Part shown: positions 1 through 64,000 of the stretch, in pieces
Layout of the letters: every line of letters starts with the position of its first letter
How positions within the stretch are numbered: position 1 is the stretch's first letter
IMG/VR virus record: IMGVR_UViG_3300027746_000020
Coordinates: 1-64,000 of that record
Reading direction: 5' to 3' (one strand)
DNA from: a virus
DNA length: 64,000 nucleotides
Program-made: the position numbers and the translations under genes
Notes under the pieces: model-generated
The model's input: the letters and a program-made list of their open reading frames with translations, nothing else
Told to the model about the DNA's origin: nothing
Database searches by the model: none

Positions 1-320
1 CCAATTTCAGAACGGGGGGGGGGGGGGATGGGCTCCTGATCCTGCATGGCGGCTGCGTGGTCGAAGGTCCACGACCCTGAATCCCCTCGCGACACCGGCA
101 CAACGGGTAGCTCGGTGTGGGACGGGTGCATCGAGGAGTCGCGCAGCAGGACGAGATAGGGGACCAGGAGCGGAATGCTTTCCACAGCAACCTGGACAGG
201 GACACGGACGCAATTCTCATCGTCGCAGATAAGACCTACTTTGAATGAAGTGCGGTCATGACTGAGATGGGCTTCGACAAGCCGTAGATACACAGAGGGT
301 GAATTTGAGGTATGGGGCAC
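1..320 (-). CDS. Partial hypothetical protein running off the left edge
   Basis: An open minus-strand frame begins at a GTG (318-320) and stays open to base 1, giving about 106 residues. It reads through a run of 14 G at 14-27 (a Pro run in the protein). An in-frame stop lies a short way upstream of the start. I do not recognise the family; the only notable motif is CDDENC near residue 35. If the homopolymer length is wrong, the end of the frame is wrong too. No Shine-Dalgarno site is evident. The other frames here look less protein-like. Confidence 0.35.
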   Translation of the reverse strand, partial: MPHTSNSPSVYLRLVEAHLSHDRTSFKVGLICDDENCVRVPVQVAVESIPLLVPYLVLLRDSSMHPSHTELPVVPVSRGDSGSWTFDHAAAMQDQEPIPPPPRSEI

Positions 321-397
321 GACGTCGAGGTTGGAATGTGATGCAAGCTACCTCATCACGACATCTGGGATCTGCTGATCGAGTGAGAAGCAAGGCA

Positions 398-1081
398 TTA
401 GGTCAGTTCATTGATCAACTCTTCTTCTGTTGCGGGACCACCCAATGCTCCGATCAGCTTTGTTAATGCAGGAATTTCGTTGACTAGCTGTTCAGGAGTC
501 CAGACAGTTTCTGATCTGGCCACTCTGGTGATGAGGTCCAGCCGGTCTACGTCTTTAGCTGGATAGTAAAGTCTTAGAACTTTGTCCATATCTTCGTAAA
601 TGTCATAACCTTCAACTGAGATAAGCCGCCTAAAGGTTTTAGCCCAGCTCCTGGAGATAGTAGTGGCGTCGTCCTCTGTGTAGAAAGACGCAGACAGGTC
701 TATGTCTTTGGGCACCCGTTGCCCACAGAATACCTCAAACCACCAACCCGATGTTGGAGGAATCCCGTCCTCGATAATACAGTACCCATTGGTATAATGA
801 TTGCTGCTTGTAGTCCCTGGTATCAGCTTCTTCTCTGTGACATATAGGTGCAAGTACCTATTTAACTCAGCAATAGCGAGAAACGTTCTGGGGCCTGGGC
901 TGAGCAACTTGCCATGGCGGAGCCCTGATATCTGGGATGAGTGCAGCCATGCGGTTCCCCCAAGAGCGCCTCGGGCTAAATGTGTCATTACTGGGTGGCT
1001 CCATTCGTTTGTGTCCATCCAACGAGTAAACAGTTTTGCAAAGGTGTGAACACCGTTGTTGTAACTGTCGATAGTTACCAT
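398..1081 (-). CDS. Probable HTH DNA-binding regulator, candidate phage repressor
   Basis: 227 residues, of lower GC than most of the window. Residues about 48-75 (SSQISGLRHGKLLSPGPRTF and following) read like an XRE-type helix-turn-helix that begins with a Ser-Gln-Ile recognition turn. The remainder (residues 100-227) is a mixed fold I do not recognise. The ATG at 1081 has AAAGG about 7 bases upstream. It is divergent from the replication operon that starts at 1401, with about 320 bases between them, which is the usual place for a lysogeny or early-switch regulator. The repressor role is inferred from HTH plus position; a host-derived regulator is the alternative. Confidence 0.55.
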   Translation of the reverse strand: MVTIDSYNNGVHTFAKLFTRWMDTNEWSHPVMTHLARGALGGTAWLHSSQISGLRHGKLLSPGPRTFLAIAELNRYLHLYVTEKKLIPGTTSSNHYTNGYCIIEDGIPPTSGWWFEVFCGQRVPKDIDLSASFYTEDDATTISRSWAKTFRRLISVEGYDIYEDMDKVLRLYYPAKDVDRLDLITRVARSETVWTPEQLVNEIPALTKLIGALGGPATEEELINELT

Positions 1082-1400
1082 GACTTGACCTTTGCTGTAA
1101 AAACCATTTTGACGCTTTTGAGCTGGTTGTGGTGTTTACTGGACGCTTTCAGATATTACCACAACTTGATCCTAAAACTGGATGCGGAGCGGTTCTGCGG
1201 CACATAAGCAGCGGATCCGATGTGTATTGTCGCTCTCAACTGAGGCTTTGGTCATGCCGGCATCCTAACCATTTCAGGGAGGGGCGACGTAGGATCAGAC
1301 GGCTGGGCTCGTCCCGTGCAGCAAAAAAAAGGCCCACCCCGTAGGGGCAGGCCCGAATGCTGACGATGAGTCCAGCGAATCTCACCTGCGACTTTACCTC
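1082..1400. promoter_or_regulatory. Divergent intergenic region upstream of the replication operon
   Basis: About 320 bases without a convincing gene. The half next to the 227-residue regulator is AT-rich with TTGAC-like boxes (around 1084 and 1111) that could serve either direction. The half next to the primase holds the hairpin annotated separately at 1323-1353. Short open frames here give atypical proteins. I infer promoters for both flanking genes but cannot fix a start site. Confidence 0.4.
1323..1353 (-). terminator. Intrinsic terminator, minus orientation
   Basis: Read on the minus strand, GGCCTGCCCC-TAC-GGGGTGGGCC forms a 10-bp stem with two G-U pairs and is followed by eight T. It lies between divergent genes, so it ends no visible minus-strand gene. 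It may block antisense transcription from inside the primase gene, or attenuate a longer transcript toward the regulator at 398-1081. Confidence 0.7.
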
Positions 1401-4109
1401 ATGGCTGCGGATCCCCGCAATGGCTCGGACGACCAACAGGTGCCCGAGGACAAGGTGCTGCCAATAGGCACAGCCCGCGACATGTTTGACAAGAAGGTCT
1501 TTCCTGATGATTGGGCACTGATTCCCGTTGCCGGAAAGGACACCTTTCATAAAGGGTGGACGGACAGCAAGATCGAGCGGAAGAACATGCTGTCGGCTCT
1601 GGTGAGCGACAGCAGGTATCGAGGGCTAGGGGTTGTGACGGGTGCCCTATCAGGCGGGCTGATCGCCCTTGACATTGATGGGCATGAGGCGGATGCCAGG
1701 TACAAGGCGATCTCGGGGGAGGAGTATCAGCCCTATGGGGAGGAGACCACGATGTCGTGGACCTCTGGGAAGCCGGGGCGGCGGCAGTTGTTGTGGAGGG
1801 TGCCGGAGGCCCTGGTCCCGCAGTTGAGCCATGTGATCTCGCTGATCCTGCTGGAAGGCGGGGTCTGGTGGAGCGGGAAGGGCAGGCAAAACGAAGACGA
1901 CCCGATGAACCGCGCTCCGAAGGAGGAGCTGGTGCTCCGGTTCAACAGGTGCATGTCGGTTCTGCCGGGGAGCCCTCACCCGGACACAAAGAAGAGGTAC
2001 AGGTTCCTGCAGTACAACGGCGGGAAGCCTGCCGAGGCTCCGGCGTGGGTGCTTGATGTCCTGCGGTCCCGGCTGAAGCCGTCTGAGTGGCTGGCTGAGG
2101 ACGATCTCAAGGAGTTGGAGTCGGAGGTTGGGCGGACGCAAGTTCCGCCAAGGCAGTTGAGAGGCTGGTTCTTCAAGGACGAAGTCCAGCAGAAGCTGCA
2201 GCCGAGGCTGACGGATCTGGTCTTCAAACACTCGGTGTTTGATAAGTTTGGCTGGGAGGAGAGGGGTGGGAGCAAACCGCAGTTGATGAATGGCTGCCCT
2301 TGGCATGACAGCAGCAGCGGAACTTCGTTCCAGGTGAATGCGGAGAATGGCTGCTGGGATTGCAAGAGTTGTGGGGTTGGTGGTGATTCATTGGACTTTA
2401 TCCATAAGATTGAGACCAATGATATGTACGCCTCCCGTCCTGTTGGTTCGGAGCTGGAGCGGTATATCAAGCCGATTGCTGAAGCGCTTGGTTACCGCTA
2501 TCCAGAGGATCTGCTTATCGTCCAGAAGACGACTGATGTCCCTAGGGAGATCATCTCCGGGGTTGAATTGCTCGCTAGAGCAGAGAAGATTATCAAGGAG
2601 GTACGAGACCCTGCGGAGCAGTTCATTGCGCTGTCAGATCTTGCGGATATGACTGGGCGGATGCGGCTGACACCGACGAAGATCAAGGAGCTTGTGACAA
2701 GGCACAAGCAGTTCACGAAGAACAAAGAGATCGGTCTGCTGCGGGATCCAGATTGGCGGAAGGACGTCTCCCCGGAGGAGCACATTATCCCTGGTTTGAT
2801 TCGACGCCCTTCGCAGGTTCTCCTCCATGCTCGGGGTGGAGTCGGGAAGACGGAGACGGCCATTGCTTTGGCGAAAGCCATTGGTACGGGGTCGTCGATC
2901 AAGATCCGAGGGATCGAGGTGCAGTGCAGGCAGGGGAATGTTTTGTGGATCTCCAGCGACCAAAACAAGTCCCGGTTGGATGCTCAGTTGAGCGCTCAGG
3001 ATATTACTGAGGCGAACTCCGGCTGGTTCTACTTTGTAGAGAACTGGAAGACCGACCTTCCCCGAGAACTGGCAGAGATTATCAGGAAGGTTGAGCCGGT
3101 GTTGGTTGTCATCGACAGTCTGTCTTCATCGCAGGATGAAACCGGAGTGAAGGAGAACGAGGCTGAATACGCTTCCCCGCTCTATGCGCTTTCTGTCAAT
3201 AACGGGGATCTTAGTTCCGACTTTGGTTTTCCATCCTGCGCGATCCTCTGGATTCATCACAACACTAAAGACGGAGCGAAGTTCCGGGGGACGGATCGCA
3301 TCAACAACGCTGTCGACGAGACCTGGGAGTTGAAGGATCTCTCGGTTGAGCAGGAGGCCACCTTCGGTGTGAACTCCCGGCTGATGCAGATCGGCAAATC
3401 CCGGTATGACCGGAGTGGGGATCGGATGTTGATCCAGCGGGATCTGGAGCTGAACTACAGCATCGAGGATCTGACTCCACTGCTGGAGAGGGAGGGGGTG
3501 AACCGGACTGGCGACATCAGCCCCCGGAGCCTGGTGCTTGCTGCAGTGACGGACTCGGGGGAAGAGGGAGTTACGCCGAAGGCGATTCGGGAGTTTGTCA
3601 TGCACCGGATGGAGGGTGCTGGACAGGAGGATTTCCCGTCACGGTTTGCGATTGCAAAGCACCTGGCTGCATGGGAGAGAGCCGGGATGGTGGAGAGAGT
3701 TGGGATGACCGCTTCCGATGCTGGGCAGGGAGGACGGCCCACATTGTTGTTCAGAGTGCCTCGCGGGGAGAGATCAAAAGAGGGGGGTACAAACTTCGAT
3801 GTAGACGACCAGAACACATGGGGGGAGGGCCTTTTGAGGTTTGTGTCGGGTTTGTGTCCAGCCCCCCGGAACAGACCCACGGACACAAACCTCCCCGAGG
3901 TCGAAGAGGGTGACCAAACCGATCCAGGGAGGTTTGTGTCAAATGGGCCTGCAGGGGACGGAAGCGAGGAGGGTGACACAAACCTCCCCCCTGTCCCCGA
4001 GAGCGATCTGCCCCTGTCGGGAGGTTTGTTACCCCCTTCTGCGGCCCACCCCCGCGAGGGGATGGCTGGCTGGCTCGATGCCTTTGGCGGTGGGTCAACC
4101 GATTCGTGA
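1401..4109 (+). CDS. Primase-helicase: PrimPol plus RepA-like ATPase
   Basis: 902 residues. The N-terminus resembles the bifunctional primase/polymerase domain: GxxSGGLIALDIDG around residues 81-94, with the Asp-Ile-Asp metal pair at 91-93, and SGKPGRRQLLWRVP near 122-135. A CHC2-like zinc finger follows (CPWH near 299, CWDCKSCG near 318-325). A RepA/AAA_25 helicase core has Walker A GGVGKT at about 479-484 and Walker B VLVVIDS ending at Asp572. The C-terminus holds a winged-helix-like stretch and a long acidic low-complexity tail. It would synthesise primers and unwind DNA at the fork. The tail is encoded by repeats (3836-4031) that may be an origin. First gene of the replication operon; no strong ribosome site precedes the ATG. 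Confidence 0.9.
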   Translation: MAADPRNGSDDQQVPEDKVLPIGTARDMFDKKVFPDDWALIPVAGKDTFHKGWTDSKIERKNMLSALVSDSRYRGLGVVTGALSGGLIALDIDGHEADARYKAISGEEYQPYGEETTMSWTSGKPGRRQLLWRVPEALVPQLSHVISLILLEGGVWWSGKGRQNEDDPMNRAPKEELVLRFNRCMSVLPGSPHPDTKKRYRFLQYNGGKPAEAPAWVLDVLRSRLKPSEWLAEDDLKELESEVGRTQVPPRQLRGWFFKDEVQQKLQPRLTDLVFKHSVFDKFGWEERGGSKPQLMNGCPWHDSSSGTSFQVNAENGCWDCKSCGVGGDSLDFIHKIETNDMYASRPVGSELERYIKPIAEALGYRYPEDLLIVQKTTDVPREIISGVELLARAEKIIKEVRDPAEQFIALSDLADMTGRMRLTPTKIKELVTRHKQFTKNKEIGLLRDPDWRKDVSPEEHIIPGLIRRPSQVLLHARGGVGKTETAIALAKAIGTGSSIKIRGIEVQCRQGNVLWISSDQNKSRLDAQLSAQDITEANSGWFYFVENWKTDLPRELAEIIRKVEPVLVVIDSLSSSQDETGVKENEAEYASPLYALSVNNGDLSSDFGFPSCAILWIHHNTKDGAKFRGTDRINNAVDETWELKDLSVEQEATFGVNSRLMQIGKSRYDRSGDRMLIQRDLELNYSIEDLTPLLEREGVNRTGDISPRSLVLAAVTDSGEEGVTPKAIREFVMHRMEGAGQEDFPSRFAIAKHLAAWERAGMVERVGMTASDAGQGGRPTLLFRVPRGERSKEGGTNFDVDDQNTWGEGLLRFVSGLCPAPRNRPTDTNLPEVEEGDQTDPGRFVSNGPAGDGSEEGDTNLPPVPESDLPLSGGLLPPSAAHPREGMAGWLDAFGGGSTDS
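3836..4031. repeat. Cluster of direct and inverted GGGAGGTTTGTGTC repeats, candidate origin/operator
   Basis: Six copies of the core AGGTTTGTGTC or close variants lie in about 200 bases: plus orientation at 3836-3847, 3848-3859, 3927-3940 and 4019-4031; minus orientation at 3881-3894 and 3975-3988. They sit inside the primase reading frame and impose a low-complexity tail with recurring TNLP and RFVS. The arrangement recalls the iterons inside lambda gene O. A partial copy (AGGTTTGTGT) lies at 58193-58202, just upstream of the promoter at 58152-58180. The function as origin or operator is inferred. Confidence 0.65.
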
Positions 4110-4119
4110 TCGTGAGGGC

Positions 4120-4149
4120 TTGCCACCGGCTGCCTGATGTGGTTACAAT
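4120..4149 (+). promoter_or_regulatory. Sigma-70-like promoter inside the replication block
   Basis: TTGCCA (4120-4125), an 18-base spacer, then TACAAT (4144-4149), just after the primase stop codon. Expected start of transcription is about 4156, driving the small RHH gene and the helicase and polymerase genes behind it. Confidence 0.6.
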
Positions 4150-4188
4150 GCGGGTGTGCTGAAGGTTGATCCCGGCACACCCTTTTTC

Positions 4189-4368
4189 ATGCCTGTACTC
4201 AGCCCCAACTCCGAGCTTGTCCCGTTGTCAGTGTACGTCTACCCGGAACAGAAGGAGTTCCTGCTGTCTCAGGCAAGGGGCCGCGCTTACTCCATGAGCA
4301 ATGTCGTCCGCGACATGATCCGGGATCGCCAAGTTCAACACGAATTTCCATCGCTAGACAACAAGTGA
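4189..4368 (+). CDS. Small ribbon-helix-helix (CopG-like) protein
   Basis: 59 residues from the ATG at 4189. The segment LSVYVYPEQKEFLLSQARG followed by a short turn and SNVVRDMIRDR has the beta-strand, helix, turn, helix pattern of ribbon-helix-helix DNA-binding proteins. An in-frame GTG at 4156 would add 11 residues but coincides with the expected transcription start, so I prefer the ATG. Its stop overlaps the GTG of the next gene, suggesting translational coupling. Likely a small autoregulator of this sub-operon (inference). Confidence 0.6.
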   Translation: MPVLSPNSELVPLSVYVYPEQKEFLLSQARGRAYSMSNVVRDMIRDRQVQHEFPSLDNK

Positions 4369-5795
4369 CTGCCACTTTAATCAGGGAAAAGACCAAAAGC
4401 TGCAAAGTCAAGAATGTGCTTAGTAATCTTGGGGAAATTCTGGAACGTGCCGGTTACCCCAAGCTGACCGAAGATCAGATAGCTGTCGTCTCCGACATTG
4501 TGGAGAAGATGGCTGCAGGTGACACAACCGACTTTGTCGCAAGCCTGCGTGGTTCTGCAGGAACAGGTAAGACAGTGTTGTTGGTGGGGCTGATCGTCGC
4601 GCTAGACATCCTGGGGTTGAAGGTCGTTGTTACCTCCTTTACCCACAAAGCTTGCAGCGTGATCGACGTTCACATGAAGAACATTGGACGTCACATGCGA
4701 GGTACGGTCGAGCCGCTTACGTTGCACAGGCTTTTGAATCTGAAACCGCAAAAGGCAGAGTACGGCAAACCGGAGACTTTCACACAGGTGCGACCTCCAG
4801 AACTGAACGACATCGACTTTGTGCTTGTCGACGAATGTTCGATGGTAGGCAAAGACCTTGTCTTTCACATCGAGAAGAGCATTATCGAAACCGGAATTCC
4901 GATTCTCTATGCTGGAGACGCTTCACAGTTGAAGCCGATCAATGAGGATTCGTTGTCTGCAACGTTCAAGACTCCGCTCAAGTACAAATTGACGGAGATT
5001 CTCCGACACGACGGGGCGATCCTGAACCTAGCGACGAAGATCAGGACCATGAAATATCTACCCCAGGTAGGTCCAGCCTCGGGGGGTGGGACAGATGTGA
5101 TCGTCTACAAGAGCGGCGAGTTGCTGGAAGAAGCCTGGCTGCAGTCGGTATTGAACACGGATCGGTGCGAAGATACGGTCATGTTGACCTACATGAACAA
5201 ACACCGGAGGGCATTCAACCGTCAGGCGCGAATCGTATTGATGGGTGAGGACGCTCCTCGGTTTGTCGAGGGTGACACACTGCTGACTTTGTCTCCAATC
5301 TTGCAGGACGACAAGGTTCTGTATAGCAACAACGAAGACGTCCATATTGTTCGACCTCCTGACCTGATTGATGATTTCCGACCTATTCATGATCTGGACT
5401 TCACTTGCTCTGCTTGGAGGATTTTCACTGAGAAGGGTGTGAAGCTCTATGTCCTGGAAGATCAGGAAGAAATTGATAAGTTCAACAAGTACATAAAGGC
5501 GCTTGGGACGGAGATCTCTAAGGAAGCAAAAGCTGCCAAGGGTGGTTCCTACAATGGCATTCGCGCCGCGAAGCGCCGTTGGGCGACGGAGTATTTCCCC
5601 CTAAGAGCGTTCTTCGCTGACGTCGACTTCCGCTATGCGCTGACCATTCATAAGAGCCAGGGCAGCACTTTCCGTTATGTCTACGTCAACGATGACTACA
5701 GGAAGGCACGGGATCAGCAACAGCAGCTTATGTATGTTGCGGTAACGCGAGCTGCCCGTGAGGTTCACCACCTTGACACACGGGTTTCTGTCTGA
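4365..5795 (+). CDS. SF1 DNA helicase, Dda/RecD-like
   Basis: 476 residues. Walker A GSAGTGKT at 63-70, motif II VDECSM near residue 155, motif III-like YAGDASQLKPI, and C-terminal motifs LTIHKSQGSTF and YVAVTRA make this a superfamily 1B helicase close in plan to T4 Dda and RecD2. Such phage helicases move 5' to 3' on single-stranded DNA at forks or during recombination. It starts at a GTG overlapping the previous stop, and its own stop overlaps the start of the polymerase gene. The length is normal and all helicase motifs appear intact. Confidence 0.85.
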   Translation: MTATLIREKTKSCKVKNVLSNLGEILERAGYPKLTEDQIAVVSDIVEKMAAGDTTDFVASLRGSAGTGKTVLLVGLIVALDILGLKVVVTSFTHKACSVIDVHMKNIGRHMRGTVEPLTLHRLLNLKPQKAEYGKPETFTQVRPPELNDIDFVLVDECSMVGKDLVFHIEKSIIETGIPILYAGDASQLKPINEDSLSATFKTPLKYKLTEILRHDGAILNLATKIRTMKYLPQVGPASGGGTDVIVYKSGELLEEAWLQSVLNTDRCEDTVMLTYMNKHRRAFNRQARIVLMGEDAPRFVEGDTLLTLSPILQDDKVLYSNNEDVHIVRPPDLIDDFRPIHDLDFTCSAWRIFTEKGVKLYVLEDQEEIDKFNKYIKALGTEISKEAKAAKGGSYNGIRAAKRRWATEYFPLRAFFADVDFRYALTIHKSQGSTFRYVYVNDDYRKARDQQQQLMYVAVTRAAREVHHLDTRVSV

Positions 5796-7756
5796 TGGTC
5801 AAGCTTACCGACAGCCACAGTTTCTTCAATTCTCCTAGTCAGAACAAGCAGCTCGCCGAAGAGCTTTGGACTCTTTGCACAGTCAAAGGCCCTGTCGGGT
5901 TGGACACTGAGACTCTCGGGCTCGATCCACTCAAGGATCGGGTTCGGTTGATCCAACTCGGCACCGCCGATCACTGCATCATCGTTGACCTCGACGGCTG
6001 GCGATCCAGGGATGCCGAGGGAAACATCATCCGGGCGGTGCCTTGGGGGAAGCCGGGGCTGAAGGAACTGAAGATCATGCTGGAAGGGGCGCAGCCCAAG
6101 GTGCTCCAGAACGCAGCGTTCGACCTCAGCATGCTCCGGGCTGAGGGTGTGGTGGTGAAGAGTCCGATCTTCGACACGATGATCGCATCGAAGATCATCA
6201 CGAATGGGACGGAGCATAAGAACGATCTGGGAGCTATCGCTGCTAGGTATCTTAACATTCACCTACCCAAGGAACTGCAGAGAGCTGACTGGGGTGGAGA
6301 GATCACCACAGACATGTTGGGATATGCGGCTAGGGACGCCAAGGTGCTGCCGCTGCTGGTCGCTCCGATGTCGAAAAAGCTGAAAAGCAACGTAGTAACA
6401 ACCCATTCTACGGTTTCGCTCTTCGATGTTTTCTGCTTGGAGATGCAAGCGCTGCGCCCTGTCTCCTACATGCAATGGCATGGGTTTAAGTTCGATAATG
6501 CGCGAGCGCTGAGGCTCAAGGCGGAACTTGAGCTAAACGCGGATCGCCTTAAAGCAGCGTTTCTCAGTGCTCTCGATGAGGTTCTTCGCCAGCGTCACCC
6601 CGAGGACGAGACTAAATGGCTGCCTAGAGATCCTGATGGGAGCATCAATCTGCGGAAGAAGAATGTTGGGAGGGGGCAGCATAAGCTGTTGGCTGGGTTT
6701 AACCCAGGCAGTACACAACAGATGTCTAAGGCTTTTACCGATGCGGGGATTATTCTGCCTCCGGCCAAGCCTGTTAAAGGTAAGCCCGCAGAACCCGGTA
6801 AGGTCTCCCTCGATCAAAATCTTCTCGCCTTTCTCCGCAGTGACTACCCGCTGATTGACAGCTACATGACCTGGAGCACTGCGGATACCCGCGTCTCCTG
6901 TGTTGAGACATTGCTGAAAGCTGCAGCGAAGCATGGAGATAGGATCCACTGCAGATACTTGCAGATGGGAACCGCGACGGGGAGACTAAGTGCAAACGAG
7001 CCTAATCTTCAGCAAGTACCTAAAGAGAAAACATTCCGCTCTTTGTTCATTGCTGAACCTGGCTACAAGTTAATCTGCGCTGACTTTAGCCAAGTTGAGC
7101 TGCGTGTTGCTGCTGAGCTTTCGCGGGAACCGCGCATGATCCAGGCTTACGCGGATGGAAGAGATCTTCACACTGAGACCGCTTCTTCAATCGCGAGAGT
7201 TCCGTTAGAGGAAGTCACTAAAGCGATGCGGACTTCTGCGAAGATCGCAAACTTTGGACTGCTCTATGGCGCAGGTGCTGCGACATTTCAACGTCAGGCA
7301 TTAGCTCAATACGGAATTCTCTACTCCATGAAGGAGTGTAAAGAGATTGTCGAGGGTTTCCGGCTTGCTTACCCCACGCTCTATGAGTGGCAGCAACAGG
7401 AGGGACAGTCCCGTTCCACAGCCGTTTTCACCCGGTACGGGCGGAGAAGGATCCTCATTGGGTTCAATGACAAATACACCGTTCGGATCAATACTCAAGT
7501 CCAAGGGACCGCTGGGGACATTGCTAAGATTGCTATGGCGATGTTATGGGAACAGTTGACCGATGTTCCTGAAAGCGATGCTCGCCTCATTTCCTCCGTC
7601 CACGACGAGCTGGTCATGGAAGTCCGCGAGGAACTCGTCGAGGAATGGGCAGTGACCCTCAAGAGCTGCATGGAAAACGCCGGAGGCGTGGTCTGCAAAC
7701 TCACCCCCATCATCGCTGAGGTCGGCATCGGCGACACCTGGGCGGACGCGAAGTAG
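5795..7756 (+). CDS. Family A DNA polymerase with proofreading exonuclease
   Basis: 653 residues. Exonuclease motifs: Exo I LDTETLGLDP (36-45), Exo II around QNAAFDL (about 105-111), Exo III YAARD (about 178-182). Polymerase motif A ADFSQVELR (about 429-437), motif B RTSAKIANFGLLYGAG (about 479-494, with Lys and Tyr in place) and motif C HDELVMEV (about 603-610). Both active sites look complete. The size and architecture fit T7-like phage replicative polymerases. It overlaps the helicase gene (TGATG) and ends the operon. Confidence 0.92.
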   Translation: MVKLTDSHSFFNSPSQNKQLAEELWTLCTVKGPVGLDTETLGLDPLKDRVRLIQLGTADHCIIVDLDGWRSRDAEGNIIRAVPWGKPGLKELKIMLEGAQPKVLQNAAFDLSMLRAEGVVVKSPIFDTMIASKIITNGTEHKNDLGAIAARYLNIHLPKELQRADWGGEITTDMLGYAARDAKVLPLLVAPMSKKLKSNVVTTHSTVSLFDVFCLEMQALRPVSYMQWHGFKFDNARALRLKAELELNADRLKAAFLSALDEVLRQRHPEDETKWLPRDPDGSINLRKKNVGRGQHKLLAGFNPGSTQQMSKAFTDAGIILPPAKPVKGKPAEPGKVSLDQNLLAFLRSDYPLIDSYMTWSTADTRVSCVETLLKAAAKHGDRIHCRYLQMGTATGRLSANEPNLQQVPKEKTFRSLFIAEPGYKLICADFSQVELRVAAELSREPRMIQAYADGRDLHTETASSIARVPLEEVTKAMRTSAKIANFGLLYGAGAATFQRQALAQYGILYSMKECKEIVEGFRLAYPTLYEWQQQEGQSRSTAVFTRYGRRRILIGFNDKYTVRINTQVQGTAGDIAKIAMAMLWEQLTDVPESDARLISSVHDELVMEVREELVEEWAVTLKSCMENAGGVVCKLTPIIAEVGIGDTWADAK

Positions 7757-7778
7757 TCGCAATACAAGACAATCCTGC

Positions 7779-7784
7779 TACACT
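7779..7784 (+). promoter_or_regulatory. Candidate -10 box for the small gene at 7805
   Basis: TACACT at 7779-7784 lies about 20 bases before the ATG at 7805. The upstream -35 match (around GTCGCA at 7756) is weak, so the support is the -10 alone and the position after the polymerase stop. Confidence 0.3.
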
Positions 7785-7804
7785 GAGATAGCCGAACTAT
7801 TCCC

Positions 7805-8020
7805 ATGGCTGCCTCGCTTCACCAGGAAATCCGCCGCGACGTTTCGTCCGCCCTCGGGGAAGCGCAGTCTGAGAACTGCTGGGTTGAGGCCGGTATCGCC
7901 ATCGAGGTTGTCCGCCAGCGCCTTGAGCGGCACTTTCGGCATGTCATGTTCCAGAGCACGGATGATGGTGAGGCAACCCCCGGCGACGAGTACATTCGCA
8001 TGCTCCTAACTGGCTTGTGA
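7805..8020 (+). CDS. Small hypothetical protein
   Basis: 71 residues, mostly predicted helix (residues 5-45), acidic toward the C-terminus. Not recognised. It lies between the polymerase and the cyAbrB homologue with its own candidate promoter, so it may be an early accessory or regulatory protein. Confidence 0.5.
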   Translation: MAASLHQEIRRDVSSALGEAQSENCWVEAGIAIEVVRQRLERHFRHVMFQSTDDGEATPGDEYIRMLLTGL

Positions 8021-8038
8021 GATTGACCCGTTCAGGGG

Positions 8039-8067
8039 TTGTCTGATCGGCATCCATGACCTATGCT
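8039..8067 (+). promoter_or_regulatory. Sigma-70-like promoter of the cyAbrB gene
   Basis: TTGTCT (8039-8044), a 17-base spacer, TATGCT (8062-8067). Transcription would start near 8074, about 23 bases before the GTG start at 8097. Confidence 0.6.
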
Positions 8068-8096
8068 GAGAGGGTCTTTTTCACACGACGCCCACA

Positions 8097-8537
8097 GTGT
8101 CCACTGCTATCTCCGGTCGCGATCTCGTCACCCTGGTCAAGGAAAATCCTGAAGCCGGTCACCAGGAACTCGCCGCTATGGCTGGTTACACCCGCACCAA
8201 CCGGAAGGGTGAGGAAGTGATCAGCATAGACGCCTTCAAGGATGCTCTTCTGGTGGCCAAAGGTGTCAGCATCAAATCCGAAGTGCGTGGCCGTGCGGCT
8301 GCCAATGAGACCACTGTCCACGCCGCTGGCGGCATCTTGATCGGCAGCATCTACGCCAAAATGGCCGGTGTAGGCCCTGGTGATGTCTATTCCATCACCG
8401 TGTCGGCGGAGACCGGCCAGATCGTGCTGGATGTCATCTCCCGAGTGGAGGGTTCCCCTCGACCGTTCAAGGTTTACGAGCGTACTCTGAAGGCCAAGGA
8501 TACGGCTGAACTCAGCACCGAGCCTGTAGCCGCCTGA
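8097..8537 (+). CDS. cyAbrB-type transcriptional regulator
   Basis: 146 residues. The plan matches the cyanobacterial AbrB family. Residues about 6-50 contain the SGRDLVTLVKENPE and AAMAGYTRTNRKGEE segments, which parallel the family's conserved K-E-x-x-x-x-x-A-x-x-x-G-Y region. Residues about 80-115 form the C-terminal AbrB-like strand region GILIGSIYAKMAGVGPGDVY. Host cyAbrB proteins act broadly on nitrogen, carbon and cell-envelope genes. A phage copy could reprogram host transcription or control lysogeny (inference). It is a single gene with its own promoter (8039-8067) and a strong terminator (8557-8587). GTG start; an upstream ATG in frame is lacking. Confidence 0.8.
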   Translation: MSTAISGRDLVTLVKENPEAGHQELAAMAGYTRTNRKGEEVISIDAFKDALLVAKGVSIKSEVRGRAAANETTVHAAGGILIGSIYAKMAGVGPGDVYSITVSAETGQIVLDVISRVEGSPRPFKVYERTLKAKDTAELSTEPVAA

Positions 8538-8556
8538 TCGGTTAAGCTCCGAGTAG

Positions 8557-8587
8557 AAAGCCCCTGAGGTTCGCCCTCGGGGGCTTT
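8557..8587. terminator. Bidirectional intrinsic terminator between convergent genes
   Basis: AAAGCCCCTGAGG-TTCGC-CCTCGGGGGCTTT makes a 13-bp stem with one T-G pair and a 5-base loop. A and T runs flank both sides, so it can end cyAbrB from the left and the lysogeny genes from the right. Its right arm contains the CTCGGGGG octamer. Confidence 0.8.
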
Positions 8588-8593
8588 CCTGTG

Positions 8594-8923
8594 TCAGGGG
8601 AGCTGCAGCTTAGAGCGGTTCAGGAACTCATCGACTGCTATCCGGCGGTGAAACCGGTATCGCGGTCGTTTGGGAGTCCCGATGTTTCTAATCGATTTGT
8701 TTGTAAATATCCCCTTACTCATGAAATAGCTGAGGCTATTGTGGTTCTTTATTCCAGCTAGTCTGCAAAACGCTGTACTGTCGACCCAGTCAGCGCGATC
8801 TTCGACATTCTCTTCACGACACTCTTTGTTTGAATTGTCGATGATCGCCAGCTCCAACCGCCGGAGACTGACTTCGATCAGGTCCAGGCGGACCAGGATG
8901 CTGGTGTGATCAACTCCGCTCAT
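8594..8923 (-). CDS. Small DNA-binding protein, excisionase-like
   Basis: 109 residues. Residues 1-45 look like a short coiled coil. Residues about 48-105 (STAFCRLAGIKNHNSLSYF and the basic KRPRYRFHRR segment) resemble the winged-HTH of excisionases and MerR-like binders. It lies 38 bases downstream of the integrase gene on the same strand, the usual partner position for a directionality factor. The identification is by context and fold pattern, not by a strong family match. Confidence 0.5.
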   Translation of the reverse strand: MSGVDHTSILVRLDLIEVSLRRLELAIIDNSNKECREENVEDRADWVDSTAFCRLAGIKNHNSLSYFMSKGIFTNKSIRNIGTPKRPRYRFHRRIAVDEFLNRSKLQLP

Positions 8924-8961
8924 GGACAGGATCGTATGGCTGATTCAACCAGAATAGGACA

Positions 8962-10023
8962 CTACAGGTTGAAACCGCTCCTCAGCTTGGACAGTTCTGC
9001 CGCATCGAGCCATCGCTGATAAACCCGTTCATGGATTGCCACGCTGTGTCCCATGAGTCTTGCTGCGAGACTGCTCGGCACTCCTGCCATAAGCAGTCGA
9101 ATGGCATACGCATGCCGCAGGTTATAGAGACCGAATGGGGATGGACCTCGCGTATGGATATAGTAATTAGCGCTCTTGGTGAACTGGTCTGACTTGTAGT
9201 TCGGTTTTTGCTCGTTGTGTAAATCGAACATTTTAACCCATGCCTGTGGAGCAGGCCACACAACTCGATAGCCTGTCTTTGTAGAATCGCCGATTTTAGC
9301 TTCACTACTTGCTGTGAGCTGCACTTCCTGAACCTCATGAGGACGCAGCCCATAGGCAGCGCACATTCCGAACACCCATCTCCACTCTGGATATTTGACT
9401 GCTCCCCAAATTTCTAAAATCTGCTCGTCTGAGGGAATGTCCCTCGGTTGAAGGCAACGGAGAGAGTAACCTGATCGAGCGGCGCGTAATCGAGAGCAGT
9501 CGATGCCACATGCGCTTGCAACTGTTGTTATCACCTGACCATAAGACTTACGCATCGCCGATTTCGCAGGCATACCCTCAATCACTCCCAACAGGAGTTC
9601 CCCGGATAGCTCCCCTGATGCTGGGACACGTTTTAGAGCTGGGCGCCAGCGCCGTACCCAATTCCCTTTGCCACCATCAGGTCGCTGCCCAAACCGCTCG
9701 GCAAAGATCCGAAGAGCTGTGGCGTGGAAGAACTCCAGGTCGGGTTTGGGCTCGTCCTCGGGGGGAGCCCAAACCTCCCAGGTGAACGTGCGCTGACGGA
9801 GCTGGAGGCCCAGGTTCATCGCCTGGCTCTCTGCGGCCCCCAGGCCCGCCAGGGTGGCCTCTACTCCTAGCGCTATCCGCTGCTGCCGGCGGCCTGCCCC
9901 GGATCGTTCCGGCAGGGTTGCCACCAAATTCAGCCTCCTACCCCGGTGCTCGATGCGGCAGCGAAAACCTGCAGCTTTCAGACGATCATTGACCTCCCCG
10001 AGGGCGGTGGTGAAGCGATCCAT
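8962..10023 (-). CDS. int: Tyrosine recombinase, phage integrase
   Basis: 353 residues from the ATG at 10023. The C-terminal catalytic domain shows the box I Arg in AAYGLRPHE (about residue 227), box II LYNLRHAYAIR (about 300; the first His of the usual H-x-L-R-H pattern is Tyr), LMGHS, and the nucleophile Tyr in VYQRWLD (about 335). The N-terminus resembles an AP2/SAM-like arm-binding and core-binding region. A longer frame reaches back to 10242, but that part crosses repeated TGGCTT sequences and looks non-coding, so I chose the internal ATG. The gene marks the phage as temperate. Confidence 0.88.
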   Translation of the reverse strand: MDRFTTALGEVNDRLKAAGFRCRIEHRGRRLNLVATLPERSGAGRRQQRIALGVEATLAGLGAAESQAMNLGLQLRQRTFTWEVWAPPEDEPKPDLEFFHATALRIFAERFGQRPDGGKGNWVRRWRPALKRVPASGELSGELLLGVIEGMPAKSAMRKSYGQVITTVASACGIDCSRLRAARSGYSLRCLQPRDIPSDEQILEIWGAVKYPEWRWVFGMCAAYGLRPHEVQEVQLTASSEAKIGDSTKTGYRVVWPAPQAWVKMFDLHNEQKPNYKSDQFTKSANYYIHTRGPSPFGLYNLRHAYAIRLLMAGVPSSLAARLMGHSVAIHERVYQRWLDAAELSKLRSGFNL

Positions 10024-10290
10024 CGGGAGAGCCTGGCTTGAACCTGGCTTAAAACAGTACACCTGTCTTGGCTTAAACAGGCCAAGCGAGCTACGAGACA
10101 GTCTGACTCCGAGGGTGCAGTTCGACTGCATCGCAGAGGGTTTGAGGTTGTGACTGAGTTTTGCACTAGAACATGCACACCCCTTCCCCCTCCCCCACCT
10201 AGGAGGGCCAGATCTGTGAAAGAGGTTGCTATGACTAAGCAAACGGTGGTGGCAGAGCCACCCTGGCTTAACTATGGCTTGTCTAGCGGT
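10024..10290. other. Candidate attP region with integrase arm-type sites
   Basis: About 270 bases without a convincing gene, just upstream of int. TGGCTT occurs five times, several extended to TGGCTTAAA or TTGGCTTAAACAG (about 10034, 10045, 10069, 10265 and 10275). Direct repeats beside an integrase gene are typical of arm-binding sites. A perfect hairpin TGCAGT-TCG-ACTGCA near 10116 could mark the core. The int promoter must also lie here. Assignment as attP is inferred. Confidence 0.4.
10248..10262 (-). terminator. Possible terminator of the late structural operon
   Basis: Minus-strand GGTGGC-TCT-GCCACC, then ACCGTTTGC. The stem is good but the T run is poor. It follows the last gene of the structural operon (ending 10343) and precedes int, so termination here would be useful. 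Weak support. Confidence 0.3.
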
Positions 10291-10342
10291 CCTTTTCGGT
10301 TGCTGCTCGATGCTTCAGTTTTCCCGATCACCAGGCCTTTGC

Positions 10343-10801
10343 TCAGCCACCAGGCGGCAGGCCGGGAATCAACTGACCACCGCTGACGTACCAAACCCTG
10401 GCGCGTGCATTCACGGCGGAGCGGTCGTAGAGTTTCACCCCCATGGGGCCGACATAGCCGGGGGGTTCGCCTTCGGCACTGAGAGCAGACCACTCCATGC
10501 CGGGGATCAGGGACAGGATATGCGTCCGCTCGAAGATCGTGCCAACTTGGGGAAGGCCAGCGGTCAACAAAGTGGCTACGGCATCGGTCGCGGCGATGTT
10601 GACGTGGTGGCCGTTGATTGTGGTTTCCCCACGCTGAATGGCGCCGATCTCATCGATATGCACGCCAGAAGCTGGGATCAATCTGTCACCGTCCAGTGTG
10701 GCCAATGGGGTGCCATCGGGGAACACCTGAGACGTAATGCCCTGCCGGAAGCATTCTCGATCAGGGCACCAGCAGAGCACCTCGATGACACTGAACGGCA
10801 T
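10343..10801 (-). CDS. Hypothetical protein, last gene of the tail fibre block
   Basis: 152 residues, starting at the ATG that overlaps the stop of the upstream fibre gene (TGATG). No family recognised. The centre (GDRLIPASGVHIDEIGAIQR) and the glycine/proline-rich end suggest a small beta-rich structural or fibre-associated protein. Position at the end of the tail module supports a fibre or chaperone role (inference). Confidence 0.6.
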   Translation of the reverse strand: MPFSVIEVLCWCPDRECFRQGITSQVFPDGTPLATLDGDRLIPASGVHIDEIGAIQRGETTINGHHVNIAATDAVATLLTAGLPQVGTIFERTHILSLIPGMEWSALSAEGEPPGYVGPMGVKLYDRSAVNARARVWYVSGGQLIPGLPPGG

Positions 10802-11787
10802 CACATCAACCCCCGGATGGTTGCCACCTGATCAGCTGAATAGGTGCCAGGTAGCACCATGATTCGGTCAATTGTGTAGCCGGGGTTGAGAGTGAGGGTG
10901 CCGGCTGACAGGGTTGCGCAGCCGGCTGGCTTCTCGATCAGCGTGACGTTTGTCGTCGGGAGGCCGGTGACACTGGCGGCATCTGCGAAGCGGGTGGCGG
11001 CTGCGGTAGTTGTCGGGACGTATGAACTGAAGGAATCTTTCGTTAAATTTACTCCCCATGCAATCACGGGGCCTGACGTTGATGTGCTGGCGCCAATTCT
11101 AAATTCGCACCTTTGAAAATTAGTTGAACTAAAAGAATTGACAACTCTCCAAAACCCAGTAGCACCAAGCAGGCAGAAAACAGTAGCTCCACCAATTGGA
11201 TTTGAAATATAAGTTACTGCGCCAGTGTTAAGGTTGACCGTTGCCAGCGCCCTGCTACTTGTATCCCCAACTGAAGGGGCCGCATCTACATATAAAGTAG
11301 CATTACTGGAAGCAGCAAAAAGCGAAAAGTAATACGTTCCAGATGCTTGTGCTGTTGTGATCAGCTGCCTGACCCAGGAGCCATTTGTAGTTCCGGTATT
11401 TACAATTGACTCAGCCCCTGTACCACCGCTGGGGTCTGTCGCATTGTTTGCTGTTACCGTAGTCGCGCTGACAACCCATGGCGAGACGTTTAACGATTCT
11501 GACTGAAGCAGTATTTGGGATGCTTGCCCCTCAAACAGCAATCCTCGTCGAGTCAGGGACAAGGGATCAAAATCAAACCTCGCGACGTTTGTGCTGGCTG
11601 TTTGCAATAGGCCGTTGCTACCAATAAACGTACCGTTGCCGGAGCGAGTCAGTGTTAGCGACCCGCCAACACTGCCGTAATTTGTCAGCGTTCCTTGGAG
11701 GCGGAACTGATAATCGACCAGTGCAGATGGCTGGACAAAATTCAGCAGATCAGCCGTCCCACCAAACAGAAAAGCGCTTTTCATCAA
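10801..11787 (-). CDS. Tail fibre or tip protein with carbohydrate-binding-like domain
   Basis: 328 residues. The segment from about residue 80 to 270 (LLFEGQASQILLQSESLNVS, then W-x-V, then SYVPTTTAAATRFADA) matches a jelly-roll-like module common in phage fibres and virion-bound lectin domains, whose hallmark ends are NLLLQSE and SYIPT...TRAAD. It probably binds host surface polysaccharide. It overlaps the gene before it (11784) and the gene after it, so it belongs to a tightly coupled fibre operon. Confidence 0.65.
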   Translation of the reverse strand: MMKSAFLFGGTADLLNFVQPSALVDYQFRLQGTLTNYGSVGGSLTLTRSGNGTFIGSNGLLQTASTNVARFDFDPLSLTRRGLLFEGQASQILLQSESLNVSPWVVSATTVTANNATDPSGGTGAESIVNTGTTNGSWVRQLITTAQASGTYYFSLFAASSNATLYVDAAPSVGDTSSRALATVNLNTGAVTYISNPIGGATVFCLLGATGFWRVVNSFSSTNFQRCEFRIGASTSTSGPVIAWGVNLTKDSFSSYVPTTTAAATRFADAASVTGLPTTNVTLIEKPAGCATLSAGTLTLNPGYTIDRIMVLPGTYSADQVATIRGLM

Positions 11788-12689
11788 TACGACTCCCGCA
11801 CCTGGGCGGTGCTGGTGCCAGACGCCAGCAGGCCATACCAGGCTCCAGCTACGCCCGTGAAATCTGCTTGATCCAGAAACACTCCATTCCCGGCGGGAAT
11901 TGTCAGGAACGTGTTTGCAGTCGTCACCGGTGTAGCGCTCCCGATACTGAGCGCTGCCCCTCCCAATGGATTGAAAATCAGCAATCGCTTCCTGCTCGTC
12001 CTGGCGGCCAGCAGCTGCACCGTCGTGGTCGAGGTTGCCACCGAGGTCTGAGCGTCAGCCGTTGGCAGCGCCAGGCTCTTGGAATCCAACGAGGTCAGTG
12101 ACGAAACCGTCGGCCCATCGGTCGCCATTGTCACCCGTTGGGTGTTCGCATCCAACACGCCACCACCTCGGGTGATATTGGGTGAAACCGGCTGGGTTAC
12201 ACCTGAGCCATCCACCGGCCACCGACCACTGACCAATGACGGCAGCAACGATGCCAGATAACGCAGCCATCCACGCACCCCTGTCGATCCACTGGGCAGG
12301 GTTGGCGGGCTGGTGCCATCAGTGCCCAGATCCGCATCGATCGCGGCCAGTGTGGAGTTTGATGTGGCCTGGTTGGCTGCGGTAGCCGCTCCAGACGGCA
12401 GGGGCAACGCAGCCGCCGTGATGGCCATACTGGCCAGCCCATCATCCACGAAAATCTGTAGGGTATCGCCATTCGCGTGGCCCGTTGTGGGTGCCGTCAG
12501 CGTCAGCGTTGGAGACGCCCAGGTGCCGCCGTAACCAGCCTGCACCGGCAGGTAGAGCCAGGCTTGGCGGGTGACATTCAGGATCGCCAGAATCTGCTGC
12601 TGGCTGCCAGGGATTGGCGCCGAAAACGTCACCGTCTTGGCGGTGGCGTTGAAGCTGAATGTGGAAGCGTCGAGTACAGGGCCTTTCAT
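11784..12689 (-). CDS. Putative tail fibre/baseplate protein
   Basis: 301 residues, low in charge and rich in Ser, Thr and Ala. The segment IDADLGTDGTSPPTLPSGST and a C-terminal beta-rich domain (TSRKRLLIFNPLGGAALSIG, then AGAWYGL) resemble appended virion proteins of siphophages in which the C-terminal domain repeats an R-K-x-L-x-I-x-N-x-G pattern. ATG at 12689; its end overlaps the next fibre gene by four bases. Structural role is inferred from composition and place. Confidence 0.6.
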   Translation of the reverse strand: MKGPVLDASTFSFNATAKTVTFSAPIPGSQQQILAILNVTRQAWLYLPVQAGYGGTWASPTLTLTAPTTGHANGDTLQIFVDDGLASMAITAAALPLPSGAATAANQATSNSTLAAIDADLGTDGTSPPTLPSGSTGVRGWLRYLASLLPSLVSGRWPVDGSGVTQPVSPNITRGGGVLDANTQRVTMATDGPTVSSLTSLDSKSLALPTADAQTSVATSTTTVQLLAARTSRKRLLIFNPLGGAALSIGSATPVTTANTFLTIPAGNGVFLDQADFTGVAGAWYGLLASGTSTAQVRESY

Positions 12690-12693
12690 GGTG

Positions 12694-12963
12694 TTATCCC
12701 AAAATGATCGCCATGGCGGCGGAATAGGAGAAAATCAATGACGGATCAGGGGTCAAACTAAACTGAACATCACCCCACCCTTCGCTTCCTTTCGGGCCAT
12801 AAACATCGCCACTTGCGCGCAAGTAGTAATCACCTTTTTCACCAAGTGCGACCGTTGGAGCCTCAGATCCGCTGAACCACCGTGAACCCGATGAACCCGG
12901 TGGGCCCGGTGAGAGGATCTCAACAACAAGCGGTCCAGTCTCAGCCCAGTAAGAAGAAGTCAT
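12694..12963 (-). CDS. Small collagen-like fibre-associated protein
   Basis: 89 residues. GPPGSSGSRWFSG followed by GEKGDYYL and GDVYGPKG matches the collagen-like motif found in many phage fibres (G-x-x-G-x-x-G-x-x-W-x-x-G ... G-D-Y-Y-L-x-x-x-x-G-D-V-Y). It probably forms a short trimeric segment. Overlaps the gene upstream by four bases. Confidence 0.65.
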   Translation of the reverse strand: MTSSYWAETGPLVVEILSPGPPGSSGSRWFSGSEAPTVALGEKGDYYLRASGDVYGPKGSEGWGDVQFSLTPDPSLIFSYSAAMAIILG

Positions 12964-13355
12964 AGTGATACTGGCCCCCTGGTAGCACGAACTCGAAGTG
13001 GGGCAGGACCACGAGTTTGGTATAATCTAGATCCATTAGGATACACAAGAAGTAGATCCCAGAAACCAGATTCTTTTACGGAAGCTGTTTGCGTGGGCGT
13101 AGCTGAGATATTGATAGAACAACGCACTGTGTAGGTGAAAGTGTGAACTACCCCGTTGATTGCAAAAGACTTAGGCCAAGAACCTACCTCAGCACGAGTA
13201 ACCCAGGTAGTAGTTAAGTCGAGTAGTTTAACTGTGTTGTTCCTGTTCCAAACTTCAGCATAAGCGTCCAGACCAGTACCATCGAAATAAAATTGAAAAG
13301 TCTGACTTACCGAGCCGCCCTGGTCGATCGGTAGCTGAAGTTCTGCCGGTTTCAT
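12960..13355 (-). CDS. Hypothetical virion-associated protein
   Basis: 131 residues, beta-rich, starting MKPAELQLPIDQGGS. The N-terminal pattern PIDQGGSVSQTFQF with a later F-W-D-L-L-L-V-Y-P-N-G is of a type seen in phage adaptor or fibre proteins with an Ig-like fold. I cannot name the family. It is in the fibre cluster with its stop overlapping the next start. Confidence 0.55.
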   Translation of the reverse strand: MKPAELQLPIDQGGSVSQTFQFYFDGTGLDAYAEVWNRNNTVKLLDLTTTWVTRAEVGSWPKSFAINGVVHTFTYTVRCSINISATPTQTASVKESGFWDLLLVYPNGSRLYQTRGPAPLRVRATRGPVSL

Positions 13356-13360
13356 AAGTC

Positions 13361-13750
13361 TTAATTACCTCTATCCTGTGTTTTGGTCATTTGGAGAAGT
13401 ACACCTTCATGGCGAGAGGTGATGTCCTCCAAATGATTGATTCGAGAGAAAATCTCGGTACGGAACGAACGTGTCTCTAATCGCATTTCGGCAAGTTCTT
13501 GTCCGATGTGGGTAACACTCTTGTGAATACCTTCAAAAGCGACAGCGGCTTTTTGTTGTTCTACCACAAAAGACTCAAATAGCTTATTGTGTCTTTCGTC
13601 GAGTTTATGCTTATAGCTAATTCTCTCCTTTTGAACTTCCGCTTTCGCCACAGCGACTGCTTTGAAATGACTATCCAATCGTTTCCCGATTATGAGCGAA
13701 ACCAGCCCGAAAACCCCGGCAGTGATCGGGTTGACTAGGAGTTCGATCAA
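13361..13750 (-). CDS. Small membrane-anchored coiled-coil protein
   Basis: 129 residues: one hydrophobic segment at residues 5-22 (NPITAGVFGLVSLIIG), then a long charged helical region (25-125) with heptad-like spacing. It could be an accessory lysis protein, such as an i-spanin-like or holin-like protein, or a virion protein. A better holin candidate is at 40569-40796. Function unknown. Confidence 0.5.
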   Translation of the reverse strand: MIELLVNPITAGVFGLVSLIIGKRLDSHFKAVAVAKAEVQKERISYKHKLDERHNKLFESFVVEQQKAAVAFEGIHKSVTHIGQELAEMRLETRSFRTEIFSRINHLEDITSRHEGVLLQMTKTQDRGN

Positions 13751-13810
13751 CGGACTGGGAGGTCAGCTCGATCCAAAGAATAGCGGGAACAGGGAGGCGG
13801 CCTCGGGGGA

Positions 13811-14671
13811 CTATTCGCGGAACAAGCGCACAGGTCCGGTTGTGGCGAAGTTGGCTGAACCTTGAATGAAATCATCAGCAGTCGTATCGATGCTGGTGTC
13901 AACTAGGAGGATGTCTGCGTAGTAGTAGACGGAGCCGGGTAGAAATACTATGGTGTTTCCGTCGATAGTCGCGGTTCGTGCATCAGTCCGCTGCTTAAGA
14001 TAGAATTTAGCCTTCCCTTTAGCATTGTTTTCTATCATTAGGGTCATTCTAAGAATTTGGTCAATGTCATGGGTTCCGTTAGAATTCTCGCTGAATTGAA
14101 TTAGAAAATCGAAGGATCCAGACCCGGTAATAGCGGTTTTAACCGAGTCACCGAACCGCTCTCCGATCACGCCGGTATCAACTGTGTTTCCCCCGAGCTT
14201 GAGATTCCATTTTTTAATATGTCCTTGAAACGCCCAAAGTGTTGTCCCGCTGTTGGCGGTGGTATAGTCTGCATAAACGGAGGGATATGCTTGGAGGCTG
14301 GTTTCGCTGTTGACTCCTGTAATTGTGGGACGGAAAGTGGTAAGGACGGTAGTGGCCGCCCCAGAACCGGTTAGACAAAGAATTGAGTGGGCCGCAGGAA
14401 CGCCTGAGAGGCTGACTCTGGTCCCAGTTGTGTTGTCTTGAGCCCCAGCGGCAGTTGTGTGCAGGGTGACCCGGTCTAAGGTGTCCCTCCAAACGAAGCC
14501 GATTTTAGTCCCACCGGAATGGATCAGAGTGACCGCATCGCCAGGCCAAAAAGCATCGGAATTTATTGTGAACCTATTGTTCGTAGTGTCCAACGCACTC
14601 GGGGGAAGGATTATCGGGTCGGGGTACGAACGTGTTAACTGAACAATACCGTCTTTACCGAGGAGCGTCAT
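13811..14671 (-). CDS. Tail tube-like virion protein
   Basis: 286 residues, beta-rich. The C-terminal half (IKKWNLKLGGNTVDTGVIGE, later YYYADILLVD and DDFIQGSANF) has the flavour of tail-tube-fold proteins. It follows a second tube-like gene (14671-15069) by a one-base overlap. The main tail tube protein is probably the one at 29944-30972, so this may form a distal part of the tube or tip. Function is inferred. Confidence 0.5.
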   Translation of the reverse strand: MTLLGKDGIVQLTRSYPDPIILPPSALDTTNNRFTINSDAFWPGDAVTLIHSGGTKIGFVWRDTLDRVTLHTTAAGAQDNTTGTRVSLSGVPAAHSILCLTGSGAATTVLTTFRPTITGVNSETSLQAYPSVYADYTTANSGTTLWAFQGHIKKWNLKLGGNTVDTGVIGERFGDSVKTAITGSGSFDFLIQFSENSNGTHDIDQILRMTLMIENNAKGKAKFYLKQRTDARTATIDGNTIVFLPGSVYYYADILLVDTSIDTTADDFIQGSANFATTGPVRLFRE

Positions 14672-15069
14672 TAGAAGGACTTGGAGGTAGGCTTACCAGA
14701 TAGTTGAAGGGAGAGCTTGCAAACATGTGCTTCGCCGAAAGCGACAGAGAGACCAATGTTGGTAATAACTGCAGAAGATGTCAGTTCGCGTTTGGTGTTA
14801 GTATCCCAAACAAATTGAAAAATGCTAGTTACTTCAGCAACGTCTTCGTAAATTGCATTGATGATACCGACAGCAGCTGTATCAAGGGGGTCGTAGAAAA
14901 GAGTCGCAGAAGCTTTTGTATCGCGAATGCCTGCGATATAGGTGTGGTCAAATAAGTCAAGGGTCGTACTTCGTAATGCTTCGCGGGAAATATCTATGTC
15001 GATGTTCTTCACCTTACCTACACGTAGCGTGTTGTAGTACAGACCTGCAGAGGCACCTGTGAGAATCAT
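14671..15069 (-). CDS. Small tail tube-like or tip protein
   Basis: 132 residues. N-terminus MILTGASAGLYYNTLRVGKV then DIDISREALRSTTL and GIRDTKASATLFYDP recall tail-tube proteins of siphophages (an N-terminal beta hairpin and a central G-x-R-x-x-x-A-x-x-x-F-Y-D pattern). The second half resembles the same fold. Its neighbours in both directions are virion proteins. Confidence 0.5.
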   Translation of the reverse strand: MILTGASAGLYYNTLRVGKVKNIDIDISREALRSTTLDLFDHTYIAGIRDTKASATLFYDPLDTAAVGIINAIYEDVAEVTSIFQFVWDTNTKRELTSSAVITNIGLSVAFGEAHVCKLSLQLSGKPTSKSF

Positions 15070-15494
15070 GCTGCGAAACTTGCGCGGAGTGCTCCTAAAG
15101 TACCATCAAAGGCAAAATTGAAGGTGTCTCCGTTGGTGAGATTTTGAGGGTCAATGTAATCCCACCAGCAGATGGTCTTGTTACCTGCGGTAGAGTTGTA
15201 CAACACCGGATAGCGAAAAGTATTGACAGTGCCAGTCGGGTTAAAGGCGTAGTTAGTGAAGGTAGCTTTGTAAATACCTGAGGTCTGGCTAGAGGAAGTT
15301 ACAGTGACTGTAAAGCCTCCGAGAGTATAGCCACCGCCAGCGGCTATCTGGGTGATGCCGGATAAGTCGGTAATCGTTGCCGTAGGTGCGGTGTTAGTCA
15401 GTGCGATCTTAAGAACGTCGGAACTGATGTTATGAACTTTGTTATGCAGATCGGCGACGTACTGATTGAAGAAATACTGCGGGGCAGTGGCCAT
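15066..15494 (-). CDS. Virion decoration-like structural protein
   Basis: 142 residues. The motif LHNKVHNISSDVLKIALTNT followed by AAGGGYTLGGF is a recurring signature of small beta-rich phage structural proteins whose exact place in the virion is usually not known. Starts at the ATG at 15494 after a 122-base gap that may carry a promoter. Confidence 0.6.
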   Translation of the reverse strand: MATAPQYFFNQYVADLHNKVHNISSDVLKIALTNTAPTATITDLSGITQIAAGGGYTLGGFTVTVTSSSQTSGIYKATFTNYAFNPTGTVNTFRYPVLYNSTAGNKTICWWDYIDPQNLTNGDTFNFAFDGTLGALRASFAA

Positions 15495-15565
15495 TGCTCA
15501 GGGTCGGAGGGTGGATCAGGCCCAGCCGGGAGGGGATAGGATTAGAATAGCGTTGAGCTAAAATT

Positions 15566-15594
15566 TATTTTCTTTGAGAATAGACCTATAACAA
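15566..15594 (-). promoter_or_regulatory. Candidate promoter inside the tail operon
   Basis: On the minus strand TTGTTA (15594-15589), 17 bases, AAAATA (15571-15566), in an AT-rich 122-base gap, the longest gap between tail tip genes. The -10 match is weak. It would boost the distal fibre genes below 15494. Confidence 0.3.
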
Positions 15595-15616
15595 GGATGA
15601 CTACTCTGTATGATGA

Positions 15617-16618
15617 TTAAGCTCCGACGTAGCTATTAGCAAATAGCTGCCAGCTCGTACCGGTCGAGTTTCCTTCAAAAACCCAGCTCTGGTTGGCTCC
15701 CAAGGTAGATGCCGATGCGTATGCTGTGGTTGCAGAAGCTACCATAAACGGCTCAGTAGAGCTTGGGCTTACAAAGTTTCCTGTTCTTATTTCGATGAGT
15801 TGTGAAATACCGTCGTACTTCCAGAATGTGACTTCAACGATTCGGTTTGATGCTCCTGGAGTGGCGCTAGTTGACTGATTACCTTCCCACCTAAACCTAG
15901 CGTAACTAAGGGTAGTTTGAGTGTAGACACGCTGCCAAGAGCAATCGCGAGCACCGAACATTACTTTAGGTGCATTGGGAACACTTGCGCTAAGGCTACT
16001 GTAGACGCTTGAACCTACCCCAAAAGTTGCGTACCCGTTAGATCCTGGGTAGCAAGCTGAATAAGCCGTACCTGCGAGATAGAAAGAGAATGGCCAATTA
16101 CCAAATAGCGTGTTTGTGTCGTTTTGGCTTAAGTCGACTATCTTGCTCCATCCTGAAAAAGTTGTAGCAGGGATAGAGCCTAGAAGCGGAGCTTGGACAC
16201 CTGAGTAAATTCGTGGGTTAATACTTGGATTGTACATTTCCCCTTTCAACTGAACTGAGACATCACCAATACCTGCGGTAACGTTACTCAGTAGTGGCTC
16301 CTCGGAGAACCTCCAACCAGTGGATTTTACACCGACTATTCTGCCAGAGAAGTTTATGGATTTGATGCTTGAGACGATCTCGGGGGGAAGGACCAGATCG
16401 TATAGACCGGAGAAACTGGACTCCCAGGCAGTGAAGATTGTCAGGATCTTGTTTCCGCTGATAGCGCGGAAATCAAGGGAAAGGGTGGAACTGTTGGGTT
16501 TGGAGGCGAGGAGTCGAGGGGAGGCGACAATGTCGCGAAATTTTGGCGTGGTGACGTTATACGTTGCAGGGGTGAACGTAAAGGAAGACGGCTTTAAGGC
16601 GGGGAATTGAATGGCCAT
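15617..16618 (-). CDS. Tail tip/fibre protein, partial paralogue of the next gene
   Basis: 333 residues. The first 120 residues have the same layout as residues about 95-215 of the protein encoded upstream at 16620-18683: F-x-P-x-x-Y then LSLDF...SGLYDLVLPPEIV here, LQLDY...GTYGSLIIPDAVL there. The C-terminal part (GYATFGVGSSVYSS, later YARFRWEG and IVEVTFW) looks like a beta-sandwich receptor- or adaptor-type domain. GC is low compared with early genes. Confidence 0.55.
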   Translation of the reverse strand: MAIQFPALKPSSFTFTPATYNVTTPKFRDIVASPRLLASKPNSSTLSLDFRAISGNKILTIFTAWESSFSGLYDLVLPPEIVSSIKSINFSGRIVGVKSTGWRFSEEPLLSNVTAGIGDVSVQLKGEMYNPSINPRIYSGVQAPLLGSIPATTFSGWSKIVDLSQNDTNTLFGNWPFSFYLAGTAYSACYPGSNGYATFGVGSSVYSSLSASVPNAPKVMFGARDCSWQRVYTQTTLSYARFRWEGNQSTSATPGASNRIVEVTFWKYDGISQLIEIRTGNFVSPSSTEPFMVASATTAYASASTLGANQSWVFEGNSTGTSWQLFANSYVGA

Positions 16619-16619
16619 A

Positions 16620-18683
16620 CTACGGGATTGTAGATATGTATTTAGTCCATGTTCCGGGCAGGCTGCTTATTGCCGGAGTCCATGTAGGTTTAGAGAAGAT
16701 GAGATCTGTCGTCGACACAGTCACATTTACTGCTGCTGACGGAGGGTTCGTGGAGAGAAGGTCATCGATTAGAGCACCTTGGGCTCGGGCCCACCCTACT
16801 TTGGTGTAGCTGGGAGAAGGTAGCTGAATCTCTCCTGTGTACCCACCTGCAGGTAAAAATATCTGACTTGTAATTTCAAATCTATCTGTGTGGCAGAATA
16901 CGGAGCGGTTCATACCAAAACTTATATCGCCTGCCCCAGGGGATGTAGCACCGTAAGAGACCCCAGTTTCATAGATTACACGAGAATAGTCAGAGTTGTA
17001 CTGAGATGCAACTGCTGAAAGAGATGGCCCAGTTAAACTCAAAACATTCTTTGGAAAAATTGTGCTTTCATGCACAAAAACGACATTACCTGTGCTATCA
17101 GCTTTGACTACAGACTGCTTACTCATATTAGTGATATTCTTAAAAGCAGTTATTGAGTTAAAATCTGCACTGAACTCGACCGTGGTGCCACCAGCAGCAT
17201 TCATAAGAATCTTACCATTAGAAAGTTTAACTGCCTTGGGGTATCCATCTGCCCTTCTACGCGTAGTATCAAATCTCCGTACTACTGTGACAGAGTTGGT
17301 GACTAAGTTGAGAGTAATGAGTGAGTATCTATCTGTATCAGAAGGATTACTCAATATAGGTGTGCCCATACCACACACCATGAAGACGTCTGCGCTGTAA
17401 CTGATACAAGAACTCCTGTAATAATTTGAAGGGACTGCGTTGTTAACCCTAAATACTCTAAGGACATCCCCGTTGTTTGCATCTAAAATGCAAAACGTCG
17501 GCGAGAAAAGCTGAACCACAAGTTTATTGTTAAAAGCGTCATACTTAACCTCAGTTAAAAGGACGATTGAAACCCCTGCAATAGCTGTCATTTGAGTCGT
17601 CCATAATACGTCACCATCTCCTGTAATTTTCAGAATGGCAATACGACTTCCTCCAGAAAAGCCCACATACAAAGCTCGCCCACTATCGTCATAGTCTAAA
17701 TACAGTTCAGTATTAACTCCTGGTGTATGAGCAATAAATTTGTTCCACGCGAGATCTCCGTTACTGTACAGTTTTGTAATTGAAATTCCCGGTGTTCCGC
17801 CGTTAGAGGTTAGTATGGCATGGTAAATTGAACCGAATTGACTAATTCTAACTCGACCGCCCGCCCCTGAGTCGTTACCTGAATACTTAGTCGTCCAAGC
17901 ATCTGGTACATAATCAGTATCTGGGTCTTTACCTATGTAATCGCAGTCAGCACAGCTTGAGGTGGGCTCCTCAATCGACACAGCTGCAGCAAAAGGTGTG
18001 TTTCCGCCTACGCTTCCAGTAACCTGTACGATGTTAGGTACTAAGGAAACCTTCATATCACCGTAACCCTTTATCCTTCCCTGCCACTTAGGAACCTCCG
18101 CGAAAAACCATTTGATATAACTCCCGCCTGTCAGCATGTACGTCGCAAGTTGTTGCGCGACGCCTGCGAGCACCGCATCGGGAATGATTAAGCTCCCGTA
18201 TGTCCCATTAACAGAGTCCCACAACGCCATAATCGTCTCTGCCGTCGAGTCGGAGATATTGGTGTAGTCAAGTTGCAGAGAAGCTCCACCTTTTGAATCC
18301 GCCCACAAATGGTGCTCTATCTCTCCCGACTGTGCCGGGTGCTCAGTGACAACGTACCTAGGCGGTTTGAATTGAAGTGCGGTAGGCACGATCTCGGGGA
18401 AGAACTTACTGCTTGTAATCGTCCCCCCGAGTGTGCTTCTCTCAAGGACAAGATTACGACTGGTATGGGTAAATGTTAGTTTAGAGAATCTTCCTACGCT
18501 AGGAACTCTCGCAAGACGCAGTTCTTCAGAGAGCAGGCTATACGATTTAACAGATACACGACCTTGGATAAAGACTCTTGAAATGACAAGATCCCTTGTG
18601 ACCAAGTCGGAACCCATGAGGTACAGGGAACTACGGCCTATAACAAGATTTTGACTTGCGTGGGTGAAGGTATAAATTGCCAT
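16620..18683 (-). CDS. Large tail fibre/tip protein with internal repeat and propeller-like region
   Basis: 687 residues. The N-terminus has a duplicated strand unit (TFTHASQNLVIGRSSL near residue 4, TFTHTSRNLVLERSTL near 70). Residues about 95-240 are shared with the next gene. After a Cys-rich turn (SSCADCDY, about 250) residues 280-600 carry repeated blades with D-x-x-G-x-x-L-x-x-x patterns such as YSNGDLAW and GDGDVLW, as in beta-propellers. Likely a receptor-binding or tail tip component. It abuts the hub gene with a one-base gap. Low GC. Confidence 0.55.
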   Translation of the reverse strand: MAIYTFTHASQNLVIGRSSLYLMGSDLVTRDLVISRVFIQGRVSVKSYSLLSEELRLARVPSVGRFSKLTFTHTSRNLVLERSTLGGTITSSKFFPEIVPTALQFKPPRYVVTEHPAQSGEIEHHLWADSKGGASLQLDYTNISDSTAETIMALWDSVNGTYGSLIIPDAVLAGVAQQLATYMLTGGSYIKWFFAEVPKWQGRIKGYGDMKVSLVPNIVQVTGSVGGNTPFAAAVSIEEPTSSCADCDYIGKDPDTDYVPDAWTTKYSGNDSGAGGRVRISQFGSIYHAILTSNGGTPGISITKLYSNGDLAWNKFIAHTPGVNTELYLDYDDSGRALYVGFSGGSRIAILKITGDGDVLWTTQMTAIAGVSIVLLTEVKYDAFNNKLVVQLFSPTFCILDANNGDVLRVFRVNNAVPSNYYRSSCISYSADVFMVCGMGTPILSNPSDTDRYSLITLNLVTNSVTVVRRFDTTRRRADGYPKAVKLSNGKILMNAAGGTTVEFSADFNSITAFKNITNMSKQSVVKADSTGNVVFVHESTIFPKNVLSLTGPSLSAVASQYNSDYSRVIYETGVSYGATSPGAGDISFGMNRSVFCHTDRFEITSQIFLPAGGYTGEIQLPSPSYTKVGWARAQGALIDDLLSTNPPSAAVNVTVSTTDLIFSKPTWTPAISSLPGTWTKYISTIP

Positions 18684-18684
18684 A

Positions 18685-21600
18685 TTATCCTCGCTGTATC
18701 ACCCAGTTCGCGTCAGTGACATACGTTGTCCAATTCTTCGTGATCATCGAATACCCTTCCGCATCTGTTGGATGAAAGGTGGCGGACACCTCTATATCAC
18801 GGTTGCTATCAATCGACACTTCGTCTACTTTGTACGTCCGTGTCTGTGATGATGTCTTTTTCTTAAGAAATATGATACCTACCGGCGAAGCTCTACCGTC
18901 CGTGCCGACTGTCAGAGTGATCTCGCTAACAGTAGGGCTGACTCCATCCCAAGCTGTCACAGAATGGGTGCCGACAAATAGAAGATCCGGCCTAGTGGTG
19001 ATAAGCGTACCGTCCCCTAGTACGACACCATTAGCAAACTCGTCGTAGTAAGTGTAGTCAAGCGCAACCCTGATGTAGGCGCCTGGATATAGACCTCCTA
19101 GGATACCTGAAGGTCGAGTGCTAAACTTTATTTCGTGAGTAATTAAACGACGTAGGCGTATAATGTAGCAAAGTGCATCCACACACTGTTCAAAATTTGT
19201 GCAGTAGTCAGATAGGTCAAACGATTCGATAGGGTCAGATTCTGGTCGGTCGGCTTCTCTGACCCTTACCTCCCGTTCCACCGGGAAAACTCCACTGTTG
19301 CTGAATGAGGAGCGAGAACGTTCCTCTCTCCATTTCCCAGAAGCCTGAATTGGTTGTCGGTCCTCCTCAGAAATGAATGAGAGAGAGAAAGACCCAGTAA
19401 CAATGTTCCCTGCGGTGTAAAGGCCCGTGATAGGAGGCTTGCCGTCCTCGGGGAAAACAACGGCAGGCTCCATCGAAAGCTTTCCGTTTTTCTCTGTAAT
19501 ATCGATCAACATCGTGGCTCCTATGTCGGCGAGCCATTGGCGTAAGTTTGTCTTCTCCGCCAAGACTCCGTCGAAAAAGTAGCGCCGCTTCTTTAGCCAG
19601 GTCGCGGTGTTGCTAAAGCCAGTACGGTCGATCTGCAGTTCGCTCATGGACTGGCCCAGTCCTAGACGGGAGCTACGGGCTAGGTCGTAGGCAATGTCGG
19701 GGAGCAGGTTAGATGGGCCGAAAGCATTTGCATCGAGGAGGCGGCGTACCATCCGGCCTCCGGTGACTCGGACGGAAAATTGGGAGAATTGGCTCCATTC
19801 GGTGGCGGCGCGGAACACTCCACCAACAATGGCGAGAGAGTCGTATTGAGGTGTTGTAGCGTTTGAGGTTATGACATTGACATAGACAACTTCATGTTCG
19901 GGGCCTTGAGATACAGTCGTTTGCACCTCTTCATAGACGAAAGCCTCCGCAACTTTTCCCCAAGGGTCAAGCATGGAGTTTTCATCGGTCCAGTTATAGC
20001 CTAGGTCTTGTGACGGTTCCCAAGCATAAAGCTTAAAATTATCAGGTGTATTCGATATGATCGTACCCGACCATGTGACTAGATAACCGCCTAGGTTTAA
20101 TGTCGTAGAGGACGTTATATTCCCATCGAGTACGATGAATGGAGCTGAGGCGTAGCCATTTCTAATCTCCCACCCAGTAAGAGGTTCAAGTCGTACTTCG
20201 GGTTCAATAGCTGTAGGTAATTCAATACGAATATAGTTGTACATCGCTTGAGAGCTTTGACTGCGAAAGCCGAAAGAGGCGGGCACAGATGTCCAACTGC
20301 CACCTTCGCTGCGAATGTACATACGGTGAAAAGAAAAACGTTCGGCGGTATCGTTGACTACCCCTGACTGGAAATTAGTGACGTAAATTGGTTTATCCTG
20401 ACTATAGACCTTTTTGTTTTCTCTAAACCCAGCGTCATAGTTAATATCAGCCATCGGCTTGGCGTCTTTGAAATTACAAAGACCTCCAGCTTTAATGCCT
20501 ACAGTGGACTTGAAGCCTATTTCAAAACATTTAACCTGTTGGTTTATATGTATATTGGCAAGCGCACACCTAAATATCTGAGCAAAGTTTGTGGCGGACT
20601 TATAGTTAGATCCGTTATTGAGGTTAGCCAGATTCAGCATTTGGTTTGTCGACTCTTTGCCCCATTCTGGAGGTTTAATGACTTTACCTGGATTATTTTC
20701 ATCAATGTCGATTATCTGTGCAATACTAAGGCTACCCGCTCTTACTACTGTGAAAGTGTAATACATGGACGTTCCTCCTGAAGGAGGATTATTGTCAACT
20801 TCGCTGCGAAACACATCACCTTCTACTGATGTCGCAATCAATACTGCAAGACACGAACCTGCTTTGTATAGTTCACCTATAGTCAGCGCGTCTGCTGCGC
20901 TCATTTGGCGACTAGCCACAGTGTTCGCAACATCCCCACAGTTTGCGTAAGCGTCTGGTGCCCCTACCGGATTATTCGTGTTGCCTGAATTAAAGCATAT
21001 TCGTGTAGTCGCATCAGACGTACTGGAGAGAAGATAAGTAAATGTGTCTCCAACATTAAGCGCTGTAGATCCCGTGCTTGTGGAAATAATCCCACTACGC
21101 CCTGACCACCAGTATTTTGACTTCCACATCTCAGCGAGAGCTAGTGGATCGTCAATTATTTTTACAAGGTACGATTTACCATTATCTTGACTCTCGGTCG
21201 CTATGTTAATAGTCGGCCTCATTCGCGGGTTGACACGGACTCCGAGGTTGTTTGGTATTAAGCTATAGACACCGAAACTTGTCTGCGTTGATGGTTTAGA
21301 TGTGAAACATGAGTCAGGTAACCAAGCATTGCCTGTCGAACGGACACAGAAGACATCAGCACCTCCGGTGGTTTCAGCATTTCCAATATCAGTGGATGGC
21401 GAACGACCCAATAAATAATTATCACTCTTTAACCGACCACCGTTGTCAGAGTAATACAGAGTTAGTCTACCTGCATCTTGCGCTGCAGCGGCAGAGCTTA
21501 TGTCATAGCCACCTAAAGTATTGTCGCCTATGGCGAAGCTAGTCGGATCAATACAGGCAACCCGCCCTTCCCCGAGCATGAAGACTGCGCGTAGTACCTG

Positions 21601-22068
21601 ACTTCCACCTGTACTAAGTAATTGGCTCCAGAGCAAGTCCATGTTGACTCTAACTCCGCCATAACGCCCTTCCGGCCTCGGGGGATTGCTTTGCGCTGCG
21701 AGGTAGCGCTGGTTGGCATAGATCACCGGGGTGGTAGTACCTAGAACAGCAGGACGCTGAACAGAGTCAAAACCTCGGCGAGGAGCAAACCGCTGGTTTC
21801 TGGTGATGGTGACTGGATCTTGGGTTTGAGTCCTGATCCCACCATTGCCTCCGGTGCTGGCCTTTGGCTTAAAGAAGCTGGCTGCAATAGTTAACCCTAC
21901 GGAAATTATCGTTGAGATGATGGCTACGGTCTCCAAACCTGCCTGGGGTTTGGAAGGGTCGATCTTCACCTCACGGTTAATCTGCTCCTGGAACCACTCC
22001 ATCTCTTCGGACGTCAGTCCGAGCATCTGCGCCAGGTAGTCGTGGCTGGGAAGCGGCCGGTAGCCCAT
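18685..22068 (-). CDS. Central tail hub / host-specificity (J-like) protein
   Basis: 1,127 residues. Size, place directly after the NlpC/P60-like gene, and an N-terminal hydrophobic segment (residues 47-65) followed by NQRFAPRRGFDSVQRPAVLG fit the lambda J-type hub, which closes the tail tube and carries the fibres. The C-terminal third (DPIESFDLSDYCTNFEQC, then FVGTHSVTAWD) reads like the hub fibronectin/insertion region. It starts at the ATG overlapping the previous stop at 22068. Confidence 0.75.
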   Translation of the reverse strand: MGYRPLPSHDYLAQMLGLTSEEMEWFQEQINREVKIDPSKPQAGLETVAIISTIISVGLTIAASFFKPKASTGGNGGIRTQTQDPVTITRNQRFAPRRGFDSVQRPAVLGTTTPVIYANQRYLAAQSNPPRPEGRYGGVRVNMDLLWSQLLSTGGSQVLRAVFMLGEGRVACIDPTSFAIGDNTLGGYDISSAAAAQDAGRLTLYYSDNGGRLKSDNYLLGRSPSTDIGNAETTGGADVFCVRSTGNAWLPDSCFTSKPSTQTSFGVYSLIPNNLGVRVNPRMRPTINIATESQDNGKSYLVKIIDDPLALAEMWKSKYWWSGRSGIISTSTGSTALNVGDTFTYLLSSTSDATTRICFNSGNTNNPVGAPDAYANCGDVANTVASRQMSAADALTIGELYKAGSCLAVLIATSVEGDVFRSEVDNNPPSGGTSMYYTFTVVRAGSLSIAQIIDIDENNPGKVIKPPEWGKESTNQMLNLANLNNGSNYKSATNFAQIFRCALANIHINQQVKCFEIGFKSTVGIKAGGLCNFKDAKPMADINYDAGFRENKKVYSQDKPIYVTNFQSGVVNDTAERFSFHRMYIRSEGGSWTSVPASFGFRSQSSQAMYNYIRIELPTAIEPEVRLEPLTGWEIRNGYASAPFIVLDGNITSSTTLNLGGYLVTWSGTIISNTPDNFKLYAWEPSQDLGYNWTDENSMLDPWGKVAEAFVYEEVQTTVSQGPEHEVVYVNVITSNATTPQYDSLAIVGGVFRAATEWSQFSQFSVRVTGGRMVRRLLDANAFGPSNLLPDIAYDLARSSRLGLGQSMSELQIDRTGFSNTATWLKKRRYFFDGVLAEKTNLRQWLADIGATMLIDITEKNGKLSMEPAVVFPEDGKPPITGLYTAGNIVTGSFSLSFISEEDRQPIQASGKWREERSRSSFSNSGVFPVEREVRVREADRPESDPIESFDLSDYCTNFEQCVDALCYIIRLRRLITHEIKFSTRPSGILGGLYPGAYIRVALDYTYYDEFANGVVLGDGTLITTRPDLLFVGTHSVTAWDGVSPTVSEITLTVGTDGRASPVGIIFLKKKTSSQTRTYKVDEVSIDSNRDIEVSATFHPTDAEGYSMITKNWTTYVTDANWVIQRG

Positions 22069-22466
22069 CAGACGGGGATGTAATAACTAGGGTTGTGGAG
22101 TTTGTCGAGAGGAACGGTGGTCAAACCTTGGCGGTGGTGAACCCCGAGGAGTAGTCGATCGGGAACAACAACACCTATACCGAAGGAAATAGGGGTAATA
22201 AGCGGAACTAGAGACCAGAGTTCTTCTCTATGTGGAGCTTCGATGGTGACAAGTTGGAACGCTTCGTAGAGATCAGTCCAACGGCGTTGTCGTGCGAGGT
22301 CTTCCCAGTGAGGTTCAATATCTGGAGGATTCAATCCTAGATCGGTCATCATAATATGAGCCATCTTCAGACAACAACACGCTTCCCCTTCGCGGGGGTC
22401 GGCGCCTAATCGATGCGGGAGTCCCAGCCAGGAATGCCAGTCGGTGTAGTTGGATCGGGAGGCCAT
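22068..22466 (-). CDS. NlpC/P60-like tail tip peptidoglycan hydrolase
   Basis: 132 residues. LPHRLGADPREGEACCCLKM places a Cys in the same setting as the catalytic Cys of lambda K-like NlpC/P60 proteins (G-x-D-x-x-x-G-x-x-C-x-C-L). LLLGVHHRQGL near residue 107 supplies the expected His. In siphophages this gene precedes the hub gene and aids wall penetration. The domain is short, and a double Cys (CCC) makes the exact nucleophile uncertain. Confidence 0.6.
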   Translation of the reverse strand: MASRSNYTDWHSWLGLPHRLGADPREGEACCCLKMAHIMMTDLGLNPPDIEPHWEDLARQRRWTDLYEAFQLVTIEAPHREELWSLVPLITPISFGIGVVVPDRLLLGVHHRQGLTTVPLDKLHNPSYYIPV

Positions 22467-22487
22467 AGGCCAGTCTATGACCGACGC

Positions 22488-22973
22488 TCAGGAGGAGATA
22501 ATGTTACCGGAGGGAGGAAGATTACCTACGCGGAAGGACGAAAGGAAGCCTTTAGGGACTTGCTGAGATACTGCGTCGAGGGGATTTCTAAGGTTAATTG
22601 CGCATTTTTCTTCGTCTTGTGGTCCGCCGCTACAGGCCCATATTTGTGTGAGTGCTGTTGTAGACTCGACTGGATCAACTCCTTCAGCAATAGTAATGAT
22701 AACTGTTTGTATTTCAATAAGCCAGCCGGAAAGGATGGCCTCGGTAAAGAGCGATACCGTTAAGTCATTAGGGATCGAGACAAGACCGCCAGAGGATGTG
22801 GCTCCGCCTCTTTTGGATGAGGTGCCGGAGACTCCGAAGGGGGCAAAGTTATAGTATTGTCCAGAGTAAAGTCTGGTTTTGTGGATGAAGTAGTTCTGGA
22901 ACGCCCTTGCCGGGATGTAGTTACCAGATTTGTCTATAAAGCGGATGTATTCCGCGAAGCTAGATCGTATCAT
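22488..22973 (-). CDS. Minor tail tip protein (L-like position)
   Basis: 161 residues. The order tape measure - this gene - NlpC/P60 - hub matches the lambda H-M-L-K-J order, so it probably occupies the M/L position. Residues about 90-100 (EIQTVIITIAEG) and two Cys (positions about 112 and 121) are notable; whether they are part of an L-like iron-sulfur site is unclear. Its start touches the tape measure stop. Confidence 0.55.
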   Translation of the reverse strand: MIRSSFAEYIRFIDKSGNYIPARAFQNYFIHKTRLYSGQYYNFAPFGVSGTSSKRGGATSSGGLVSIPNDLTVSLFTEAILSGWLIEIQTVIITIAEGVDPVESTTALTQIWACSGGPQDEEKCAINLRNPLDAVSQQVPKGFLSSFRVGNLPPSGNIISS

Positions 22974-25900
22974 TAGCCTAACCCCAGAGCTTTACGAATG
23001 CGTGGGTCACCGTGCATGCCGCTGTAGGCGAGGTCACGACCCTGATGTGCCGCTTGCCGCATCCCTTTTCTGAATTGCTCTTCAGTGACATAGTTGACGC
23101 TACCGATAGTTTGAGCGTCATACTTGACATTGATGTCGCCACCGGAAAGGGTCATCGGGCTCGGGGAAGAGGGGGTTCCCATGGGGGTCAGGGCGGCACG
23201 GGTTTCCTGGAACATCCCAGCGGTGGCGTTTGCTGGGAGGATTGAGCCGGACCCGGAGGGGGAGAAAAGCTCAGGGCCGTTTTCACCGACGAGGTAGGAG
23301 CGATTGGGGAGGACCGGGCCGCCGGAGGCGCGGGCACCGCCGAAGAGGCCGCCTGTGGAGAAGAGGCCACCGCCCAGCAGGCCCCCGATGCCGCCGAAGA
23401 TCCCGGCCAGGCCGGTGAGGGTGTTGAAGGTGCCTCCCTTGCCCATCTGGGAGATGCCTCCGAAGATGGTGGCCGCGCCCGTAGCGAGACTGGTGATTCC
23501 CCCGAGGGTGGTCTGCAGACCGGATGCTGCCTGGGTGGCGGCTGGGGCGATCTCCTTGAGGTTCTTGGTAACGCTCGCCAGGGCAGTGGAGGTGTCCATT
23601 CCAGGCGCAGCGGCACCGAAGGCGGACTCGGGGGAGAAGCTAGAGAGGGTTGCTGGGAAGGAGGTTTGAACGCCGGATAGCGAACGAGGGCCGTTAACGA
23701 TGTTGTTAACCGCTCCTGTAGCTGAACTGTAAAGCGCAGCCGTTAGATTATCCACTGCAGTGGAGACATTTGTAAGAGCCGTTGTATTAGCCACCATTGG
23801 GTCATTTTTGACCCCGAGAAACTTAGAGAATACAGCATCCATTTGCTTTTCAAGCGGATTAAAGGCATATTCCGAGAACATGTCTAGGATCTTGCCGGTG
23901 AAGCCTTCGGTGAAGGACTTAACAGATTCACCTATGTCTCCGCCAGACAGGGCCGCTCTGAATATACCTTTGAATCCTGTGATGAAGGTGCTGGTCGCTT
24001 CGTGAGCCATGGCAAGTTTCTCGGCGACCTTTGCGGTCGCTCCTTCAAAATTACCAAGAGCGACTGCGCTTGAACGAAGTGCAGCAGCGTTTCTCTCAAA
24101 TAAAAATGAAGTAGCCGGATCTTTAAGTTCTTGGCTTTTGCTAAGACGCTCTTGCTCAATCTGTAGATTGGTTGAAGAGAGTCGTGCTCCAACGTAGTCA
24201 TTTTTGGCACGAAAGAGTGCCGATCTATCAGACTGCATTTGCAGCATGGACAGACTCTGCCTAGTAGTAGCTTGCTCTATATTGTCCTTAAGTTCAACAG
24301 CGTATTTTTGAGCACGGGTCAGCACAACAAGCTCACGCTTTAAGTCGTATTCTTTTTCAAGATCTGCGAGGAACACCTCACGTCTTGCAGCTTCGTCCTT
24401 CTCTAATGCAGCAACTTCCTGAGCTGTGACTCCTTTGAGGTTCTTGTATTTCTGCAACCATATAAGTGTTTGTTCGTTAATCGCGGCTTTAGCCTTAGCC
24501 TCCTCCATGTCAATTTGATATATCTCAGGGTCGAAAGCTTTACCTGCTTCTTCTGATATTGTACGAAGGCTGATTTTAAGATTCTCTACTGAGTTATCGA
24601 GTTCCTTAAAATCTCTTTTGGGATATAGATTCTTCAGAATATCTGTGAACTGAGCTTTGCTATTTATGGTGTCGAGTCGGGCCTGTAGAGCAGCGAACTG
24701 AGTGTTTAACGCTTTTAGGGCATCAACTGCGTCTCGATACTCCCTGGTCTGAATTGCCGGGAGATTCTTCAGGTTCATCACAGGTTGAGATACGGTGAAG
24801 GCTGTTGGAACGGCGCTATTACCGCTGCCGAGGGCCTTCTCCATTGCAGCTCGCCTTGGGCCGGTTGCAGCCTCGGCACCGCCCTTCAAGGAGGTGAACA
24901 GGGCGTTACCTCCCTTACCGACGCGAGCCCCGCTGAGCATGAGTTCAGCGTTGTTAAAATCTCCTGCGTCGATGTATCCAGCAGCGACAGGGTTTAATGC
25001 ACGAATGTATTTGGAGACAGCAGAGAACTGTTTGTTTTTGTCATCGGCGAGAAGGTTCGCCGCTTCCGCCGGAGTTAGTAAGCCCCTGGTTAAGGCGTCT
25101 GTGCGTGTAGAGTCTTTGAATTGAAAGCGCCCTAATGTCCCTGAACTCCGGTTAATTGCAGAGTTGTTGTCTGTGCTCTCTCCCATAGCTACCATAGACA
25201 GAAAGCGGAACATGTTAGAAGCGATACCGCCACCAGTCGAGGAGGCATTACCTTTAATCTTCAGACTATTAGCGACAGTATTGACAGGATCGACGAGCTT
25301 ACCCATGACATCTACCAGCTTGTAATGGAGATGAGGGTCGTACCCTGGTGGTGGGTTGTTGATGGTCCCAATTTGCATGCCTGGAGAAACACGAGAACCT
25401 ACTCTCATGTCACTCCCTAGTCGTATATGACCGTAGGTTCCGGTCTCCCCGCTATCGTACTTGACCACCGCAGCATCGCCATTACCGCCGAAGTTCTTAA
25501 GGATATTGATGAGTGTTCCTGCAAGACGGGCGTTAACGCGAGAACCTGGAGCGGCCCCGATGTCCTGAGCCCCGTGGGCTTCGACTACGCCACCTGCGCG
25601 TGTACGCGGGGAAGTGAAACCGCCACCATTGGCGGTTGGAGTTATCACGCCGCCGGGAAGGATATTTCCCTCACCGTTCTGCCCCCCAGCAGCGAGAACC
25701 GCAGCTTCGTTCTGCTTTTGAGCTAGAACGTAGTTTGCAACGTCCATTTCAAACTTACCAATCCTCTCTTTGATCGCGAGGATGCGTTCTTCCACAGAAA
25801 GTCTGTAATCAACGACGGATTTGTCAAGTGCCGCTGCTTGTACCTGAAGCTGACGCTTGGTGGCCTCAAGTGATAGTTCGGCTTTTTTCTTGGTCGATAT

Positions 25901-28576
25901 GTAGTCATTAAGCGCATTTAGCGCGGCACCGGCAGCACCATTTTCACCTTCAATCAGCTTCTTGTTGCGAAGCTCAATTTGACGGATAGCGATGTCGGAT
26001 GTGAGCTTAAAAATGTCTAGAGCCTTATTGTCAAGCTGCTGCTGCATATCAAACATTTTGTCTTTGTGAGAACGCTCGATGTTCTGGCGTTCTTTGTCAA
26101 GATCTTTCTGGTCTTTGGCTAGTTGCTTAGCGTTATCAGCCTGAATCTTAAAGTTATCCATTGCGCGATCTCGATCGAGCGCACGGGCGATCTTAGAAAT
26201 AGCTAGCTCAATATCAATCTTACGCCTCTCTGTCGCATCTAAGTCATTCTGTTGAATACTTTTCTTGGAGATTCCAGGTTCTACCCCCGAGAGCGATGCG
26301 TTAGGATTTTGAATTGAACCCAGCTGTGCTAATAATTCCGCGAATGAGTTAATACCGGGAGTTTGCATATCATACTTTAAGTCATTGATCTTTTTACGAA
26401 GTTCTTCAAGCTCCTGTATTTTTTTGTTAAAGCTAGTATTTACCACAGATCGTTCAAAGTCACGCGCAGCTTTGGTTGCCGCATCGGCGCTATCTCCAAC
26501 ATCCTTGTAGGTTGTGGCTAAGCGCACCAACGCAAGTTCAGCCCTCTTGTCCGCTGCAGCCTCTTCCTGGGCTCTTTGAAAACGCATAAATGCGTCTAGC
26601 ACCACCGTGATAGCAACCTGGAATGCAAGTGCAGAGACAAGAGATGAGGCAAGAGATAGGGCCATACCCTTGGCTCCGTTTGCCAAACCTTTCATCCCAA
26701 CACCCATTGTTGTAAATTTAGCACTGGCGTCAGTGGCACCTTTACCTGCTTGTTGAAGAGCTACGGTTAGTTCCGTTAGGGCTACTTTAGCTCCTTTGAT
26801 AAAGGCCAGTGGAGTAATAAATGCTGTAGCAACACCAGCTAGTGACAGCATTAGAGCGCCGATAGCCCCGACAAGTGTGCCTATAGTTACAATTACTCCA
26901 CCAATGACTCCGATTACCGTGGCCATAACCGGTCCTACAGTACCCTTGATAAAATTAAATAGCGCAACCATTGTAACTATTGTATCAAGTCCAGCTCTCT
27001 TGAGCAAACCTAGTGTAGTGGTGATTTCACTAAAGTATTTGACTATAGGCTGACTGAGTAAACCAGCATACAATTTGAACAAGCCGCTAAAAGTATTGAC
27101 AAGTCCAGCAGCAGCCTCTGTCATATTCGCGATTAGGCTTAAAAGTGTTTCAAAGTTCGCTACTTTAATTTCAAGAAATGTTTTAGCGAGCAGCGCGAAC
27201 GACTGAACTATGTTCTCAACCGTAGGGGCGAGTGCAGCGATAATCCGCGACACAGCACCTATTGATCTATTAGCGACCCTCTCAATAGCGCTAAAGGCTT
27301 TGTCTGCTATATCTCTAGCTTTATCAGCGAATGCGACAGTGCGGTCGCTCTCGGGGGAAGAATCCGCCACCCTACCTCTTACCTGTCCGCTAAAGGCGGT
27401 TATGATATTACCGACTGTACTTCCCGCTTTGGAGGATATGTCGAAGATCTGCCCCTTAATCTTGTTTAAGGTGTCGAAGACTTTCGTCAACCCTCCGACC
27501 AATGGACCGAGAAGCCCTGCGCCAAACTTCTGGCCGATCAGTTCCTGAAGATCCTTGATATTCGAGTACACACCTCTGAATCCTTGTGCCGCGATCTTCT
27601 GCCCTGCAACAGCCGCGCCCAGCTTGTCTTGCAAAAATGCGACAATCCCTCCAGCTTTGCTCTTTGCATCTACGATGTCCTTATTCGTGATCCCTAGCGA
27701 CTTCGCCAGGTAGGAGTCCATCGTGATGTCGCCCCGTAGGATAGATCCGATCTCCTGGCGGGCCTGGTAAAGGGGTAGTCCGAATGTCCCGAGAGCGGCG
27801 GCGAAGTTGATCGCCAGGTCTTCTGCTTCCTTGAGCCCTCCACCGATTTGACCAATCTGCCCCGCTACGATGCCAAATACCTCGATGACATCATTGGAGG
27901 TAACTCCAGCCAGCTCAATAGAACGGGCGCGTATACTGTCAATGTTTTGTCCAATCTCGTCGGTGAGGCCAACAATCTTTTGGTACGGGTCGGTGATCTC
28001 TGTGCCGTTTTTGAAAACTCGATTGGTGGAGGCTAGCGTTGTTTGAGTCTTGAGAATTGTCTCCTGGAGTTGGATTTGACGACCAATGGTCTCATCGAAA
28101 AGACCACCAAAAGCCGCTTTGAGAATGTTGGTGCCTTCCTTTAGAACATAGAGACTGAAGCCGATCTGGGCCAGCTTTGTGACGAGAATGTTTGAGGCGG
28201 AGGAAGCCGAGCGCATCCCGGTTTCCAGGGCACCACTGGCAGTGGAGACTTCTTTGATACCACTCGCTACGCGAGCGATCCTCGGACCAGTGTCCCCAAG
28301 CTTACGCGCCCATTCCTCTGTTTCCTTAATCGGCTTGAAAACATCGCCGATCACCGGCATATTTTTAGTGGTATCGTAAAACTTGCGAACATTATTTGCT
28401 GCTGAGGTTACTTTGTTCTCAATATCGGCAAAACCTTTTTCGATGTCACTAAACGACGGAATATCGAACTTTAGGTTTCTAGTCTTCTCTACTTTCTCTG
28501 CAAGCTTGTCGATCTTATCTAACTTCTTCTCTGCATCTTGAATATCACTTGTGACCTTTATGTTATAGTCGGTCAC
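22973..28576 (-). CDS. Tail tape measure protein with two wall-hydrolase domains
   Basis: 1,867 residues, GTG start. The N-terminus is helical, residues about 510-640 hold hydrophobic segments, and residues about 720-960 are coiled coil. An M23 metallopeptidase domain follows (HGAQDIG near 999, HLHYK near 1082, giving the His-Asp-His zinc set), then a lytic-transglycosylase-like segment (MVAMGESTDNNSAINR near 1125, then GRFQF). The end has the classic GGPVLPNRSYLVGENGPELF signature. It fixes tail length, and its hydrolases would open the cell wall. At roughly 0.15 nm per residue the tail would be near 280 nm. Confidence 0.92.
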   Translation of the reverse strand: MTDYNIKVTSDIQDAEKKLDKIDKLAEKVEKTRNLKFDIPSFSDIEKGFADIENKVTSAANNVRKFYDTTKNMPVIGDVFKPIKETEEWARKLGDTGPRIARVASGIKEVSTASGALETGMRSASSASNILVTKLAQIGFSLYVLKEGTNILKAAFGGLFDETIGRQIQLQETILKTQTTLASTNRVFKNGTEITDPYQKIVGLTDEIGQNIDSIRARSIELAGVTSNDVIEVFGIVAGQIGQIGGGLKEAEDLAINFAAALGTFGLPLYQARQEIGSILRGDITMDSYLAKSLGITNKDIVDAKSKAGGIVAFLQDKLGAAVAGQKIAAQGFRGVYSNIKDLQELIGQKFGAGLLGPLVGGLTKVFDTLNKIKGQIFDISSKAGSTVGNIITAFSGQVRGRVADSSPESDRTVAFADKARDIADKAFSAIERVANRSIGAVSRIIAALAPTVENIVQSFALLAKTFLEIKVANFETLLSLIANMTEAAAGLVNTFSGLFKLYAGLLSQPIVKYFSEITTTLGLLKRAGLDTIVTMVALFNFIKGTVGPVMATVIGVIGGVIVTIGTLVGAIGALMLSLAGVATAFITPLAFIKGAKVALTELTVALQQAGKGATDASAKFTTMGVGMKGLANGAKGMALSLASSLVSALAFQVAITVVLDAFMRFQRAQEEAAADKRAELALVRLATTYKDVGDSADAATKAARDFERSVVNTSFNKKIQELEELRKKINDLKYDMQTPGINSFAELLAQLGSIQNPNASLSGVEPGISKKSIQQNDLDATERRKIDIELAISKIARALDRDRAMDNFKIQADNAKQLAKDQKDLDKERQNIERSHKDKMFDMQQQLDNKALDIFKLTSDIAIRQIELRNKKLIEGENGAAGAALNALNDYISTKKKAELSLEATKRQLQVQAAALDKSVVDYRLSVEERILAIKERIGKFEMDVANYVLAQKQNEAAVLAAGGQNGEGNILPGGVITPTANGGGFTSPRTRAGGVVEAHGAQDIGAAPGSRVNARLAGTLINILKNFGGNGDAAVVKYDSGETGTYGHIRLGSDMRVGSRVSPGMQIGTINNPPPGYDPHLHYKLVDVMGKLVDPVNTVANSLKIKGNASSTGGGIASNMFRFLSMVAMGESTDNNSAINRSSGTLGRFQFKDSTRTDALTRGLLTPAEAANLLADDKNKQFSAVSKYIRALNPVAAGYIDAGDFNNAELMLSGARVGKGGNALFTSLKGGAEAATGPRRAAMEKALGSGNSAVPTAFTVSQPVMNLKNLPAIQTREYRDAVDALKALNTQFAALQARLDTINSKAQFTDILKNLYPKRDFKELDNSVENLKISLRTISEEAGKAFDPEIYQIDMEEAKAKAAINEQTLIWLQKYKNLKGVTAQEVAALEKDEAARREVFLADLEKEYDLKRELVVLTRAQKYAVELKDNIEQATTRQSLSMLQMQSDRSALFRAKNDYVGARLSSTNLQIEQERLSKSQELKDPATSFLFERNAAALRSSAVALGNFEGATAKVAEKLAMAHEATSTFITGFKGIFRAALSGGDIGESVKSFTEGFTGKILDMFSEYAFNPLEKQMDAVFSKFLGVKNDPMVANTTALTNVSTAVDNLTAALYSSATGAVNNIVNGPRSLSGVQTSFPATLSSFSPESAFGAAAPGMDTSTALASVTKNLKEIAPAATQAASGLQTTLGGITSLATGAATIFGGISQMGKGGTFNTLTGLAGIFGGIGGLLGGGLFSTGGLFGGARASGGPVLPNRSYLVGENGPELFSPSGSGSILPANATAGMFQETRAALTPMGTPSSPSPMTLSGGDINVKYDAQTIGSVNYVTEEQFRKGMRQAAHQGRDLAYSGMHGDPRIRKALGLG

Positions 28577-28622
28577 GGGCTCGTGGAGGGGTATATGCTT
28601 TACACCAGGCTATCGCCGAGGC

Positions 28623-29099
28623 TCACCCCTCGTTCAGGCTCGGGGGCACTTTCAGCAGGGCGTCCTTGACCTTGAGTGGAATTCTTCCGGTCGAGGCTAG
28701 CTTTTCAATGATTTTCTTGGTACTGGACTTGAGTAGCCCAGTTTCTGTGTCTGTATCCTCGCTGGGGTGTTTAAGTTCAGGGAATGGGAGGAAACTCTTA
28801 GGTGGTACATCAGGGACGTCTTTATCCCCATAGACTTGACGGTGTAGGTATTGAATTAGGTAGTGGACCCCCTGAGCTGCTGTTACAGAAGCGACGTTGG
28901 AGTCGTATTTTGCCCTGAAGTCAATATCCGCTAAAAGCTCGCGAATGGTAGATAGCGGTGTACGAAGGAAGCGTTCTGCTGGAAAATCTGCGCCAATGTA
29001 TGAGCCTCGTATAACGAGATAGACCTCCTCCCAGTTGGTCTCTCCTTGACGTAATACTGACCTAAGATCAGCGATAACTTTGTCTAAGTCGAAGTTTTC
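28623..29099 (-). CDS. Tail assembly chaperone frameshift extension (GT-type, -1 frame)
   Basis: An open frame of 158 codons without a start of its own lies -1 relative to the chaperone at 29084-29638 and directly before the tape measure gene. It reads ENFDLDKVIADLRSVLRQ at its start and ends VPPSLNEG before TGA at 28623-28625. In siphophages the G/GT chaperone pair is made by programmed -1 slippage at this place. The likely slip lies in the C5-A3 tract (29109-29102), where the P-site CCC can re-pair on CCC; this is not a canonical X-XXY-YYZ heptamer. It fills the otherwise empty stretch 28577-29083. Confidence 0.8.
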   Translation of the reverse strand, partial: ENFDLDKVIADLRSVLRQGETNWEEVYLVIRGSYIGADFPAERFLRTPLSTIRELLADIDFRAKYDSNVASVTAAQGVHYLIQYLHRQVYGDKDVPDVPPKSFLPFPELKHPSEDTDTETGLLKSSTKKIIEKLASTGRIPLKVKDALLKVPPSLNEG

Positions 29100-29638
29100 G
29101 CTTTGGGGGTCGTCGTAGCAGGCTCGTTTCCCACTTGCCCTTTTTTATCCGAGTCAGGCCAGCCATCACGTTCCCAGAGAATGAACTGCCTCATGGCCTG
29201 TAAGACACCACGATGGACGCCTTCAGTGTCTTCAGTTGTCCAGTCAGTTGTTTTGATGTATTCACTCTCTTCGGGGAGTTTAACTTCACCTCTATATTGC
29301 ATCAACACCGTACCATACTTCACCAAAGCATCAATATCATCCTCTACTGATTCATTGAGCTTAGTGAGTTCAGGAAGATAGGAGTAGACGAGTTCCTCGT
29401 TCTCGGGAGCACTAGCGTTGGACAACACTTCCAAGGCTTGCTTGTTTGTAAGGCCATTCTCTTTGGCAATCTTCCTTGCCAATTCCATTGACCCCAGATT
29501 GGCCTGGGCTGATGCTTTCTCAATGGCACTGATGGCCTTGATCTCACCGGGTGTAAGATCATTAAAAATTGGAAATCGGAAAGGTCCGATTTCGTGATAT
29601 TGCTCGGTCGTAAATAAGAGGCTTGTGTATTTAGCCAT
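29084..29638 (-). CDS. Tail assembly chaperone (G-type)
   Basis: 184 residues, highly charged and helical: SLLFTTEQYHEIGPFRFPIF, then KAISAIEKAS, ending in a Thr/Pro/Lys linker. It lies between the tube protein and the tape measure, the standard chaperone position. The final linker codons (29110-29096) form the slip region that gives the longer GT-type product with 28623-29099. It overlaps the upstream small gene by 8 bases. Confidence 0.75.
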   Translation of the reverse strand: MAKYTSLLFTTEQYHEIGPFRFPIFNDLTPGEIKAISAIEKASAQANLGSMELARKIAKENGLTNKQALEVLSNASAPENEELVYSYLPELTKLNESVEDDIDALVKYGTVLMQYRGEVKLPEESEYIKTTDWTTEDTEGVHRGVLQAMRQFILWERDGWPDSDKKGQVGNEPATTTPKAKTST

Positions 29639-29876
29639 GGTGGATAGGCAGCTCTACGTTCCATGCCCTGGTAGGGGTCGGTCGGTGGAGCAGATCTTCG
29701 GGGAGGGATACCGCAAGTGTAGCATCGCCGGAGGAAAGATGGACAATTTGGGATTGAATCAAGGGTTCAATGTACATAGCCCCGACATGTAGAAGTTCTC
29801 CTGTCAGTGTACAGTCGATAGCAAAGATTGTACAGATGGGATCTAGGAGCAATTCATAGGTCGAGGATTTTGACAT
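29631..29876 (-). CDS. Small hypothetical tail protein
   Basis: 81 residues, between the tube protein and the chaperone. Composition and position suggest a tail assembly accessory protein. No family recognised. Its end overlaps the chaperone start by 8 bases, so the two are translationally linked. Confidence 0.55.
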   Translation of the reverse strand: MSKSSTYELLLDPICTIFAIDCTLTGELLHVGAMYIEPLIQSQIVHLSSGDATLAVSLPEDLLHRPTPTRAWNVELPIHHG

Positions 29877-29895
29877 TGGCTAAGAACAACCTTCC

Positions 29896-29922
29896 AAAGA
29901 AAAAGCCCCCGAGGACGGGGGC
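29896..29922 (-). terminator. Strong intrinsic terminator after the tail tube gene
   Basis: Minus strand GCCCCCG-TCCT-CGGGGGC (7-bp GC stem) followed by TTTTTCTTT. It follows the tail tube gene by about 20 bases and would reduce transcription into the chaperone and tape measure genes, keeping tube protein in excess. The stem contains CTCGGGGG on the minus strand. Confidence 0.85.
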
Positions 29923-29943
29923 GGAGAGACGGTGAAACCAGGA

Positions 29944-30972
29944 TCAGGCAGTACGGAAGCTGGTAGAGAAGCCACCCATGTTCCGGCGGGTGCCGGTTGC
30001 GCTGGCAGTGCCGGTTGAGTCCACGGCTTGAACAACAGCCCCATCCCTGACGATGAACTTGTAGTTGGTGGCAGCGGCCAAAGCTGTCGCTGGGGTGATG
30101 GTGGCGACGGCTGTACCGGTGTTGTAGGCCACGCTGCAGGGCACCTGGACCCCGGTCGAGGCCAGCTCCAGGCGGAATCCAGAACCATCGGTCTGACCCA
30201 GGCTGGTCTGGGTCAGCGCGAGTGTGCCGTTGCTGGTGTAGGTGACCGTGAGCGGCGCGGTGGTCACGATCGCTGTGGCGTTGTCAGCAGGAACCGGAGC
30301 GTACCGGCGGGTGCCGGAGGACAGAGTGGCGTTAAAGGTTTGCAGCAGGCCGCTCTGTACTGAGCCGTAGCTCAAACGGACGGAGCCTGCGTCGTAGAGA
30401 CCGGAGACAACGCGACCCCGCCCGATTAGGTCGTAGGAGACTTGAGTGAGGTTCTGGGGATCGACACCAGGCTTGAGGTTCTGCACCGAGCAGTTGACCC
30501 CGGTGAAGGAGTAGATCCAGTTGCCGCTAGTACCGTTGGCTTGGCCGAGTTCCTGCAGGATCTCCAGGTAGATCTCAGTGTCGTCGGTCTGGGTGGCGAG
30601 TTCAAGAATTCGGTAACCTTCTTCGTAGGCGCCACGGAAAGCAGGCACGGTGGCACCCGCTGGGTACTCCATGTCCTTCATCAGGAAGGAGGTGATGGAG
30701 CCCTGCCAACCTGCACCAGTCTTGCGGCTGTCTTCCCAGTTGTCATCGCCCAAGAGGCGGAACTTATTGTCTTTGTCAGTCTTTGACCAGTTCAGGGATT
30801 GGATACCCTGAATTTCGGTGTAGGTCACACCAGTGTCCAACGTCGGAAGGGTGATGAAACCAGCAGAGTTCCTAGAGCCGAAGTAACGGGCACCAAGAGG
30901 AAGTGCGATACAGCGCACGATGGTGTCGGAAGCGTCGTGAAAACTCTGGCCGACAGCGTAGTCGTAAGGCAT
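29944..30972 (-). CDS. Major tail tube protein with C-terminal Ig-like domain
   Basis: 342 residues. The N-terminal 190 residues (GVTYTEIQGIQSLNWSK, WQGSITSFLMKD, YLEILQELG, then QVSYDLIGRGRVV) fit a siphovirus tail tube fold. Residues about 230-342 form an Ig/Big-like domain (TATITPATALAAATNYKFIV), as in many tube proteins with a surface domain. The strong terminator right after it suggests high expression. Upstream neighbours are connector and completion proteins. Confidence 0.78.
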   Translation of the reverse strand: MPYDYAVGQSFHDASDTIVRCIALPLGARYFGSRNSAGFITLPTLDTGVTYTEIQGIQSLNWSKTDKDNKFRLLGDDNWEDSRKTGAGWQGSITSFLMKDMEYPAGATVPAFRGAYEEGYRILELATQTDDTEIYLEILQELGQANGTSGNWIYSFTGVNCSVQNLKPGVDPQNLTQVSYDLIGRGRVVSGLYDAGSVRLSYGSVQSGLLQTFNATLSSGTRRYAPVPADNATAIVTTAPLTVTYTSNGTLALTQTSLGQTDGSGFRLELASTGVQVPCSVAYNTGTAVATITPATALAAATNYKFIVRDGAVVQAVDSTGTASATGTRRNMGGFSTSFRTA

Positions 30973-30981
30973 GGAGATTCC

Positions 30982-31464
30982 TCAGGGACGGAGGATAGGG
31001 CTGATGGAGGTTCCGCGAAAGCGGGCTGTCAGGGATTCCAAGGCAACCTCGGACCTGGGCATGTACCGAAGGTTAGCTGTGGTGAAAAGCCGTCCCATTC
31101 GGGACTGGATCTCACGAAGAGTCAGGGTATTTTGGGTCGTCTCTAAGAAACCGAAGTTGGTGAATGTGATCTTCCATGTGGAGACAGCGATGACCTGACC
31201 TTTACCTGGAATGATGGACTCATCGGGGACTTCAGTGATAATGCACTGAATGCCAGAAGGTTTCCAGGTTGAGGGGACCAGGGTCGAACCTTCGACATAG
31301 ACGCTTGGTATAATCTGCCCTGTTTTAGTGGTGAATAGCCCTGGCCATAGAGAGATCGGCTTGAGCGTGATGTCATCAGTTTCGTAATACTCCAGAACAT
31401 CACGCTCAATCGGATAGCGGATATGTGCCGCTGTGGGTTGGTATGTCCCGCCGCTTACTGTCAT
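30982..31464 (-). CDS. Tail terminator/completion-like protein
   Basis: 160 residues from the ATG at 31464, which overlaps the preceding stop by four bases; a longer frame to 31617 is rejected because its extra residues are Arg-rich antisense of the gp10-like gene. The position between the gp10-like protein and the tube protein is that of the tail terminator. PTAAHIRYPIERDVLEYYET begins the domain. Function by position. Confidence 0.6.
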   Translation of the reverse strand: MTVSGGTYQPTAAHIRYPIERDVLEYYETDDITLKPISLWPGLFTTKTGQIIPSVYVEGSTLVPSTWKPSGIQCIITEVPDESIIPGKGQVIAVSTWKITFTNFGFLETTQNTLTLREIQSRMGRLFTTANLRYMPRSEVALESLTARFRGTSISPILRP

Positions 31465-31838
31465 GACTTTGTACCCCGTAAATTCTCTGCAAGAAGCTTC
31501 GCGTACATCGCGGGGAGTTCTTTGATAGGGTCTCGCGTCCAGGGGCGACCTGGGAATCGAACGCCCTCGGGGGAGGTGCCTCCTTCGTGAACTTCGGTTG
31601 AGTAGTCCGCCTCCCAAGTGATCTCGAAGCCACCGCTGGGGAGCATGCGAGGTTGGGCGCTATCCCGCAACCGGCCGGTATCGACGATGTCGCGAATCTT
31701 GGGGTTGGTAGGATAGGCCCATTCAGGGGAGTTCATCTCCTCCCGGCATCGCCGGTTGAACCAAACTGCAAGATCCTCCAGCGTCTGCCGATGAGCGTTG
31801 TCGAAATCCTGAGATATTGACCGCACAGCGATTGGCAT
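31461..31838 (-). CDS. HK97 gp10-like neck/tail completion protein
   Basis: 125 residues. PEWAYPTNPKIRDIVDTGRL, then WEADYSTEVHEGG, is the typical signature of the HK97-gp10 family (R-D-x-x-x-T-G-x-L-x-D-S ... A-x-Y-A-x-x-V-H). These proteins join the head-tail connector. Its start touches the stop of the gene before. Confidence 0.75.
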   Translation of the reverse strand: MPIAVRSISQDFDNAHRQTLEDLAVWFNRRCREEMNSPEWAYPTNPKIRDIVDTGRLRDSAQPRMLPSGGFEITWEADYSTEVHEGGTSPEGVRFPGRPWTRDPIKELPAMYAKLLAENLRGTKS

Positions 31839-32233
31839 CAGCCACCTCCAGTGACGCGGAACGTCCCCTGAACCATCTGTCGAATGTCGATTCGGGCGGC
31901 TTGATCCATGCTGAGATCAAAGATCAATTCAAACCGGCCTACCAACCCGTTGATTCGGGCAACAGCTTGGGAGCCATTGGTGATACGAGGGTCCAACGTG
32001 CTCGGGGAGAGGAGCCTCCCGGAGGTGGCGTAGAGGGCTTGATCGGAGCCAGGAGCAGACTTCCAGTCGGGTCGCTGGATGGTCAATGCAGCTAGATACT
32101 CCAACGTTGTCATTCCGAATATGTAGTTCCCTGTCGCCGGATCTAAGGTCGCCTGAGGTGTCGCAACTTCAAACGCAAGCTCTGCGTTACCCCAAGGTGC
32201 GTACGCAGCAATTAACTCGGGGTTGATAGCCAT
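31838..32233 (-). CDS. Head-tail connector (stopper-like) protein
   Basis: 131 residues in the head-completion order: adaptor, stopper, gp10-like, terminator. Central beta-rich segment NYIFGMTTLEYLAALTIQRP and an end with ARINGLVGRFELIFDL. The assignment as stopper/head-closure protein rests on order and size, not on a family match. Confidence 0.6.
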   Translation of the reverse strand: MAINPELIAAYAPWGNAELAFEVATPQATLDPATGNYIFGMTTLEYLAALTIQRPDWKSAPGSDQALYATSGRLLSPSTLDPRITNGSQAVARINGLVGRFELIFDLSMDQAARIDIRQMVQGTFRVTGGG

Positions 32234-32245
32234 CCCAGTGGTCCT

Positions 32246-32587
32246 TTAATAAAATAGATCTGATGCAGACGAATACGCAAATCCGCATACGGGAAGACAA
32301 TCCCGCATGCGTTTGTACTCCTGGCCGTAAAGGGTCGCGTCGTAGCCCATACCTACAGCTTGTCCCGAGGGCGATCCGACTTGCGTACCAATCTGTATGA
32401 CCCGTTGGGCTAATAAATGTGCTGTGAGGTAGGCAACAGCGTCGGTGCGGATCCCTTCATCACTCCAGACGTCAGCCGGGGTGTCGCGCTCGGCTTTGTC
32501 GATCATTAACTCGATGACCGTGACCTGCTGCTCACCGAACTCGGGGAATCGACTCAGGAAGGTGGGGCTGGTCAGCGGCAGGCCCAT
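32246..32587 (-). CDS. Head-tail adaptor, DUF4054-like
   Basis: 113 residues. FLSRFPEFG at residues 10-18, helices with DTPADVW and AVAYLTAHLLAQR near 45-62, and a Gly/Tyr-rich end (GYDATLYGQEYKRM) match the DUF4054 head-tail adaptor pattern. Lies downstream of the capsid genes in the expected place. Confidence 0.72.
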   Translation of the reverse strand: MGLPLTSPTFLSRFPEFGEQQVTVIELMIDKAERDTPADVWSDEGIRTDAVAYLTAHLLAQRVIQIGTQVGSPSGQAVGMGYDATLYGQEYKRMRDCLPVCGFAYSSASDLFY

Positions 32588-32591
32588 CTGA

Positions 32592-33023
32592 TCAGTCCCC
32601 GCCGGTCAGCGTGTTGATGCGACGGGCGATAGCTTGGCGGATAGGCACCCGCTGCTCGTCAGCGAGCCAGGCATCGAGCTTTTGAAGGTCATGGGTTGAG
32701 GCCACGACCTTCACAGCATCGGGGATCTGGAGGTTGGTGATGGAAACCTCATCAGGGACTTTGAGGTCGTCCTTGTTCAGAGTTTCCTTGACTTCAGCCG
32801 CTTCCATAACCCGTAGGGCCCCGAGGTCGAGCAGCCTACGGGTGTACTCCTTCTCCTGGATCTTCTCCCACTCGTCTTCTTCGACTTTGTTCAGTCCGTC
32901 ACGAATACGAATAGTCGTGCTCTCCCCCGTAACCTCTGCGATAAACGAGAAGTTGATCGAACACTCCGGCGCCATCGGAGGATTTTCAAGCTCGGGGGAG
33001 TAGAAGAGGTTGACACTAGCCAT
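32592..33023 (-). CDS. Hypothetical head-region protein
   Basis: 143 residues, acidic and mostly helical in the C-terminal half, with an N-terminal strand region ECSINFSFIAEVTGESTTI. Lies between the major capsid protein and the DUF4054-like adaptor. Possibly a head-completion or assembly protein; not recognised. Confidence 0.55.
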   Translation of the reverse strand: MASVNLFYSPELENPPMAPECSINFSFIAEVTGESTTIRIRDGLNKVEEDEWEKIQEKEYTRRLLDLGALRVMEAAEVKETLNKDDLKVPDEVSITNLQIPDAVKVVASTHDLQKLDAWLADEQRVPIRQAIARRINTLTGGD

Positions 33024-33067
33024 GAGCGGGGAAGACCCTAAAGGATTCAGGAACAGGTTACAGCTTA

Positions 33068-33985
33068 TCAGGCTTTCTCCATGACCATCACCGAACGGGG
33101 GTAGTAGATAGCCACACCACCGTGACGAGCGTGGGCCGGAACGGTGTATTCCAGGCCCTGCAGTTGAGGCGCGAAGAACTCCAGGGGTTGCGGGAGGTGC
33201 ATCTCCAGCTTGTCCGGGTTGCGGTTGTAGCAGATGATCCGGTCCTTGGACAGGAAACCACCGGAGTTGGCAGCGGTGAGTTCGTTGATGGGTTCGATGT
33301 CCTTGATCACTTCATTGGTGTCAAGGAAGAACTGCATCACGGTAGTGTCGGAAACAGTTCCGAGCTTTGTGGTGCTGATCTTGCGGAAGACGTTGTAGGG
33401 CACCAACAGGGTGTCCGGCTGCTCCTTCATGTTGCTGTTGTTCACGATCCGAGTGACCGGCTCGTTCAGCAGCTCCAGTTGCTCATCTGCAGTAATAGCG
33501 GCGGTGTCGAACCACTTGTCAGGAACGATCTTGTCGAGCTGGTCGGAGTTAAAGAAGCCGCGAAGACCGGCTGCGGAATCACCGAAATAGGCGAGACGCT
33601 GCATCGTCTCTTCATAGACACGACGGACGGCATTGGCCCGACGCTGTTCAAGATTGGTATTGGGGACTTCCGCAGCCGCCCGGAGTTCCTGCATCGTGTA
33701 GCCGAAGGACGAACCGTAGGATTCCACTTTGTGGGTGACCTCCTTGCGGAAGACATCGGCGCGGGGCAGATCCTTCGCCTTGTCGGCGATCCGCCGCATG
33801 GAACCCTGTTGGTCGTAGATGCGGTATGTGTAGCTATCCTTGCCACGGGACACTTCCCCGTTGATGGGGAGGATCATAGAGTATCTGATGTCCGCGTATT
33901 GGACTTCAAATGCCTTGGGTAGGATGTGCTCAAGTTCCCTCGCGAGGAAGAAACCGATGTTGTCGAGGCGGATGTCGTTAGGCAT
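33068..33985 (-). CDS. Major capsid protein, DUF2184-like HK97 fold
   Basis: 305 residues from the ATG at 33985, preceded by AGAGG about 8 bases upstream, which decides this start over the longer frame from 34051. FFLARELEHILPKAFEVQY and the following GEVSRGKDSYTYR with later GFFNS and DTLLVPYNVFRKIS fit the DUF2184 family of capsid proteins. It forms the icosahedral shell; the cement protein and the protease-scaffold precede it. Confidence 0.85.
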   Translation of the reverse strand: MPNDIRLDNIGFFLARELEHILPKAFEVQYADIRYSMILPINGEVSRGKDSYTYRIYDQQGSMRRIADKAKDLPRADVFRKEVTHKVESYGSSFGYTMQELRAAAEVPNTNLEQRRANAVRRVYEETMQRLAYFGDSAAGLRGFFNSDQLDKIVPDKWFDTAAITADEQLELLNEPVTRIVNNSNMKEQPDTLLVPYNVFRKISTTKLGTVSDTTVMQFFLDTNEVIKDIEPINELTAANSGGFLSKDRIICYNRNPDKLEMHLPQPLEFFAPQLQGLEYTVPAHARHGGVAIYYPRSVMVMEKA

Positions 33986-34071
33986 GATCAGAGCCTCTCG
34001 CGAGGGAAAACAGGAGGTAGAAGGAGGGGGTTGAGGTGTGGGAAGAGCCACCAGAGGCGGCCCTAAGGTGA

Positions 34072-34701
34072 TCAGACGTCAGCGGTGAACGTGGCGGCAG
34101 CCATCTCGATCTCCAGGAGAGCGAGGCCAGCAGCCGAGGTCTTGGTCAACCAACGGGCGCCGTTGGTGATCTGGGTCGTCCGGGTGCCCGAGGCGGTCTT
34201 GCAGAACCGGCCCAGGAAGGAGCCAGCGGTCGTGCCGGAGTAGTCGGTATCCCAGAAGCGGACAGCGTCGGTGAGGCCCACGGCCTCGGTGACGAACACC
34301 CAGATCTGGCCCCGGCGGAGGACATTGACAGCCTTCCGGTTGGGATAACCGGTACGACCGTCCGAGTAGAGGTTGGTGCCGGGGATACCACTGGAGGTCG
34401 ACAGGTAGCTGGCGTTTCCAGAAGTGACACCCTCGAATGTGAAGGAGTCGATCAGGATGCCCATGTTCCCGGTGGTGCCGGTTGCCAGGGTGACAGCGTT
34501 GTCGTCCCGACCAGTGGTTGTGTCAACCTGGACGAGAGCCCCAAAGGGCAGAGCCGCGCCGGTCTGATTGATCCCGGAGAAGGGGTCGTACGAATTCATG
34601 TTGCCCAGCATGCCTTCGTGGGCGGCCACGGAGGTGAAGGGATAGCTGGACTGCACCCCGATAGGGGTGGTGACCGTGGTCGGGGTGAAAGCTACAGCCA
34701 T
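34072..34701 (-). CDS. Structural cement / capsid decoration protein
   Basis: 209 residues, beta-rich, with YPFTSVAAHEGMLGNMNSYD and later GILIDSFTFEGV. It matches the size, composition and position (between prohead protease and capsid gene) of gp24-like cement proteins that stabilise the shell. Encoded at high GC, unlike the tail genes. Confidence 0.68.
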   Translation of the reverse strand: MAVAFTPTTVTTPIGVQSSYPFTSVAAHEGMLGNMNSYDPFSGINQTGAALPFGALVQVDTTTGRDDNAVTLATGTTGNMGILIDSFTFEGVTSGNASYLSTSSGIPGTNLYSDGRTGYPNRKAVNVLRRGQIWVFVTEAVGLTDAVRFWDTDYSGTTAGSFLGRFCKTASGTRTTQITNGARWLTKTSAAGLALLEIEMAAATFTADV

Positions 34702-34753
34702 GAGGTAAGACGGCTACGCCGCAGGAAAGGGGTTGATTGATGGGGGATAAAGA

Positions 34754-36088
34754 TCAGCGCTTGCGAGAAGCGGTGAGGGGTTTCTGCCAGTCCTGGGTGA
34801 TCTTGCTGGCGTAGCCATCCGATGCGACAGCAGCGTCCTTGCGTTGGACGCCCCGCAGGGCGGTGCGGAGGCGACCAGTGGAATCGCCTGCGGCGTCAGA
34901 ACGGGATTTCTGCGAAGACGCGGGCTCGGGGGCAGGCTCCTCTTCGTCGTCGGAGTCGAGGGTGGCGAGGGCGCCTTCTACGCGGCCCCGCATCAGCTCG
35001 ATGGACATGTCATCGTCGGGAGCTTCGCCGAAGATGTTCTCGTAGGCGGAGAGGTAAAGCTCGTCATCTTCGATGCCGTCAAAGACGAAGTCGTCTTCAA
35101 AGGCGGGGGCAAGGCGGCGGAGGGTGTCCAGTCGAGCGGAAACCAGTGCGTCGATTCGCTCAGCGGGGATCTGGGCGAGGAGGGCTTCGATGTTGTCTTC
35201 GTCGAGCTTAATTTCCCCGGCTTCACCACCTTCGTCGAGAACGGCTTGGAGGCCATCGGCGCGACCCTCGGCGGCTTCCTTCTCGTCCTGAAGCTCGCTG
35301 AAATCAGCTTTGATGGTGTTCAGTTCTTCAGCCAGCTCGGTATTGGTCGAGCGAAGATCACTGATCTCCTTCGCACTGTCACGCACGAAAGCTTGAATGA
35401 GGGGAGCGACGTCGGAGGCGACATCAACGTCGACCCCATCGAGCTTGATGCGAACAGTGGACATGGCGGCGATTGCGGGGGTTACGGACTCGGGGGGATC
35501 GAGAAGTTCCTGGTCAAAAGATACTGCGGAGGTGGAGTCGAGCCTGTCGAGCAGTAGACGGACTTCCGGGCCAGCCCTCCCCTTGGGGACGATGGCGATG
35601 TGATTGACGCGAATGTTGCGTTGGACACCGTCGTAGGCTTCGCCGGAGGGCGTTTTGCCAGGGGTGGGGTCGTAATCGACCCGGTATCCGGCGGAGACCT
35701 CCACTGCGTGATCAGCGGAGTCTTTGCGTTGGATGTTGTCGATGGCCTTTTTGTCTGTGACAAGAAGGGCGACTTCAACGAAGCCGTCGCTGAAGCGGAC
35801 TTGGGAGCCAGCGTGGCCTACCTGGAACATCTTGGTGTTCTCCGCGTCAAGGAGGACGGGCGGATGTTTCCAGGTGACCGGCTTCATGCCGAAGGAGCCG
35901 AGAGTCTCGGGTTTGGAGACTTCGGAATCCGGGCGGTATTCGGTGGCGATGGAGCCATCAGCGCGGCGGTATCGCTGGGTTCCGGTACGAGCGGCGCGGC
36001 ACCAGACCTTGAGGTAACCCGTTTCCGGGTCGATTTCGCTGCCCGTGATGGGGACGGAGGCGAAGTCGTAGCGGGTGGCTTCGGTCAT
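34754..36088 (-). CDS. Prohead protease fused to scaffold, DUF2213-like
   Basis: 444 residues. The N-terminal 185 residues (FASVPITGSEIDPETGYLKV, KPVTWKHPPVLLD, DHAVEVSAGYRVDYD, VNHIAIVPKGRAG) match DUF2213 proteins, which belong to the phage prohead protease group; the His in WKHPP and the Ser in VSAGY are candidate catalytic residues. Residues 215-444 are an acidic coiled coil (DLRSTNTELAEELNTIKADF) ending in a basic tail, as expected for a fused scaffold removed during maturation. It could also process the neighbouring Cys-cassette proteins. Confidence 0.8.
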   Translation of the reverse strand: MTEATRYDFASVPITGSEIDPETGYLKVWCRAARTGTQRYRRADGSIATEYRPDSEVSKPETLGSFGMKPVTWKHPPVLLDAENTKMFQVGHAGSQVRFSDGFVEVALLVTDKKAIDNIQRKDSADHAVEVSAGYRVDYDPTPGKTPSGEAYDGVQRNIRVNHIAIVPKGRAGPEVRLLLDRLDSTSAVSFDQELLDPPESVTPAIAAMSTVRIKLDGVDVDVASDVAPLIQAFVRDSAKEISDLRSTNTELAEELNTIKADFSELQDEKEAAEGRADGLQAVLDEGGEAGEIKLDEDNIEALLAQIPAERIDALVSARLDTLRRLAPAFEDDFVFDGIEDDELYLSAYENIFGEAPDDDMSIELMRGRVEGALATLDSDDEEEPAPEPASSQKSRSDAAGDSTGRLRTALRGVQRKDAAVASDGYASKITQDWQKPLTASRKR

Positions 36089-36121
36089 GCGCCAGTTTAC
36101 GGCTGGCGTTTAACCTCATCG

Positions 36122-37261
36122 TTAATCTTCCCAGTCACCTGGAACATAACTAGGGATAGGGATGTGTCGAACTCTGGCTTGCGGGCGTGCTCGACGTTTA
36201 GCTAGAGTTCGCAATGGTTGATTACTGTCCTTGGCAAGCGCAATCGCGAGACTGTTGTAGTAGCCAGTGACTAGCTTGTCTGCAATATCAGTATCGTAGT
36301 CTTTTAATAGTATTTGCAGGTTAAATTGCTTGTCCTTCCATCGGCTTAAAAACACATCCGCTTCATAACCGTGCATACCTACACGGTATGGGACCTGGAA
36401 CATTTCTTGAATGAAGTAGCCTGGATTTTCTGTGTTGAATTCAGCCGAGCCAAAGTCAATAAGCTTAATGTCTTTAGTCTTAGGGTTGAACAATATGTTT
36501 TTAAGGTGTGCGTCATTATGCGCAATGCCTGCAGTATGTAGTGTTCTGTACATACCCAACATTTTCTGCTTAACCTCGTACGGTGCGGTTGGGTGTAGAT
36601 TAAAGAATGAGCTGGCGTTCGCCCATTTCTGTTTGTATATCTGCGTATAACCGTCCAAATGCTCTGTCACCAGTGTTGCGTCTGTCACTTTGTGCAATCT
36701 TGGACTCGGGACACCATTTCTATTGGCATACAGCAACATTTCGCCCTCGGGGAGGAGGCTATCCCTACCCGCTCTAAAGGCGGCCGTAGGTTCGTCACCG
36801 TCATTGTGTAAATACTTGATTCCGTACTTTTTCGATGGGTGGACAACATAATGTCCATACGCCCCTTCACCTACTAGACAGCGAGGGAAGGGTTCAAAAG
36901 CATCTTCTCTAATCCAGTTGTCGATCTTAGACGCGGCACAAGCAATGCGCTTGTCGCGTTTGTTCTCCTCAAAGACATCCCACTTCTTCCCACCATGCCG
37001 CGCCTCGCGCTCGATCCGGTCCCAGTCCTCGCCGGGGGAGGAGAAGCCCTTCCAGTTGGGATCGCGGCGGCCCCAGCGGCGACGGGCGGCGAAGCCAAGG
37101 GTGGCTACGCCTGCGATCGCTCCTGCCCCGAGGGCGACTTTGCCGATCAGGCTCGGGGTGATGCGGGAAGTTGTCTTCTTAGAGCACTTCTTGTTGTCGG
37201 CGATGCCGGATTTCCCGCACTTCTTGTCGAGGCGAACCCTCGCTGCGGTCAGCAGTTCCAT
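36122..37261 (-). CDS. Protein kinase with N-terminal Cys cassette and hydrophobic segment
   Basis: 379 residues. Residues 10-27 carry the RLDKKCGKSGIADNKKC cassette; residues 39-59 are a Gly/Ala-rich hydrophobic segment. The kinase domain follows: GEGAYGHYVV loop (131-140), Lys149, Glu174, catalytic loop HNDAHLKN (248-255) and DFG at 269-271. All key residues are present, and the HxDxHxxN loop is closer to RIO/Kdo-type kinases than to typical Ser/Thr kinases. GC falls from about 75% in a sampled 60 bases of the N-terminal region (37021-37080) to about 45% in the kinase part (36241-36300), suggesting a fused payload. It lies beside the prohead protease. Virion association is inferred. Confidence 0.82.
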   Translation of the reverse strand: MELLTAARVRLDKKCGKSGIADNKKCSKKTTSRITPSLIGKVALGAGAIAGVATLGFAARRRWGRRDPNWKGFSSPGEDWDRIEREARHGGKKWDVFEENKRDKRIACAASKIDNWIREDAFEPFPRCLVGEGAYGHYVVHPSKKYGIKYLHNDGDEPTAAFRAGRDSLLPEGEMLLYANRNGVPSPRLHKVTDATLVTEHLDGYTQIYKQKWANASSFFNLHPTAPYEVKQKMLGMYRTLHTAGIAHNDAHLKNILFNPKTKDIKLIDFGSAEFNTENPGYFIQEMFQVPYRVGMHGYEADVFLSRWKDKQFNLQILLKDYDTDIADKLVTGYYNSLAIALAKDSNQPLRTLAKRRARPQARVRHIPIPSYVPGDWED

Positions 37262-37560
37262 TTTCTCAACGACTTGTTAATCCGCGAATCGGGATCATTC
37301 GCGGTCTTCGCGCTGGTGAGCTTCCGCTTCATCCCCGACATGCGGGAGCAGAAGGCTTTCCTGCGCTTCGCTTTCTTGGAGTCTGGGCTGAGCTTGGAGG
37401 GGTCGGTTGTCACCGCCAGGGAGAGCTTGGAGCCTGGATTCTCCCGGCGGTAAGCGGCGATGCCCTTGGCGTTCAGGCCGCCCTCGGGGTTCTTGCCTTC
37501 CTTGCGTTGCCAGGCGGGAGACTTGTTGTCGAGGCGGATGGTGAGGGGTGTGAGTTTCAT
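37249..37560 (-). CDS. Small basic structural-region protein, DUF6321-like
   Basis: 103 residues. NPEGGLNAKGIAAYRRENPG and the C-terminal SRMSGMKRKLTSAKTANDPD plus SRINKSLRKWNC match a basic phage family that I recall as DUF6321, common near head genes in cyanophages. It begins KLTPLTIRLDNK, so it shares the RLD start of its neighbours but lacks the KCG part. Overlaps the kinase gene by 13 bases and the gene before it by four. Confidence 0.65.
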   Translation of the reverse strand: MKLTPLTIRLDNKSPAWQRKEGKNPEGGLNAKGIAAYRRENPGSKLSLAVTTDPSKLSPDSKKAKRRKAFCSRMSGMKRKLTSAKTANDPDSRINKSLRKWNC

Positions 37561-38957
37561 CTGCCTCTCGCCTGCCTATGGTGCCGCACCTTGAACACAG
37601 CTCGCTTCGCGGCAGCATAAACACTGCCGACATCCTGCCCATAGCCTTTACCGAGTGTCGTGACATTCCGCTTGAAGTTCTTCGCGGACATCGCCGCGTT
37701 AGCTGCGTTCTTCGCAGCCTGCGCTCGATTGCCCATGGCGATGTTGCCCAAGGCGAAGCCTCCGTGCATCACGGGCTCACCCAGGCCAGCGGCGGCGGCC
37801 CGCATGTTGGCTCGCTTGTGGAACAGGGCGGTGCCGACTAGGCCAGCCCCAGCGATGACAGCTCCTGCCTTGAGGGCTTTCACTGGTTTGTTCCACGATG
37901 CGCGGCATCGGTGGTTCTTGGGGATGCAGGCATTACCACAGGGCTTGGAGTTGGGGCCGCATTTGAGCTTCTTGTCGTTGCCAACGAAAGCGTCTTTGCG
38001 TTTGCCTTTGAGGAGAACACCAGCAACTAGGGCCCCACTAACCGCAGCCGCCCCAGCCACAACTTTAGTGCGTAGCTTACGTTTTGCCGTAATCCTGCCT
38101 ACTTCTTCCAATTCCGCATACTCCGGCTGCTTACGCGCAAACTTCACCCAGTCATCCATATCTTCTTCGTTGGTTATTCGTTTGCCGTAACGCTTTTGCA
38201 TATCTGCTACTAACTGCTTTCTGTGAATATCAAGTTGAGCATTCGTAGCTTTGTGTAGATCCGACGTCACTCCAGTCGGCTGCCCTTTACCTTTATGACA
38301 CTTCTCACCAGGAGATACGCCACTACCGCCGCACTTAACATCCAAACGTGAAGTGGCGTCCTTGCGCTTCACGCCTCTAGCGGGCTTCCTGTATCCAGGC
38401 TCCTGCTTACGCCTTGCAGCTTCCATGGTTAGCTGCGCTGTACGCAACAGCGACCGTCGCTTCCCTCCTTCGCTTGATTCCCGCATCAATCCTGCAGTCA
38501 GCTTGAGCGGAGGTTTGCGGTAACCCGGTTCTTGCTTGCGCCTGGCAGCTTCCATGGCCAACATCGCCTTGCGGCGAAGGGATCTCCTCTTTATGTCCCT
38601 GACCATCCCATTTGACCCTTCAGACGTAAACTTCATCGAAGGCTTGACTGAAGTTGCTTTGTGGACAACTTCAGTCACACCCTTTTGAGCAGCTCGTCGC
38701 ACCGCCTCGGGGGCGTTGAGGATCTGCTTGCGGGAGGAGGTCATGGTCAGGCCAGCCCCGAGAGCGGTCGCACCGGCTACGGCAGCACCGATGGCGAGCT
38801 TCCGTCCGCGAGAGGAGCCGGGTTTCGGGCTCGGGGGAGCGGGGGCTTGGGCGCTGTTGTTGGGGGTGCCTACGCCTTTGTGACACTTCTTGCCTTGGGC
38901 AATGTGCCCGGAACCGCACTTGAGGTCGAGGCGGAGTTGACCTGCAGTGAGGGTCAT
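37557..38957 (-). CDS. Multi-cassette Cys-motif protein with hydrophobic segments
   Basis: 466 residues. Cassettes of the RLDxKCG...KC type lie at residues 9-25 and 204-220, and a four-Cys form KCGPNSKPCGNACIPKNHRC at 332-351. Three Gly/Ala-rich hydrophobic stretches follow at about 53-72, 298-316 and 363-379. Two copies of a basic repeat (RRSLxRxAxLxMEAARRKQE) span about 125-149 and 167-191. The protein is strongly basic. No enzyme domain seen. I infer a virion or inner-membrane-active protein of the same family as its neighbours. GC is lower in the middle (38100-38700) than at the 5' end. Confidence 0.65.
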   Translation of the reverse strand: MTLTAGQLRLDLKCGSGHIAQGKKCHKGVGTPNNSAQAPAPPSPKPGSSRGRKLAIGAAVAGATALGAGLTMTSSRKQILNAPEAVRRAAQKGVTEVVHKATSVKPSMKFTSEGSNGMVRDIKRRSLRRKAMLAMEAARRKQEPGYRKPPLKLTAGLMRESSEGGKRRSLLRTAQLTMEAARRKQEPGYRKPARGVKRKDATSRLDVKCGGSGVSPGEKCHKGKGQPTGVTSDLHKATNAQLDIHRKQLVADMQKRYGKRITNEEDMDDWVKFARKQPEYAELEEVGRITAKRKLRTKVVAGAAAVSGALVAGVLLKGKRKDAFVGNDKKLKCGPNSKPCGNACIPKNHRCRASWNKPVKALKAGAVIAGAGLVGTALFHKRANMRAAAAGLGEPVMHGGFALGNIAMGNRAQAAKNAANAAMSAKNFKRNVTTLGKGYGQDVGSVYAAAKRAVFKVRHHRQARGR

Positions 38958-38960
38958 TGG

Positions 38961-39959
38961 TTATTTACCCCCGGCCCGTTTGCGCCATGCGGCTGCCCGA
39001 GCATTTGTGAACTCCCTTTCGGCAGCGGTGGTCTTCCGATCAGGTGCAGGCCCAGAAGAACCCCTGAGTAGACCAGCCGGCACAGCTCTTGCAGTGGTGT
39101 TGACGCTCCCCTTGCGCTGACTCCAGCGCCGGGACGGCCCTTCGGGGTTACCGGCGGCGCGGGCTGCTGCGGAGTATTCCTCGTTGGACATATTGCGATA
39201 ACGGTTGCTCCTTTTGGTCTGAGCCCGCTTAAATCCAGTTACTGCTCCTTGCCTCATCCTCTCGAGATCCCCACCCAACACAGCACGACCCCCTGAATAC
39301 GCAAGATTGACTACGGCACGGTTAAGCCCGCTATTTTGGAGTTTCGTATTGCCTGTAGCTTTACCTTCAGCGATGTTACCTACGCCCTGAAGAGCACCGA
39401 AGCCGCTAGCGGCATAGCCGTATGCTTTAGCTTTATGCCGATTACCTTTAATCGCATGCTCAAAGGACTTAATAGCGGACGCAGCGCTCGCAATTCGCGA
39501 ACCGATTCCCAGAGCCCTGCCCCCATATTCTTGCAATTTACTGCCAGTACCCCCTTTAGGGGTTCTTCTCGCCATTCCACCAGCACCAGACCTGCACTTC
39601 TTCCCACGACCGATGTACCCATTACCGCACTTCGTACCCTGCCCTTTGCCAGCAGTCGCCATGGCATCGAGCCTTGCGCGGATGTAGCTCTTGCTGCGGT
39701 CCTGAATTCCCAGATCGCATGCGTCGAGGTACTCCATGGGAGTGAGCGCAGCGTCCATCTTCCCCCCTTTGTCACAGCCACAGGAGCCTTTCTTCTTCCC
39801 CTTCTTCGCGCATTTCGCGCAGGGCTTCTTCCCATGCGGAGCATCGTCGTACTCGGGGCCCTCGCCCTTCTCCATCATCGGAGACTCGGATTTCTCTTCG
39901 GCAGCGCTGCCCTCGGCGGCCTTCCTACCCTTCTTCGTAAACGATGCAGGAATTGGCAT
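38961..39959 (-). CDS. Cys-cassette protein with extra CxxC...CxC cluster
   Basis: 332 residues. An acidic/basic N-terminus contains CAKC-x9-CGC (residues 47-61), which could bind zinc. RARLDAM at 94-100 is followed by the cassette KCGNGYIGRGKKC at 110-122. Residues 150-250 (for example SRIASAASAIKSFEHAIKG and GGDLERMRQGAVTGFKRAQT) are helical and basic. The stop is three bases before the next gene. Family unknown. The middle is lower in GC than the ends, as in the two other long members of this group. Confidence 0.6.
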   Translation of the reverse strand: MPIPASFTKKGRKAAEGSAAEEKSESPMMEKGEGPEYDDAPHGKKPCAKCAKKGKKKGSCGCDKGGKMDAALTPMEYLDACDLGIQDRSKSYIRARLDAMATAGKGQGTKCGNGYIGRGKKCRSGAGGMARRTPKGGTGSKLQEYGGRALGIGSRIASAASAIKSFEHAIKGNRHKAKAYGYAASGFGALQGVGNIAEGKATGNTKLQNSGLNRAVVNLAYSGGRAVLGGDLERMRQGAVTGFKRAQTKRSNRYRNMSNEEYSAAARAAGNPEGPSRRWSQRKGSVNTTARAVPAGLLRGSSGPAPDRKTTAAEREFTNARAAAWRKRAGGK

Positions 39960-39984
39960 GGCCTAGAGGGAGGACTTCGTCTCC

Positions 39985-40566
39985 TCAGGCTACCGCTGGG
40001 GTTGAGGGAAGGATCCTGTGGACCCATGCACTCTTTAGCTTGTAGTCAGGCTGACTGTTGTACTTCCGTGCCGAATCCCAACGGCTGACACCAGCTACGC
40101 AAGCGGCGTAAATGATGTTGACTGAGTAGAACCCGTCGTAGAAATTCACTCCAGGGTTATTGTAACGCCAGAGAGCACCGTCGAACTCCGACCAGGGATC
40201 TTTGACGTCGAAGGAATAGGTGCCATTGGTCGGCTCCTTTACCCCATCGAGAGCGATCACATGGCCGGAACCGGTGAACCAGCCATGGGTGATCAGGAAT
40301 TCCCCGGCCTTCAGGTAGCCGACAATGTCATTGAGCGAGGCGGCGGGGTTGTAAATGTACCGCTTACCGACAAAGCCTTTGAGGACCACACCCATGTTAG
40401 CGGGACTTCCTGCTTCACCAGGGAGCCGGTCCAGCTTGCGGCGAATACCGATGACGTCCGCATCGCCAACTGCCATTGCGATACACGCCGATTGGCATGT
40501 GTAGGGGTCAGGCTGGGAGAGATTAAGCGCGTGAACTGCAGTCTTCCATTCTTTTGCGATGGGCAT
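39985..40566 (-). CDS. Papain-like (C39-type) cysteine peptidase, candidate endolysin
   Basis: 193 residues from the ATG at 40566; a longer frame from 40806 runs over the holin-like gene and is rejected. PDPYTCQSACIAMAVG gives the Gln and Cys, SGHVIALDG the His, and VKDPWSEFDG the Asp of a C39-like papain fold. Such proteins serve as endopeptidase lysins in several cyanophages. The gene overlaps the holin-like gene by a few bases or lies within three bases of its stop, forming a lysis pair. A structural protease role is the alternative. Confidence 0.65.
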   Translation of the reverse strand: MPIAKEWKTAVHALNLSQPDPYTCQSACIAMAVGDADVIGIRRKLDRLPGEAGSPANMGVVLKGFVGKRYIYNPAASLNDIVGYLKAGEFLITHGWFTGSGHVIALDGVKEPTNGTYSFDVKDPWSEFDGALWRYNNPGVNFYDGFYSVNIIYAACVAGVSRWDSARKYNSQPDYKLKSAWVHRILPSTPAVA

Positions 40567-40568
40567 GA

Positions 40569-40796
40569 TCAGCGGCTCCGCAGTAACATGGTGATAACAG
40601 ACAGAAGCTGACCGATTTGTTGGTAGATCGCGTTCGCCTTGATTGCGGGAATCGCTGCAAGACCTTCGGAATAGAAGGTGGTGAACGCAAAAAACAGGAC
40701 GAGCCAGTTGATCGTGTCGGTAGTCGCGGCTGACGCTGCAAGCGGAATGCAGACAGCCACCAAGGCTGGGAGGGATACAAGGGTGGCGAGCTTCAT
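40569..40796 (-). CDS. Small two-span membrane protein, candidate holin
   Basis: 75 residues. A signal-like first hydrophobic stretch (residues 2-23, ending AASA) and a second at about 30-50 (INWLVLFFAFTTFYSEG), then a short amphipathic end LLSVITMLLRSR. Size and placement directly before the cysteine peptidase gene suggest a holin. It lies inside the head gene cluster rather than at its end. Confidence 0.6.
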   Translation of the reverse strand: MKLATLVSLPALVAVCIPLAASAATTDTINWLVLFFAFTTFYSEGLAAIPAIKANAIYQQIGQLLSVITMLLRSR

Positions 40797-40893
40797 GAGG
40801 ACGCAAGCGATGCGCTCAGGCTATCTGCGGGAGGTAGCCTCCCAGTTACGAAATAGGGTGCAGGCTCGGGGGCAAATACAGCGGGCTTGTGGT

Positions 40894-42726
40894 CTAGGCC
40901 AGGACGCCAGCACCTCCAGTAAGCCCAATACGGGCGATCAAGCTACCAATAGCTTTGGCGTTATACGCTGCAGTGTGCTTATCTGCAAAAGCTTCAGTTC
41001 GTCCGGCAGAGGATGCAACTGACTGCTTGCCGCACTTGTGTACTTGCGGAATATAGCTTTCGCCACAGGGCTTTCCTTTCCCTGTGTCATAACGACTCAA
41101 AGTGCCTAAGTATGCTGCCATGTAGATATTAGACGGACGATCTACCTCATCTCCCCTCCGAGACGCTCTCGGGGATGGCGCGGTATCACCGATACTAAGC
41201 CTGGTGTAACCCTGCTGCCTAAGGTAATCGCGAGCGACATTAACACCGCTCATCGGATAACCTGCCATGTCTTCGGCAGCTGCCTGTATCACCCGTGCGG
41301 ACGGAGTAGATACGCGGTTACCCATGACACTGGTGTCATAGCTGTACCGCTGGATAAACTCTGCATGACTAGGGCCTGCGATAGGGACATCACGCAATGC
41401 ACCGGGCAGGCGCGTATGTAATACTTGCGCGTGAACAATGTTGACATGTTCGATTAGGTTACGCTGCTCAGGGCGAACCCGGTCACCGGGAAATACTGCG
41501 GCGTAATCCGCTAGCGCACGGAAATGGGAGTTGAACTGAGTTCGCGTATCGCTAAACACCCGAGCCGCGTCATTAGTGAAGTCGTGACCATCGGGTTTGT
41601 TGATCAGTTGGCGAAGCTGTTCTCTTACCTGATTCTGAAACTGAACCGGGGCTCCGGCAAAGTCGCGGCGTACGGTTTGCTCAATATATTGAGAACGAGC
41701 CTCATTCCGCCTACGCGGGCCGTCTCTGCCTGTAGCGTTGATATTGAATCCTTGGTTCATCGCATCCCGTTTCAATGCTTGGGATTGATTCGCCAAGGTT
41801 CCTGCCATGTGTCTTCTAAGAAACGCGACGTCATTAGCTAGACTACCTGTGCGTGTCCCTGCAAGGCCGTGTTGTTGGGAGAGGAAGCTATACGTAGCAT
41901 CATCGACAAACACGCTGCGACCGTCGACAGTAGTGTTCAAAACCGCTTCACGACTATTACGTTTCCAGTCGTCGAAGGACTGTCCTTCTCTTGCGGCTGC
42001 TTCCGCTGTTCTGTTAAGAGAGGCTAGAACATTGTTCCGCCCATTATGTCCGAGACCGCCGTTGCGGACGGTCTCGGGGACATCTGCCATCCGCTGGGTG
42101 AGAGCATCGGGCCCCCTGTTTTCCAGGTTGGAGACTCGATAGGCGACATGCATCCCTGCGCTTTGGGCTTGGGTTCGTTGCTGAGCACGAATGCCCCCGA
42201 GACCGGGGATCCGATCCATGACTGCGGAGACACCGGCACGGACGGAATCGTCGAGCTGGCGGCCGGGACCACTGGCATAAGCAGGCCAGCCTCGCTTCAT
42301 CACGTTGTGGAGGGCAAAGCCTCCGGTGACCAGAGCGAGCCCGATGGTGAGGTTGCGGGTGTTCTTGTCGAGTGATTCGCGGACTTTCTTTTTCTTCTCA
42401 ACATCGCCGGGGATAGCTTTGACAATTCCGCGCTTGATGGCGCGGGTGCCGCCTTCCACTTCGGAAACATTGCCGGTAACTACGCCCTTGACAACACGCT
42501 TTGTGCCGCGCTGGATGTTGGCAGCACCGCTTAGTGGGTCGAAGTTTGAAGCGCGTTGGTGACTGTCATGACCTTCACCTTTAATCCGGCAGTCCCAATC
42601 TGCCGGAATACAGCGTCTACCGCACTGCTTGTTAGGTGGTTTACATTTAATTGTGCCTGAAGTCTTCCGCCTCGCATCAAGCCGCGTCTGGATAGCAAGA
42701 AAAGTCGCAGCGCGGGTATTGGTCAC
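40894..42726 (-). CDS. Large four-Cys cassette protein after portal
   Basis: 610 residues. RLD at 15-17 and the four-Cys cassette KCKPPNKQCGRRCIPADWDC at 27-46, the same form as in the 466-residue protein. Then AANIQRGTKRVVKGVV and a Gly-containing hydrophobic span near residues 125-145. The large middle (150-530) is helical and polar without a recognised domain. A second Cys motif (GKPCGESYIPQVHKC) lies near residue 560. It overlaps the portal stop by four bases. I have the impression that similar cassettes follow portal genes in other phages, but the role is unknown; a minor capsid or ejected protein is most likely. Confidence 0.62.
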   Translation of the reverse strand: MTNTRAATFLAIQTRLDARRKTSGTIKCKPPNKQCGRRCIPADWDCRIKGEGHDSHQRASNFDPLSGAANIQRGTKRVVKGVVTGNVSEVEGGTRAIKRGIVKAIPGDVEKKKKVRESLDKNTRNLTIGLALVTGGFALHNVMKRGWPAYASGPGRQLDDSVRAGVSAVMDRIPGLGGIRAQQRTQAQSAGMHVAYRVSNLENRGPDALTQRMADVPETVRNGGLGHNGRNNVLASLNRTAEAAAREGQSFDDWKRNSREAVLNTTVDGRSVFVDDATYSFLSQQHGLAGTRTGSLANDVAFLRRHMAGTLANQSQALKRDAMNQGFNINATGRDGPRRRNEARSQYIEQTVRRDFAGAPVQFQNQVREQLRQLINKPDGHDFTNDAARVFSDTRTQFNSHFRALADYAAVFPGDRVRPEQRNLIEHVNIVHAQVLHTRLPGALRDVPIAGPSHAEFIQRYSYDTSVMGNRVSTPSARVIQAAAEDMAGYPMSGVNVARDYLRQQGYTRLSIGDTAPSPRASRRGDEVDRPSNIYMAAYLGTLSRYDTGKGKPCGESYIPQVHKCGKQSVASSAGRTEAFADKHTAAYNAKAIGSLIARIGLTGGAGVLA

Positions 42727-44681
42727 TTCTCGTCCTCGGGGGCTGGGCTCATCGTGAATACAGTCTGCTCGGGCAGGAAAGCAGTCAGCCCCTTCCGCGC
42801 CGCCCGGAGCGAAGCGAAGCCGGTGACCAGCGGACCAGGGACGATCACCTCGTCGAGCTTGATCGTGGTGCGGAAGGCGGCGTACCGGCGCGAGCGGCTG
42901 GGCCCGATCAGCACCAGGCGGGAGAGATCGGGGCTGCCATGGGCGTCCACGCGAGACTCATCGCTCACCCTGCGGCCCATGCTCATGCCGTCGATGTGCT
43001 TGAGGACGTTGATGTTGAGGTCGAGGGCCTCGTAGCTGTCGGTCTTGGGTGCGGCCTTGGGTTTGGGCTTCGGCTTGGCGGCGGGCTCCTCCTGTGGTTG
43101 AGACGCTTGCGACTCAGGTTGAGACCCGCCAGGGGCTTCGCCGGATTGATCCACAGGAGGCAGGATCCCGCCTTGATCCGCAGGAGCTGCGTTCGGATCG
43201 GGCTCGGGGGGAATCGGCTCACCATCCGGCCCCAAGCCTTGCGCCTGGAACGACTGCGCCTGCAGTTGATTCATATTGTTCTCAAACTCCGTGTCCTGCT
43301 GCATCTCCAACTGTGCTGATACATTTTTATCCAGCACGGTTTCGATGCTGTAATTGGTCGAGCCGAAGCGGTTGTTGCGGATCTCGACGGGCTTAAGTAC
43401 CCCGATGGTGACGTAAATCTGGTCGACAGAAGCTTGTGATGCGCGAAGCGCGGTCTTCTCCGTGTCCGTTTCGGTGAACACCGAGGGGAAGTGAACCTCC
43501 CAGGAATCCGGCACCTTGCCCCGCATTGGGCTCTCTTTCGCCAACATCAGCATGGTGAAGAGGTCCGAGACGGGCTCCTGGCAGTAGACGGTTTGCCAAT
43601 CTTCGACAAGGGACGCCCAGACACGTTCTTCAAACCGACCTTCTTTCCCGAGGCCACCGGGGCTGGTGCCCATCAGGATCGAGGCGGGCCAGCCCGTCGT
43701 GGCCTGCATGTATTCCGCAAACGGGGCGGTGGCCTGAGCCATGTTGCCGAGGGCTCTTTCGGAAAAGCCGATTTCCTCGTCTTTATCGAGGATCATCCCG
43801 CCGTAGGTGGAGCGGGCCAGGTTGTTGACCTCCATCCGCTTCATGATCGCAGCGGAGTTCCCGGCTTTGACCATGTTCATCAAGCCGGGGATCTTGTGCC
43901 AGAAGACGGAGGCGTCCGTGATGCTTGATTCCAGGCCACGCACTGCGGATTCGTAGGTCTTCCAGGCTTCCCAAACCGCCTGGAGGGGGGCTTGGCCCCA
44001 GCCGCTCTGCTGTTGGCGCTGCCGCCAGGGGAGATAAAGCCCGTCGAACCGGATCACACGGGTGTGGTGGATCGTGATGTTCGTCGTGTTGTTGATCTGT
44101 TCAGGATCGAGCTTCTGATTGGTCGTGATGCGGTACGCATTTGGCTTGGACTGATCCATGACGGACATGTCCATCGGGAAGATTTCGTGCCGGGAGAGGG
44201 GGCAGAGCCCGCGAATGCCACGAATGTGGGCGACGTTGACAGGTTCGGACGGGTCTTCGACACCGTCGTCGATGAGCATGACGATGGCAGCCCCGCCGTA
44301 GAGACGCTGGAGGCGGATCGCTTCTGCATAGGCGCGGTAGAAGGAGACTTGCTTGAGGTACGCCTCAAAGTCTTTGATCTGATCGACTTCGTCGGAAGAC
44401 TTATCTCCTCCCAATGTGATCGTCGGTCTGTGCTTCAGCACAGCATCCGCGATTGCGTCGACGTAGCGCCGAGGGAGTCCTACTGAGTAGAGGGCTTCAA
44501 GCTCCGGGTGGGAGAGCATGAAGGAGAAGCTGGGGCGGGTGTGTTGGGTCTTATCTCGACCGTAAACACCCATGCCGGTTAAGCCATTGACAAGGGCACC
44601 GTCAATACGCGCAAACTCTTCATCGCTGCGGTATTCAGCCGAGGAGGAGTTATCGGTAGTTTCGGAAGATGCTGTTGTCAC
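42723..44681 (-). CDS. Portal protein, DUF1073-like
   Basis: 652 residues. SLPRRY-like turn VGLPRRYVDAIADAVLKHRP, then RLYGGAAIVMLIDDG, then HHTRVIRFDGLYLPW and STYGGMILDKDEEIGF fit the DUF1073 portal family. A Pro/Gln-rich linker (residues about 500-560) leads to a C-terminal appendix with DESRVDAHGSPDLSRLVLIG. The portal forms the packaging ring at one vertex. The repeat array at 44731-44870 lies just upstream of its start. Confidence 0.85.
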   Translation of the reverse strand: MTTASSETTDNSSSAEYRSDEEFARIDGALVNGLTGMGVYGRDKTQHTRPSFSFMLSHPELEALYSVGLPRRYVDAIADAVLKHRPTITLGGDKSSDEVDQIKDFEAYLKQVSFYRAYAEAIRLQRLYGGAAIVMLIDDGVEDPSEPVNVAHIRGIRGLCPLSRHEIFPMDMSVMDQSKPNAYRITTNQKLDPEQINNTTNITIHHTRVIRFDGLYLPWRQRQQQSGWGQAPLQAVWEAWKTYESAVRGLESSITDASVFWHKIPGLMNMVKAGNSAAIMKRMEVNNLARSTYGGMILDKDEEIGFSERALGNMAQATAPFAEYMQATTGWPASILMGTSPGGLGKEGRFEERVWASLVEDWQTVYCQEPVSDLFTMLMLAKESPMRGKVPDSWEVHFPSVFTETDTEKTALRASQASVDQIYVTIGVLKPVEIRNNRFGSTNYSIETVLDKNVSAQLEMQQDTEFENNMNQLQAQSFQAQGLGPDGEPIPPEPDPNAAPADQGGILPPVDQSGEAPGGSQPESQASQPQEEPAAKPKPKPKAAPKTDSYEALDLNINVLKHIDGMSMGRRVSDESRVDAHGSPDLSRLVLIGPSRSRRYAAFRTTIKLDEVIVPGPLVTGFASLRAARKGLTAFLPEQTVFTMSPAPEDEK

Positions 44682-44730
44682 GCCGGTTCCTGCGTGTGCT
44701 CAGTGTAGCTTCGCTCTCGGGGGAGTTACG

Positions 44731-44870
44731 ACTTTCCAGGGTTCGTCCCGACTTTCCAGGGTTCGTTCCGATAAACCAGGGGTCGATTTCCCGACTTTCC
44801 AGGGTTCGTTCCGATAAACCAGGGTTCGTCCCGACATTCCAGGGTTCGTCCCTACATTCCAGGGTTTTGG
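44731..44870. repeat. Seven-copy 20-bp repeat array between terL and portal
   Basis: CCAGGGTTCGTyCCGAywwt units start at 44736, 44756, 44776, 44799, 44819, 44839 and 44859: 20-base steps with a single 23-base step in the middle. The array fills most of the 209-base gap between the terminase stop and the portal start. Regular spacing near two helical turns implies stacked protein binding, as in iterons or pac/cosB-like sites. Small open frames across it encode only the repeat and are not convincing genes. Confidence 0.85.
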
Positions 44871-44890
44871 GAGAATCGAGGGTGAAGCTT

Positions 44891-46387
44891 TCAAGCTGCG
44901 CGGAGGAAGCCAATGAGATCGACAGAACCGGGGGCCGCCATGGCTGCCAGTGCCAGGGCTATGACCGTGTCATCGTGGGCGGATCCTCCAGCGTTGCGCT
45001 TCCCCTTGTCGTCGCGGCGGAACGCTCGATGCTCGTCCGCGATGATCCCGTCAGGGAAGATCAGGTCATTGTCCTCCATCATGTACAGAGTTCTGTCTGT
45101 GATGGCGTTCTTTATTGGGTCGGACATGTAGACAAGTTCGATCTTGGTGCCTGAGGATTGGAGAGCCAGTGCTTCTGCGATGATTACCCCCATTGAGTTC
45201 TTTTCTACAATTACTTCTGATGGGAGGAAGTTGTCGATTAAGTCTTTGACTTTCTGCAGGCTATAAGGCGAGGAGCGATTGTTCTCGCGGTACATGGCCG
45301 CTACGCGGTTCGGTTTTGAGGTGATGTCTAGGACTACTGCGGTGAAGTAGTCGTCGCCGCCGCCGTTGGGGTCGACGCCCATGGAGTAGACGCGGTTGGC
45401 CATCCCACATTCTGAGAAGGCGCCTTTGGCGCAGGTTTTGACCAGGCTGCTGGGGTATATCGCCGATGCTGTCGAGCCAAACTTCAGCTCAAACTCAGCA
45501 TCCCACTGGTTCTTAGTGAGCTTCTCTTGCTTGCGGTAGTTCTCCGCCCAATCCGGGTCTGCCCCGTATTGAGGGTGCATGGAGTAATGGAGTGCGACTC
45601 GCGCCCAGCCGTCCTCTCTGCCGACTTCGTCGAGCATGGCCTGGAGACCGACGAAGTCGCGCCTTTCGACGTAGTCGTACCAGTCAGAAGGGAGACCAGT
45701 TGTCCATTTTTCCCCGAACCAGTTCGACTCCATGTCTGGAGTGGAGACGACGATCACCTTCCCGGCCCTGCCGAGCTTCATGAGAGAGGGGTTTGCGCCC
45801 TGGTAGATGTCGGCTACCCCCTCGATGAAGGCCGCTTCGTCGAGGAAGAGGACGGAACAGGCGGGGATACCACGACCACCCCGGCCTGTTGCGGGGAGGA
45901 AGTGGAGAGTTCCTCGGCCCCGCCAGGAGAGGCGTGTGTCGCTGTTGGAAAGCCAGGTGAGGGATTCGTTTTTGAGAGATTCGACCATGAAGCGGACACG
46001 CTTCGCCAGTTCCTGGGAATCTTTCTGGGTTTTTGAGATGATTACGGCTGTGAAGCCGGGTTCGGTTAATGCCCTATTGGCTAGATAGTTACAGATGACC
46101 TCGGATATACCAATCTGCCGGGATTTGAGGACTTGGATCCGCCGTGCTCGGTGAAGGATCTTGACGAAGTCCTTCTGGAATTGATATGGGTTGAACGGCT
46201 GAACAGCCGCACCCTCATCGTCACCAGTTTGGATCCATGTGAGCGGCGCGAAGTCCTGCCAATTTTCGACTGAGGGGAGCGATGTCACCAGCTTTGCGCT
46301 GGCGTGAAGCATCGCTGCAGCTTCCCTCAGCTCGGTTTCTTTTTCAAGCCGTGCCAGTCGAGTACGAAGTGAAGAGCCGTATTTCAC
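44891..46387 (-). CDS. terL: Terminase large subunit
   Basis: 498 residues. Walker A-like KSRQIGIS (88-95), Walker B VLFLDEAAF (near 176), and the RNase H-like nuclease with MGVDPNGGGDDY (near 337) and AHDDTVIALALA (near 470). It cuts concatemeric phage DNA and drives it into the prohead through the portal. ATPase and nuclease residues appear complete. Its start overlaps the stop of the small subunit gene by one base. Confidence 0.9.
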   Translation of the reverse strand: MKYGSSLRTRLARLEKETELREAAAMLHASAKLVTSLPSVENWQDFAPLTWIQTGDDEGAAVQPFNPYQFQKDFVKILHRARRIQVLKSRQIGISEVICNYLANRALTEPGFTAVIISKTQKDSQELAKRVRFMVESLKNESLTWLSNSDTRLSWRGRGTLHFLPATGRGGRGIPACSVLFLDEAAFIEGVADIYQGANPSLMKLGRAGKVIVVSTPDMESNWFGEKWTTGLPSDWYDYVERRDFVGLQAMLDEVGREDGWARVALHYSMHPQYGADPDWAENYRKQEKLTKNQWDAEFELKFGSTASAIYPSSLVKTCAKGAFSECGMANRVYSMGVDPNGGGDDYFTAVVLDITSKPNRVAAMYRENNRSSPYSLQKVKDLIDNFLPSEVIVEKNSMGVIIAEALALQSSGTKIELVYMSDPIKNAITDRTLYMMEDNDLIFPDGIIADEHRAFRRDDKGKRNAGGSAHDDTVIALALAAMAAPGSVDLIGFLRAA

Positions 46388-46866
46388 TAGATGTCAACTA
46401 CTCTATACGTCGCCTCATCTTCCGCAGCTTCTAGTTGATGAAAGTCCGCAGCAGCAGCGTTTGTTGTGGCCCCTGAAAGGAGCATTAGCCTCCGCTCCAA
46501 GCGGGCGATAGTGACTTCCATCTCCCTCTGCTCTTGGTAGGCATTGGCAGAGTCCATGATCACCTTCGCGGCCCGAATCCGATCAGCGTCTTCGGATGTC
46601 GAGCTGTTCATAATGCCTTGGAGGACTTGAAGGCACTCAGGGACAAGACCTACACCTTGAGTGCCTGTCATGTCCGTCCGCTCTTGGAGCTTTCGGTTGA
46701 CGACGGACATGAACTGGGGAGTGTGTCTCCAGCTCCATAGGGTTTTGTTGGTCACTCCCGCCGCCTTGGCAGCGTCTGTCATCGTCTTCCCTGCGACGAT
46801 GGCATCAGCCGCTATGACCTGTTTGACGGTTAGGCCGTCTGCGTTGACTGGATTCTGGGCGACCAC
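46387..46866 (-). CDS. terS: Terminase small subunit
   Basis: 159 residues, GTG start. Residues 29-52 (MTDAAKAAGVTNKTLWSWR) form an HTH of the phage small-terminase type. The C-terminal half is a long helix (EQREMEVTIARLERRLM) suited to ring assembly. It would recognise the packaging site, perhaps the array at 44731-44870, and hand DNA to TerL. First gene of the packaging and head operon. Confidence 0.8.
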   Translation of the reverse strand: MVAQNPVNADGLTVKQVIAADAIVAGKTMTDAAKAAGVTNKTLWSWRHTPQFMSVVNRKLQERTDMTGTQGVGLVPECLQVLQGIMNSSTSEDADRIRAAKVIMDSANAYQEQREMEVTIARLERRLMLLSGATTNAAAADFHQLEAAEDEATYRVVDI

Positions 46867-46904
46867 TTCTGGAAAGGTTGGGGCGCGTTGTGACTGGGAT
46901 AAGT

Positions 46905-47039
46905 CTACCTGAGATTACCTGTTTCTGAACAGGACAGGGGCAGCCGCGATAGTCGGTCCAGCTCAGAGGTGAACTTCCAGAGGGAGCGATGGTCGTATGT
47001 CTTGAGGTCATTGGCGGCCAGCCTGTGCCCTGCGGTCAC
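46905..47039 (-). CDS. Possible small protein before terS
   Basis: 44 residues from a GTG at 47039 (MTAGHRLAANDLKTYDHRSL and a short helical remainder). The frame reads more like protein than its alternatives and fills the gap between the 140-residue gene and terS. It crosses an inverted repeat CCTGTT-TCTG-AACAGG at 46918-46933, which may instead mark a regulatory site for terS. Weak call. Confidence 0.3.
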   Translation of the reverse strand: MTAGHRLAANDLKTYDHRSLWKFTSELDRLSRLPLSCSETGNLR

Positions 47040-47059
47040 CACAACCTGCAAAATGGCCG

Positions 47060-47482
47060 CTACTCCTGCGTGGGTTCCGGTTGCGAAGTGTCTGCAGATG
47101 GCAGGATTTTGGGATGCGGATGCGGATGCGGATAGTTGGGCGAGTTCATCCAAGGAGCATATTCCAGCAACATCACATCTGTTGTGTTCGGCCTGATGCG
47201 ATCCGTCATTATTTTGATAAGCGCCTCCAGGAGTTCGATCACGCATAGTTCTGGGTCGGGGTAGGATTTTTCGACGTAGTTCATGTCGATACGAACCGTC
47301 ATCCCAGTGGGTTTGTATATGGGATGGTTGTGACTTACTTCAAACCGTAGGAGGTAGTTGTATGTGTCAGGGCGGGAGAAGGTCAGATGGACTAGGGGGA
47401 AGTTCTGCTTGACCTCATAGGACACCCGGAAAGGAAGGAAGTGGGGAAGGTCAGTCATGCTCCAGTTTGGCGCGGGGGTCAT
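47060..47482 (-). CDS. Hypothetical protein with His/Pro repeat tail
   Basis: 140 residues, beginning at an ATG that overlaps the previous stop. A strand-rich domain (VSYEVKQNFPLVHLTFSRPD) is followed by an unusual YPHPHPHPK tail. No family recognised. Lies directly upstream of the terminase genes. Confidence 0.55.
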   Translation of the reverse strand: MTPAPNWSMTDLPHFLPFRVSYEVKQNFPLVHLTFSRPDTYNYLLRFEVSHNHPIYKPTGMTVRIDMNYVEKSYPDPELCVIELLEALIKIMTDRIRPNTTDVMLLEYAPWMNSPNYPHPHPHPKILPSADTSQPEPTQE

Positions 47483-47988
47483 GGGGCGGTCTCATCCTGG
47501 GTCTCATGAGTCTCACCCGTAGAGGAGAAGATCCGGCGGGCCGCCTTGATGACGATGGCCATGTCGACCTCGGGGTAGGCCCAGCGATTGCAGTCCGCCA
47601 GCAGGTCTTCCATACCTCCCAGCCCACTTCGGGGATGGATGGGCAGGATCATGAGCAGTTCATCGCCTGTCTTGATCTTGCCTTGGATGTACTCACGGAG
47701 TCGGATGATCAATGTCCGCATCGTCCCACCGTTGCTAAATCCTCTCCAACTCCCATTGTAGTGTGTGTAAATGTAGCGCTTGCTGTAGCTGTCGTAGAAG
47801 CTGATACGGCTTTGCCCATCGAAGAGCAGATAGCTGATGGAGCCTTCATGATTGAAGAACTTCCGCCCGTGCGTGGCGATGATGTTGATAAACTCATTGG
47901 CTTTCGCCAGTCGTTCGGCTTTGTCGGGCAGTGCCCGCAGGCGCGGGGTGGGCGATGCCCGGTAATAGCCTTGAGATGGGCTACACAT
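47479..47988 (-). CDS. Hypothetical protein
   Basis: 169 residues. RKFFNHEGSISYLLFDGQSR, then ISFYDSYSKRYIYTHYNGSW and GFSNGGTMRTLIIRLREYI, look like a small alpha/beta phage protein. I do not recognise a function. It overlaps genes on both sides by 4 to 8 bases in the early block. Confidence 0.6.
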   Translation of the reverse strand: MCSPSQGYYRASPTPRLRALPDKAERLAKANEFINIIATHGRKFFNHEGSISYLLFDGQSRISFYDSYSKRYIYTHYNGSWRGFSNGGTMRTLIIRLREYIQGKIKTGDELLMILPIHPRSGLGGMEDLLADCNRWAYPEVDMAIVIKAARRIFSSTGETHETQDETAP

Positions 47989-48229
47989 TGGTTTTACCCT
48001 TTGGGCTCGGGGTGGGGGTGTAATAAACGCAGTGGTCTTTAAGCTCTTCCCGGCGGTTTATGTATCCGCCATCCGGCCTCGGGGGATCTCTCATCCCCAA
48101 CCAGTAAAACGACTGGGGCAGCTCTGGGATCTTGATCACCTTCTTGCATCTACCGTCGCCACTTGGGTGAAGGCGGCCAGAGGCGGTTCTTTTCCAATCA
48201 GCAAAGATGCAGTCATTACAGGACTTCAT
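47981..48229 (-). CDS. Small Cys-containing protein
   Basis: 82 residues. CNDC at positions 4-7, a further Cys near 28 and one near 67 could make a small metal site. Overlaps the following and preceding genes by 4 to 8 bases. Partner Cys patterns appear in the next gene upstream, suggesting related small zinc-binding proteins. Function unknown. Confidence 0.55.
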   Translation of the reverse strand: MKSCNDCIFADWKRTASGRLHPSGDGRCKKVIKIPELPQSFYWLGMRDPPRPDGGYINRREELKDHCVYYTPTPSPKGKTNV

Positions 48230-48549
48230 GAGAATTTCCCTCCAGTGGGTTTTGTGCTGCGTCGTTGTTCAAACAAATCACAATCAGCCGCGAAGGTTTT
48301 CCCCTCGTAGACAGGATCTGGCATGCCTTGCGAACAGGGATCCGATCCGCCCCGCCAGAACCGGCATGCCGTGCAGAACTTGGCTGGGGTTCGTCGGGGC
48401 AGCTCGGGGGCGACAGCTCGGTGGGTGCGGCCCAATCGGATCTGGGAAACGGCCTGCTTGGAAATACCGAAGCGTCGGGCCATACTCTTCAATGATTCGC
48501 CACTAATAAGGATTAGGTGGACGTCAGCGTCGCTCAATCTCATTGTCAA
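48226..48549 (-). CDS. Small HTH protein with C-terminal Cys motif
   Basis: 107 residues. LKSMARRFGISKQAVSQIRL at about 20-39 is a clear helix-turn-helix. CTACRFWRGG near 58-67 plus Cys near 73 and 90 suggest a metal-stabilised tail similar to the neighbour at 47981-48229. Probably a small transcription regulator of the early block. The start may be the third codon (48543). Confidence 0.6.
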   Translation of the reverse strand: MTMRLSDADVHLILISGESLKSMARRFGISKQAVSQIRLGRTHRAVAPELPRRTPAKFCTACRFWRGGSDPCSQGMPDPVYEGKTFAADCDLFEQRRSTKPTGGKFS

Positions 48550-49226
48550 ACCTTTGCAAGGGTCACGCCATTGGCCTGCCCCTGGTACTTGCCGTCGCCG
48601 TAGGGCGTGTCACATGGCAAGCCTTCGTAGAACAGAGCCTGGCAGATCCCCTCGTTGGTGTAGATGCGGCAATCGGCGCCGCTGCTGTTGGAGATCTCCA
48701 GGGTCAGGTGGCCCTCCCAACCGGCTTCGCCTGGGGTGAGGTTCACGATGATGCCGCAGCGGGCGTAGGTGCTCTTGCCGATGAACTGAGCGGTGACATT
48801 GGGTGGGAGCTTTAGATACGGGATTACCACTCCAAGGCCATAGGTGTGGCCAGGGAGGACAAAGTAGGAGCCAGCTCGATCGTCATGGTGACGATCTGCG
48901 TGAGCCAGGCAGCGATCATCAAAATTCTTGGGGTCTACAATCAGGCCAGGGACGTGGCGAAAGATGCGGAAGTCCTTGGGTGAAAGGGTTAGGTCGTAGC
49001 CGTAGGAGCTGGTGCCGTAACTAATCACTGGGCGCTGGAAGTGTCCATAAGGAGCAGATCCGGGAAGAGGGATTTCAATTTCCCGGATCTTCCCAGGCTC
49101 AAACGGGCTGATCATGCCCTCGGCGGCGAGCTGGCGGATGCGCCAGTCGGGAATAGGGCCGGCTGCACGGGGGATCTTAATGGGCGCCTCGCAAGGGATG
49201 AAGTTGAAGTCTGGTGTTGAGTTCAC
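48546..49226 (-). CDS. dcd: dCTP deaminase
   Basis: 226 residues. SSYGYDLTLS, then GKSTYARCGIIVNLTPGEAG and EGHLTLEISN, then NEGICQALF are the signatures of dCTP deaminases, with the catalytic Glu expected in the GEAGWEG segment. It makes dUTP from dCTP for dTMP synthesis with the ThyX at 51011-51826. The first 40 residues extend the family's usual N-terminus. No separate dUTPase is seen; a bifunctional form is possible but not shown. Confidence 0.85.
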   Translation of the reverse strand: MNSTPDFNFIPCEAPIKIPRAAGPIPDWRIRQLAAEGMISPFEPGKIREIEIPLPGSAPYGHFQRPVISYGTSSYGYDLTLSPKDFRIFRHVPGLIVDPKNFDDRCLAHADRHHDDRAGSYFVLPGHTYGLGVVIPYLKLPPNVTAQFIGKSTYARCGIIVNLTPGEAGWEGHLTLEISNSSGADCRIYTNEGICQALFYEGLPCDTPYGDGKYQGQANGVTLAKV

Positions 49227-49295
49227 GGGAGGGGTTCGTAAATGGTGCGGACTCGGTGCTTCGTGGTTGCCGGGGAGGATCAGGGCATCGGGGGG

Positions 49296-49553
49296 TCAGG
49301 CATCGGGGGTCTCTGGATCGTGTGCATCTGCCCAGGCGAGTGCATCCGCCTGAGTAGCAAATGGGCCAGCGTGCCCCCTACCCCCCAGCGCCATGCCGTT
49401 GCTGCCAGGCCAAGGGACAATCCCCTGATTGGCATACGCAACGCCAGCAGACATCCCCTCCGCTGGATCCCAGGATCTGACCACTGCAAACCAGCCGTCT
49501 ACTGCTGGCATTGGGTCCCAGCACCAGTCGGTGATAGCGGTGGGGTTGGTCAT
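49296..49553 (-). CDS. Small hypothetical protein, cyanobacterial type
   Basis: 85 residues with VDGWFAVVRSWDPAEGMSAG and GPFATQADALAWADAHDPE. The second motif reads like a small alpha/beta (DUF2188-like) module that I associate with cyanobacteria and their phages. The 3' end carries a short direct repeat of CCCCCGATGCC. Overlaps the upstream gene's stop. Confidence 0.55.
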   Translation of the reverse strand: MTNPTAITDWCWDPMPAVDGWFAVVRSWDPAEGMSAGVAYANQGIVPWPGSNGMALGGRGHAGPFATQADALAWADAHDPETPDA

Positions 49554-49897
49554 AGTGGTGTAATCAATTTGCTTACGGCCCAGTTGCGGACAGATTGCCA
49601 GCGGCGGCGGCGTGACTGCTCGTCGTTGCGCTTGTCACGGAACTCGTTCGCAGCAATAACTGCATGGGCCAGGGTTTCGCTGATGTTGAACGGCTCGGCC
49701 AGATCGCGCCAGTCCACATCTGGATCGGTCAGGTCGTGCGACAGCGGCACAGCCTGTGGACCTCGCTGCAGTCTTACAGCGCCGAGAGCGCAAACGCAGC
49801 CGGTCTCGGGATCCTCCAATGCTCCGGCTGTCAGCTCTGACGTTGGCAAAGCGTCCAACGCATCCATCAACTGCTGCGTTATTTCAGTTGGCTTCAT
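49550..49897 (-). CDS. Hypothetical protein
   Basis: 115 residues from the ATG at 49897; an ATG at 50005 would add 36 atypical residues and overlap the upstream gene by 26 bases. MDALDALPTSELTAGALEDP followed by CVCALGAV recalls the small phage/host family with pattern W-x-x-A-L-x-S ... G-x-L ... C-C-L-G-V, and ends in a basic helix. Function unknown. Confidence 0.55.
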   Translation of the reverse strand: MKPTEITQQLMDALDALPTSELTAGALEDPETGCVCALGAVRLQRGPQAVPLSHDLTDPDVDWRDLAEPFNISETLAHAVIAANEFRDKRNDEQSRRRRWQSVRNWAVSKLITPL

Positions 49898-49979
49898 CTG
49901 TTGGGCTTGAGGATTTTGCTCAGTGTAAATTTGAATGGCTGCGTGTAGAGAGAGAGAAGCGCCTTGCGGTAATCGTTGT

Positions 49980-50435
49980 TCATACCCATTTCGGTGTGTG
50001 GTCATCGATAATTCCCAGAACCTCGTTCACTTCTAGGCCGTCCGAGAGGTTAAGAATTAAGTCCCTTATTTGTGTGAAGGCTTCTTGTGCTTCAACTTCT
50101 CTAGGACTTAGCTCTTCTGGCACTGAAGGCGCCAAGGCGGGGTGCCCCCAGCGGGTGAGGACGGCGCGAGCGTACGCAAACACCTGCTGTTCCGTCATTT
50201 CGTACTGAACTGGATCACCGGCTGTTGCCTGGAACCGATACAGCCGAGTGTCGATAGCCAGTTGCAGCAACTCCTCATTGCTCGGTTCTTTTCCCTCCGA
50301 CTCAGCCAACTCGGCGCGGGCGCGAGCGACGAGGGACTCCATTTGGCGCCTGGTATCGCTGCTGACAGTGAAATCCAGGGCATCGTCAAGCTGCTGCGCA
50401 AGCTCAGCGCACAGGGTGCGGAAAATGGCGGTCAT
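49980..50435 (-). CDS. Hypothetical protein with conserved cyanophage-like helix
   Basis: 151 residues, helical. NEELLQLAIDTRLYRFQATA followed by QYEMTEQQVFAYARAVLTRW is a helical motif that I associate with small cyanophage early proteins. No function known. The stop overlaps the next frame, and the start overlaps the preceding gene by four bases. Confidence 0.6.
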   Translation of the reverse strand: MTAIFRTLCAELAQQLDDALDFTVSSDTRRQMESLVARARAELAESEGKEPSNEELLQLAIDTRLYRFQATAGDPVQYEMTEQQVFAYARAVLTRWGHPALAPSVPEELSPREVEAQEAFTQIRDLILNLSDGLEVNEVLGIIDDHTPKWV

Positions 50436-50626
50436 GGTGTTTCTGTGTAAAGTCCGAGGGAAATTGCTTCACCTGCTGTTAGTGGGTTGCAACAGGCGGG
50501 ACATGGAGCGTTGACGTGACAGCTACATCCGCCTCTTAGGTCGACCAACTCTGCGTATAAACCATCATCATTTGCCACTTTTTCTTCAAGTTCTTCAAGT
50601 TCGGCGTCGTCAATCTGCAGGCTCAT
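50432..50626 (-). CDS. Small acidic Cys-rich protein
   Basis: 64 residues from the ATG at 50626, not the much longer Arg/Pro-rich frame. An acidic helix (ELEELEEKVAND) is followed by CSCH-x4-CPACC, which could bind a metal ion. It overlaps the next gene by four bases. Unknown function; possibly a DNA-mimic or regulatory protein given its acidity (speculative). Confidence 0.55.
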   Translation of the reverse strand: MSLQIDDAELEELEEKVANDDGLYAELVDLRGGCSCHVNAPCPACCNPLTAGEAISLGLYTETP

Positions 50627-50672
50627 GGCATTTTTGTAAAAATAGTCAATGGTTAAAAACGGATTGCGGCTG

Positions 50673-51014
50673 CTACCCTCCCCACCAACCCACCGGGGAT
50701 GCGGGCGGCAAGGCGGGAGGTGTGGACTGGGCGGCGCCATGCTGGCGGCCCAGGTCGTAGACGGCGCGGCCAAACTCCACAAAATCGCTGTCGAATGTGG
50801 GCCCGTGACTTGACCACGAACGCATGGCCAGCAGCTCCTCATCCGTGGCCACCGGAGCGGCCTCGGGCGAGGGGGTGGGCTCGGGGATCGGTCGCTGCTC
50901 AAGCGTCCCCACTCGCTCCAGCAGGAACAACAGCACCTGGGAGTAGGTGTCACCGACAGCAGCGGACTGTCGTAGCCAGGCCACGGTTTCATTGGAAATT
51001 TTCGCTTCAGTCAT
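50673..51014 (-). CDS. Hypothetical early protein
   Basis: 113 residues. A helical start (NETVAWLRQSAAVGDTYSQV), a Pro-rich linker, and GRAVYDLGRQHGA near residue 82. The latter motif recurs in small cyanophage proteins, often with PEAAPVATDEEL before it, as here. Starts in the last bases of thyX. Confidence 0.58.
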   Translation of the reverse strand: MTEAKISNETVAWLRQSAAVGDTYSQVLLFLLERVGTLEQRPIPEPTPSPEAAPVATDEELLAMRSWSSHGPTFDSDFVEFGRAVYDLGRQHGAAQSTPPALPPASPVGWWGG

Positions 51015-51826
51015 GGTGAGAGCCTCGCTTTGCCCCAGCGGTTAGCTTTGTACCAACCGGCTATTTCAGGAGTCCACTTCTGGAACTCGATCATCAGCAG
51101 CTCGCAGAGCGCTTGGATTTCAATCTGAGCGTCGAGCTTCGCTCGGAGATCGAGGAAGTGCATCAGGGAGCGGAGGTTGAAGGAGACGACAAAGTTCTGT
51201 CGAAAGTCGAAAGGCATGTAGCCTCGGGCGTGTTCTTCGGCAAAGCCTGCGTGTAGTTTGTTCGCGTAGCGTTCCGCGAGAAAGACGCATAACTTCTGGT
51301 CAGAATTGAGCCCATCTTCGGAGTAGATGTATTCATCTCCACCACGGTCTTTGTACCGACCTACGGGGCGGAAATAAACCAGATCAGAGATGTGGAATTG
51401 ATCAGGATCGTAGCTCTCATCATTAGAAACGACCCGTTTGAATCTTTCCCCGGTGTATCGGGAAGATTGGACATCGAAGGAGACCGCTACGCGATGCGTC
51501 CGGGCCTGCTGCATCACGGAGTGGGGGAAGCCCGCTGTCGCGATCGTGATCTGAGGGTGCTCAAGAGGCCCGAAGTGGCCCCGACCTCCGGCCAAGAGGT
51601 GTTTGAGGAGGGCCTGGCCTGCTTCGTCCTCGGGGGGAGGTGTGTCGTCGATGACGGAGCCTTCGGAGTAGTCCTGGTGCATAGCCAACCAGGCGGTTTG
51701 GTTGGGCTGAGGGGTGGCTGCTACGGTCTTGGTTCGTAACCGAGGATCAGCACGGAGAAGGTAATCAGGGGTTACGAGAGTGTACTCAGTTTGAGTGGGA
51801 GTGGGTTGCTCGGTTTGATTACTCAT
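51011..51826 (-). CDS. thyX: Flavin-dependent thymidylate synthase
   Basis: 271 residues. ARTHRVAVSFDVQSSRYTGE around 108-127 is the cyanophage form of the ThyX signature RHRxxSxN...SxRY, and LRSLMHFLDLRAKLDAQIEI near 216-235 is the substrate-binding helix. The enzyme methylates dUMP using methylene-tetrahydrofolate and FAD. With the dCTP deaminase it builds dTMP for phage DNA synthesis. The first 40 residues extend the core. Confidence 0.88.
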   Translation of the reverse strand: MSNQTEQPTPTQTEYTLVTPDYLLRADPRLRTKTVAATPQPNQTAWLAMHQDYSEGSVIDDTPPPEDEAGQALLKHLLAGGRGHFGPLEHPQITIATAGFPHSVMQQARTHRVAVSFDVQSSRYTGERFKRVVSNDESYDPDQFHISDLVYFRPVGRYKDRGGDEYIYSEDGLNSDQKLCVFLAERYANKLHAGFAEEHARGYMPFDFRQNFVVSFNLRSLMHFLDLRAKLDAQIEIQALCELLMIEFQKWTPEIAGWYKANRWGKARLSP

Positions 51827-52179
51827 TGGGAAAAGGCGATGGGGTTGAGAAGTTTCTTAGCTGCGCGTAGTCTCCGCATCAGCAATTTCTGAGCCTTCTT
51901 AGGCATCGTGGTCACATGCCATAAGCCGCAAAAACTGCATGCGTAGGGTGTGCCTGTGAAACCAGTTTGACGTAGGTAGGTCGTAACTTCACTACGGGTG
52001 GTGTAGGCGGCTTTGGTCGCGCATGCGCCGCTGACACGGCTGATTAGGTACTCCGCGTCTGAGATGTCGGAGGTGGTGATGTCTGGGGACGGAGAGATAG
52101 AAATTTGATGTGGCTCAGAGAAGGGTTGAGGTTTGAATTCGGTGCGGCGGGGACGCGAGAGGTGGCTGAACTTCGCCAT
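51823..52179 (-). CDS. Small zinc-ribbon-like protein
   Basis: 118 residues from the ATG at 52179; the frame runs back to 52326 but the extra part is Pro-rich and overlaps the preceding gene. YLISRVSGACATKAAYTTRS and the end YACSFCGLWHVTTMPKK give a C-x-x-C...H motif typical of tiny zinc-finger proteins in cyanophages. Overlaps thyX by four bases. Unknown role. Confidence 0.55.
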   Translation of the reverse strand: MAKFSHLSRPRRTEFKPQPFSEPHQISISPSPDITTSDISDAEYLISRVSGACATKAAYTTRSEVTTYLRQTGFTGTPYACSFCGLWHVTTMPKKAQKLLMRRLRAAKKLLNPIAFSQ

Positions 52180-52279
52180 CGGCGGGAGAGGAGTGAGATC
52201 AGGCGGACTTGATGAGGATAGGGCAGGAAGGCCAACCCTTTCGTGAAACGGTTGGCGATGACGACGGAGAAGGGGATCA

Positions 52280-52609
52280 TCAGGGATCTTTGGGTGGGGG
52301 ATTGGGCCGTATTCCACGGGGGACAATAGTAGGTTTTGGTTGGTAACCTCTTAATCGATTTCCGTTACCTCTTTGCCGGGAACCTTCTGTGAAAGAAGGG
52401 ATAACTGTGAAAGAAGGAGTGGTGGAGGCTGTTGTCTCTTGCTGTTTCTCCAACGCAATAGCTGCGCGGGCGTAGGCGACGATGGCCGCGCCTGCGTCTA
52501 TGCCTTTAGGTTGGATAGACGTTGTCATTGAATAATCTCTCCAGGAATTACCTCGATGCGAGAAGAAGTCGAATGACAGTTGGAGCAGTTGGTCATCGGT
52601 GAGTGCCAT
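52280..52609 (-). CDS. Hypothetical protein
   Basis: 109 residues from the ATG at 52609, which overlaps the previous stop. ALTDDQLLQLSFDFFSHRGN then AAIVAYARAAIALEKQQ is helical, resembling other small cyanophage proteins. The tail contains a short direct repeat (PSFTVIPSFTEG, from TGTGAAAGAAGG repeated at about 52388 and 52406). Confidence 0.5.
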   Translation of the reverse strand: MALTDDQLLQLSFDFFSHRGNSWRDYSMTTSIQPKGIDAGAAIVAYARAAIALEKQQETTASTTPSFTVIPSFTEGSRQRGNGNRLRGYQPKPTIVPRGIRPNPPPKDP

Positions 52610-52800
52610 CAATCCTCATCCTCTTCTGGGAGATAGCTCACAGCGGCGGAGCCTAGACGAGTACGCCCAGAAGCTGTTTGCTGGGCTCGGTGGACAGCTG
52701 CTGAGGTTTCTCCGAGGGCGGACATAAGTGGGCTGGCGACGGGAGCCAGCTCCTGGAAGAAAGCTGCGGCAGCAGCGAAGAACGGAAGAGGGGTCGTCAT
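52609..52800 (-). CDS. Small Ala-rich hypothetical protein
   Basis: 63 residues from the ATG at 52800, whose position overlaps the stop of the regulator gene by four bases. Ala-rich first half (FFAAAAAFFQELAPVAS), acidic end. Overlaps the next gene by one base. Not recognised. Confidence 0.5.
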   Translation of the reverse strand: MTTPLPFFAAAAAFFQELAPVASPLMSALGETSAAVHRAQQTASGRTRLGSAAVSYLPEEDED

Positions 52801-53204
52801 GGGGCGGAAGTAGGAGGGGTCGAGTCGCATTGTTGAACGGCGGACGGATGGAGAATGCTGCTGTCAAGCAGCGACATCCGGTAGCGGTTGACCGCTGCGT
52901 GGAGGATGTAGGCAGGGGGGACTTCAAGTTGGTCGGCCAAAGCCTTGATGAAGTCGAAATTCTCCGGGGTTAGGGAAGTGTTGAAGCGCTTCGTGAGGGT
53001 TGTCCCCATGTAGCGGTAGCGCTCGACGGTCTCGGGGGAGATTTCGCCGCGCTGAGCTGCAACCTGGAGTCGCTTGTGGACGGTCTGCCGGGAGACGTTG
53101 AGCCTCCGAGCGACTTCTGCGTAGTTACAGATGCCGATCTCATTCAGGAGCTTTTCGCTCTCAGCAATGATCTGCTCTACTGAGACTTTTGAGACGTATG
53201 CCAT
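52797..53204 (-). CDS. HTH plus ribbon-helix-helix-like regulator
   Basis: 135 residues. YAEVARRLNVSRQTVHKRLQ at about 28-47 is a clear HTH. Residues about 70-112 (TTLTKRFNTSLTPENFDFIK, then LADQLEVPPAYILHAAVNRY) look like a ribbon-helix-helix or AraC-arm-like second module. Probably a transcription factor for the early operon, though a plasmid-partition style adaptor is possible. Confidence 0.65.
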   Translation of the reverse strand: MAYVSKVSVEQIIAESEKLLNEIGICNYAEVARRLNVSRQTVHKRLQVAAQRGEISPETVERYRYMGTTLTKRFNTSLTPENFDFIKALADQLEVPPAYILHAAVNRYRMSLLDSSILHPSAVQQCDSTPPTSAP

Positions 53205-53229
53205 TAAACCTCCATGGGGAGGCTACAGC

Positions 53230-53430
53230 CTACTTCTGCCCTACGTCTCCGTGAAGTGAGGGTATGTGAAAGTCCCCCACAGGGAAGAAACGGGTCGGCA
53301 ATTCCTTCTGCCGCAAGTTCTCGTTCGCTCTTGTAATCTCTTCTGTCGACGCAGTCGTCGTGTAGAGGGACGCTCCTGTCTCTATGTGACGAAGTTCGTA
53401 TGCGGAGAAGCCCTCCTTCATCGTAGACAT
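53230..53430 (-). CDS. Small hypothetical protein
   Basis: 66 residues. AYELRHIETGASLYTTTAST then EITRANENLRQKELPTRFFP is a balanced sequence of the kind seen in small cyanophage proteins. A different frame (53204-53572) overlaps neighbours neatly but reads Arg/Ser/Pro-rich, so I favour this one. Confidence 0.5.
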   Translation of the reverse strand: MSTMKEGFSAYELRHIETGASLYTTTASTEEITRANENLRQKELPTRFFPVGDFHIPSLHGDVGQK

Positions 53431-53568
53431 GCGGCAGCCAGCCCTTTAGGGGGGCTTTATGAGATGTTGGACAAAACTCCGTCGCAGCAGGCGCAATGCC
53501 GGGGCGGCTGGTCAGGCCCACACAGTCTGGCGCGGAGGGTGAGGGTGGGGATACGGGACACATGAGAC

Positions 53569-53739
53569 TCATTGAGATATTCCATTGATGGAGATGATCC
53601 GAACGGTCAGGGCGGCGGTGGTGCTGGTCATGAAGAGCATGAGGAAGGTCGGCCGATGAAGGAGGTAGCCGATTCCGTAACCAGTGAAGCTGGCGCAGGC
53701 GGCGACAGCCTGCAGCTGTGCATCGGGTGTCATGATCAT
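53569..53739 (-). CDS. Small membrane protein
   Basis: 56 residues, starting at an ATG that overlaps the previous stop by four bases. Two hydrophobic spans at about 10-25 (AVAACASFTGYGIGYLL) and 30-50 (FLMLFMTSTTAALTVRIISI). No family recognised. It could be a small holin-like or superinfection-exclusion protein; the early-region position makes the latter more attractive (inference). Confidence 0.55.
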   Translation of the reverse strand: MIMTPDAQLQAVAACASFTGYGIGYLLHRPTFLMLFMTSTTAALTVRIISINGISQ

Positions 53740-54017
53740 TGGGAGTAATCTCCGGGGTAAATCAGGGTGTCGTCGGGGAGAACACGGACCTGGGCTTCTA
53801 CCATTGCCAACTTCCCCTTTTGGATCTCAACCCACGCTTCCAACGAGGTGCAGGCGGCTTGTAGGAGGCGGTTCTGCAGCCCGGTGGGCTGGTGGCGGGC
53901 CTGATCGAGGCCGATGGTTGTGAGTTCCAGGATTAGGTCAGTGAACTGGACAATGGAGGAGTTCAGCCGTTCAGCGTTGGATGCAGGGGTGACAACTATG
54001 GGGTGCTTCGGAGTCAT
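53736..54017 (-). CDS. Hypothetical helical protein
   Basis: 93 residues from the ATG at 54017, overlapping the previous stop (TGATG). LNSSIVQFTDLILELTTIGL then LLQAACTSLEAWVEIQKGKL are amphipathic helices. Not recognised. Translationally coupled to the Tad2-like gene upstream. Confidence 0.55.
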   Translation of the reverse strand: MTPKHPIVVTPASNAERLNSSIVQFTDLILELTTIGLDQARHQPTGLQNRLLQAACTSLEAWVEIQKGKLAMVEAQVRVLPDDTLIYPGDYSQ

Positions 54018-54295
54018 CAGGCATCCTCGTTGAAAAGGCACCAGTCATTAGCGAGGAGATCGTCGAAAAGGCACCAGTCATTAGCGAGGAGATCACTTTG
54101 ACTGGCTAGCCAGGGGACACGGTCGCCTTGAACGGTTGTAATGAAGATGTACGGAAGCGTCATCTTGGAGTGTTGATCGGGAAGCTGGAGTTGAATCCAT
54201 TGGTTCGCCCCGTTCCACCCTTTGCGGGTTAAGCGGTGGCCGTCGTGAAGCTCTTTTAGGGCTTCACTAAAGGAGAATAGAGACTGTGTACTCAT
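54017..54295 (-). CDS. Tad2-like (DUF2829) protein, candidate anti-Thoeris factor
   Basis: 92 residues. SFSEALKELHDGHRLTRKGW at 8-27 and VPWLASQSDLLANDW at 60-74 match the DUF2829 pattern (F-x-x-A-L-x-x-L-x-x-G-x-x-V-x-R-x-x-W ... W-x-x-x-x-x-D-x-L-A-x-D-W). Members of this family (Tad2) bind and remove the cyclic ADP-ribose signals of Thoeris defence; not every DUF2829 protein is shown to do so. The C-terminus is oddly duplicated: DDLLANDWCLF follows SDLLANDWCLF, from a 33-base tandem repeat at 54032-54094. Confidence 0.75.
   Translation of the reverse strand: MSTQSLFSFSEALKELHDGHRLTRKGWNGANQWIQLQLPDQHSKMTLPYIFITTVQGDRVPWLASQSDLLANDWCLFDDLLANDWCLFNEDA
54032..54094. repeat. 33-base in-frame tandem duplication in the Tad2-like gene
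   Basis: Thirty identical bases at 54032-54061 and 54065-54094, separated by three bases (period 33). It adds 11 residues without changing frame and looks recent because the copies are identical. Confidence 0.9.
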
Positions 54296-55278
54296 GACTC
54301 CACCTTGCTCCAGTCGATGACAATCGCCGGGTGTACTTCACCCAGGACGAGAGTCAGGGCGAAGCCCTTTGGGGTGCTATCGAGAACTGCCTCCTGAATG
54401 ATCCCCACCAGGGCGTTGCGCTTGGCGCGGGTGGCGGGGAGCTGCTCCGCGTCGGATACGGGCTCGGGGGCAGATCGGCGAGTCTCAGTCTGAGTCTCAT
54501 GAGACTTCGCCTTGGCCTCCGCCTCTGCGGCCTTGCGCTCGGCAGCTTCGGCCTTCTTCCGCTCCGCTTCGATGGCGGCCTCCGCCTCCTTGGCCTCTTT
54601 GGCTCGGAGCCGCTCCGCCTTGGCCTCCGCATCGGCTGTGGCTTTCGCGGCGGCGGTCTCAGCGATCTCCGCTTCGCGGCGAAGACGGGCGGCTTCCGCC
54701 TCCTCCTCCCGCTTCTTCTGCCTTGCGGCCTCCGCCTCTTCGTGGTCGATGGCGGCTTGCAGGGCCTCCTCCAGTGCGGCGCGTGTGATCTGGATCTCCG
54801 CGTCAGCCTTCGGGGTGAACTCCTCAAAGGTCGTCGGGTCGATCTCTGTGAGGGCGTCGAGGAGCTTCATGATCCGGGCGGAATCCCCGTGGGGGCCCCG
54901 GCGCATCTCGCTGATGGTGTCGATACCAGCTTCGTGATCAGCGATTCGCTCTTTTTCGGCCTCTTCGATGCCTTTGATGATCCGCTCATGCGGTTCGATC
55001 AGGGCGGTTACTCGCTCTGTCAGCTCCTTGGCGAAGCCGTTGACGTTGCGGATGTAGGACTGAGCTTCGTCGTTCTGCGCTTTGCGCGTACGGTCGATGG
55101 AGGTTCGGACCTGGCGGAGCCCGTAGATGTAGCTCCGGGCGGCCTTGTTAATCGCCGGGTTGCTGTAGTCACCGAAGGTTGTGACGGCTTTGGACTCTGC
55201 GATTTCGACTTCGGAGGTGATCCGGTCGAATGGGGTGAGGACCGTGGTGTCAAGGACTGGGCTTTTGGTGAGAGTCAT
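54292..55278 (-). CDS. Coiled-coil protein with DUF1351-like layout
   Basis: 328 residues. Residues about 30-120 (TSIDRTRKAQNDEAQSYIRN, then TERVTALIEPHERIIKGIEE) resemble phage proteins associated with recombination. Residues 175-270 are an almost pure Ala/Glu/Lys/Arg coiled coil. The end has a small folded domain (LVLGEVHPAIVIDWS). A replication or recombination accessory role is inferred. Overlaps the Tad2-like gene by four bases. Confidence 0.55.
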   Translation of the reverse strand: MTLTKSPVLDTTVLTPFDRITSEVEIAESKAVTTFGDYSNPAINKAARSYIYGLRQVRTSIDRTRKAQNDEAQSYIRNVNGFAKELTERVTALIEPHERIIKGIEEAEKERIADHEAGIDTISEMRRGPHGDSARIMKLLDALTEIDPTTFEEFTPKADAEIQITRAALEEALQAAIDHEEAEAARQKKREEEAEAARLRREAEIAETAAAKATADAEAKAERLRAKEAKEAEAAIEAERKKAEAAERKAAEAEAKAKSHETQTETRRSAPEPVSDAEQLPATRAKRNALVGIIQEAVLDSTPKGFALTLVLGEVHPAIVIDWSKVES

Positions 55279-55601
55279 CGGGGGAGTGCAGCGGGCTCGG
55301 GGGTAGGGGTTTTTGCCAGGGTCTGGAAATGGCCTGCTCGCCTGTGCATGTCAGCGGTGAGCATGTTCAACTGGAGAGCGGCCTTTTGTAGCCGAAGTTT
55401 GTCCTCTTCGGTTAGAAGTTGACCTTGCTCCATGCGGTATTCACTGTGTAGAAGGTCATTCCTGATGCGGCGGAAATGTTCTGCAGCGTTTTGATAGCGG
55501 ATCGCTTCTGCGTAATCCGCACCGTGAGGATGTTGCGAAGCCGGGGTTTGCGGTTCCTCCGATGTTGTGGTTAAATGTTCTTGTCGCTGGTGAGGCTGCA
55601 T
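55275..55601 (-). CDS. Hypothetical helical protein
   Basis: 108 residues. A polar N-terminus, then YAEAIRYQNAAEHFRRIRND and LLTEEDKLRLQKAALQLNML helices. Overlaps the next and previous genes. The minus-strand TGTCCATCTACC just upstream (55622-55611) repeats part of the leader element at 58111 and 62526. Confidence 0.55.
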   Translation of the reverse strand: MQPHQRQEHLTTTSEEPQTPASQHPHGADYAEAIRYQNAAEHFRRIRNDLLHSEYRMEQGQLLTEEDKLRLQKAALQLNMLTADMHRRAGHFQTLAKTPTPEPAALPR

Positions 55602-55888
55602 GGCTGATCCGGTAGATGGACAGTGGAGGGCTCCTGTGGTAGGGGGCCTTCTTTTCCTATGACGAACATCGCTAGTTGTAGTTCAACGTAGCAATCGTCG
55701 TTACCTCTTAACTCATGAAGCGTGGCGTCTCGGCGATAGATCCAGTTTCGGCACAAGGGGTCTTCGACTACTCGCACTAGGTCACCTACCTTTAGAGTCT
55801 CATGACCATGAGTTCTTATTACGATGAACCATGATGGACTTGGCGCTACAAATCCTGCGTTTGTCTCTGCTTGATGTTTAATGGCCAT
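55571..55888 (-). CDS. Hypothetical protein
   Basis: 105 residues from the ATG at 55888, which gives an 11-base overlap with the upstream gene; the frame extends to 55963 but that part antisenses another gene. VGDLVRVVEDPLCRNWIYRR and the strand-rich remainder suggest a small SH3-like fold (inference). Overlaps the next gene by 31 bases. Confidence 0.5.
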   Translation of the reverse strand: MAIKHQAETNAGFVAPSPSWFIVIRTHGHETLKVGDLVRVVEDPLCRNWIYRRDATLHELRGNDDCYVELQLAMFVIGKEGPLPQEPSTVHLPDQPCSLTSDKNI

Positions 55889-56132
55889 GGGATCCTCTAC
55901 TAAGAAGGTGACGACCCCACGCGATTCCCAGTGCTGTTGCAGTTGGGTGCGGGGGGCGCCCATATTCGCGCTGGAACCAGGCTGCGTATTCAGCCTCTAG
56001 ATCTCGATCTGAGATGTCAGCGTCAGCGGCACGGGCGGCGGCGATAGCGCGTTCTGCGATCCACTGACCTTGCAGTTGGGGGTCAACAGAGCGAGCAGAT
56101 TCGACGATGTTGATGATGGTGAGATCGGTCAT
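55878..56132 (-). CDS. Small hypothetical protein
   Basis: 84 residues, helical, with ADADISDRDLEAEYAAWFQR and GIAWGRHLL. Overlaps the genes on both sides (4 to 11 bases). Unrecognised member of the early small-gene block. Confidence 0.55.
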   Translation of the reverse strand: MTDLTIINIVESARSVDPQLQGQWIAERAIAAARAADADISDRDLEAEYAAWFQREYGRPPHPTATALGIAWGRHLLSRGSHGH

Positions 56133-56488
56133 GAGGCGGATACCTCGATGCCCTGTGTGAATTCCTCCGCTTCAGCACGGGCGTCGATCTTCTGGTAGGC
56201 GAGTTTGAGTAGCTCGTCGACAGAGAGATCGTTCGCGTTGAGGAAGAGGTTATCAAGAGCGGATGCTGGGCCTACCTTGACGGGGCCTCTTGAGATCAGA
56301 TGGAGGTTGACGACACGCGCAGGGTAATCCTGACATTCCATGTGGATTACGTCGAAGCCACTGAAGATGAATGAAGAATGGTTCCATCGCATTGCGAGGG
56401 TCTTCCCATCAGAGACAAGGTTTATTCCGTGATGATTGTTGCGGTCCATCGCAAACCCTCCATATTCGGTGTTGTAGGAGATTGGCAT
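56129..56488 (-). CDS. Small hypothetical protein
   Basis: 119 residues, with strand-rich N-terminal half (GINLVSDGKTLAMRWNHSSF) and a helical end (SVDELLKLAYQKIDARAEAE). Not recognised. Confidence 0.55.
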   Translation of the reverse strand: MPISYNTEYGGFAMDRNNHHGINLVSDGKTLAMRWNHSSFIFSGFDVIHMECQDYPARVVNLHLISRGPVKVGPASALDNLFLNANDLSVDELLKLAYQKIDARAEAEEFTQGIEVSAS

Positions 56489-56491
56489 AGC

Positions 56492-56848
56492 TTAATAGGG
56501 GATTTTGCGGCCAAATTCGTCGCGTTTGTAGTACGCAGTCGACGCAATCTCCTCGGGAGTCTTCTTTAGAAGCTTGGCAAGTTCCGTCTCAGCACGGGCC
56601 AGGGTTGTGCGCATCTGCTCAACTTCGCGGATGCGAGCCTTGATCACCTCTTTGGCTTCATCGCGGACGATAGTCCGTGTCTCTGCGAGGGCCTCTTCGT
56701 AGATCGCGAAGGTGCTATCAGGGGAGATGATTTCGGAGGAGGTAATTGGAGTGTTGTCGTGCTCGGGGGGAGCACCTTCTTCAGGGCGGGGCATGGCTTG
56801 AACGCGAGTGCAGTAGAGGAGGTAGCCGAAGTTCGTTGAAGTGGGCAT
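56492..56848 (-). CDS. Small coiled-coil protein
   Basis: 118 residues from the ATG at 56848. Residues 45-100 form an acidic/basic helix (AKEVIKARIREVEQMRTTLA, RAETELAKLLKKTPEEIA). Ends with YYKRDEFGRKIPY. Function unknown; the first 40 residues may be non-native if a later start is used. Confidence 0.5.
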   Translation of the reverse strand: MPTSTNFGYLLYCTRVQAMPRPEEGAPPEHDNTPITSSEIISPDSTFAIYEEALAETRTIVRDEAKEVIKARIREVEQMRTTLARAETELAKLLKKTPEEIASTAYYKRDEFGRKIPY

Positions 56849-56908
56849 GGACACCGTGTAGGGGGTGCGGTGGGGAGGAGGTGAATCACCTCCTCCCGCC
56901 CGTTTGGA

Positions 56909-58084
56909 TCAGGCGATGGTCAGGAGGCAAGCCTCGCGGGCTGCCTCGATCCGGTCAGAGCCGGTGCCACCCCAGAGGGCTTCCAGCCGGGTGCGGGCCG
57001 CCTTGATGGGGTCTTTGGTACGACCTGCATCGTGCGTCTCAAACTGGGTGATCGCTTGGAGCAAGCCATAGACCGTGCCGGGGATGATGTCGATCCCGGT
57101 GTTGCCGGAGTAGTGGCTGCGGATCGTTCCGATCTGAGTCTCCAGGTCTTCGAGGGTGCGCTCTCGAAGAGCACCTGACTCCTTGTCCTTGATGGGGGAC
57201 CCCAGCTCTTTGGCGTAGGTATTGCGGAGGATGAAGTCCGCAGCTTCCTTTGTGAGCTTCGTTGTGGTCAGAGGCCGCAAGGCAGCAATGTCCTGCTGGA
57301 AGGTCTGGTTCTGGATGTCGATCAGGGAGGGGAGGTTCTTCATCCACTCGGTGATTCCGGCGGAGTGGCGAAGCTTGAGGCCCTGGCCTGCGGCTTTCGC
57401 CTTGGCTGCGCCCTTGCCGCTGATGTAGCGAACTTGGTTCGCACAGCGGAGCATCATGTCGGAGAAGAAGATGGAGAAGGCAGTGGTTCCGTCGAAGGAG
57501 TTGCAGGCGTGGAGGAAGCGACGGACTGAGTGACCTTCGGCAACGTCTGCGACGATGTCGATGTAGGCGGAGACGACGACCTTGCGGCCATGGTCGAGGA
57601 CCAGGATGTTGTCGATGGTCGCGTCTTCGCGGAGGTAGTCGAAGAGGTTGATGAGGCCCTCCATCTGAGCCGGGGTGTAACCCCGTCCGACATCACCCAG
57701 GAACTGCATCGTGTCCGTGCGGACGATCGCCTTGCGCTCGGTGATGGGATTCCAGAAGGGTGCCACATGGGGGCCGCAGTCTTCGGGGACAGCGTTGAAC
57801 GCCAGGGGGCGAGAGACGACCGTGAAGTCCGCGCCAGCGGCGGCGAATGCCTGGCGGGGGGTGGCGTCAGCCGGGTTGATGTAGCCGCCTGCGGCAACAG
57901 CCTGCGGGGCGCGGCCCAGGAGGAGCTGCTCATTCCGGGCGTAGGCCGTGGTGGCCTTGCCCATCAGGGCGCCGGAGACGGAGAGGGCTTCGGAGCTATC
58001 GCTCCGGGTGGGCTGGGTGTGGGAGGGATCCGAGGCGGGGGCCAGGTTGGCGTACTCGGGGGTGAAGGCGGGGGTGGTCTGCAT
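56909..58084 (-). CDS. DUF932-like phage protein
   Basis: 391 residues from the ATG at 58084, with the promoter and leader directly upstream. LGDVGRGYTPAQMEGLINLF and later KVVVSAYIDIVADVAEGHSV, TTAFSIFFSDMMLRCANQVR fit the DUF932 family of phage and plasmid proteins related to YfjQ. They are common in early regions and of unknown function. The first 80 residues are Pro/Thr-rich. The longest early gene after the SprT-like gene, probably highly expressed. Confidence 0.75.
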   Translation of the reverse strand: MQTTPAFTPEYANLAPASDPSHTQPTRSDSSEALSVSGALMGKATTAYARNEQLLLGRAPQAVAAGGYINPADATPRQAFAAAGADFTVVSRPLAFNAVPEDCGPHVAPFWNPITERKAIVRTDTMQFLGDVGRGYTPAQMEGLINLFDYLREDATIDNILVLDHGRKVVVSAYIDIVADVAEGHSVRRFLHACNSFDGTTAFSIFFSDMMLRCANQVRYISGKGAAKAKAAGQGLKLRHSAGITEWMKNLPSLIDIQNQTFQQDIAALRPLTTTKLTKEAADFILRNTYAKELGSPIKDKESGALRERTLEDLETQIGTIRSHYSGNTGIDIIPGTVYGLLQAITQFETHDAGRTKDPIKAARTRLEALWGGTGSDRIEAAREACLLTIA

Positions 58085-58110
58085 GGCGGAAGGGGCGGCC
58101 CGTGGGCCAG

Positions 58111-58129
58111 GGGTGGTGGTAGATGGACA
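58111..58129 (-). promoter_or_regulatory. Shared leader element (copy 1)
   Basis: TGTCCATCTACCACCACCC (19 bases, minus strand) lies 26 bases before the DUF932 start and inside its predicted 5' leader. The identical sequence lies 25 bases before the gene at 62078-62500. Identity plus equal distance to the start suggests a regulatory leader or binding site. Confidence 0.6.
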
Positions 58130-58151
58130 GCCGCGAGTGCGGAGTAGAGTC

Positions 58152-58180
58152 AACCTATCAAGAAGGGGAGAGGTTGTCAA
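58152..58180 (-). promoter_or_regulatory. Sigma-70-like promoter of the DUF932 gene
   Basis: Minus strand TTGACA (58180-58175), 17-base spacer, TAGGTT (58157-58152). Transcription would start near 58145, leaving a leader of about 60 bases that includes the shared element. A copy of AGGTTTGTGT (58193-58202) related to the repeats in the primase gene lies just upstream of the -35 box. Confidence 0.65.
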
Positions 58181-58269
58181 CCGATTCAGGAAAGGTTTGT
58201 GTGAGTGCGCTGAGAAAGGAGGCGCAGCCTGGGCTTACGTCAGGAAGGTTGACTGCCAGGTGGTGAGGG

Positions 58270-58602
58270 TCAGCCCTTGTCGATCTCGACAAAGGCGACC
58301 CAGTTTGGGTCGGTCGGGTCGTAAGCGTCCTCCAGGACTGGGCGGAGATCTGCGCGGGAGACGCGGATGACGCCACCATCGGCACCCCATTCGTGGAAGT
58401 GGCCGCCGATGTGGGTGCGGATGAGAATGTCGTCGACGGTCGGGATGACGATCTCGGGGCCGAAGCTCTCAACGATGAAGGCTTCACGGTCTACAAGATT
58501 CATCGTGTGAAAGTCTTCGTCAGACACGGCTCGTTGCGGATCGACGTACTCACGCCAGAGGTTGAGGTCTGCAGCTTGTTGGGCGTAGGTAGGTTTGTTC
58601 AT
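58270..58602 (-). CDS. Hypothetical acidic protein
   Basis: 110 residues, acidic, with LWREYVDPQRAVSDEDFHTM and DDILIRTHIGGHFHEWGADG. Starts in the last bases of the preceding gene. Not recognised. Its stop is followed by the promoter region of the DUF932 gene. Confidence 0.58.
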   Translation of the reverse strand: MNKPTYAQQAADLNLWREYVDPQRAVSDEDFHTMNLVDREAFIVESFGPEIVIPTVDDILIRTHIGGHFHEWGADGGVIRVSRADLRPVLEDAYDPTDPNWVAFVEIDKG

Positions 58603-58811
58603 GACGCAGCAGAAGCGGATTCGCGGGTGAAGGTGAAGGCCCAGTCGGGGTCACCTTCGGTCTTGATCCAGGTGCAGAAGCTCCGGTCGGGGGAGGTCAC
58701 GAAGATCTCCCCGTCGCGGAGCTGCTCCAGGGTGCAGATGGGGTTGCCGTGGAGGCTGTTGGCGAGGCGGTTCTTCGCCTTCGGCGAGAGGGGGGTGAGG
58801 ATGACGTTCAT
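58599..58811 (-). CDS. Small hypothetical protein
   Basis: 70 residues. PLSPKAKNRLANSLHGNPIC and the strand pair FVTSPDRSFCTWIKTEGD, then DWAFTF, give a compact alpha/beta protein of the sort found in cyanophages. Overlaps genes on both sides by four bases. Confidence 0.58.
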   Translation of the reverse strand: MNVILTPLSPKAKNRLANSLHGNPICTLEQLRDGEIFVTSPDRSFCTWIKTEGDPDWAFTFTRESASAAS

Positions 58812-59116
58812 GGAGTAAAAAGCTCAGTACAGAGTTTCTGTGCTTCGACAACAGCGTTGAGATGATCACTCCGCACTGGTGTCTCATTGATTTGGACGTA
58901 AGTCCAATCGTCGTAGCCGACGCTGGCGTCTTGGAGTGCAGCCTTCATCGCGTCAGCGTTGCTAATGCCTAGGGAGCGATAACGACAGTAGTGGCTGGCG
59001 TAGAGGTTGGGAAGGACGGTGGAGGCGGTAGCCGCAGTTGGGAGGAGAAAGGGGGGCAGGAGTAGGAACAGAGGAAGGAAGCGGACCATGGGGGCGGGAA
59101 TGAGAATCGTTATCAC
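58808..59116 (-). CDS. Small exported protein
   Basis: 102 residues; the ATG at 59116 overlaps the previous stop, with an alternative ATG at 59089 that begins a cleaner signal peptide (MVRFLPLFLLLPPFLLPTAA). After the signal come SHYCRYRSLGISNADAMKAA and a Cys near the end that could pair with the first. Probably periplasmic or thylakoid-lumen targeted. Function unknown, possibly superinfection exclusion. Confidence 0.58.
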   Translation of the reverse strand: MITILIPAPMVRFLPLFLLLPPFLLPTAATASTVLPNLYASHYCRYRSLGISNADAMKAALQDASVGYDDWTYVQINETPVRSDHLNAVVEAQKLCTELFTP

Positions 59117-59415
59117 CGCCTAGGTTCGGACGGCGAAGGGCTCTGGTTGAGGTGTTCAATGTGACGCTCAAGGTAGGTGTGCGCCTTATGCAGCCCTTCA
59201 CGGATCGTATCCCGCTCTGCAGTTGCTCGCTCCCAGCTCCCCGAAGGGAGCGGGTAGTAATTGCGAGCGTGGAAGTCGATGGCGTAGAAGGAGTTGATGG
59301 CCTTCTGCAGATCACGGCGGGCGTTGATGTACCCGTCGCGAAGCGACTCACGGCTGTTGCCGTTGAGGTGGATGAGGGGGAAGGTGAGGCGGGTTTCGGT
59401 GGAAAGGGCGGACAT
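59113..59415 (-). CDS. Small helical hypothetical protein
   Basis: 100 residues. HLNGNSRESLRDGYINARRD, then AINSFYAIDFHARNYYPLPS, then TAERDTIREGLHKAHTYLER. I associate this layout with small cyanophage early proteins of unknown function. Coupled to neighbours by short overlaps. Confidence 0.58.
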   Translation of the reverse strand: MSALSTETRLTFPLIHLNGNSRESLRDGYINARRDLQKAINSFYAIDFHARNYYPLPSGSWERATAERDTIREGLHKAHTYLERHIEHLNQSPSPSEPRR

Positions 59416-59654
59416 CAGGTAGTGCCTTTGCAGTTTGGACAGCGGAAAGTGAGGTAGTCGCCTCGCCCATCGTCACCGGAGTAAGAACCCCAGCCGATTG
59501 GCATGGCATTAGGTCCAGGCTTGATCTCTGCGATCTCTGCGGGGTTGTTGACTTCTACGGTGACTACGTCGCCGGAGCCAAAGCCCCCACATGTAGAGCA
59601 TCGGTAGATAGCCTGCCCTTTGACGGTGATGGAGTTGATGTAAAGATGGCGCAT
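59415..59654 (-). CDS. Small zinc-ribbon protein
   Basis: 79 residues from the ATG at 59654. CSTCGGFG at about 19-26 and CPNCKG near the end make a four-Cys ribbon around a beta-rich core. The start coincides with the stop of the gene before. Perhaps an RNA polymerase or translation-associated small factor; function unknown. Confidence 0.58.
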   Translation of the reverse strand: MRHLYINSITVKGQAIYRCSTCGGFGSGDVVTVEVNNPAEIAEIKPGPNAMPIGWGSYSGDDGRGDYLTFRCPNCKGTT

Positions 59655-60019
59655 CAGCAACCCTCCACATCGGTGACGTCCTCGGGGGAGGTGGCGATGG
59701 GCCGATGGCTCTGGCGGACGAATTCCGCGATGGCGTCGAAAGTGTCAGAGTCCCACTCTTTGCCATTCATTTCTTTATGAATTGCATCCATCGCATCGGA
59801 ATCAGAGGTGACGTATTCCCCACAGTGGTGGGTCAACCCTAGGAACTTGTCTATCCCTAGGTTAATGTTGTTGTATGTGGTCTTTAATGAGTTGATCTCG
59901 GTTTGTAGAAAGTGGATCCGCTTGAGGATATCGGAGCCCATACCCGCGAGGTCAGCGCAGGGGTTGATGGGGTCAGGACCACAGTTGCGTTCAAGCGCTG
60001 TAAGAGTCTTGTTGTCCAT
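59654..60019 (-). CDS. Hypothetical protein
   Basis: 121 residues. Residues about 28-60 form a helix (LKRIHFLQTEINSLKTTYNN), and Cys residues at 13, 21, 66 and 121 might bind metal. Begins four bases after one copy of the CCGGC-rich hairpin (60023-60045). Unrecognised. Confidence 0.55.
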   Translation of the reverse strand: MDNKTLTALERNCGPDPINPCADLAGMGSDILKRIHFLQTEINSLKTTYNNINLGIDKFLGLTHHCGEYVTSDSDAMDAIHKEMNGKEWDSDTFDAIAEFVRQSHRPIATSPEDVTDVEGC

Positions 60020-60022
60020 TGA

Positions 60023-60045
60023 TCAACCGGCTGTTGCCGGAGCGA
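60023..60045 (-). repeat. Junction hairpin element, copy A
   Basis: Minus-strand CGCTCCGGCAACAGCCGGTTGA, just before the ATG at 60019. Related copies precede starts at 60398 (copy B, 60403-60424) and 60561 (copy C, about 60562-60583). CCGGC and GCCGG arms can pair. In B the element encodes the APAAAD end of the upstream protein, and in C the APAAAGE end. Confidence 0.6.
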
Positions 60046-60065
60046 GAAAGTGGAGAGGGGAGATG

Positions 60066-60398
60066 TCATCCGTTGAACCGAAGTGAAGGATGTAGACATG
60101 TGTAGAACGCCTCCGGATCTTTAAGCGCTTCTGCCTCTTCTTTGATGTAAGAGAGAAAGAAGCGCTCCGGGTTTACCTGGGCTGAGCTAGTGCATAAATG
60201 CCAGCGTAGATATAGAATCTTGTAGATCACATGATCTCGGCATTGATCTAATGTCCACCCGTCACGAATCCTACACAGTAGATCTTCATTTTGATCACTA
60301 TTGATCAGATACTCCTCAATGCTTTCTACAGCATCACTAATCTCCTGCTTAATCATTTCATCAACGACCGTGGGATTGTTTGGGGAGAGTTTGTGCAT
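60066..60398 (-). CDS. Hypothetical protein
   Basis: 110 residues, acidic and helical: EMIKQEISDAVESIEEYLIN, then FLSYIKEEAEALKDPEAFYT. Cys near positions 41, 53, 69 and 102. The stop is followed by a 46-base gap in which another frame encodes an APATAG end, hinting at a truncated or frameshifted C-terminus. Confidence 0.55.
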   Translation of the reverse strand: MHKLSPNNPTVVDEMIKQEISDAVESIEEYLINSDQNEDLLCRIRDGWTLDQCRDHVIYKILYLRWHLCTSSAQVNPERFFLSYIKEEAEALKDPEAFYTCLHPSLRFNG

Positions 60399-60402
60399 GA
60401 GA

Positions 60403-60561
60403 TCAATCGGCTGCTGCCGGGGCGATGTGTTCGTACTCGTAGTCTTGAACCGAAGGATGGCAATGAAGGAGGTGATCGACGAATGTCATTACACCGGCAT
60501 CATCCTGTGGTTGACGAAAGTAGACAGTGATTACAACTAAGTCGTGGTTGGACATGGTCAT
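60403..60561 (-). CDS. Small hypothetical protein ending APAAAD
   Basis: 52 residues. The ATG at 60561 overlaps the previous stop by four bases, and the stop is four bases before the next start. VVITVYFRQPQDDAGVMTFV and HCHPSVQDYEYEHIAPAAAD. The last six residues match the end of the upstream SprT-like protein because both come from the same DNA element. Not recognised. Confidence 0.6.
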   Translation of the reverse strand: MTMSNHDLVVITVYFRQPQDDAGVMTFVDHLLHCHPSVQDYEYEHIAPAAAD

Positions 60562-61757
60562 TCACCGGCTGCTGCCGGGGCGAGAGAACGGTTGCGGGCG
60601 CCTGTTGCCTGCTTCGCCACGGAGACGGAAGCCCCGGCGGCATAGCCGGCGGCGCGGCCTGCGGCGGACTGTGAGCCCTTGCGGGCAGCACCCTTACCCA
60701 GAGAAGGGTGCAGCCATGTCATGTATTCGTTGGCCGCTTCTTTCTCTTTGACGAAGGAGGATCGGAGCACCAGGCCGGGAACGTGAGTGATCCCGTTAGT
60801 GGCGGTGATACCCTCCTCCATGCGGCGTTCGTGATCGTCGCGGAGCGCTTTGGCGACACGCTGAGCCACACCTTCGCGGAAGGCTATCCAGTAGGAGCGG
60901 CCTCGGGGGACGGCGAGGACACTCCGCCCTTCACGCTGGTGCAGCTTTCTGACATCATTGTCCGCCTTCATCTCCTTCTCTACGACCCTGTCGATTGCAC
61001 CTGTGAGGTACTCGATTATGTCGTAAGCCTGAGGGATCTTGATGCTCCGCCCGTAGAAGTGGATATGGGTACAGGCGTCCTGTGTGCGGCGGTAGGTGAA
61101 TGTGCAGCCGTGGGTGTAAGCCACTGCTCTGAGCACCGACATAAGCCAGGTGTTCATCACCTTGGCGGTCCAGATGTGTTCCTTGACGATCTCAGGAAGG
61201 TTCTCCGCTAGGGCTCCAGCATGGGAATCTAGGCTGAGATTGTTCTTGCTGGTGAACTCTGCGTACTTGGCGGCAGCCAAGGCTGCTTCGTGTTCATTGG
61301 AGGACGTAGTCCTCGCAAGAAGCGCAAGCGCTGTTCGTTGGGCACGGGCGGCCTCTTCCCCTTCGGGGGTCTTCGCCAGTTCGTGGTAAATGTCCACTGC
61401 CTGTCGTTGAAGAACACCATTGACATGGTTGGCAAGGAGCCGGAACTCTTTGCCGTGGGTGGGGACGTCTCCGTATTTGATGTGTTGAACGTGGTGGCAC
61501 AATTCATGCAGACCAACGTCGATGATTGCCTGGGATTGACGTTCGGGCGGGAGGCCACGGAAGAAGTCGGGATCGAGGCTGATGGTTGAGGCCGAATACC
61601 AGCCTGCCCAGCGCTGCCTGAGCTTCTTGGCAGAGGTTGAGCGTTCCCAGTGGAAGGCCCGGAGGGGCAAGGTCGTGTCTGGGAAGAGCGTGGCCAGTTG
61701 CTCGTTGAGCCAGGCGAGGACTTCGGCCTCGGGGGTAGAAGTGGAGAGGATCTTCAT
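60558..61757 (-). CDS. SprT-like metalloprotease with DUF2786/DUF7168-like region
   Basis: 399 residues. HELCHH at 84-89 and His101 (THGKEF) give the zinc site of SprT-like proteases; WYSASTISLDPDFF precedes it as in the family. Residues about 145-280 (SNEHEAALAAAKYAEFTSKN, then AVAYTHGCTFTYR, then YDIIEYLTGAIDRV) match the DUF2786-type layout. SprT proteins cut protein-DNA crosslinks; in phages the role is uncertain. The C-terminus is Gly/Ala/Lys-rich and ends APAAAGE. Confidence 0.75.
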   Translation of the reverse strand: MKILSTSTPEAEVLAWLNEQLATLFPDTTLPLRAFHWERSTSAKKLRQRWAGWYSASTISLDPDFFRGLPPERQSQAIIDVGLHELCHHVQHIKYGDVPTHGKEFRLLANHVNGVLQRQAVDIYHELAKTPEGEEAARAQRTALALLARTTSSNEHEAALAAAKYAEFTSKNNLSLDSHAGALAENLPEIVKEHIWTAKVMNTWLMSVLRAVAYTHGCTFTYRRTQDACTHIHFYGRSIKIPQAYDIIEYLTGAIDRVVEKEMKADNDVRKLHQREGRSVLAVPRGRSYWIAFREGVAQRVAKALRDDHERRMEEGITATNGITHVPGLVLRSSFVKEKEAANEYMTWLHPSLGKGAARKGSQSAAGRAAGYAAGASVSVAKQATGARNRSLAPAAAGE

Positions 61758-61784
61758 GAGGACTTGTTGAGCGGTGGGTCAGTC

Positions 61785-61907
61785 TCAGCTGCAGGCCCGC
61801 CGCCAGTAGGACCAACTGCGGCCTAACTGTTTGCGGACGTTGAAAGAGTCGGAGAAGCCGCCCATGGCGTAGAACTGCTTCCGGGTGATGCGGTAGTAGC
61901 CCATCAT
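61785..61907 (-). CDS. Small cyanobacterial-type protein
   Basis: 40 residues, MMGYYRITRKQFYAMGGFSD followed by a basic Trp-rich end (SWSYWRR). The Y-x-R-x-T-R-K-Q-F-Y-A-x-G-G-F pattern is one I associate with small open frames of picocyanobacteria and their phages; no function is known. Its ATG overlaps the stop of the gene before (ATGA). It fits the gap between two larger genes. Confidence 0.65.
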   Translation of the reverse strand: MMGYYRITRKQFYAMGGFSDSFNVRKQLGRSWSYWRRACS

Positions 61908-62074
61908 TTGTATTGGCCCACAGGTTCAGTGAGGCTGAAGCTGTAACTCCCGCTTATGTTTGAGCCAAAACCGGAGGTGTAGCCTTCTTCTATTAGACGG
62001 CGCACTTCATCGAGGGCGTAAATAGCGTCGTCTTCGTGCTTGCCTTCGATGTGGATGTTGAATGCGATGCTCAT
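61904..62074 (-). CDS. Small hypothetical protein
   Basis: 56 residues, MSIAFNIHIEGKHEDDAIYA, then EVRRLIEEGYTSGFGSNISG. The ATG lies three bases after the previous stop. The pattern I-x-G-x-x-E-D-x-x-x-A-L-x-E-V-x-R-x-I-E-x-G-x-x-S-G is of a type I associate with small cyanophage and cyanobacterial proteins. Unknown function. Confidence 0.6.
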   Translation of the reverse strand: MSIAFNIHIEGKHEDDAIYALDEVRRLIEEGYTSGFGSNISGSYSFSLTEPVGQYK

Positions 62075-62077
62075 CGC

Positions 62078-62500
62078 TCAGGCCCCCGCAGCCTTGCGGG
62101 AAACCGCGAGGGCGACGTAGACGGTGGGGGTGTTGATGGCGCGGCCATCGGATTGCTCCAGCTTCTGCTGTTGCTGCACCTTGAGCATCTCGTTCTGCAG
62201 CAGGAGCGAATACTCCCAGTTAGCGCGTTCCTTGCGTTGCACCTGAAAGTCGCCGACGTCGATGCGGCTGACGTTGTTCTTGATGCAGTGGGCTTTGAGG
62301 AAGGCGGTGTGCCCATCGAGCAGAGCCTTCAGCCTGTCGATTTCCAGCTTGAGCTGGAAGGCTTGCGCCACGCGAGTGCCGATCTCCCCGTTGGGGGAGT
62401 AGGACTTCGGCGCAGCCGGGGCCTTGCGGCGGACGGTGCCGGAGCCGTTGCTGGAGCGGGGGGCAACGACGCAGAGCGTCGGGCGTGTGGAAGTGGTCAC
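62078..62500 (-). CDS. Hypothetical helical protein with shared leader
   Basis: 140 residues from the GTG at 62500; longer frames run into Pro/Arg-rich antisense. After a disordered start, residues about 45-125 are helical (AQAFQLKLEIDRLKALLDGH, then VQRKERANWEYSLLLQNEML). This resembles small phage proteins of unknown function that contain a W-E-Y-S motif. The shared leader element lies 25 bases upstream of the GTG. Confidence 0.6.
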   Translation of the reverse strand: MTTSTRPTLCVVAPRSSNGSGTVRRKAPAAPKSYSPNGEIGTRVAQAFQLKLEIDRLKALLDGHTAFLKAHCIKNNVSRIDVGDFQVQRKERANWEYSLLLQNEMLKVQQQQKLEQSDGRAINTPTVYVALAVSRKAAGA

Positions 62501-62525
62501 GGTGAGTGAACGGGCAGGGCCCGGA

Positions 62526-62544
62526 GGGTGGTGGTAGATGGACA
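62526..62544 (-). promoter_or_regulatory. Shared leader element (copy 2)
   Basis: Identical 19 bases to 58111-58129, here 25 bases before the GTG at 62500. A small hairpin CTGGC-TTT-GCCAG sits next to it on its upstream side. No convincing -35/-10 pair is visible in the usual place. Confidence 0.55.
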
Positions 62545-62576
62545 ACTGGCAAAGCCAGGGCGCAAGGGCGCCAGGA

Positions 62577-62601
62577 AACCTCCGAACGGGTGAGGATCGG
62601 A
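62577..62601 (-). terminator. Inverted repeat, possible terminator
   Basis: CCTCCGA...TCGGAGG (7-bp arms, 11-base loop) followed on the minus strand by TTTCC. It separates the small membrane gene from the gene at 62500. The T run is short, so it may be only a weak terminator or an RNA hairpin. Confidence 0.35.
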
Positions 62602-62634
62602 GGCTTCGGGGTGCCGTCGCAGGGAGCGAAGCGC

Positions 62635-62814
62635 TCAACGAGAGGGGAAGGGAGGAGCGGGCTCGGGGGAGAGAGCTTGAGGGAAGGTGGGGGGTAGGGG
62701 TGGCGCAGTTCGCATCCCCTCGTTGATCAGCACTGTTGACAACAACAGACCGAGGACGAATCCGATGAAGGTGTCGGGATGACGCCAGGAGGGGGTTCCG
62801 GGGGGAGGGCTCAT
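62635..62814 (-). CDS. Small single-span membrane protein
   Basis: 59 residues from the ATG at 62814. One hydrophobic segment (DTFIGFVLGLLLSTVLINEG, about residues 13-32) between Pro-rich ends. The longer frame from 62907 is rejected. Similar tiny membrane proteins occur in cyanophage early regions. Moderate support because the tail is of low complexity. Confidence 0.45.
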   Translation of the reverse strand: MSPPPGTPSWRHPDTFIGFVLGLLLSTVLINEGMRTAPPLPPTFPQALSPEPAPPFPSR

Positions 62815-62893
62815 GATCAGAAGGGGAAGGGGAAGGGGGAGGTGGGACGTGCGGGCATGATGGGGGCATCGTATGCCCCCGTTCAGGAATCGG

Positions 62894-63586
62894 TCAAGCC
62901 GCGCCACGGGCGATTGCGGCGGCTTTCTTGCGGCCTGAGCCGTGGGCCGGGAAGGTGACTACGACCTTGCGGTCGGATCGAGCGCAGAGGGGGATGCCTC
63001 GCGGCCCACCGCAGTTCTTGCAGTTGATGTCGTCCCGCAGGGTTGCGGGGCATTGAACGAATGTCACGCCTTCCTCGCGGAAGCAGGTTGGAGCTTCCGG
63101 GGGGACGACGCAGACCGTAGGGAGGCCGCGCAGCGCGTTGAGGGCGGCAACGTGAGTGTCCTCACAGGAGACGTTGATGGTGAAGCCGTAGGTAATGGCT
63201 TCACGAATGGCGGAGAGGTTGTGTGTGTTGAGTCTGTGGTGCGTGTAGGTCCACGCTGCACGAAGACGCCCTGCGACTATGGCTAACTCGTTGACCAATT
63301 CGGGAATGAGATAGCCTCCGGCATGAGGCAGATCGCCAGCCACGTTGTGGCGGAACATGTCGGTGGGGCCCAGGCGTCGGAGCTTGTGGATGAACTCGCC
63401 CCAGGGGGAGCCGCGCTCGGGGACTTTCTTCCAGTGGAGAAGGGATCTGCCGTAGGCGGCGTAGCAGCCTTTGCCTGCGAATGGGCAGGTTGGAGCACAG
63501 GAGGATTGCTCCGTCATAGAGACGGCAATGGGCCCGGTCTTGCCGTTGGCGGAGACGGGGACGAAGTGGACGACAGGGGCGCTCAT
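62894..63586 (-). CDS. Cys-rich phage protein, DUF7227-like
   Basis: 230 residues. SCAPTCPFAGKGCYAAYGRS near 29-48, then FRHNVAGDLPHAGGYLIPEL and WTYTHHRLNTHNL, CEDTHVAAL, and CKNCGGPRGIPLCARSDRK near the end, finishing VVTFPAHGSGRKKA. This conserved layout recalls DUF7227 phage proteins; the Cys/His residues suggest a metal site. No function is established. It overlaps the preceding gene by four bases. Confidence 0.7.
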   Translation of the reverse strand: MSAPVVHFVPVSANGKTGPIAVSMTEQSSCAPTCPFAGKGCYAAYGRSLLHWKKVPERGSPWGEFIHKLRRLGPTDMFRHNVAGDLPHAGGYLIPELVNELAIVAGRLRAAWTYTHHRLNTHNLSAIREAITYGFTINVSCEDTHVAALNALRGLPTVCVVPPEAPTCFREEGVTFVQCPATLRDDINCKNCGGPRGIPLCARSDRKVVVTFPAHGSGRKKAAAIARGAA

Positions 63587-64000
63587 TTTTTGACAAGGGT
63601 GGAGAGGCAGACTGCATCATTCTTAGGACGCTCATAGGCATCCCAACCTTCTGGCAGATCGTAGCCGGGGAGATTTTTTAGAAGCTTTGAATTGAGATCC
63701 TGGAGTATCTTGAACGCTGGGGAACTCTTCCATCCTGGATGTTCACAGGATTGGTAGCTCAGGCAGCCCCCGGCTCTAGCGATTACGCCGGGTTGTGGAA
63801 GGAGAACGATCCGCCTGAACTTGGTCGCCTTGAGGCTACGGTAGTGAGCCCCGCAGTAGTCTTCAGCGTCCTCGTAGCAATGTTGGATTGATCGCCAGTT
63901 CTCGTCAATGAGGGCGTCACGGACGAGTTGAGGAGCGTTTTTGTCTGTCGCTCCGTCGATCCCCTTGTACTTGAGGTACAAGTGGGTGGAGTCACGGGGA
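63583..64000 (-). CDS. Partial hypothetical protein at the right edge
   Basis: At least 139 residues, open to the last base. A TTG at 63981 could start it, but the frame continues upstream with RDSTHLYLKYKG, which reads as real protein, so the start is probably outside the window. LSYQSCEHPGWKSSPAFKIL and LPGYDLPEGWDA form a signature I associate with cyanobacterial and cyanophage proteins of unknown function. Confidence 0.6.
   Translation of the reverse strand, partial: PRDSTHLYLKYKGIDGATDKNAPQLVRDALIDENWRSIQHCYEDAEDYCGAHYRSLKATKFRRIVLLPQPGVIARAGGCLSYQSCEHPGWKSSPAFKILQDLNSKLLKNLPGYDLPEGWDAYERPKNDAVCLSTLVKK

What the first reader, a model, noticed from the sequence alone, without database searches (positions are those of the whole stretch)
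3836..4031. Direct and inverted GGGAGGTTTGTGTC repeats hidden in the 3' end of the primase gene
Six good copies in about 200 bases with mixed orientation (+ + - + - +). They dictate an otherwise odd Pro/Gly/Asp-rich protein tail with repeated TNLP and RFVS. Origins embedded in the initiator or primase gene are known, as in lambda O. A related half-site (58193-58202) lies upstream of the strong promoter of the DUF932 gene, so the repeats may also be operator sites for a phage repressor.
Basis: partly seen in the sequence, partly recalled or inferred. Interest (0 to 1): 0.72.

Follow-up and report, generated by a model that had tools for sequence, protein, structure and literature searches.

The report
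Primase gene carrying its own origin
The end of this cyanophage's DNA-copying (primase) gene hides a row of short DNA docking sites which, in related viruses, change all together and in step with the part of the same protein predicted to read them, so the gene most likely carries its own start-of-replication site and shows how viruses swap replication 'passwords'.

Summary
In detail: six copies of GGGAGGTTTGTGTC-like sites (+ + - + - +, plus a seventh degenerate copy) lie in the 3' tail of a PrimPol/Zn-ribbon/RecA-ATPase/winged-helix primase gene of a picocyanobacterial phage. Relatives show what it is. Nearly all carry a mixed-orientation array at matching positions, but the site sequence differs by lineage and changes in concert: GACACAAACC here, GTAACAAACC in a 92%-identical relative, GTTGCAAAAT in the next. 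Site variation tracks the winged helix of the same primase: left half with recognition helix a3, right half with the wing (top windows of 862 across the protein; within-clade permutation 0/5000). Two near-identical pairs differ almost only in the wing and have switched their sites. In one subclade the stop codon precedes an equivalent array, which is then intergenic, so it is a DNA element, not a protein repeat. The RHH and 227-aa HTH proteins do not fit as the binder. Best reading: an iteron replication origin embedded in its own initiator gene, with exchangeable specificity. The principle is known (lambda O, SaPI Rep, pRN1, PLE RepA); this family, its residue-level covariation and cassette swapping were not found described. 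Binding and origin activity are untested.

The parts
1401..4109 (+). primase-helicase initiator gene, 902 aa: PrimPol (res 37-216), Zn ribbon (296-341), RecA-type AAA_25 ATPase (457-625), winged helix (about 696-787), low-complexity tail
   Evidence: ORF; Pfam E 1.7e-15, 1.3e-7, 1.1e-14
3486..3761 (+). C-terminal winged-helix domain (residues 696-787)
   Evidence: AlphaFold2 mean pLDDT 79, helices H13-23, H31-44, H53-66 then two strands; PDB matches are winged helices, incl. Orc1/Cdc6 solved with origin DNA
3642..3683 (+). recognition helix a3 (residues 748-761, RFAIAKHLAAWERA); residues F/A here, T/W in L001, Q/G in L002
   Evidence: associated with left half of site, permutation 1/5000
3693..3758 (+). 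wing (residues 765-786, ERVGMTASDAGQGGRPTLLFRV)
   Evidence: top windows of 862 in the scan for right half of site; permutation 0/5000
3786..3795 (-). degenerate iteron 0 (GGTACAAACT on + strand), at the position of site 1 of relatives
3834..3847 (+). iteron 1 TTGAGGTTTGTGTC
3845..3858 (+). iteron 2 GTCGGGTTTGTGTC, 11 bp after iteron 1
3882..3895 (-). iteron 3 GGGAGGTTTGTGTC
3927..3940 (+). iteron 4 GGGAGGTTTGTGTC
3975..3988 (-). iteron 5 GGGAGGTTTGTGTC
4019..4032 (+). iteron 6 GGGAGGTTTGTTAC, carrying the site type of relative L001 (GTAACAAACC)
3995..4010 (+). CCCCGAGAGCGATCTG block between iterons 5 and 6; related block CCCCGAGGGCGAT also in relatives, non-coding in L083/L121

Best explanation
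The 3' tail of the primase gene is an iteron array, the phage's replication origin, bound by the C-terminal winged helix of the very primase-helicase that the gene encodes. Shown by computation: a lineage-specific array of mixed-orientation sites at conserved positions; concerted change of the sites between relatives; covariation of the left half of the site with recognition helix a3 and of the right half with the wing; and persistence of the array when the ORF ends before it. Inferred: helix a3 reads the left half in the major groove and the wing contacts the right half (a GRP wing goes with an A-tract in most lineages). Inferred: several initiators assemble on the sites, load the RecA-type helicase domain and let the PrimPol domain prime replication. 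The reading frame runs through the array as a flexible linker to a C-terminal acidic/aromatic end. Wing and array are also exchanged together as a cassette of about 350 bp, which would give related phages and prophages different, compatible replication specificities.
For: (1) Arrays: 59 of 67 complete tails exceed the maximum of 20 codon shuffles (in four the top word is the CCGAGG element). Exact sites: 134 in 11.6 kb of tail, 3 in 312 kb outside. (2) Concerted change: window versus L001 has 10 substitutions in the sites, all the same two changes in five copies, no other site position changed, against 54/300 outside; L002 has a third version at the same six places. (3) Covariation: wing windows rank top of 862 for the right half in close pairs; within-clade permutation 0/5000 for wing/right half and 1/5000 for helix/left half. 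(4) Natural swaps: L081/L112 differ at 1 of 777 aligned positions outside the wing and 10/20 inside, and the sites switched; L024/L026 8/724 upstream, 0 in a1-a3, 8/21 in wing, sites switched. Neighbouring HTH and AbrB proteins are 99-100% identical there. (5) L083 and L121: the stop precedes an equivalent array. (6) All strand/frame combinations used. (7) Winged-helix fold. (8) Later-fetched loci fit: L206, L160, L138.
Against: No binding or replication data. No AT-rich unwinding element next to the array (array 50-58% GC on average; window 58-67%), and the GC skew of the window shows no turning point there. Wing and array are physically linked, so part of their correlation is cassette linkage. 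For the left half, a few windows elsewhere in the protein score slightly above the helix, because few switches are available; nearest-neighbour prediction is only modestly better from helix or wing than from other regions, and loses its edge among distant loci. The rule is not strict: similar helices (L079 SRRTAERW, L119 SRRTVERW) go with TGACC and TGTCG. Motif registers for L116/L117 and the window group were aligned by eye. Degenerate or doubtful arrays: L031, L069, L092, L094, L105, L123.
Confidence: 0.82

Rival explanations
1. The array is bound by the primase winged helix, but for autoregulation, copy-number control or incompatibility (a sink or handcuffing site) rather than as the initiation site.
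For: Same covariation evidence. The array sits just before the next gene, and there is no AT-rich unwinding element beside it.
Against: No second lineage-specific array was seen within several kb of the gene. In comparable systems the initiator's iterons in or next to its gene are the origin (SaPI Rep and Cch2, PMC7581432; lambda O, PMC7466680).
Confidence: 0.12
2. Operator or centromere sites for another phage protein: the downstream RHH, the 227-aa HTH protein or the AbrB-like protein.
For: The RHH ORF begins about 50 bp after the primase stop, and RHH proteins are typical operator or centromere binders (general knowledge).
Against: RHH present in 5 of 67 loci. HTH227 99% identical in L081/L112 and AbrB 100% identical over the aligned part in L024/L026 although the sites switched. 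No copies at other promoters.
Confidence: 0.03
3. A protein-level repeat (low-complexity tail) or a chance or assembly artefact.
For: The tail is Pro/Gly/Glu-rich with TNLP and RFVS repeated.
Against: Sites use both strands and all frames. The array is intergenic in L083 and L121 and runs past the stop in L118 and L125. It recurs in dozens of independent contigs and in cyanobacterial genomes.
Confidence: 0.01
4. An RNA-level element: the inverted copies form hairpins in the mRNA or a terminator.
For: Neighbouring copies are inverted with 31-34 nt between arms.
Against: Compensation between two arms of a hairpin does not explain direct copies 11 bp apart changing in step, nor association with the protein's wing. 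No RNA folding or Rfam test was run here.
Confidence: 0.02

Closest known systems
Lambdoid phage O protein and ori-lambda
   Same: Iterons lie inside the initiator's own gene and lengthen the protein; O binds the iterons (PMC7466680, PMC6022878).
   Different: Lambda: 4-6 iterons in the middle of O, an AT-rich region beside them, initiator only. Here: the array is at the 3' end, sites in mixed orientation, the initiator fused to PrimPol and RecA-type ATPase, no AT-rich region seen.
SaPI Rep and SCCmec Cch2 origins
   Same: Helicase initiator recognises short repeats directly downstream of its own gene; SaPI Rep uses its C-terminal domain (PMC7581432). L083 and L121 have this layout.
   Different: Those helicases are of other families and their arrays are outside the ORF; here the array is mostly coding, and specificity tracks identifiable helix and wing residues.
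PrimQH family of archaeo-eukaryotic primases (Kazlauskas et al. 2018)
   Same: Primase, Zn-binding domain, P-loop ATPase incl. RecA-type RepA/DnaB helicases, C-terminal winged helix suggested to recognise the origin (PMC5862659).
   Different: There the origin and its recognition were only suggested; here candidate origins and residue-level covariation are found. Formal membership was not tested.
pRN1 ORF904 (crenarchaeal plasmid)
   Same: Primase, helicase and winged helix in one protein; required origin directly 3' of the gene and poorly conserved in sequence (PMC4234260).
   Different: pRN1 needs a stem-loop and has an SF3 helicase; here an iteron array within the ORF.
PLE RepA_N and origin modules in Vibrio cholerae satellites
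   Same: DNA-binding domain and origin iterons covary and are swapped as modules, possibly to escape a phage nuclease (PMC8263062).
   Different: There a whole domain and a non-coding origin covary in a few elements; here a 20-residue wing plus array, with many switches (at least 25 right-half, 12 left-half changes on the tree).

Membership tests
Iteron-type replication origin | Several copies of a short site clustered at one place and specific to one replicon | tested here: met
Iteron-type replication origin | Site sequence matches the specificity of the replicon's own initiator | tested here: met
   Evolutionary evidence only: covariation with helix a3 and wing
Iteron-type replication origin | Initiator binds the sites; replication starts there | not testable with these tools
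   needs binding and origin mapping
Iteron-type replication origin | AT-rich unwinding element adjacent | tested here: not met
   no AT-rich stretch beside the array; so the claim is 'works like an iteron origin' rather than a textbook member
Gene-embedded origin of the lambda O kind | Iterons inside the coding sequence of the initiator | tested here: met
   most relatives likewise, except L083 and L121 where the array is just outside
Lambda O family | Homology to lambda O | tested here: not met
   Pfam and PHROGs hits are PrimPol, Zn ribbon, AAA_25, not lambda O
PrimQH family of AEP primases | AEP primase + Zn domain + P-loop ATPase + C-terminal winged helix | tested here: met
   architecture only
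PrimQH family of AEP primases | Primase domain falls in the PrimQH clade | not tested
   no tree with reference members was made

The most novel reading that the evidence does not exclude
These primases carry a readable two-part recognition code (helix a3 for the left half, wing for the right half of the iteron), written next to its own target in one gene and exchanged between phages as a cassette, so that related elements can live in the same cell without cross-talk, as in Vulcanococcus limneticus, where two copies carry TGTCCCTCG and TGTCGCTCG.
Probability: 0.55. Interest if true: 0.87.

Novelty: new variant of a known kind. Interest (0 to 1): 0.76.

Why it matters
The winged helix at the end of such primase-helicases has been suggested to find the origin, without a known target (PMC5862659). 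This gives the target for dozens of them from sequence alone and names the residues to test. It also offers a way to locate origins of uncultured phages, a natural series of swapped DNA-binding specificities for protein-DNA code work, and a picture of how temperate cyanophages may evolve compatible replication systems. Similar 3'-end or in-gene clusters in Synechococcus phage S-LBS1 and in some Nostoc plasmid primase or ATPase genes hint that the layout is wider.

Tried and rejected
Global column-by-column association over all loci was swamped by clade structure, so only close pairs and within-clade permutation were used. GC skew and AT content gave no origin signal. The 58193 half-site is at chance level. 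The first genome scan with the window protein alone found no relative; the alignment did. One viral scan with L119 found nothing. pANS-type CyRepA1 showed only the common HIP1 site GGCGATCGC and no array. L083, L121 and L207 first looked like exceptions without an array; for L083 and L121 the array was found after the stop codon (L207 has the same repeat). Papers searched did not describe these arrays; the S-LBS1 paper mentions no repeats. The P4 alpha origins (oriI, crr and, from memory, oriII in the alpha gene) could not be read in the library. Foldseek/VIA matches prove only a winged-helix fold. The second structure job was not used.

Full report
Observation. The window is part of a 71.7-kb virus record. 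ORF 1401-4109 encodes a 902-residue protein with PrimPol, a DnaG-type Zn ribbon and a RecA-type AAA_25 domain, followed by a winged helix and a Pro/Gly/Glu-rich tail. Six GGGAGGTTTGTGTC-like sites lie in the tail with orientation + + - + - +; a degenerate seventh is at 3786-3795. The core word occurs nowhere else in the record. Written in the other orientation the site is GACACAAACC; that orientation is used below.

Relatives. Two viral-contig scans and one genome scan gave relatives from IMG/VR and from picocyanobacteria (Synechococcus, Cyanobium, Vulcanococcus); 67 distinct complete genes were compared. The genes beside it (DNA polymerase A, Dda-like helicase, integrase) fit a temperate cyanophage.

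An array in nearly all, with a different word. A blind search for the best repeated 9-mer in each tail gave up to 10 mixed-orientation copies; 59 of 67 tails exceed the maximum of 20 codon shuffles, though in four of those the top word is a different CCGAGG element. Positions recur within and between clades, e.g. 52+, 94-, 125+, 164-, 194+, 237- or 37+, 79-, 110+, 172/184-, 191/203+, 234/246- after the winged helix. The words differ: TGTCCAAAAC, TGTCCGTAAA, TGTCGTTAAA, TGTCCGTTC, TGTCCATCG, TGTCCTTTG, TGTCCGAAC, TGTCCGCAC, TGTCCCTCG, TGATATTTG and others. Exact copies: 134 in 11.6 kb of tails, 3 in 312 kb of flanks, two of these three directly after the stop codon of L118.

Concerted change. 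The window and L001 (92% identical over 790 residues) have the six sites at the same aligned places. Five of six differ by the same two substitutions and no other site position differs (10/60), while the rest of the tail differs at 54/300 positions; the sixth window copy is already of the L001 type. L002-L004 have a third version, GTTGCAAAAT-like, at the same six places.

A DNA element, not a protein repeat. Sites fall on both strands in all frames. In L083 and L121 the stop codon precedes an array of 6-7 sites that is intergenic, with L121 spaced 43/30/38/30/43 and alternating, as in the coding arrays (42/31/39/30/43 in L071), and with a CCCCGAGGGCGA/C block seen in coding relatives. In L118 and L125 the array runs past the stop.

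What reads it. AlphaFold2 on the domain (43 sequences, mean pLDDT 79) gives helix a3 at residues 748-761 and a two-stranded wing at about 765-786 with an uncertain tip; matches are winged helices, among them Orc1/Cdc6 solved with origin DNA. In pairs with under 30% upstream divergence, ten-column windows were scanned over the whole protein: for the right half of the site the wing windows are the top five of 862 (r about 0.75); for the left half helix a3 is near the top (r 0.71), with a few unrelated windows at 0.72-0.80 because switches are few. Within-clade permutation: 0/5000 for wing/right, 1/5000 for helix/left. Parsimony on an upstream tree needs at least 25 right-half and 12 left-half changes.

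Natural experiments. L081 and L112 differ at one of 777 aligned positions outside the wing and 10/20 within; a stretch from wing to last iteron is replaced, and the sites go from TGTCCGTTC to mostly TGTCCTTTC/G (two of the L112 sites keep GTTC). L024 and L026 differ at 8/724 upstream, none in a1-a3, 8/21 in the wing; sites go from TGTCCAAAAC to TGTCCGTAAA. The neighbouring HTH protein (first pair) and the aligned part of the AbrB-like protein (second pair) are 99% and 100% identical. L105 and L096: helix IKTVKRW to QLTVRRW, left half TGTCC to TGATA, right half stays T-rich (L105's array is somewhat degenerate). L118 and L119, in one genome: similar wing, different helix, TGTCCCTCG against TGTCGCTCG.

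Later-fetched loci. L206 has the helix of L037 and a similar wing and shows TGTCGTTAA; L160 (QRRPVPSYT wing) shows TGTCCGTTC; L138 (SDKPVTSYT wing) shows TGTCCATTG as other DKPV wings do. The expectation was formed before the tails of L138 and L160 were read; for L206 wing and tail were printed together. Nearest-neighbour prediction in the main set favours wing and helix only modestly and not among distant loci.

Excluded binders. RHH in 5 of 67 loci. The 227-aa HTH gene is widespread but does not follow the switches.

Mechanism. Most likely an origin: several initiators bind by their winged helices and the fused ATPase and primase domains start replication. Binding, assembly, melting and priming are inferred. 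A missing AT-rich element and absence of a skew turn are the main weak points; a control or incompatibility role for the same sites is the main rival.

Known ground. Origin iterons inside or directly after an initiator gene are known from lambda O (PMC7466680, PMC6022878), SaPI Rep and Cch2 (PMC7581432) and, as a stem-loop, pRN1 (PMC4234260); covariation of a RepA_N domain and origin is known from PLEs (PMC8263062); recognition of origins by the winged helix of PrimQH primases was suggested (PMC5862659). New here, as far as the searched library shows, are the arrays of this family, the helix/wing split of the covariation and the wing-array cassette exchange.

Wider layout. S-LBS1 has many GCCTAACCT copies at and after the end of its primase gene; a Nostoc HK-01 plasmid ATPase gene has nine TAGTCAACA copies in its last 520 bases; two Calothrix plasmids have GTGTCCACG and GCGTCCACG at near-identical places, though only four copies, no more than shuffles give; pANS-type CyRepA1 has none.

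Noticed in passing
window 3893-3900 and 3995-4010; L083 and L121 downstream of the primase: A second conserved element, CCCCGAG(G/A)NCGA, recurs in the tails of many relatives and is non-coding in L083/L121, so it may be a DNA signal of its own.
   Followed up: partly
window about 44600-45000: Seven direct copies of CCAGGGTTC within a few hundred bases, the strongest direct-repeat cluster of the window.
   Followed up: no
window about 54400-54900: Cluster of direct repeats GGCCTCCGC / CTCCGCTTC (six copies).
   Followed up: no
L118 and L119: Two related elements in one Vulcanococcus limneticus genome have the same type of wing but different helices and iterons differing by one base.
   Followed up: partly
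L126:8072-8529: Isolated Synechococcus phage S-LBS1 has about 16 GCCTAACCT-like copies at and after the 3' end of its primase gene; part of the block is repeated at the end of the record.
   Followed up: partly
L132 about 5006-5093 and 6626-6725: Two clusters of ATTGTCAGT (7 and 6 copies, mixed orientation) inside one Nostoc plasmid DUF3987 gene.
   Followed up: no
L209 primase tail: Besides TGACCGAAAAT copies, several GTATC...GATAC inverted pairs lie in the same tail.
   Followed up: no
L205: A second, partial primase with one internal TAA in the Synechococcus BO 8801 genome keeps about eight GTGTCAGTATTC-like copies.
   Followed up: no
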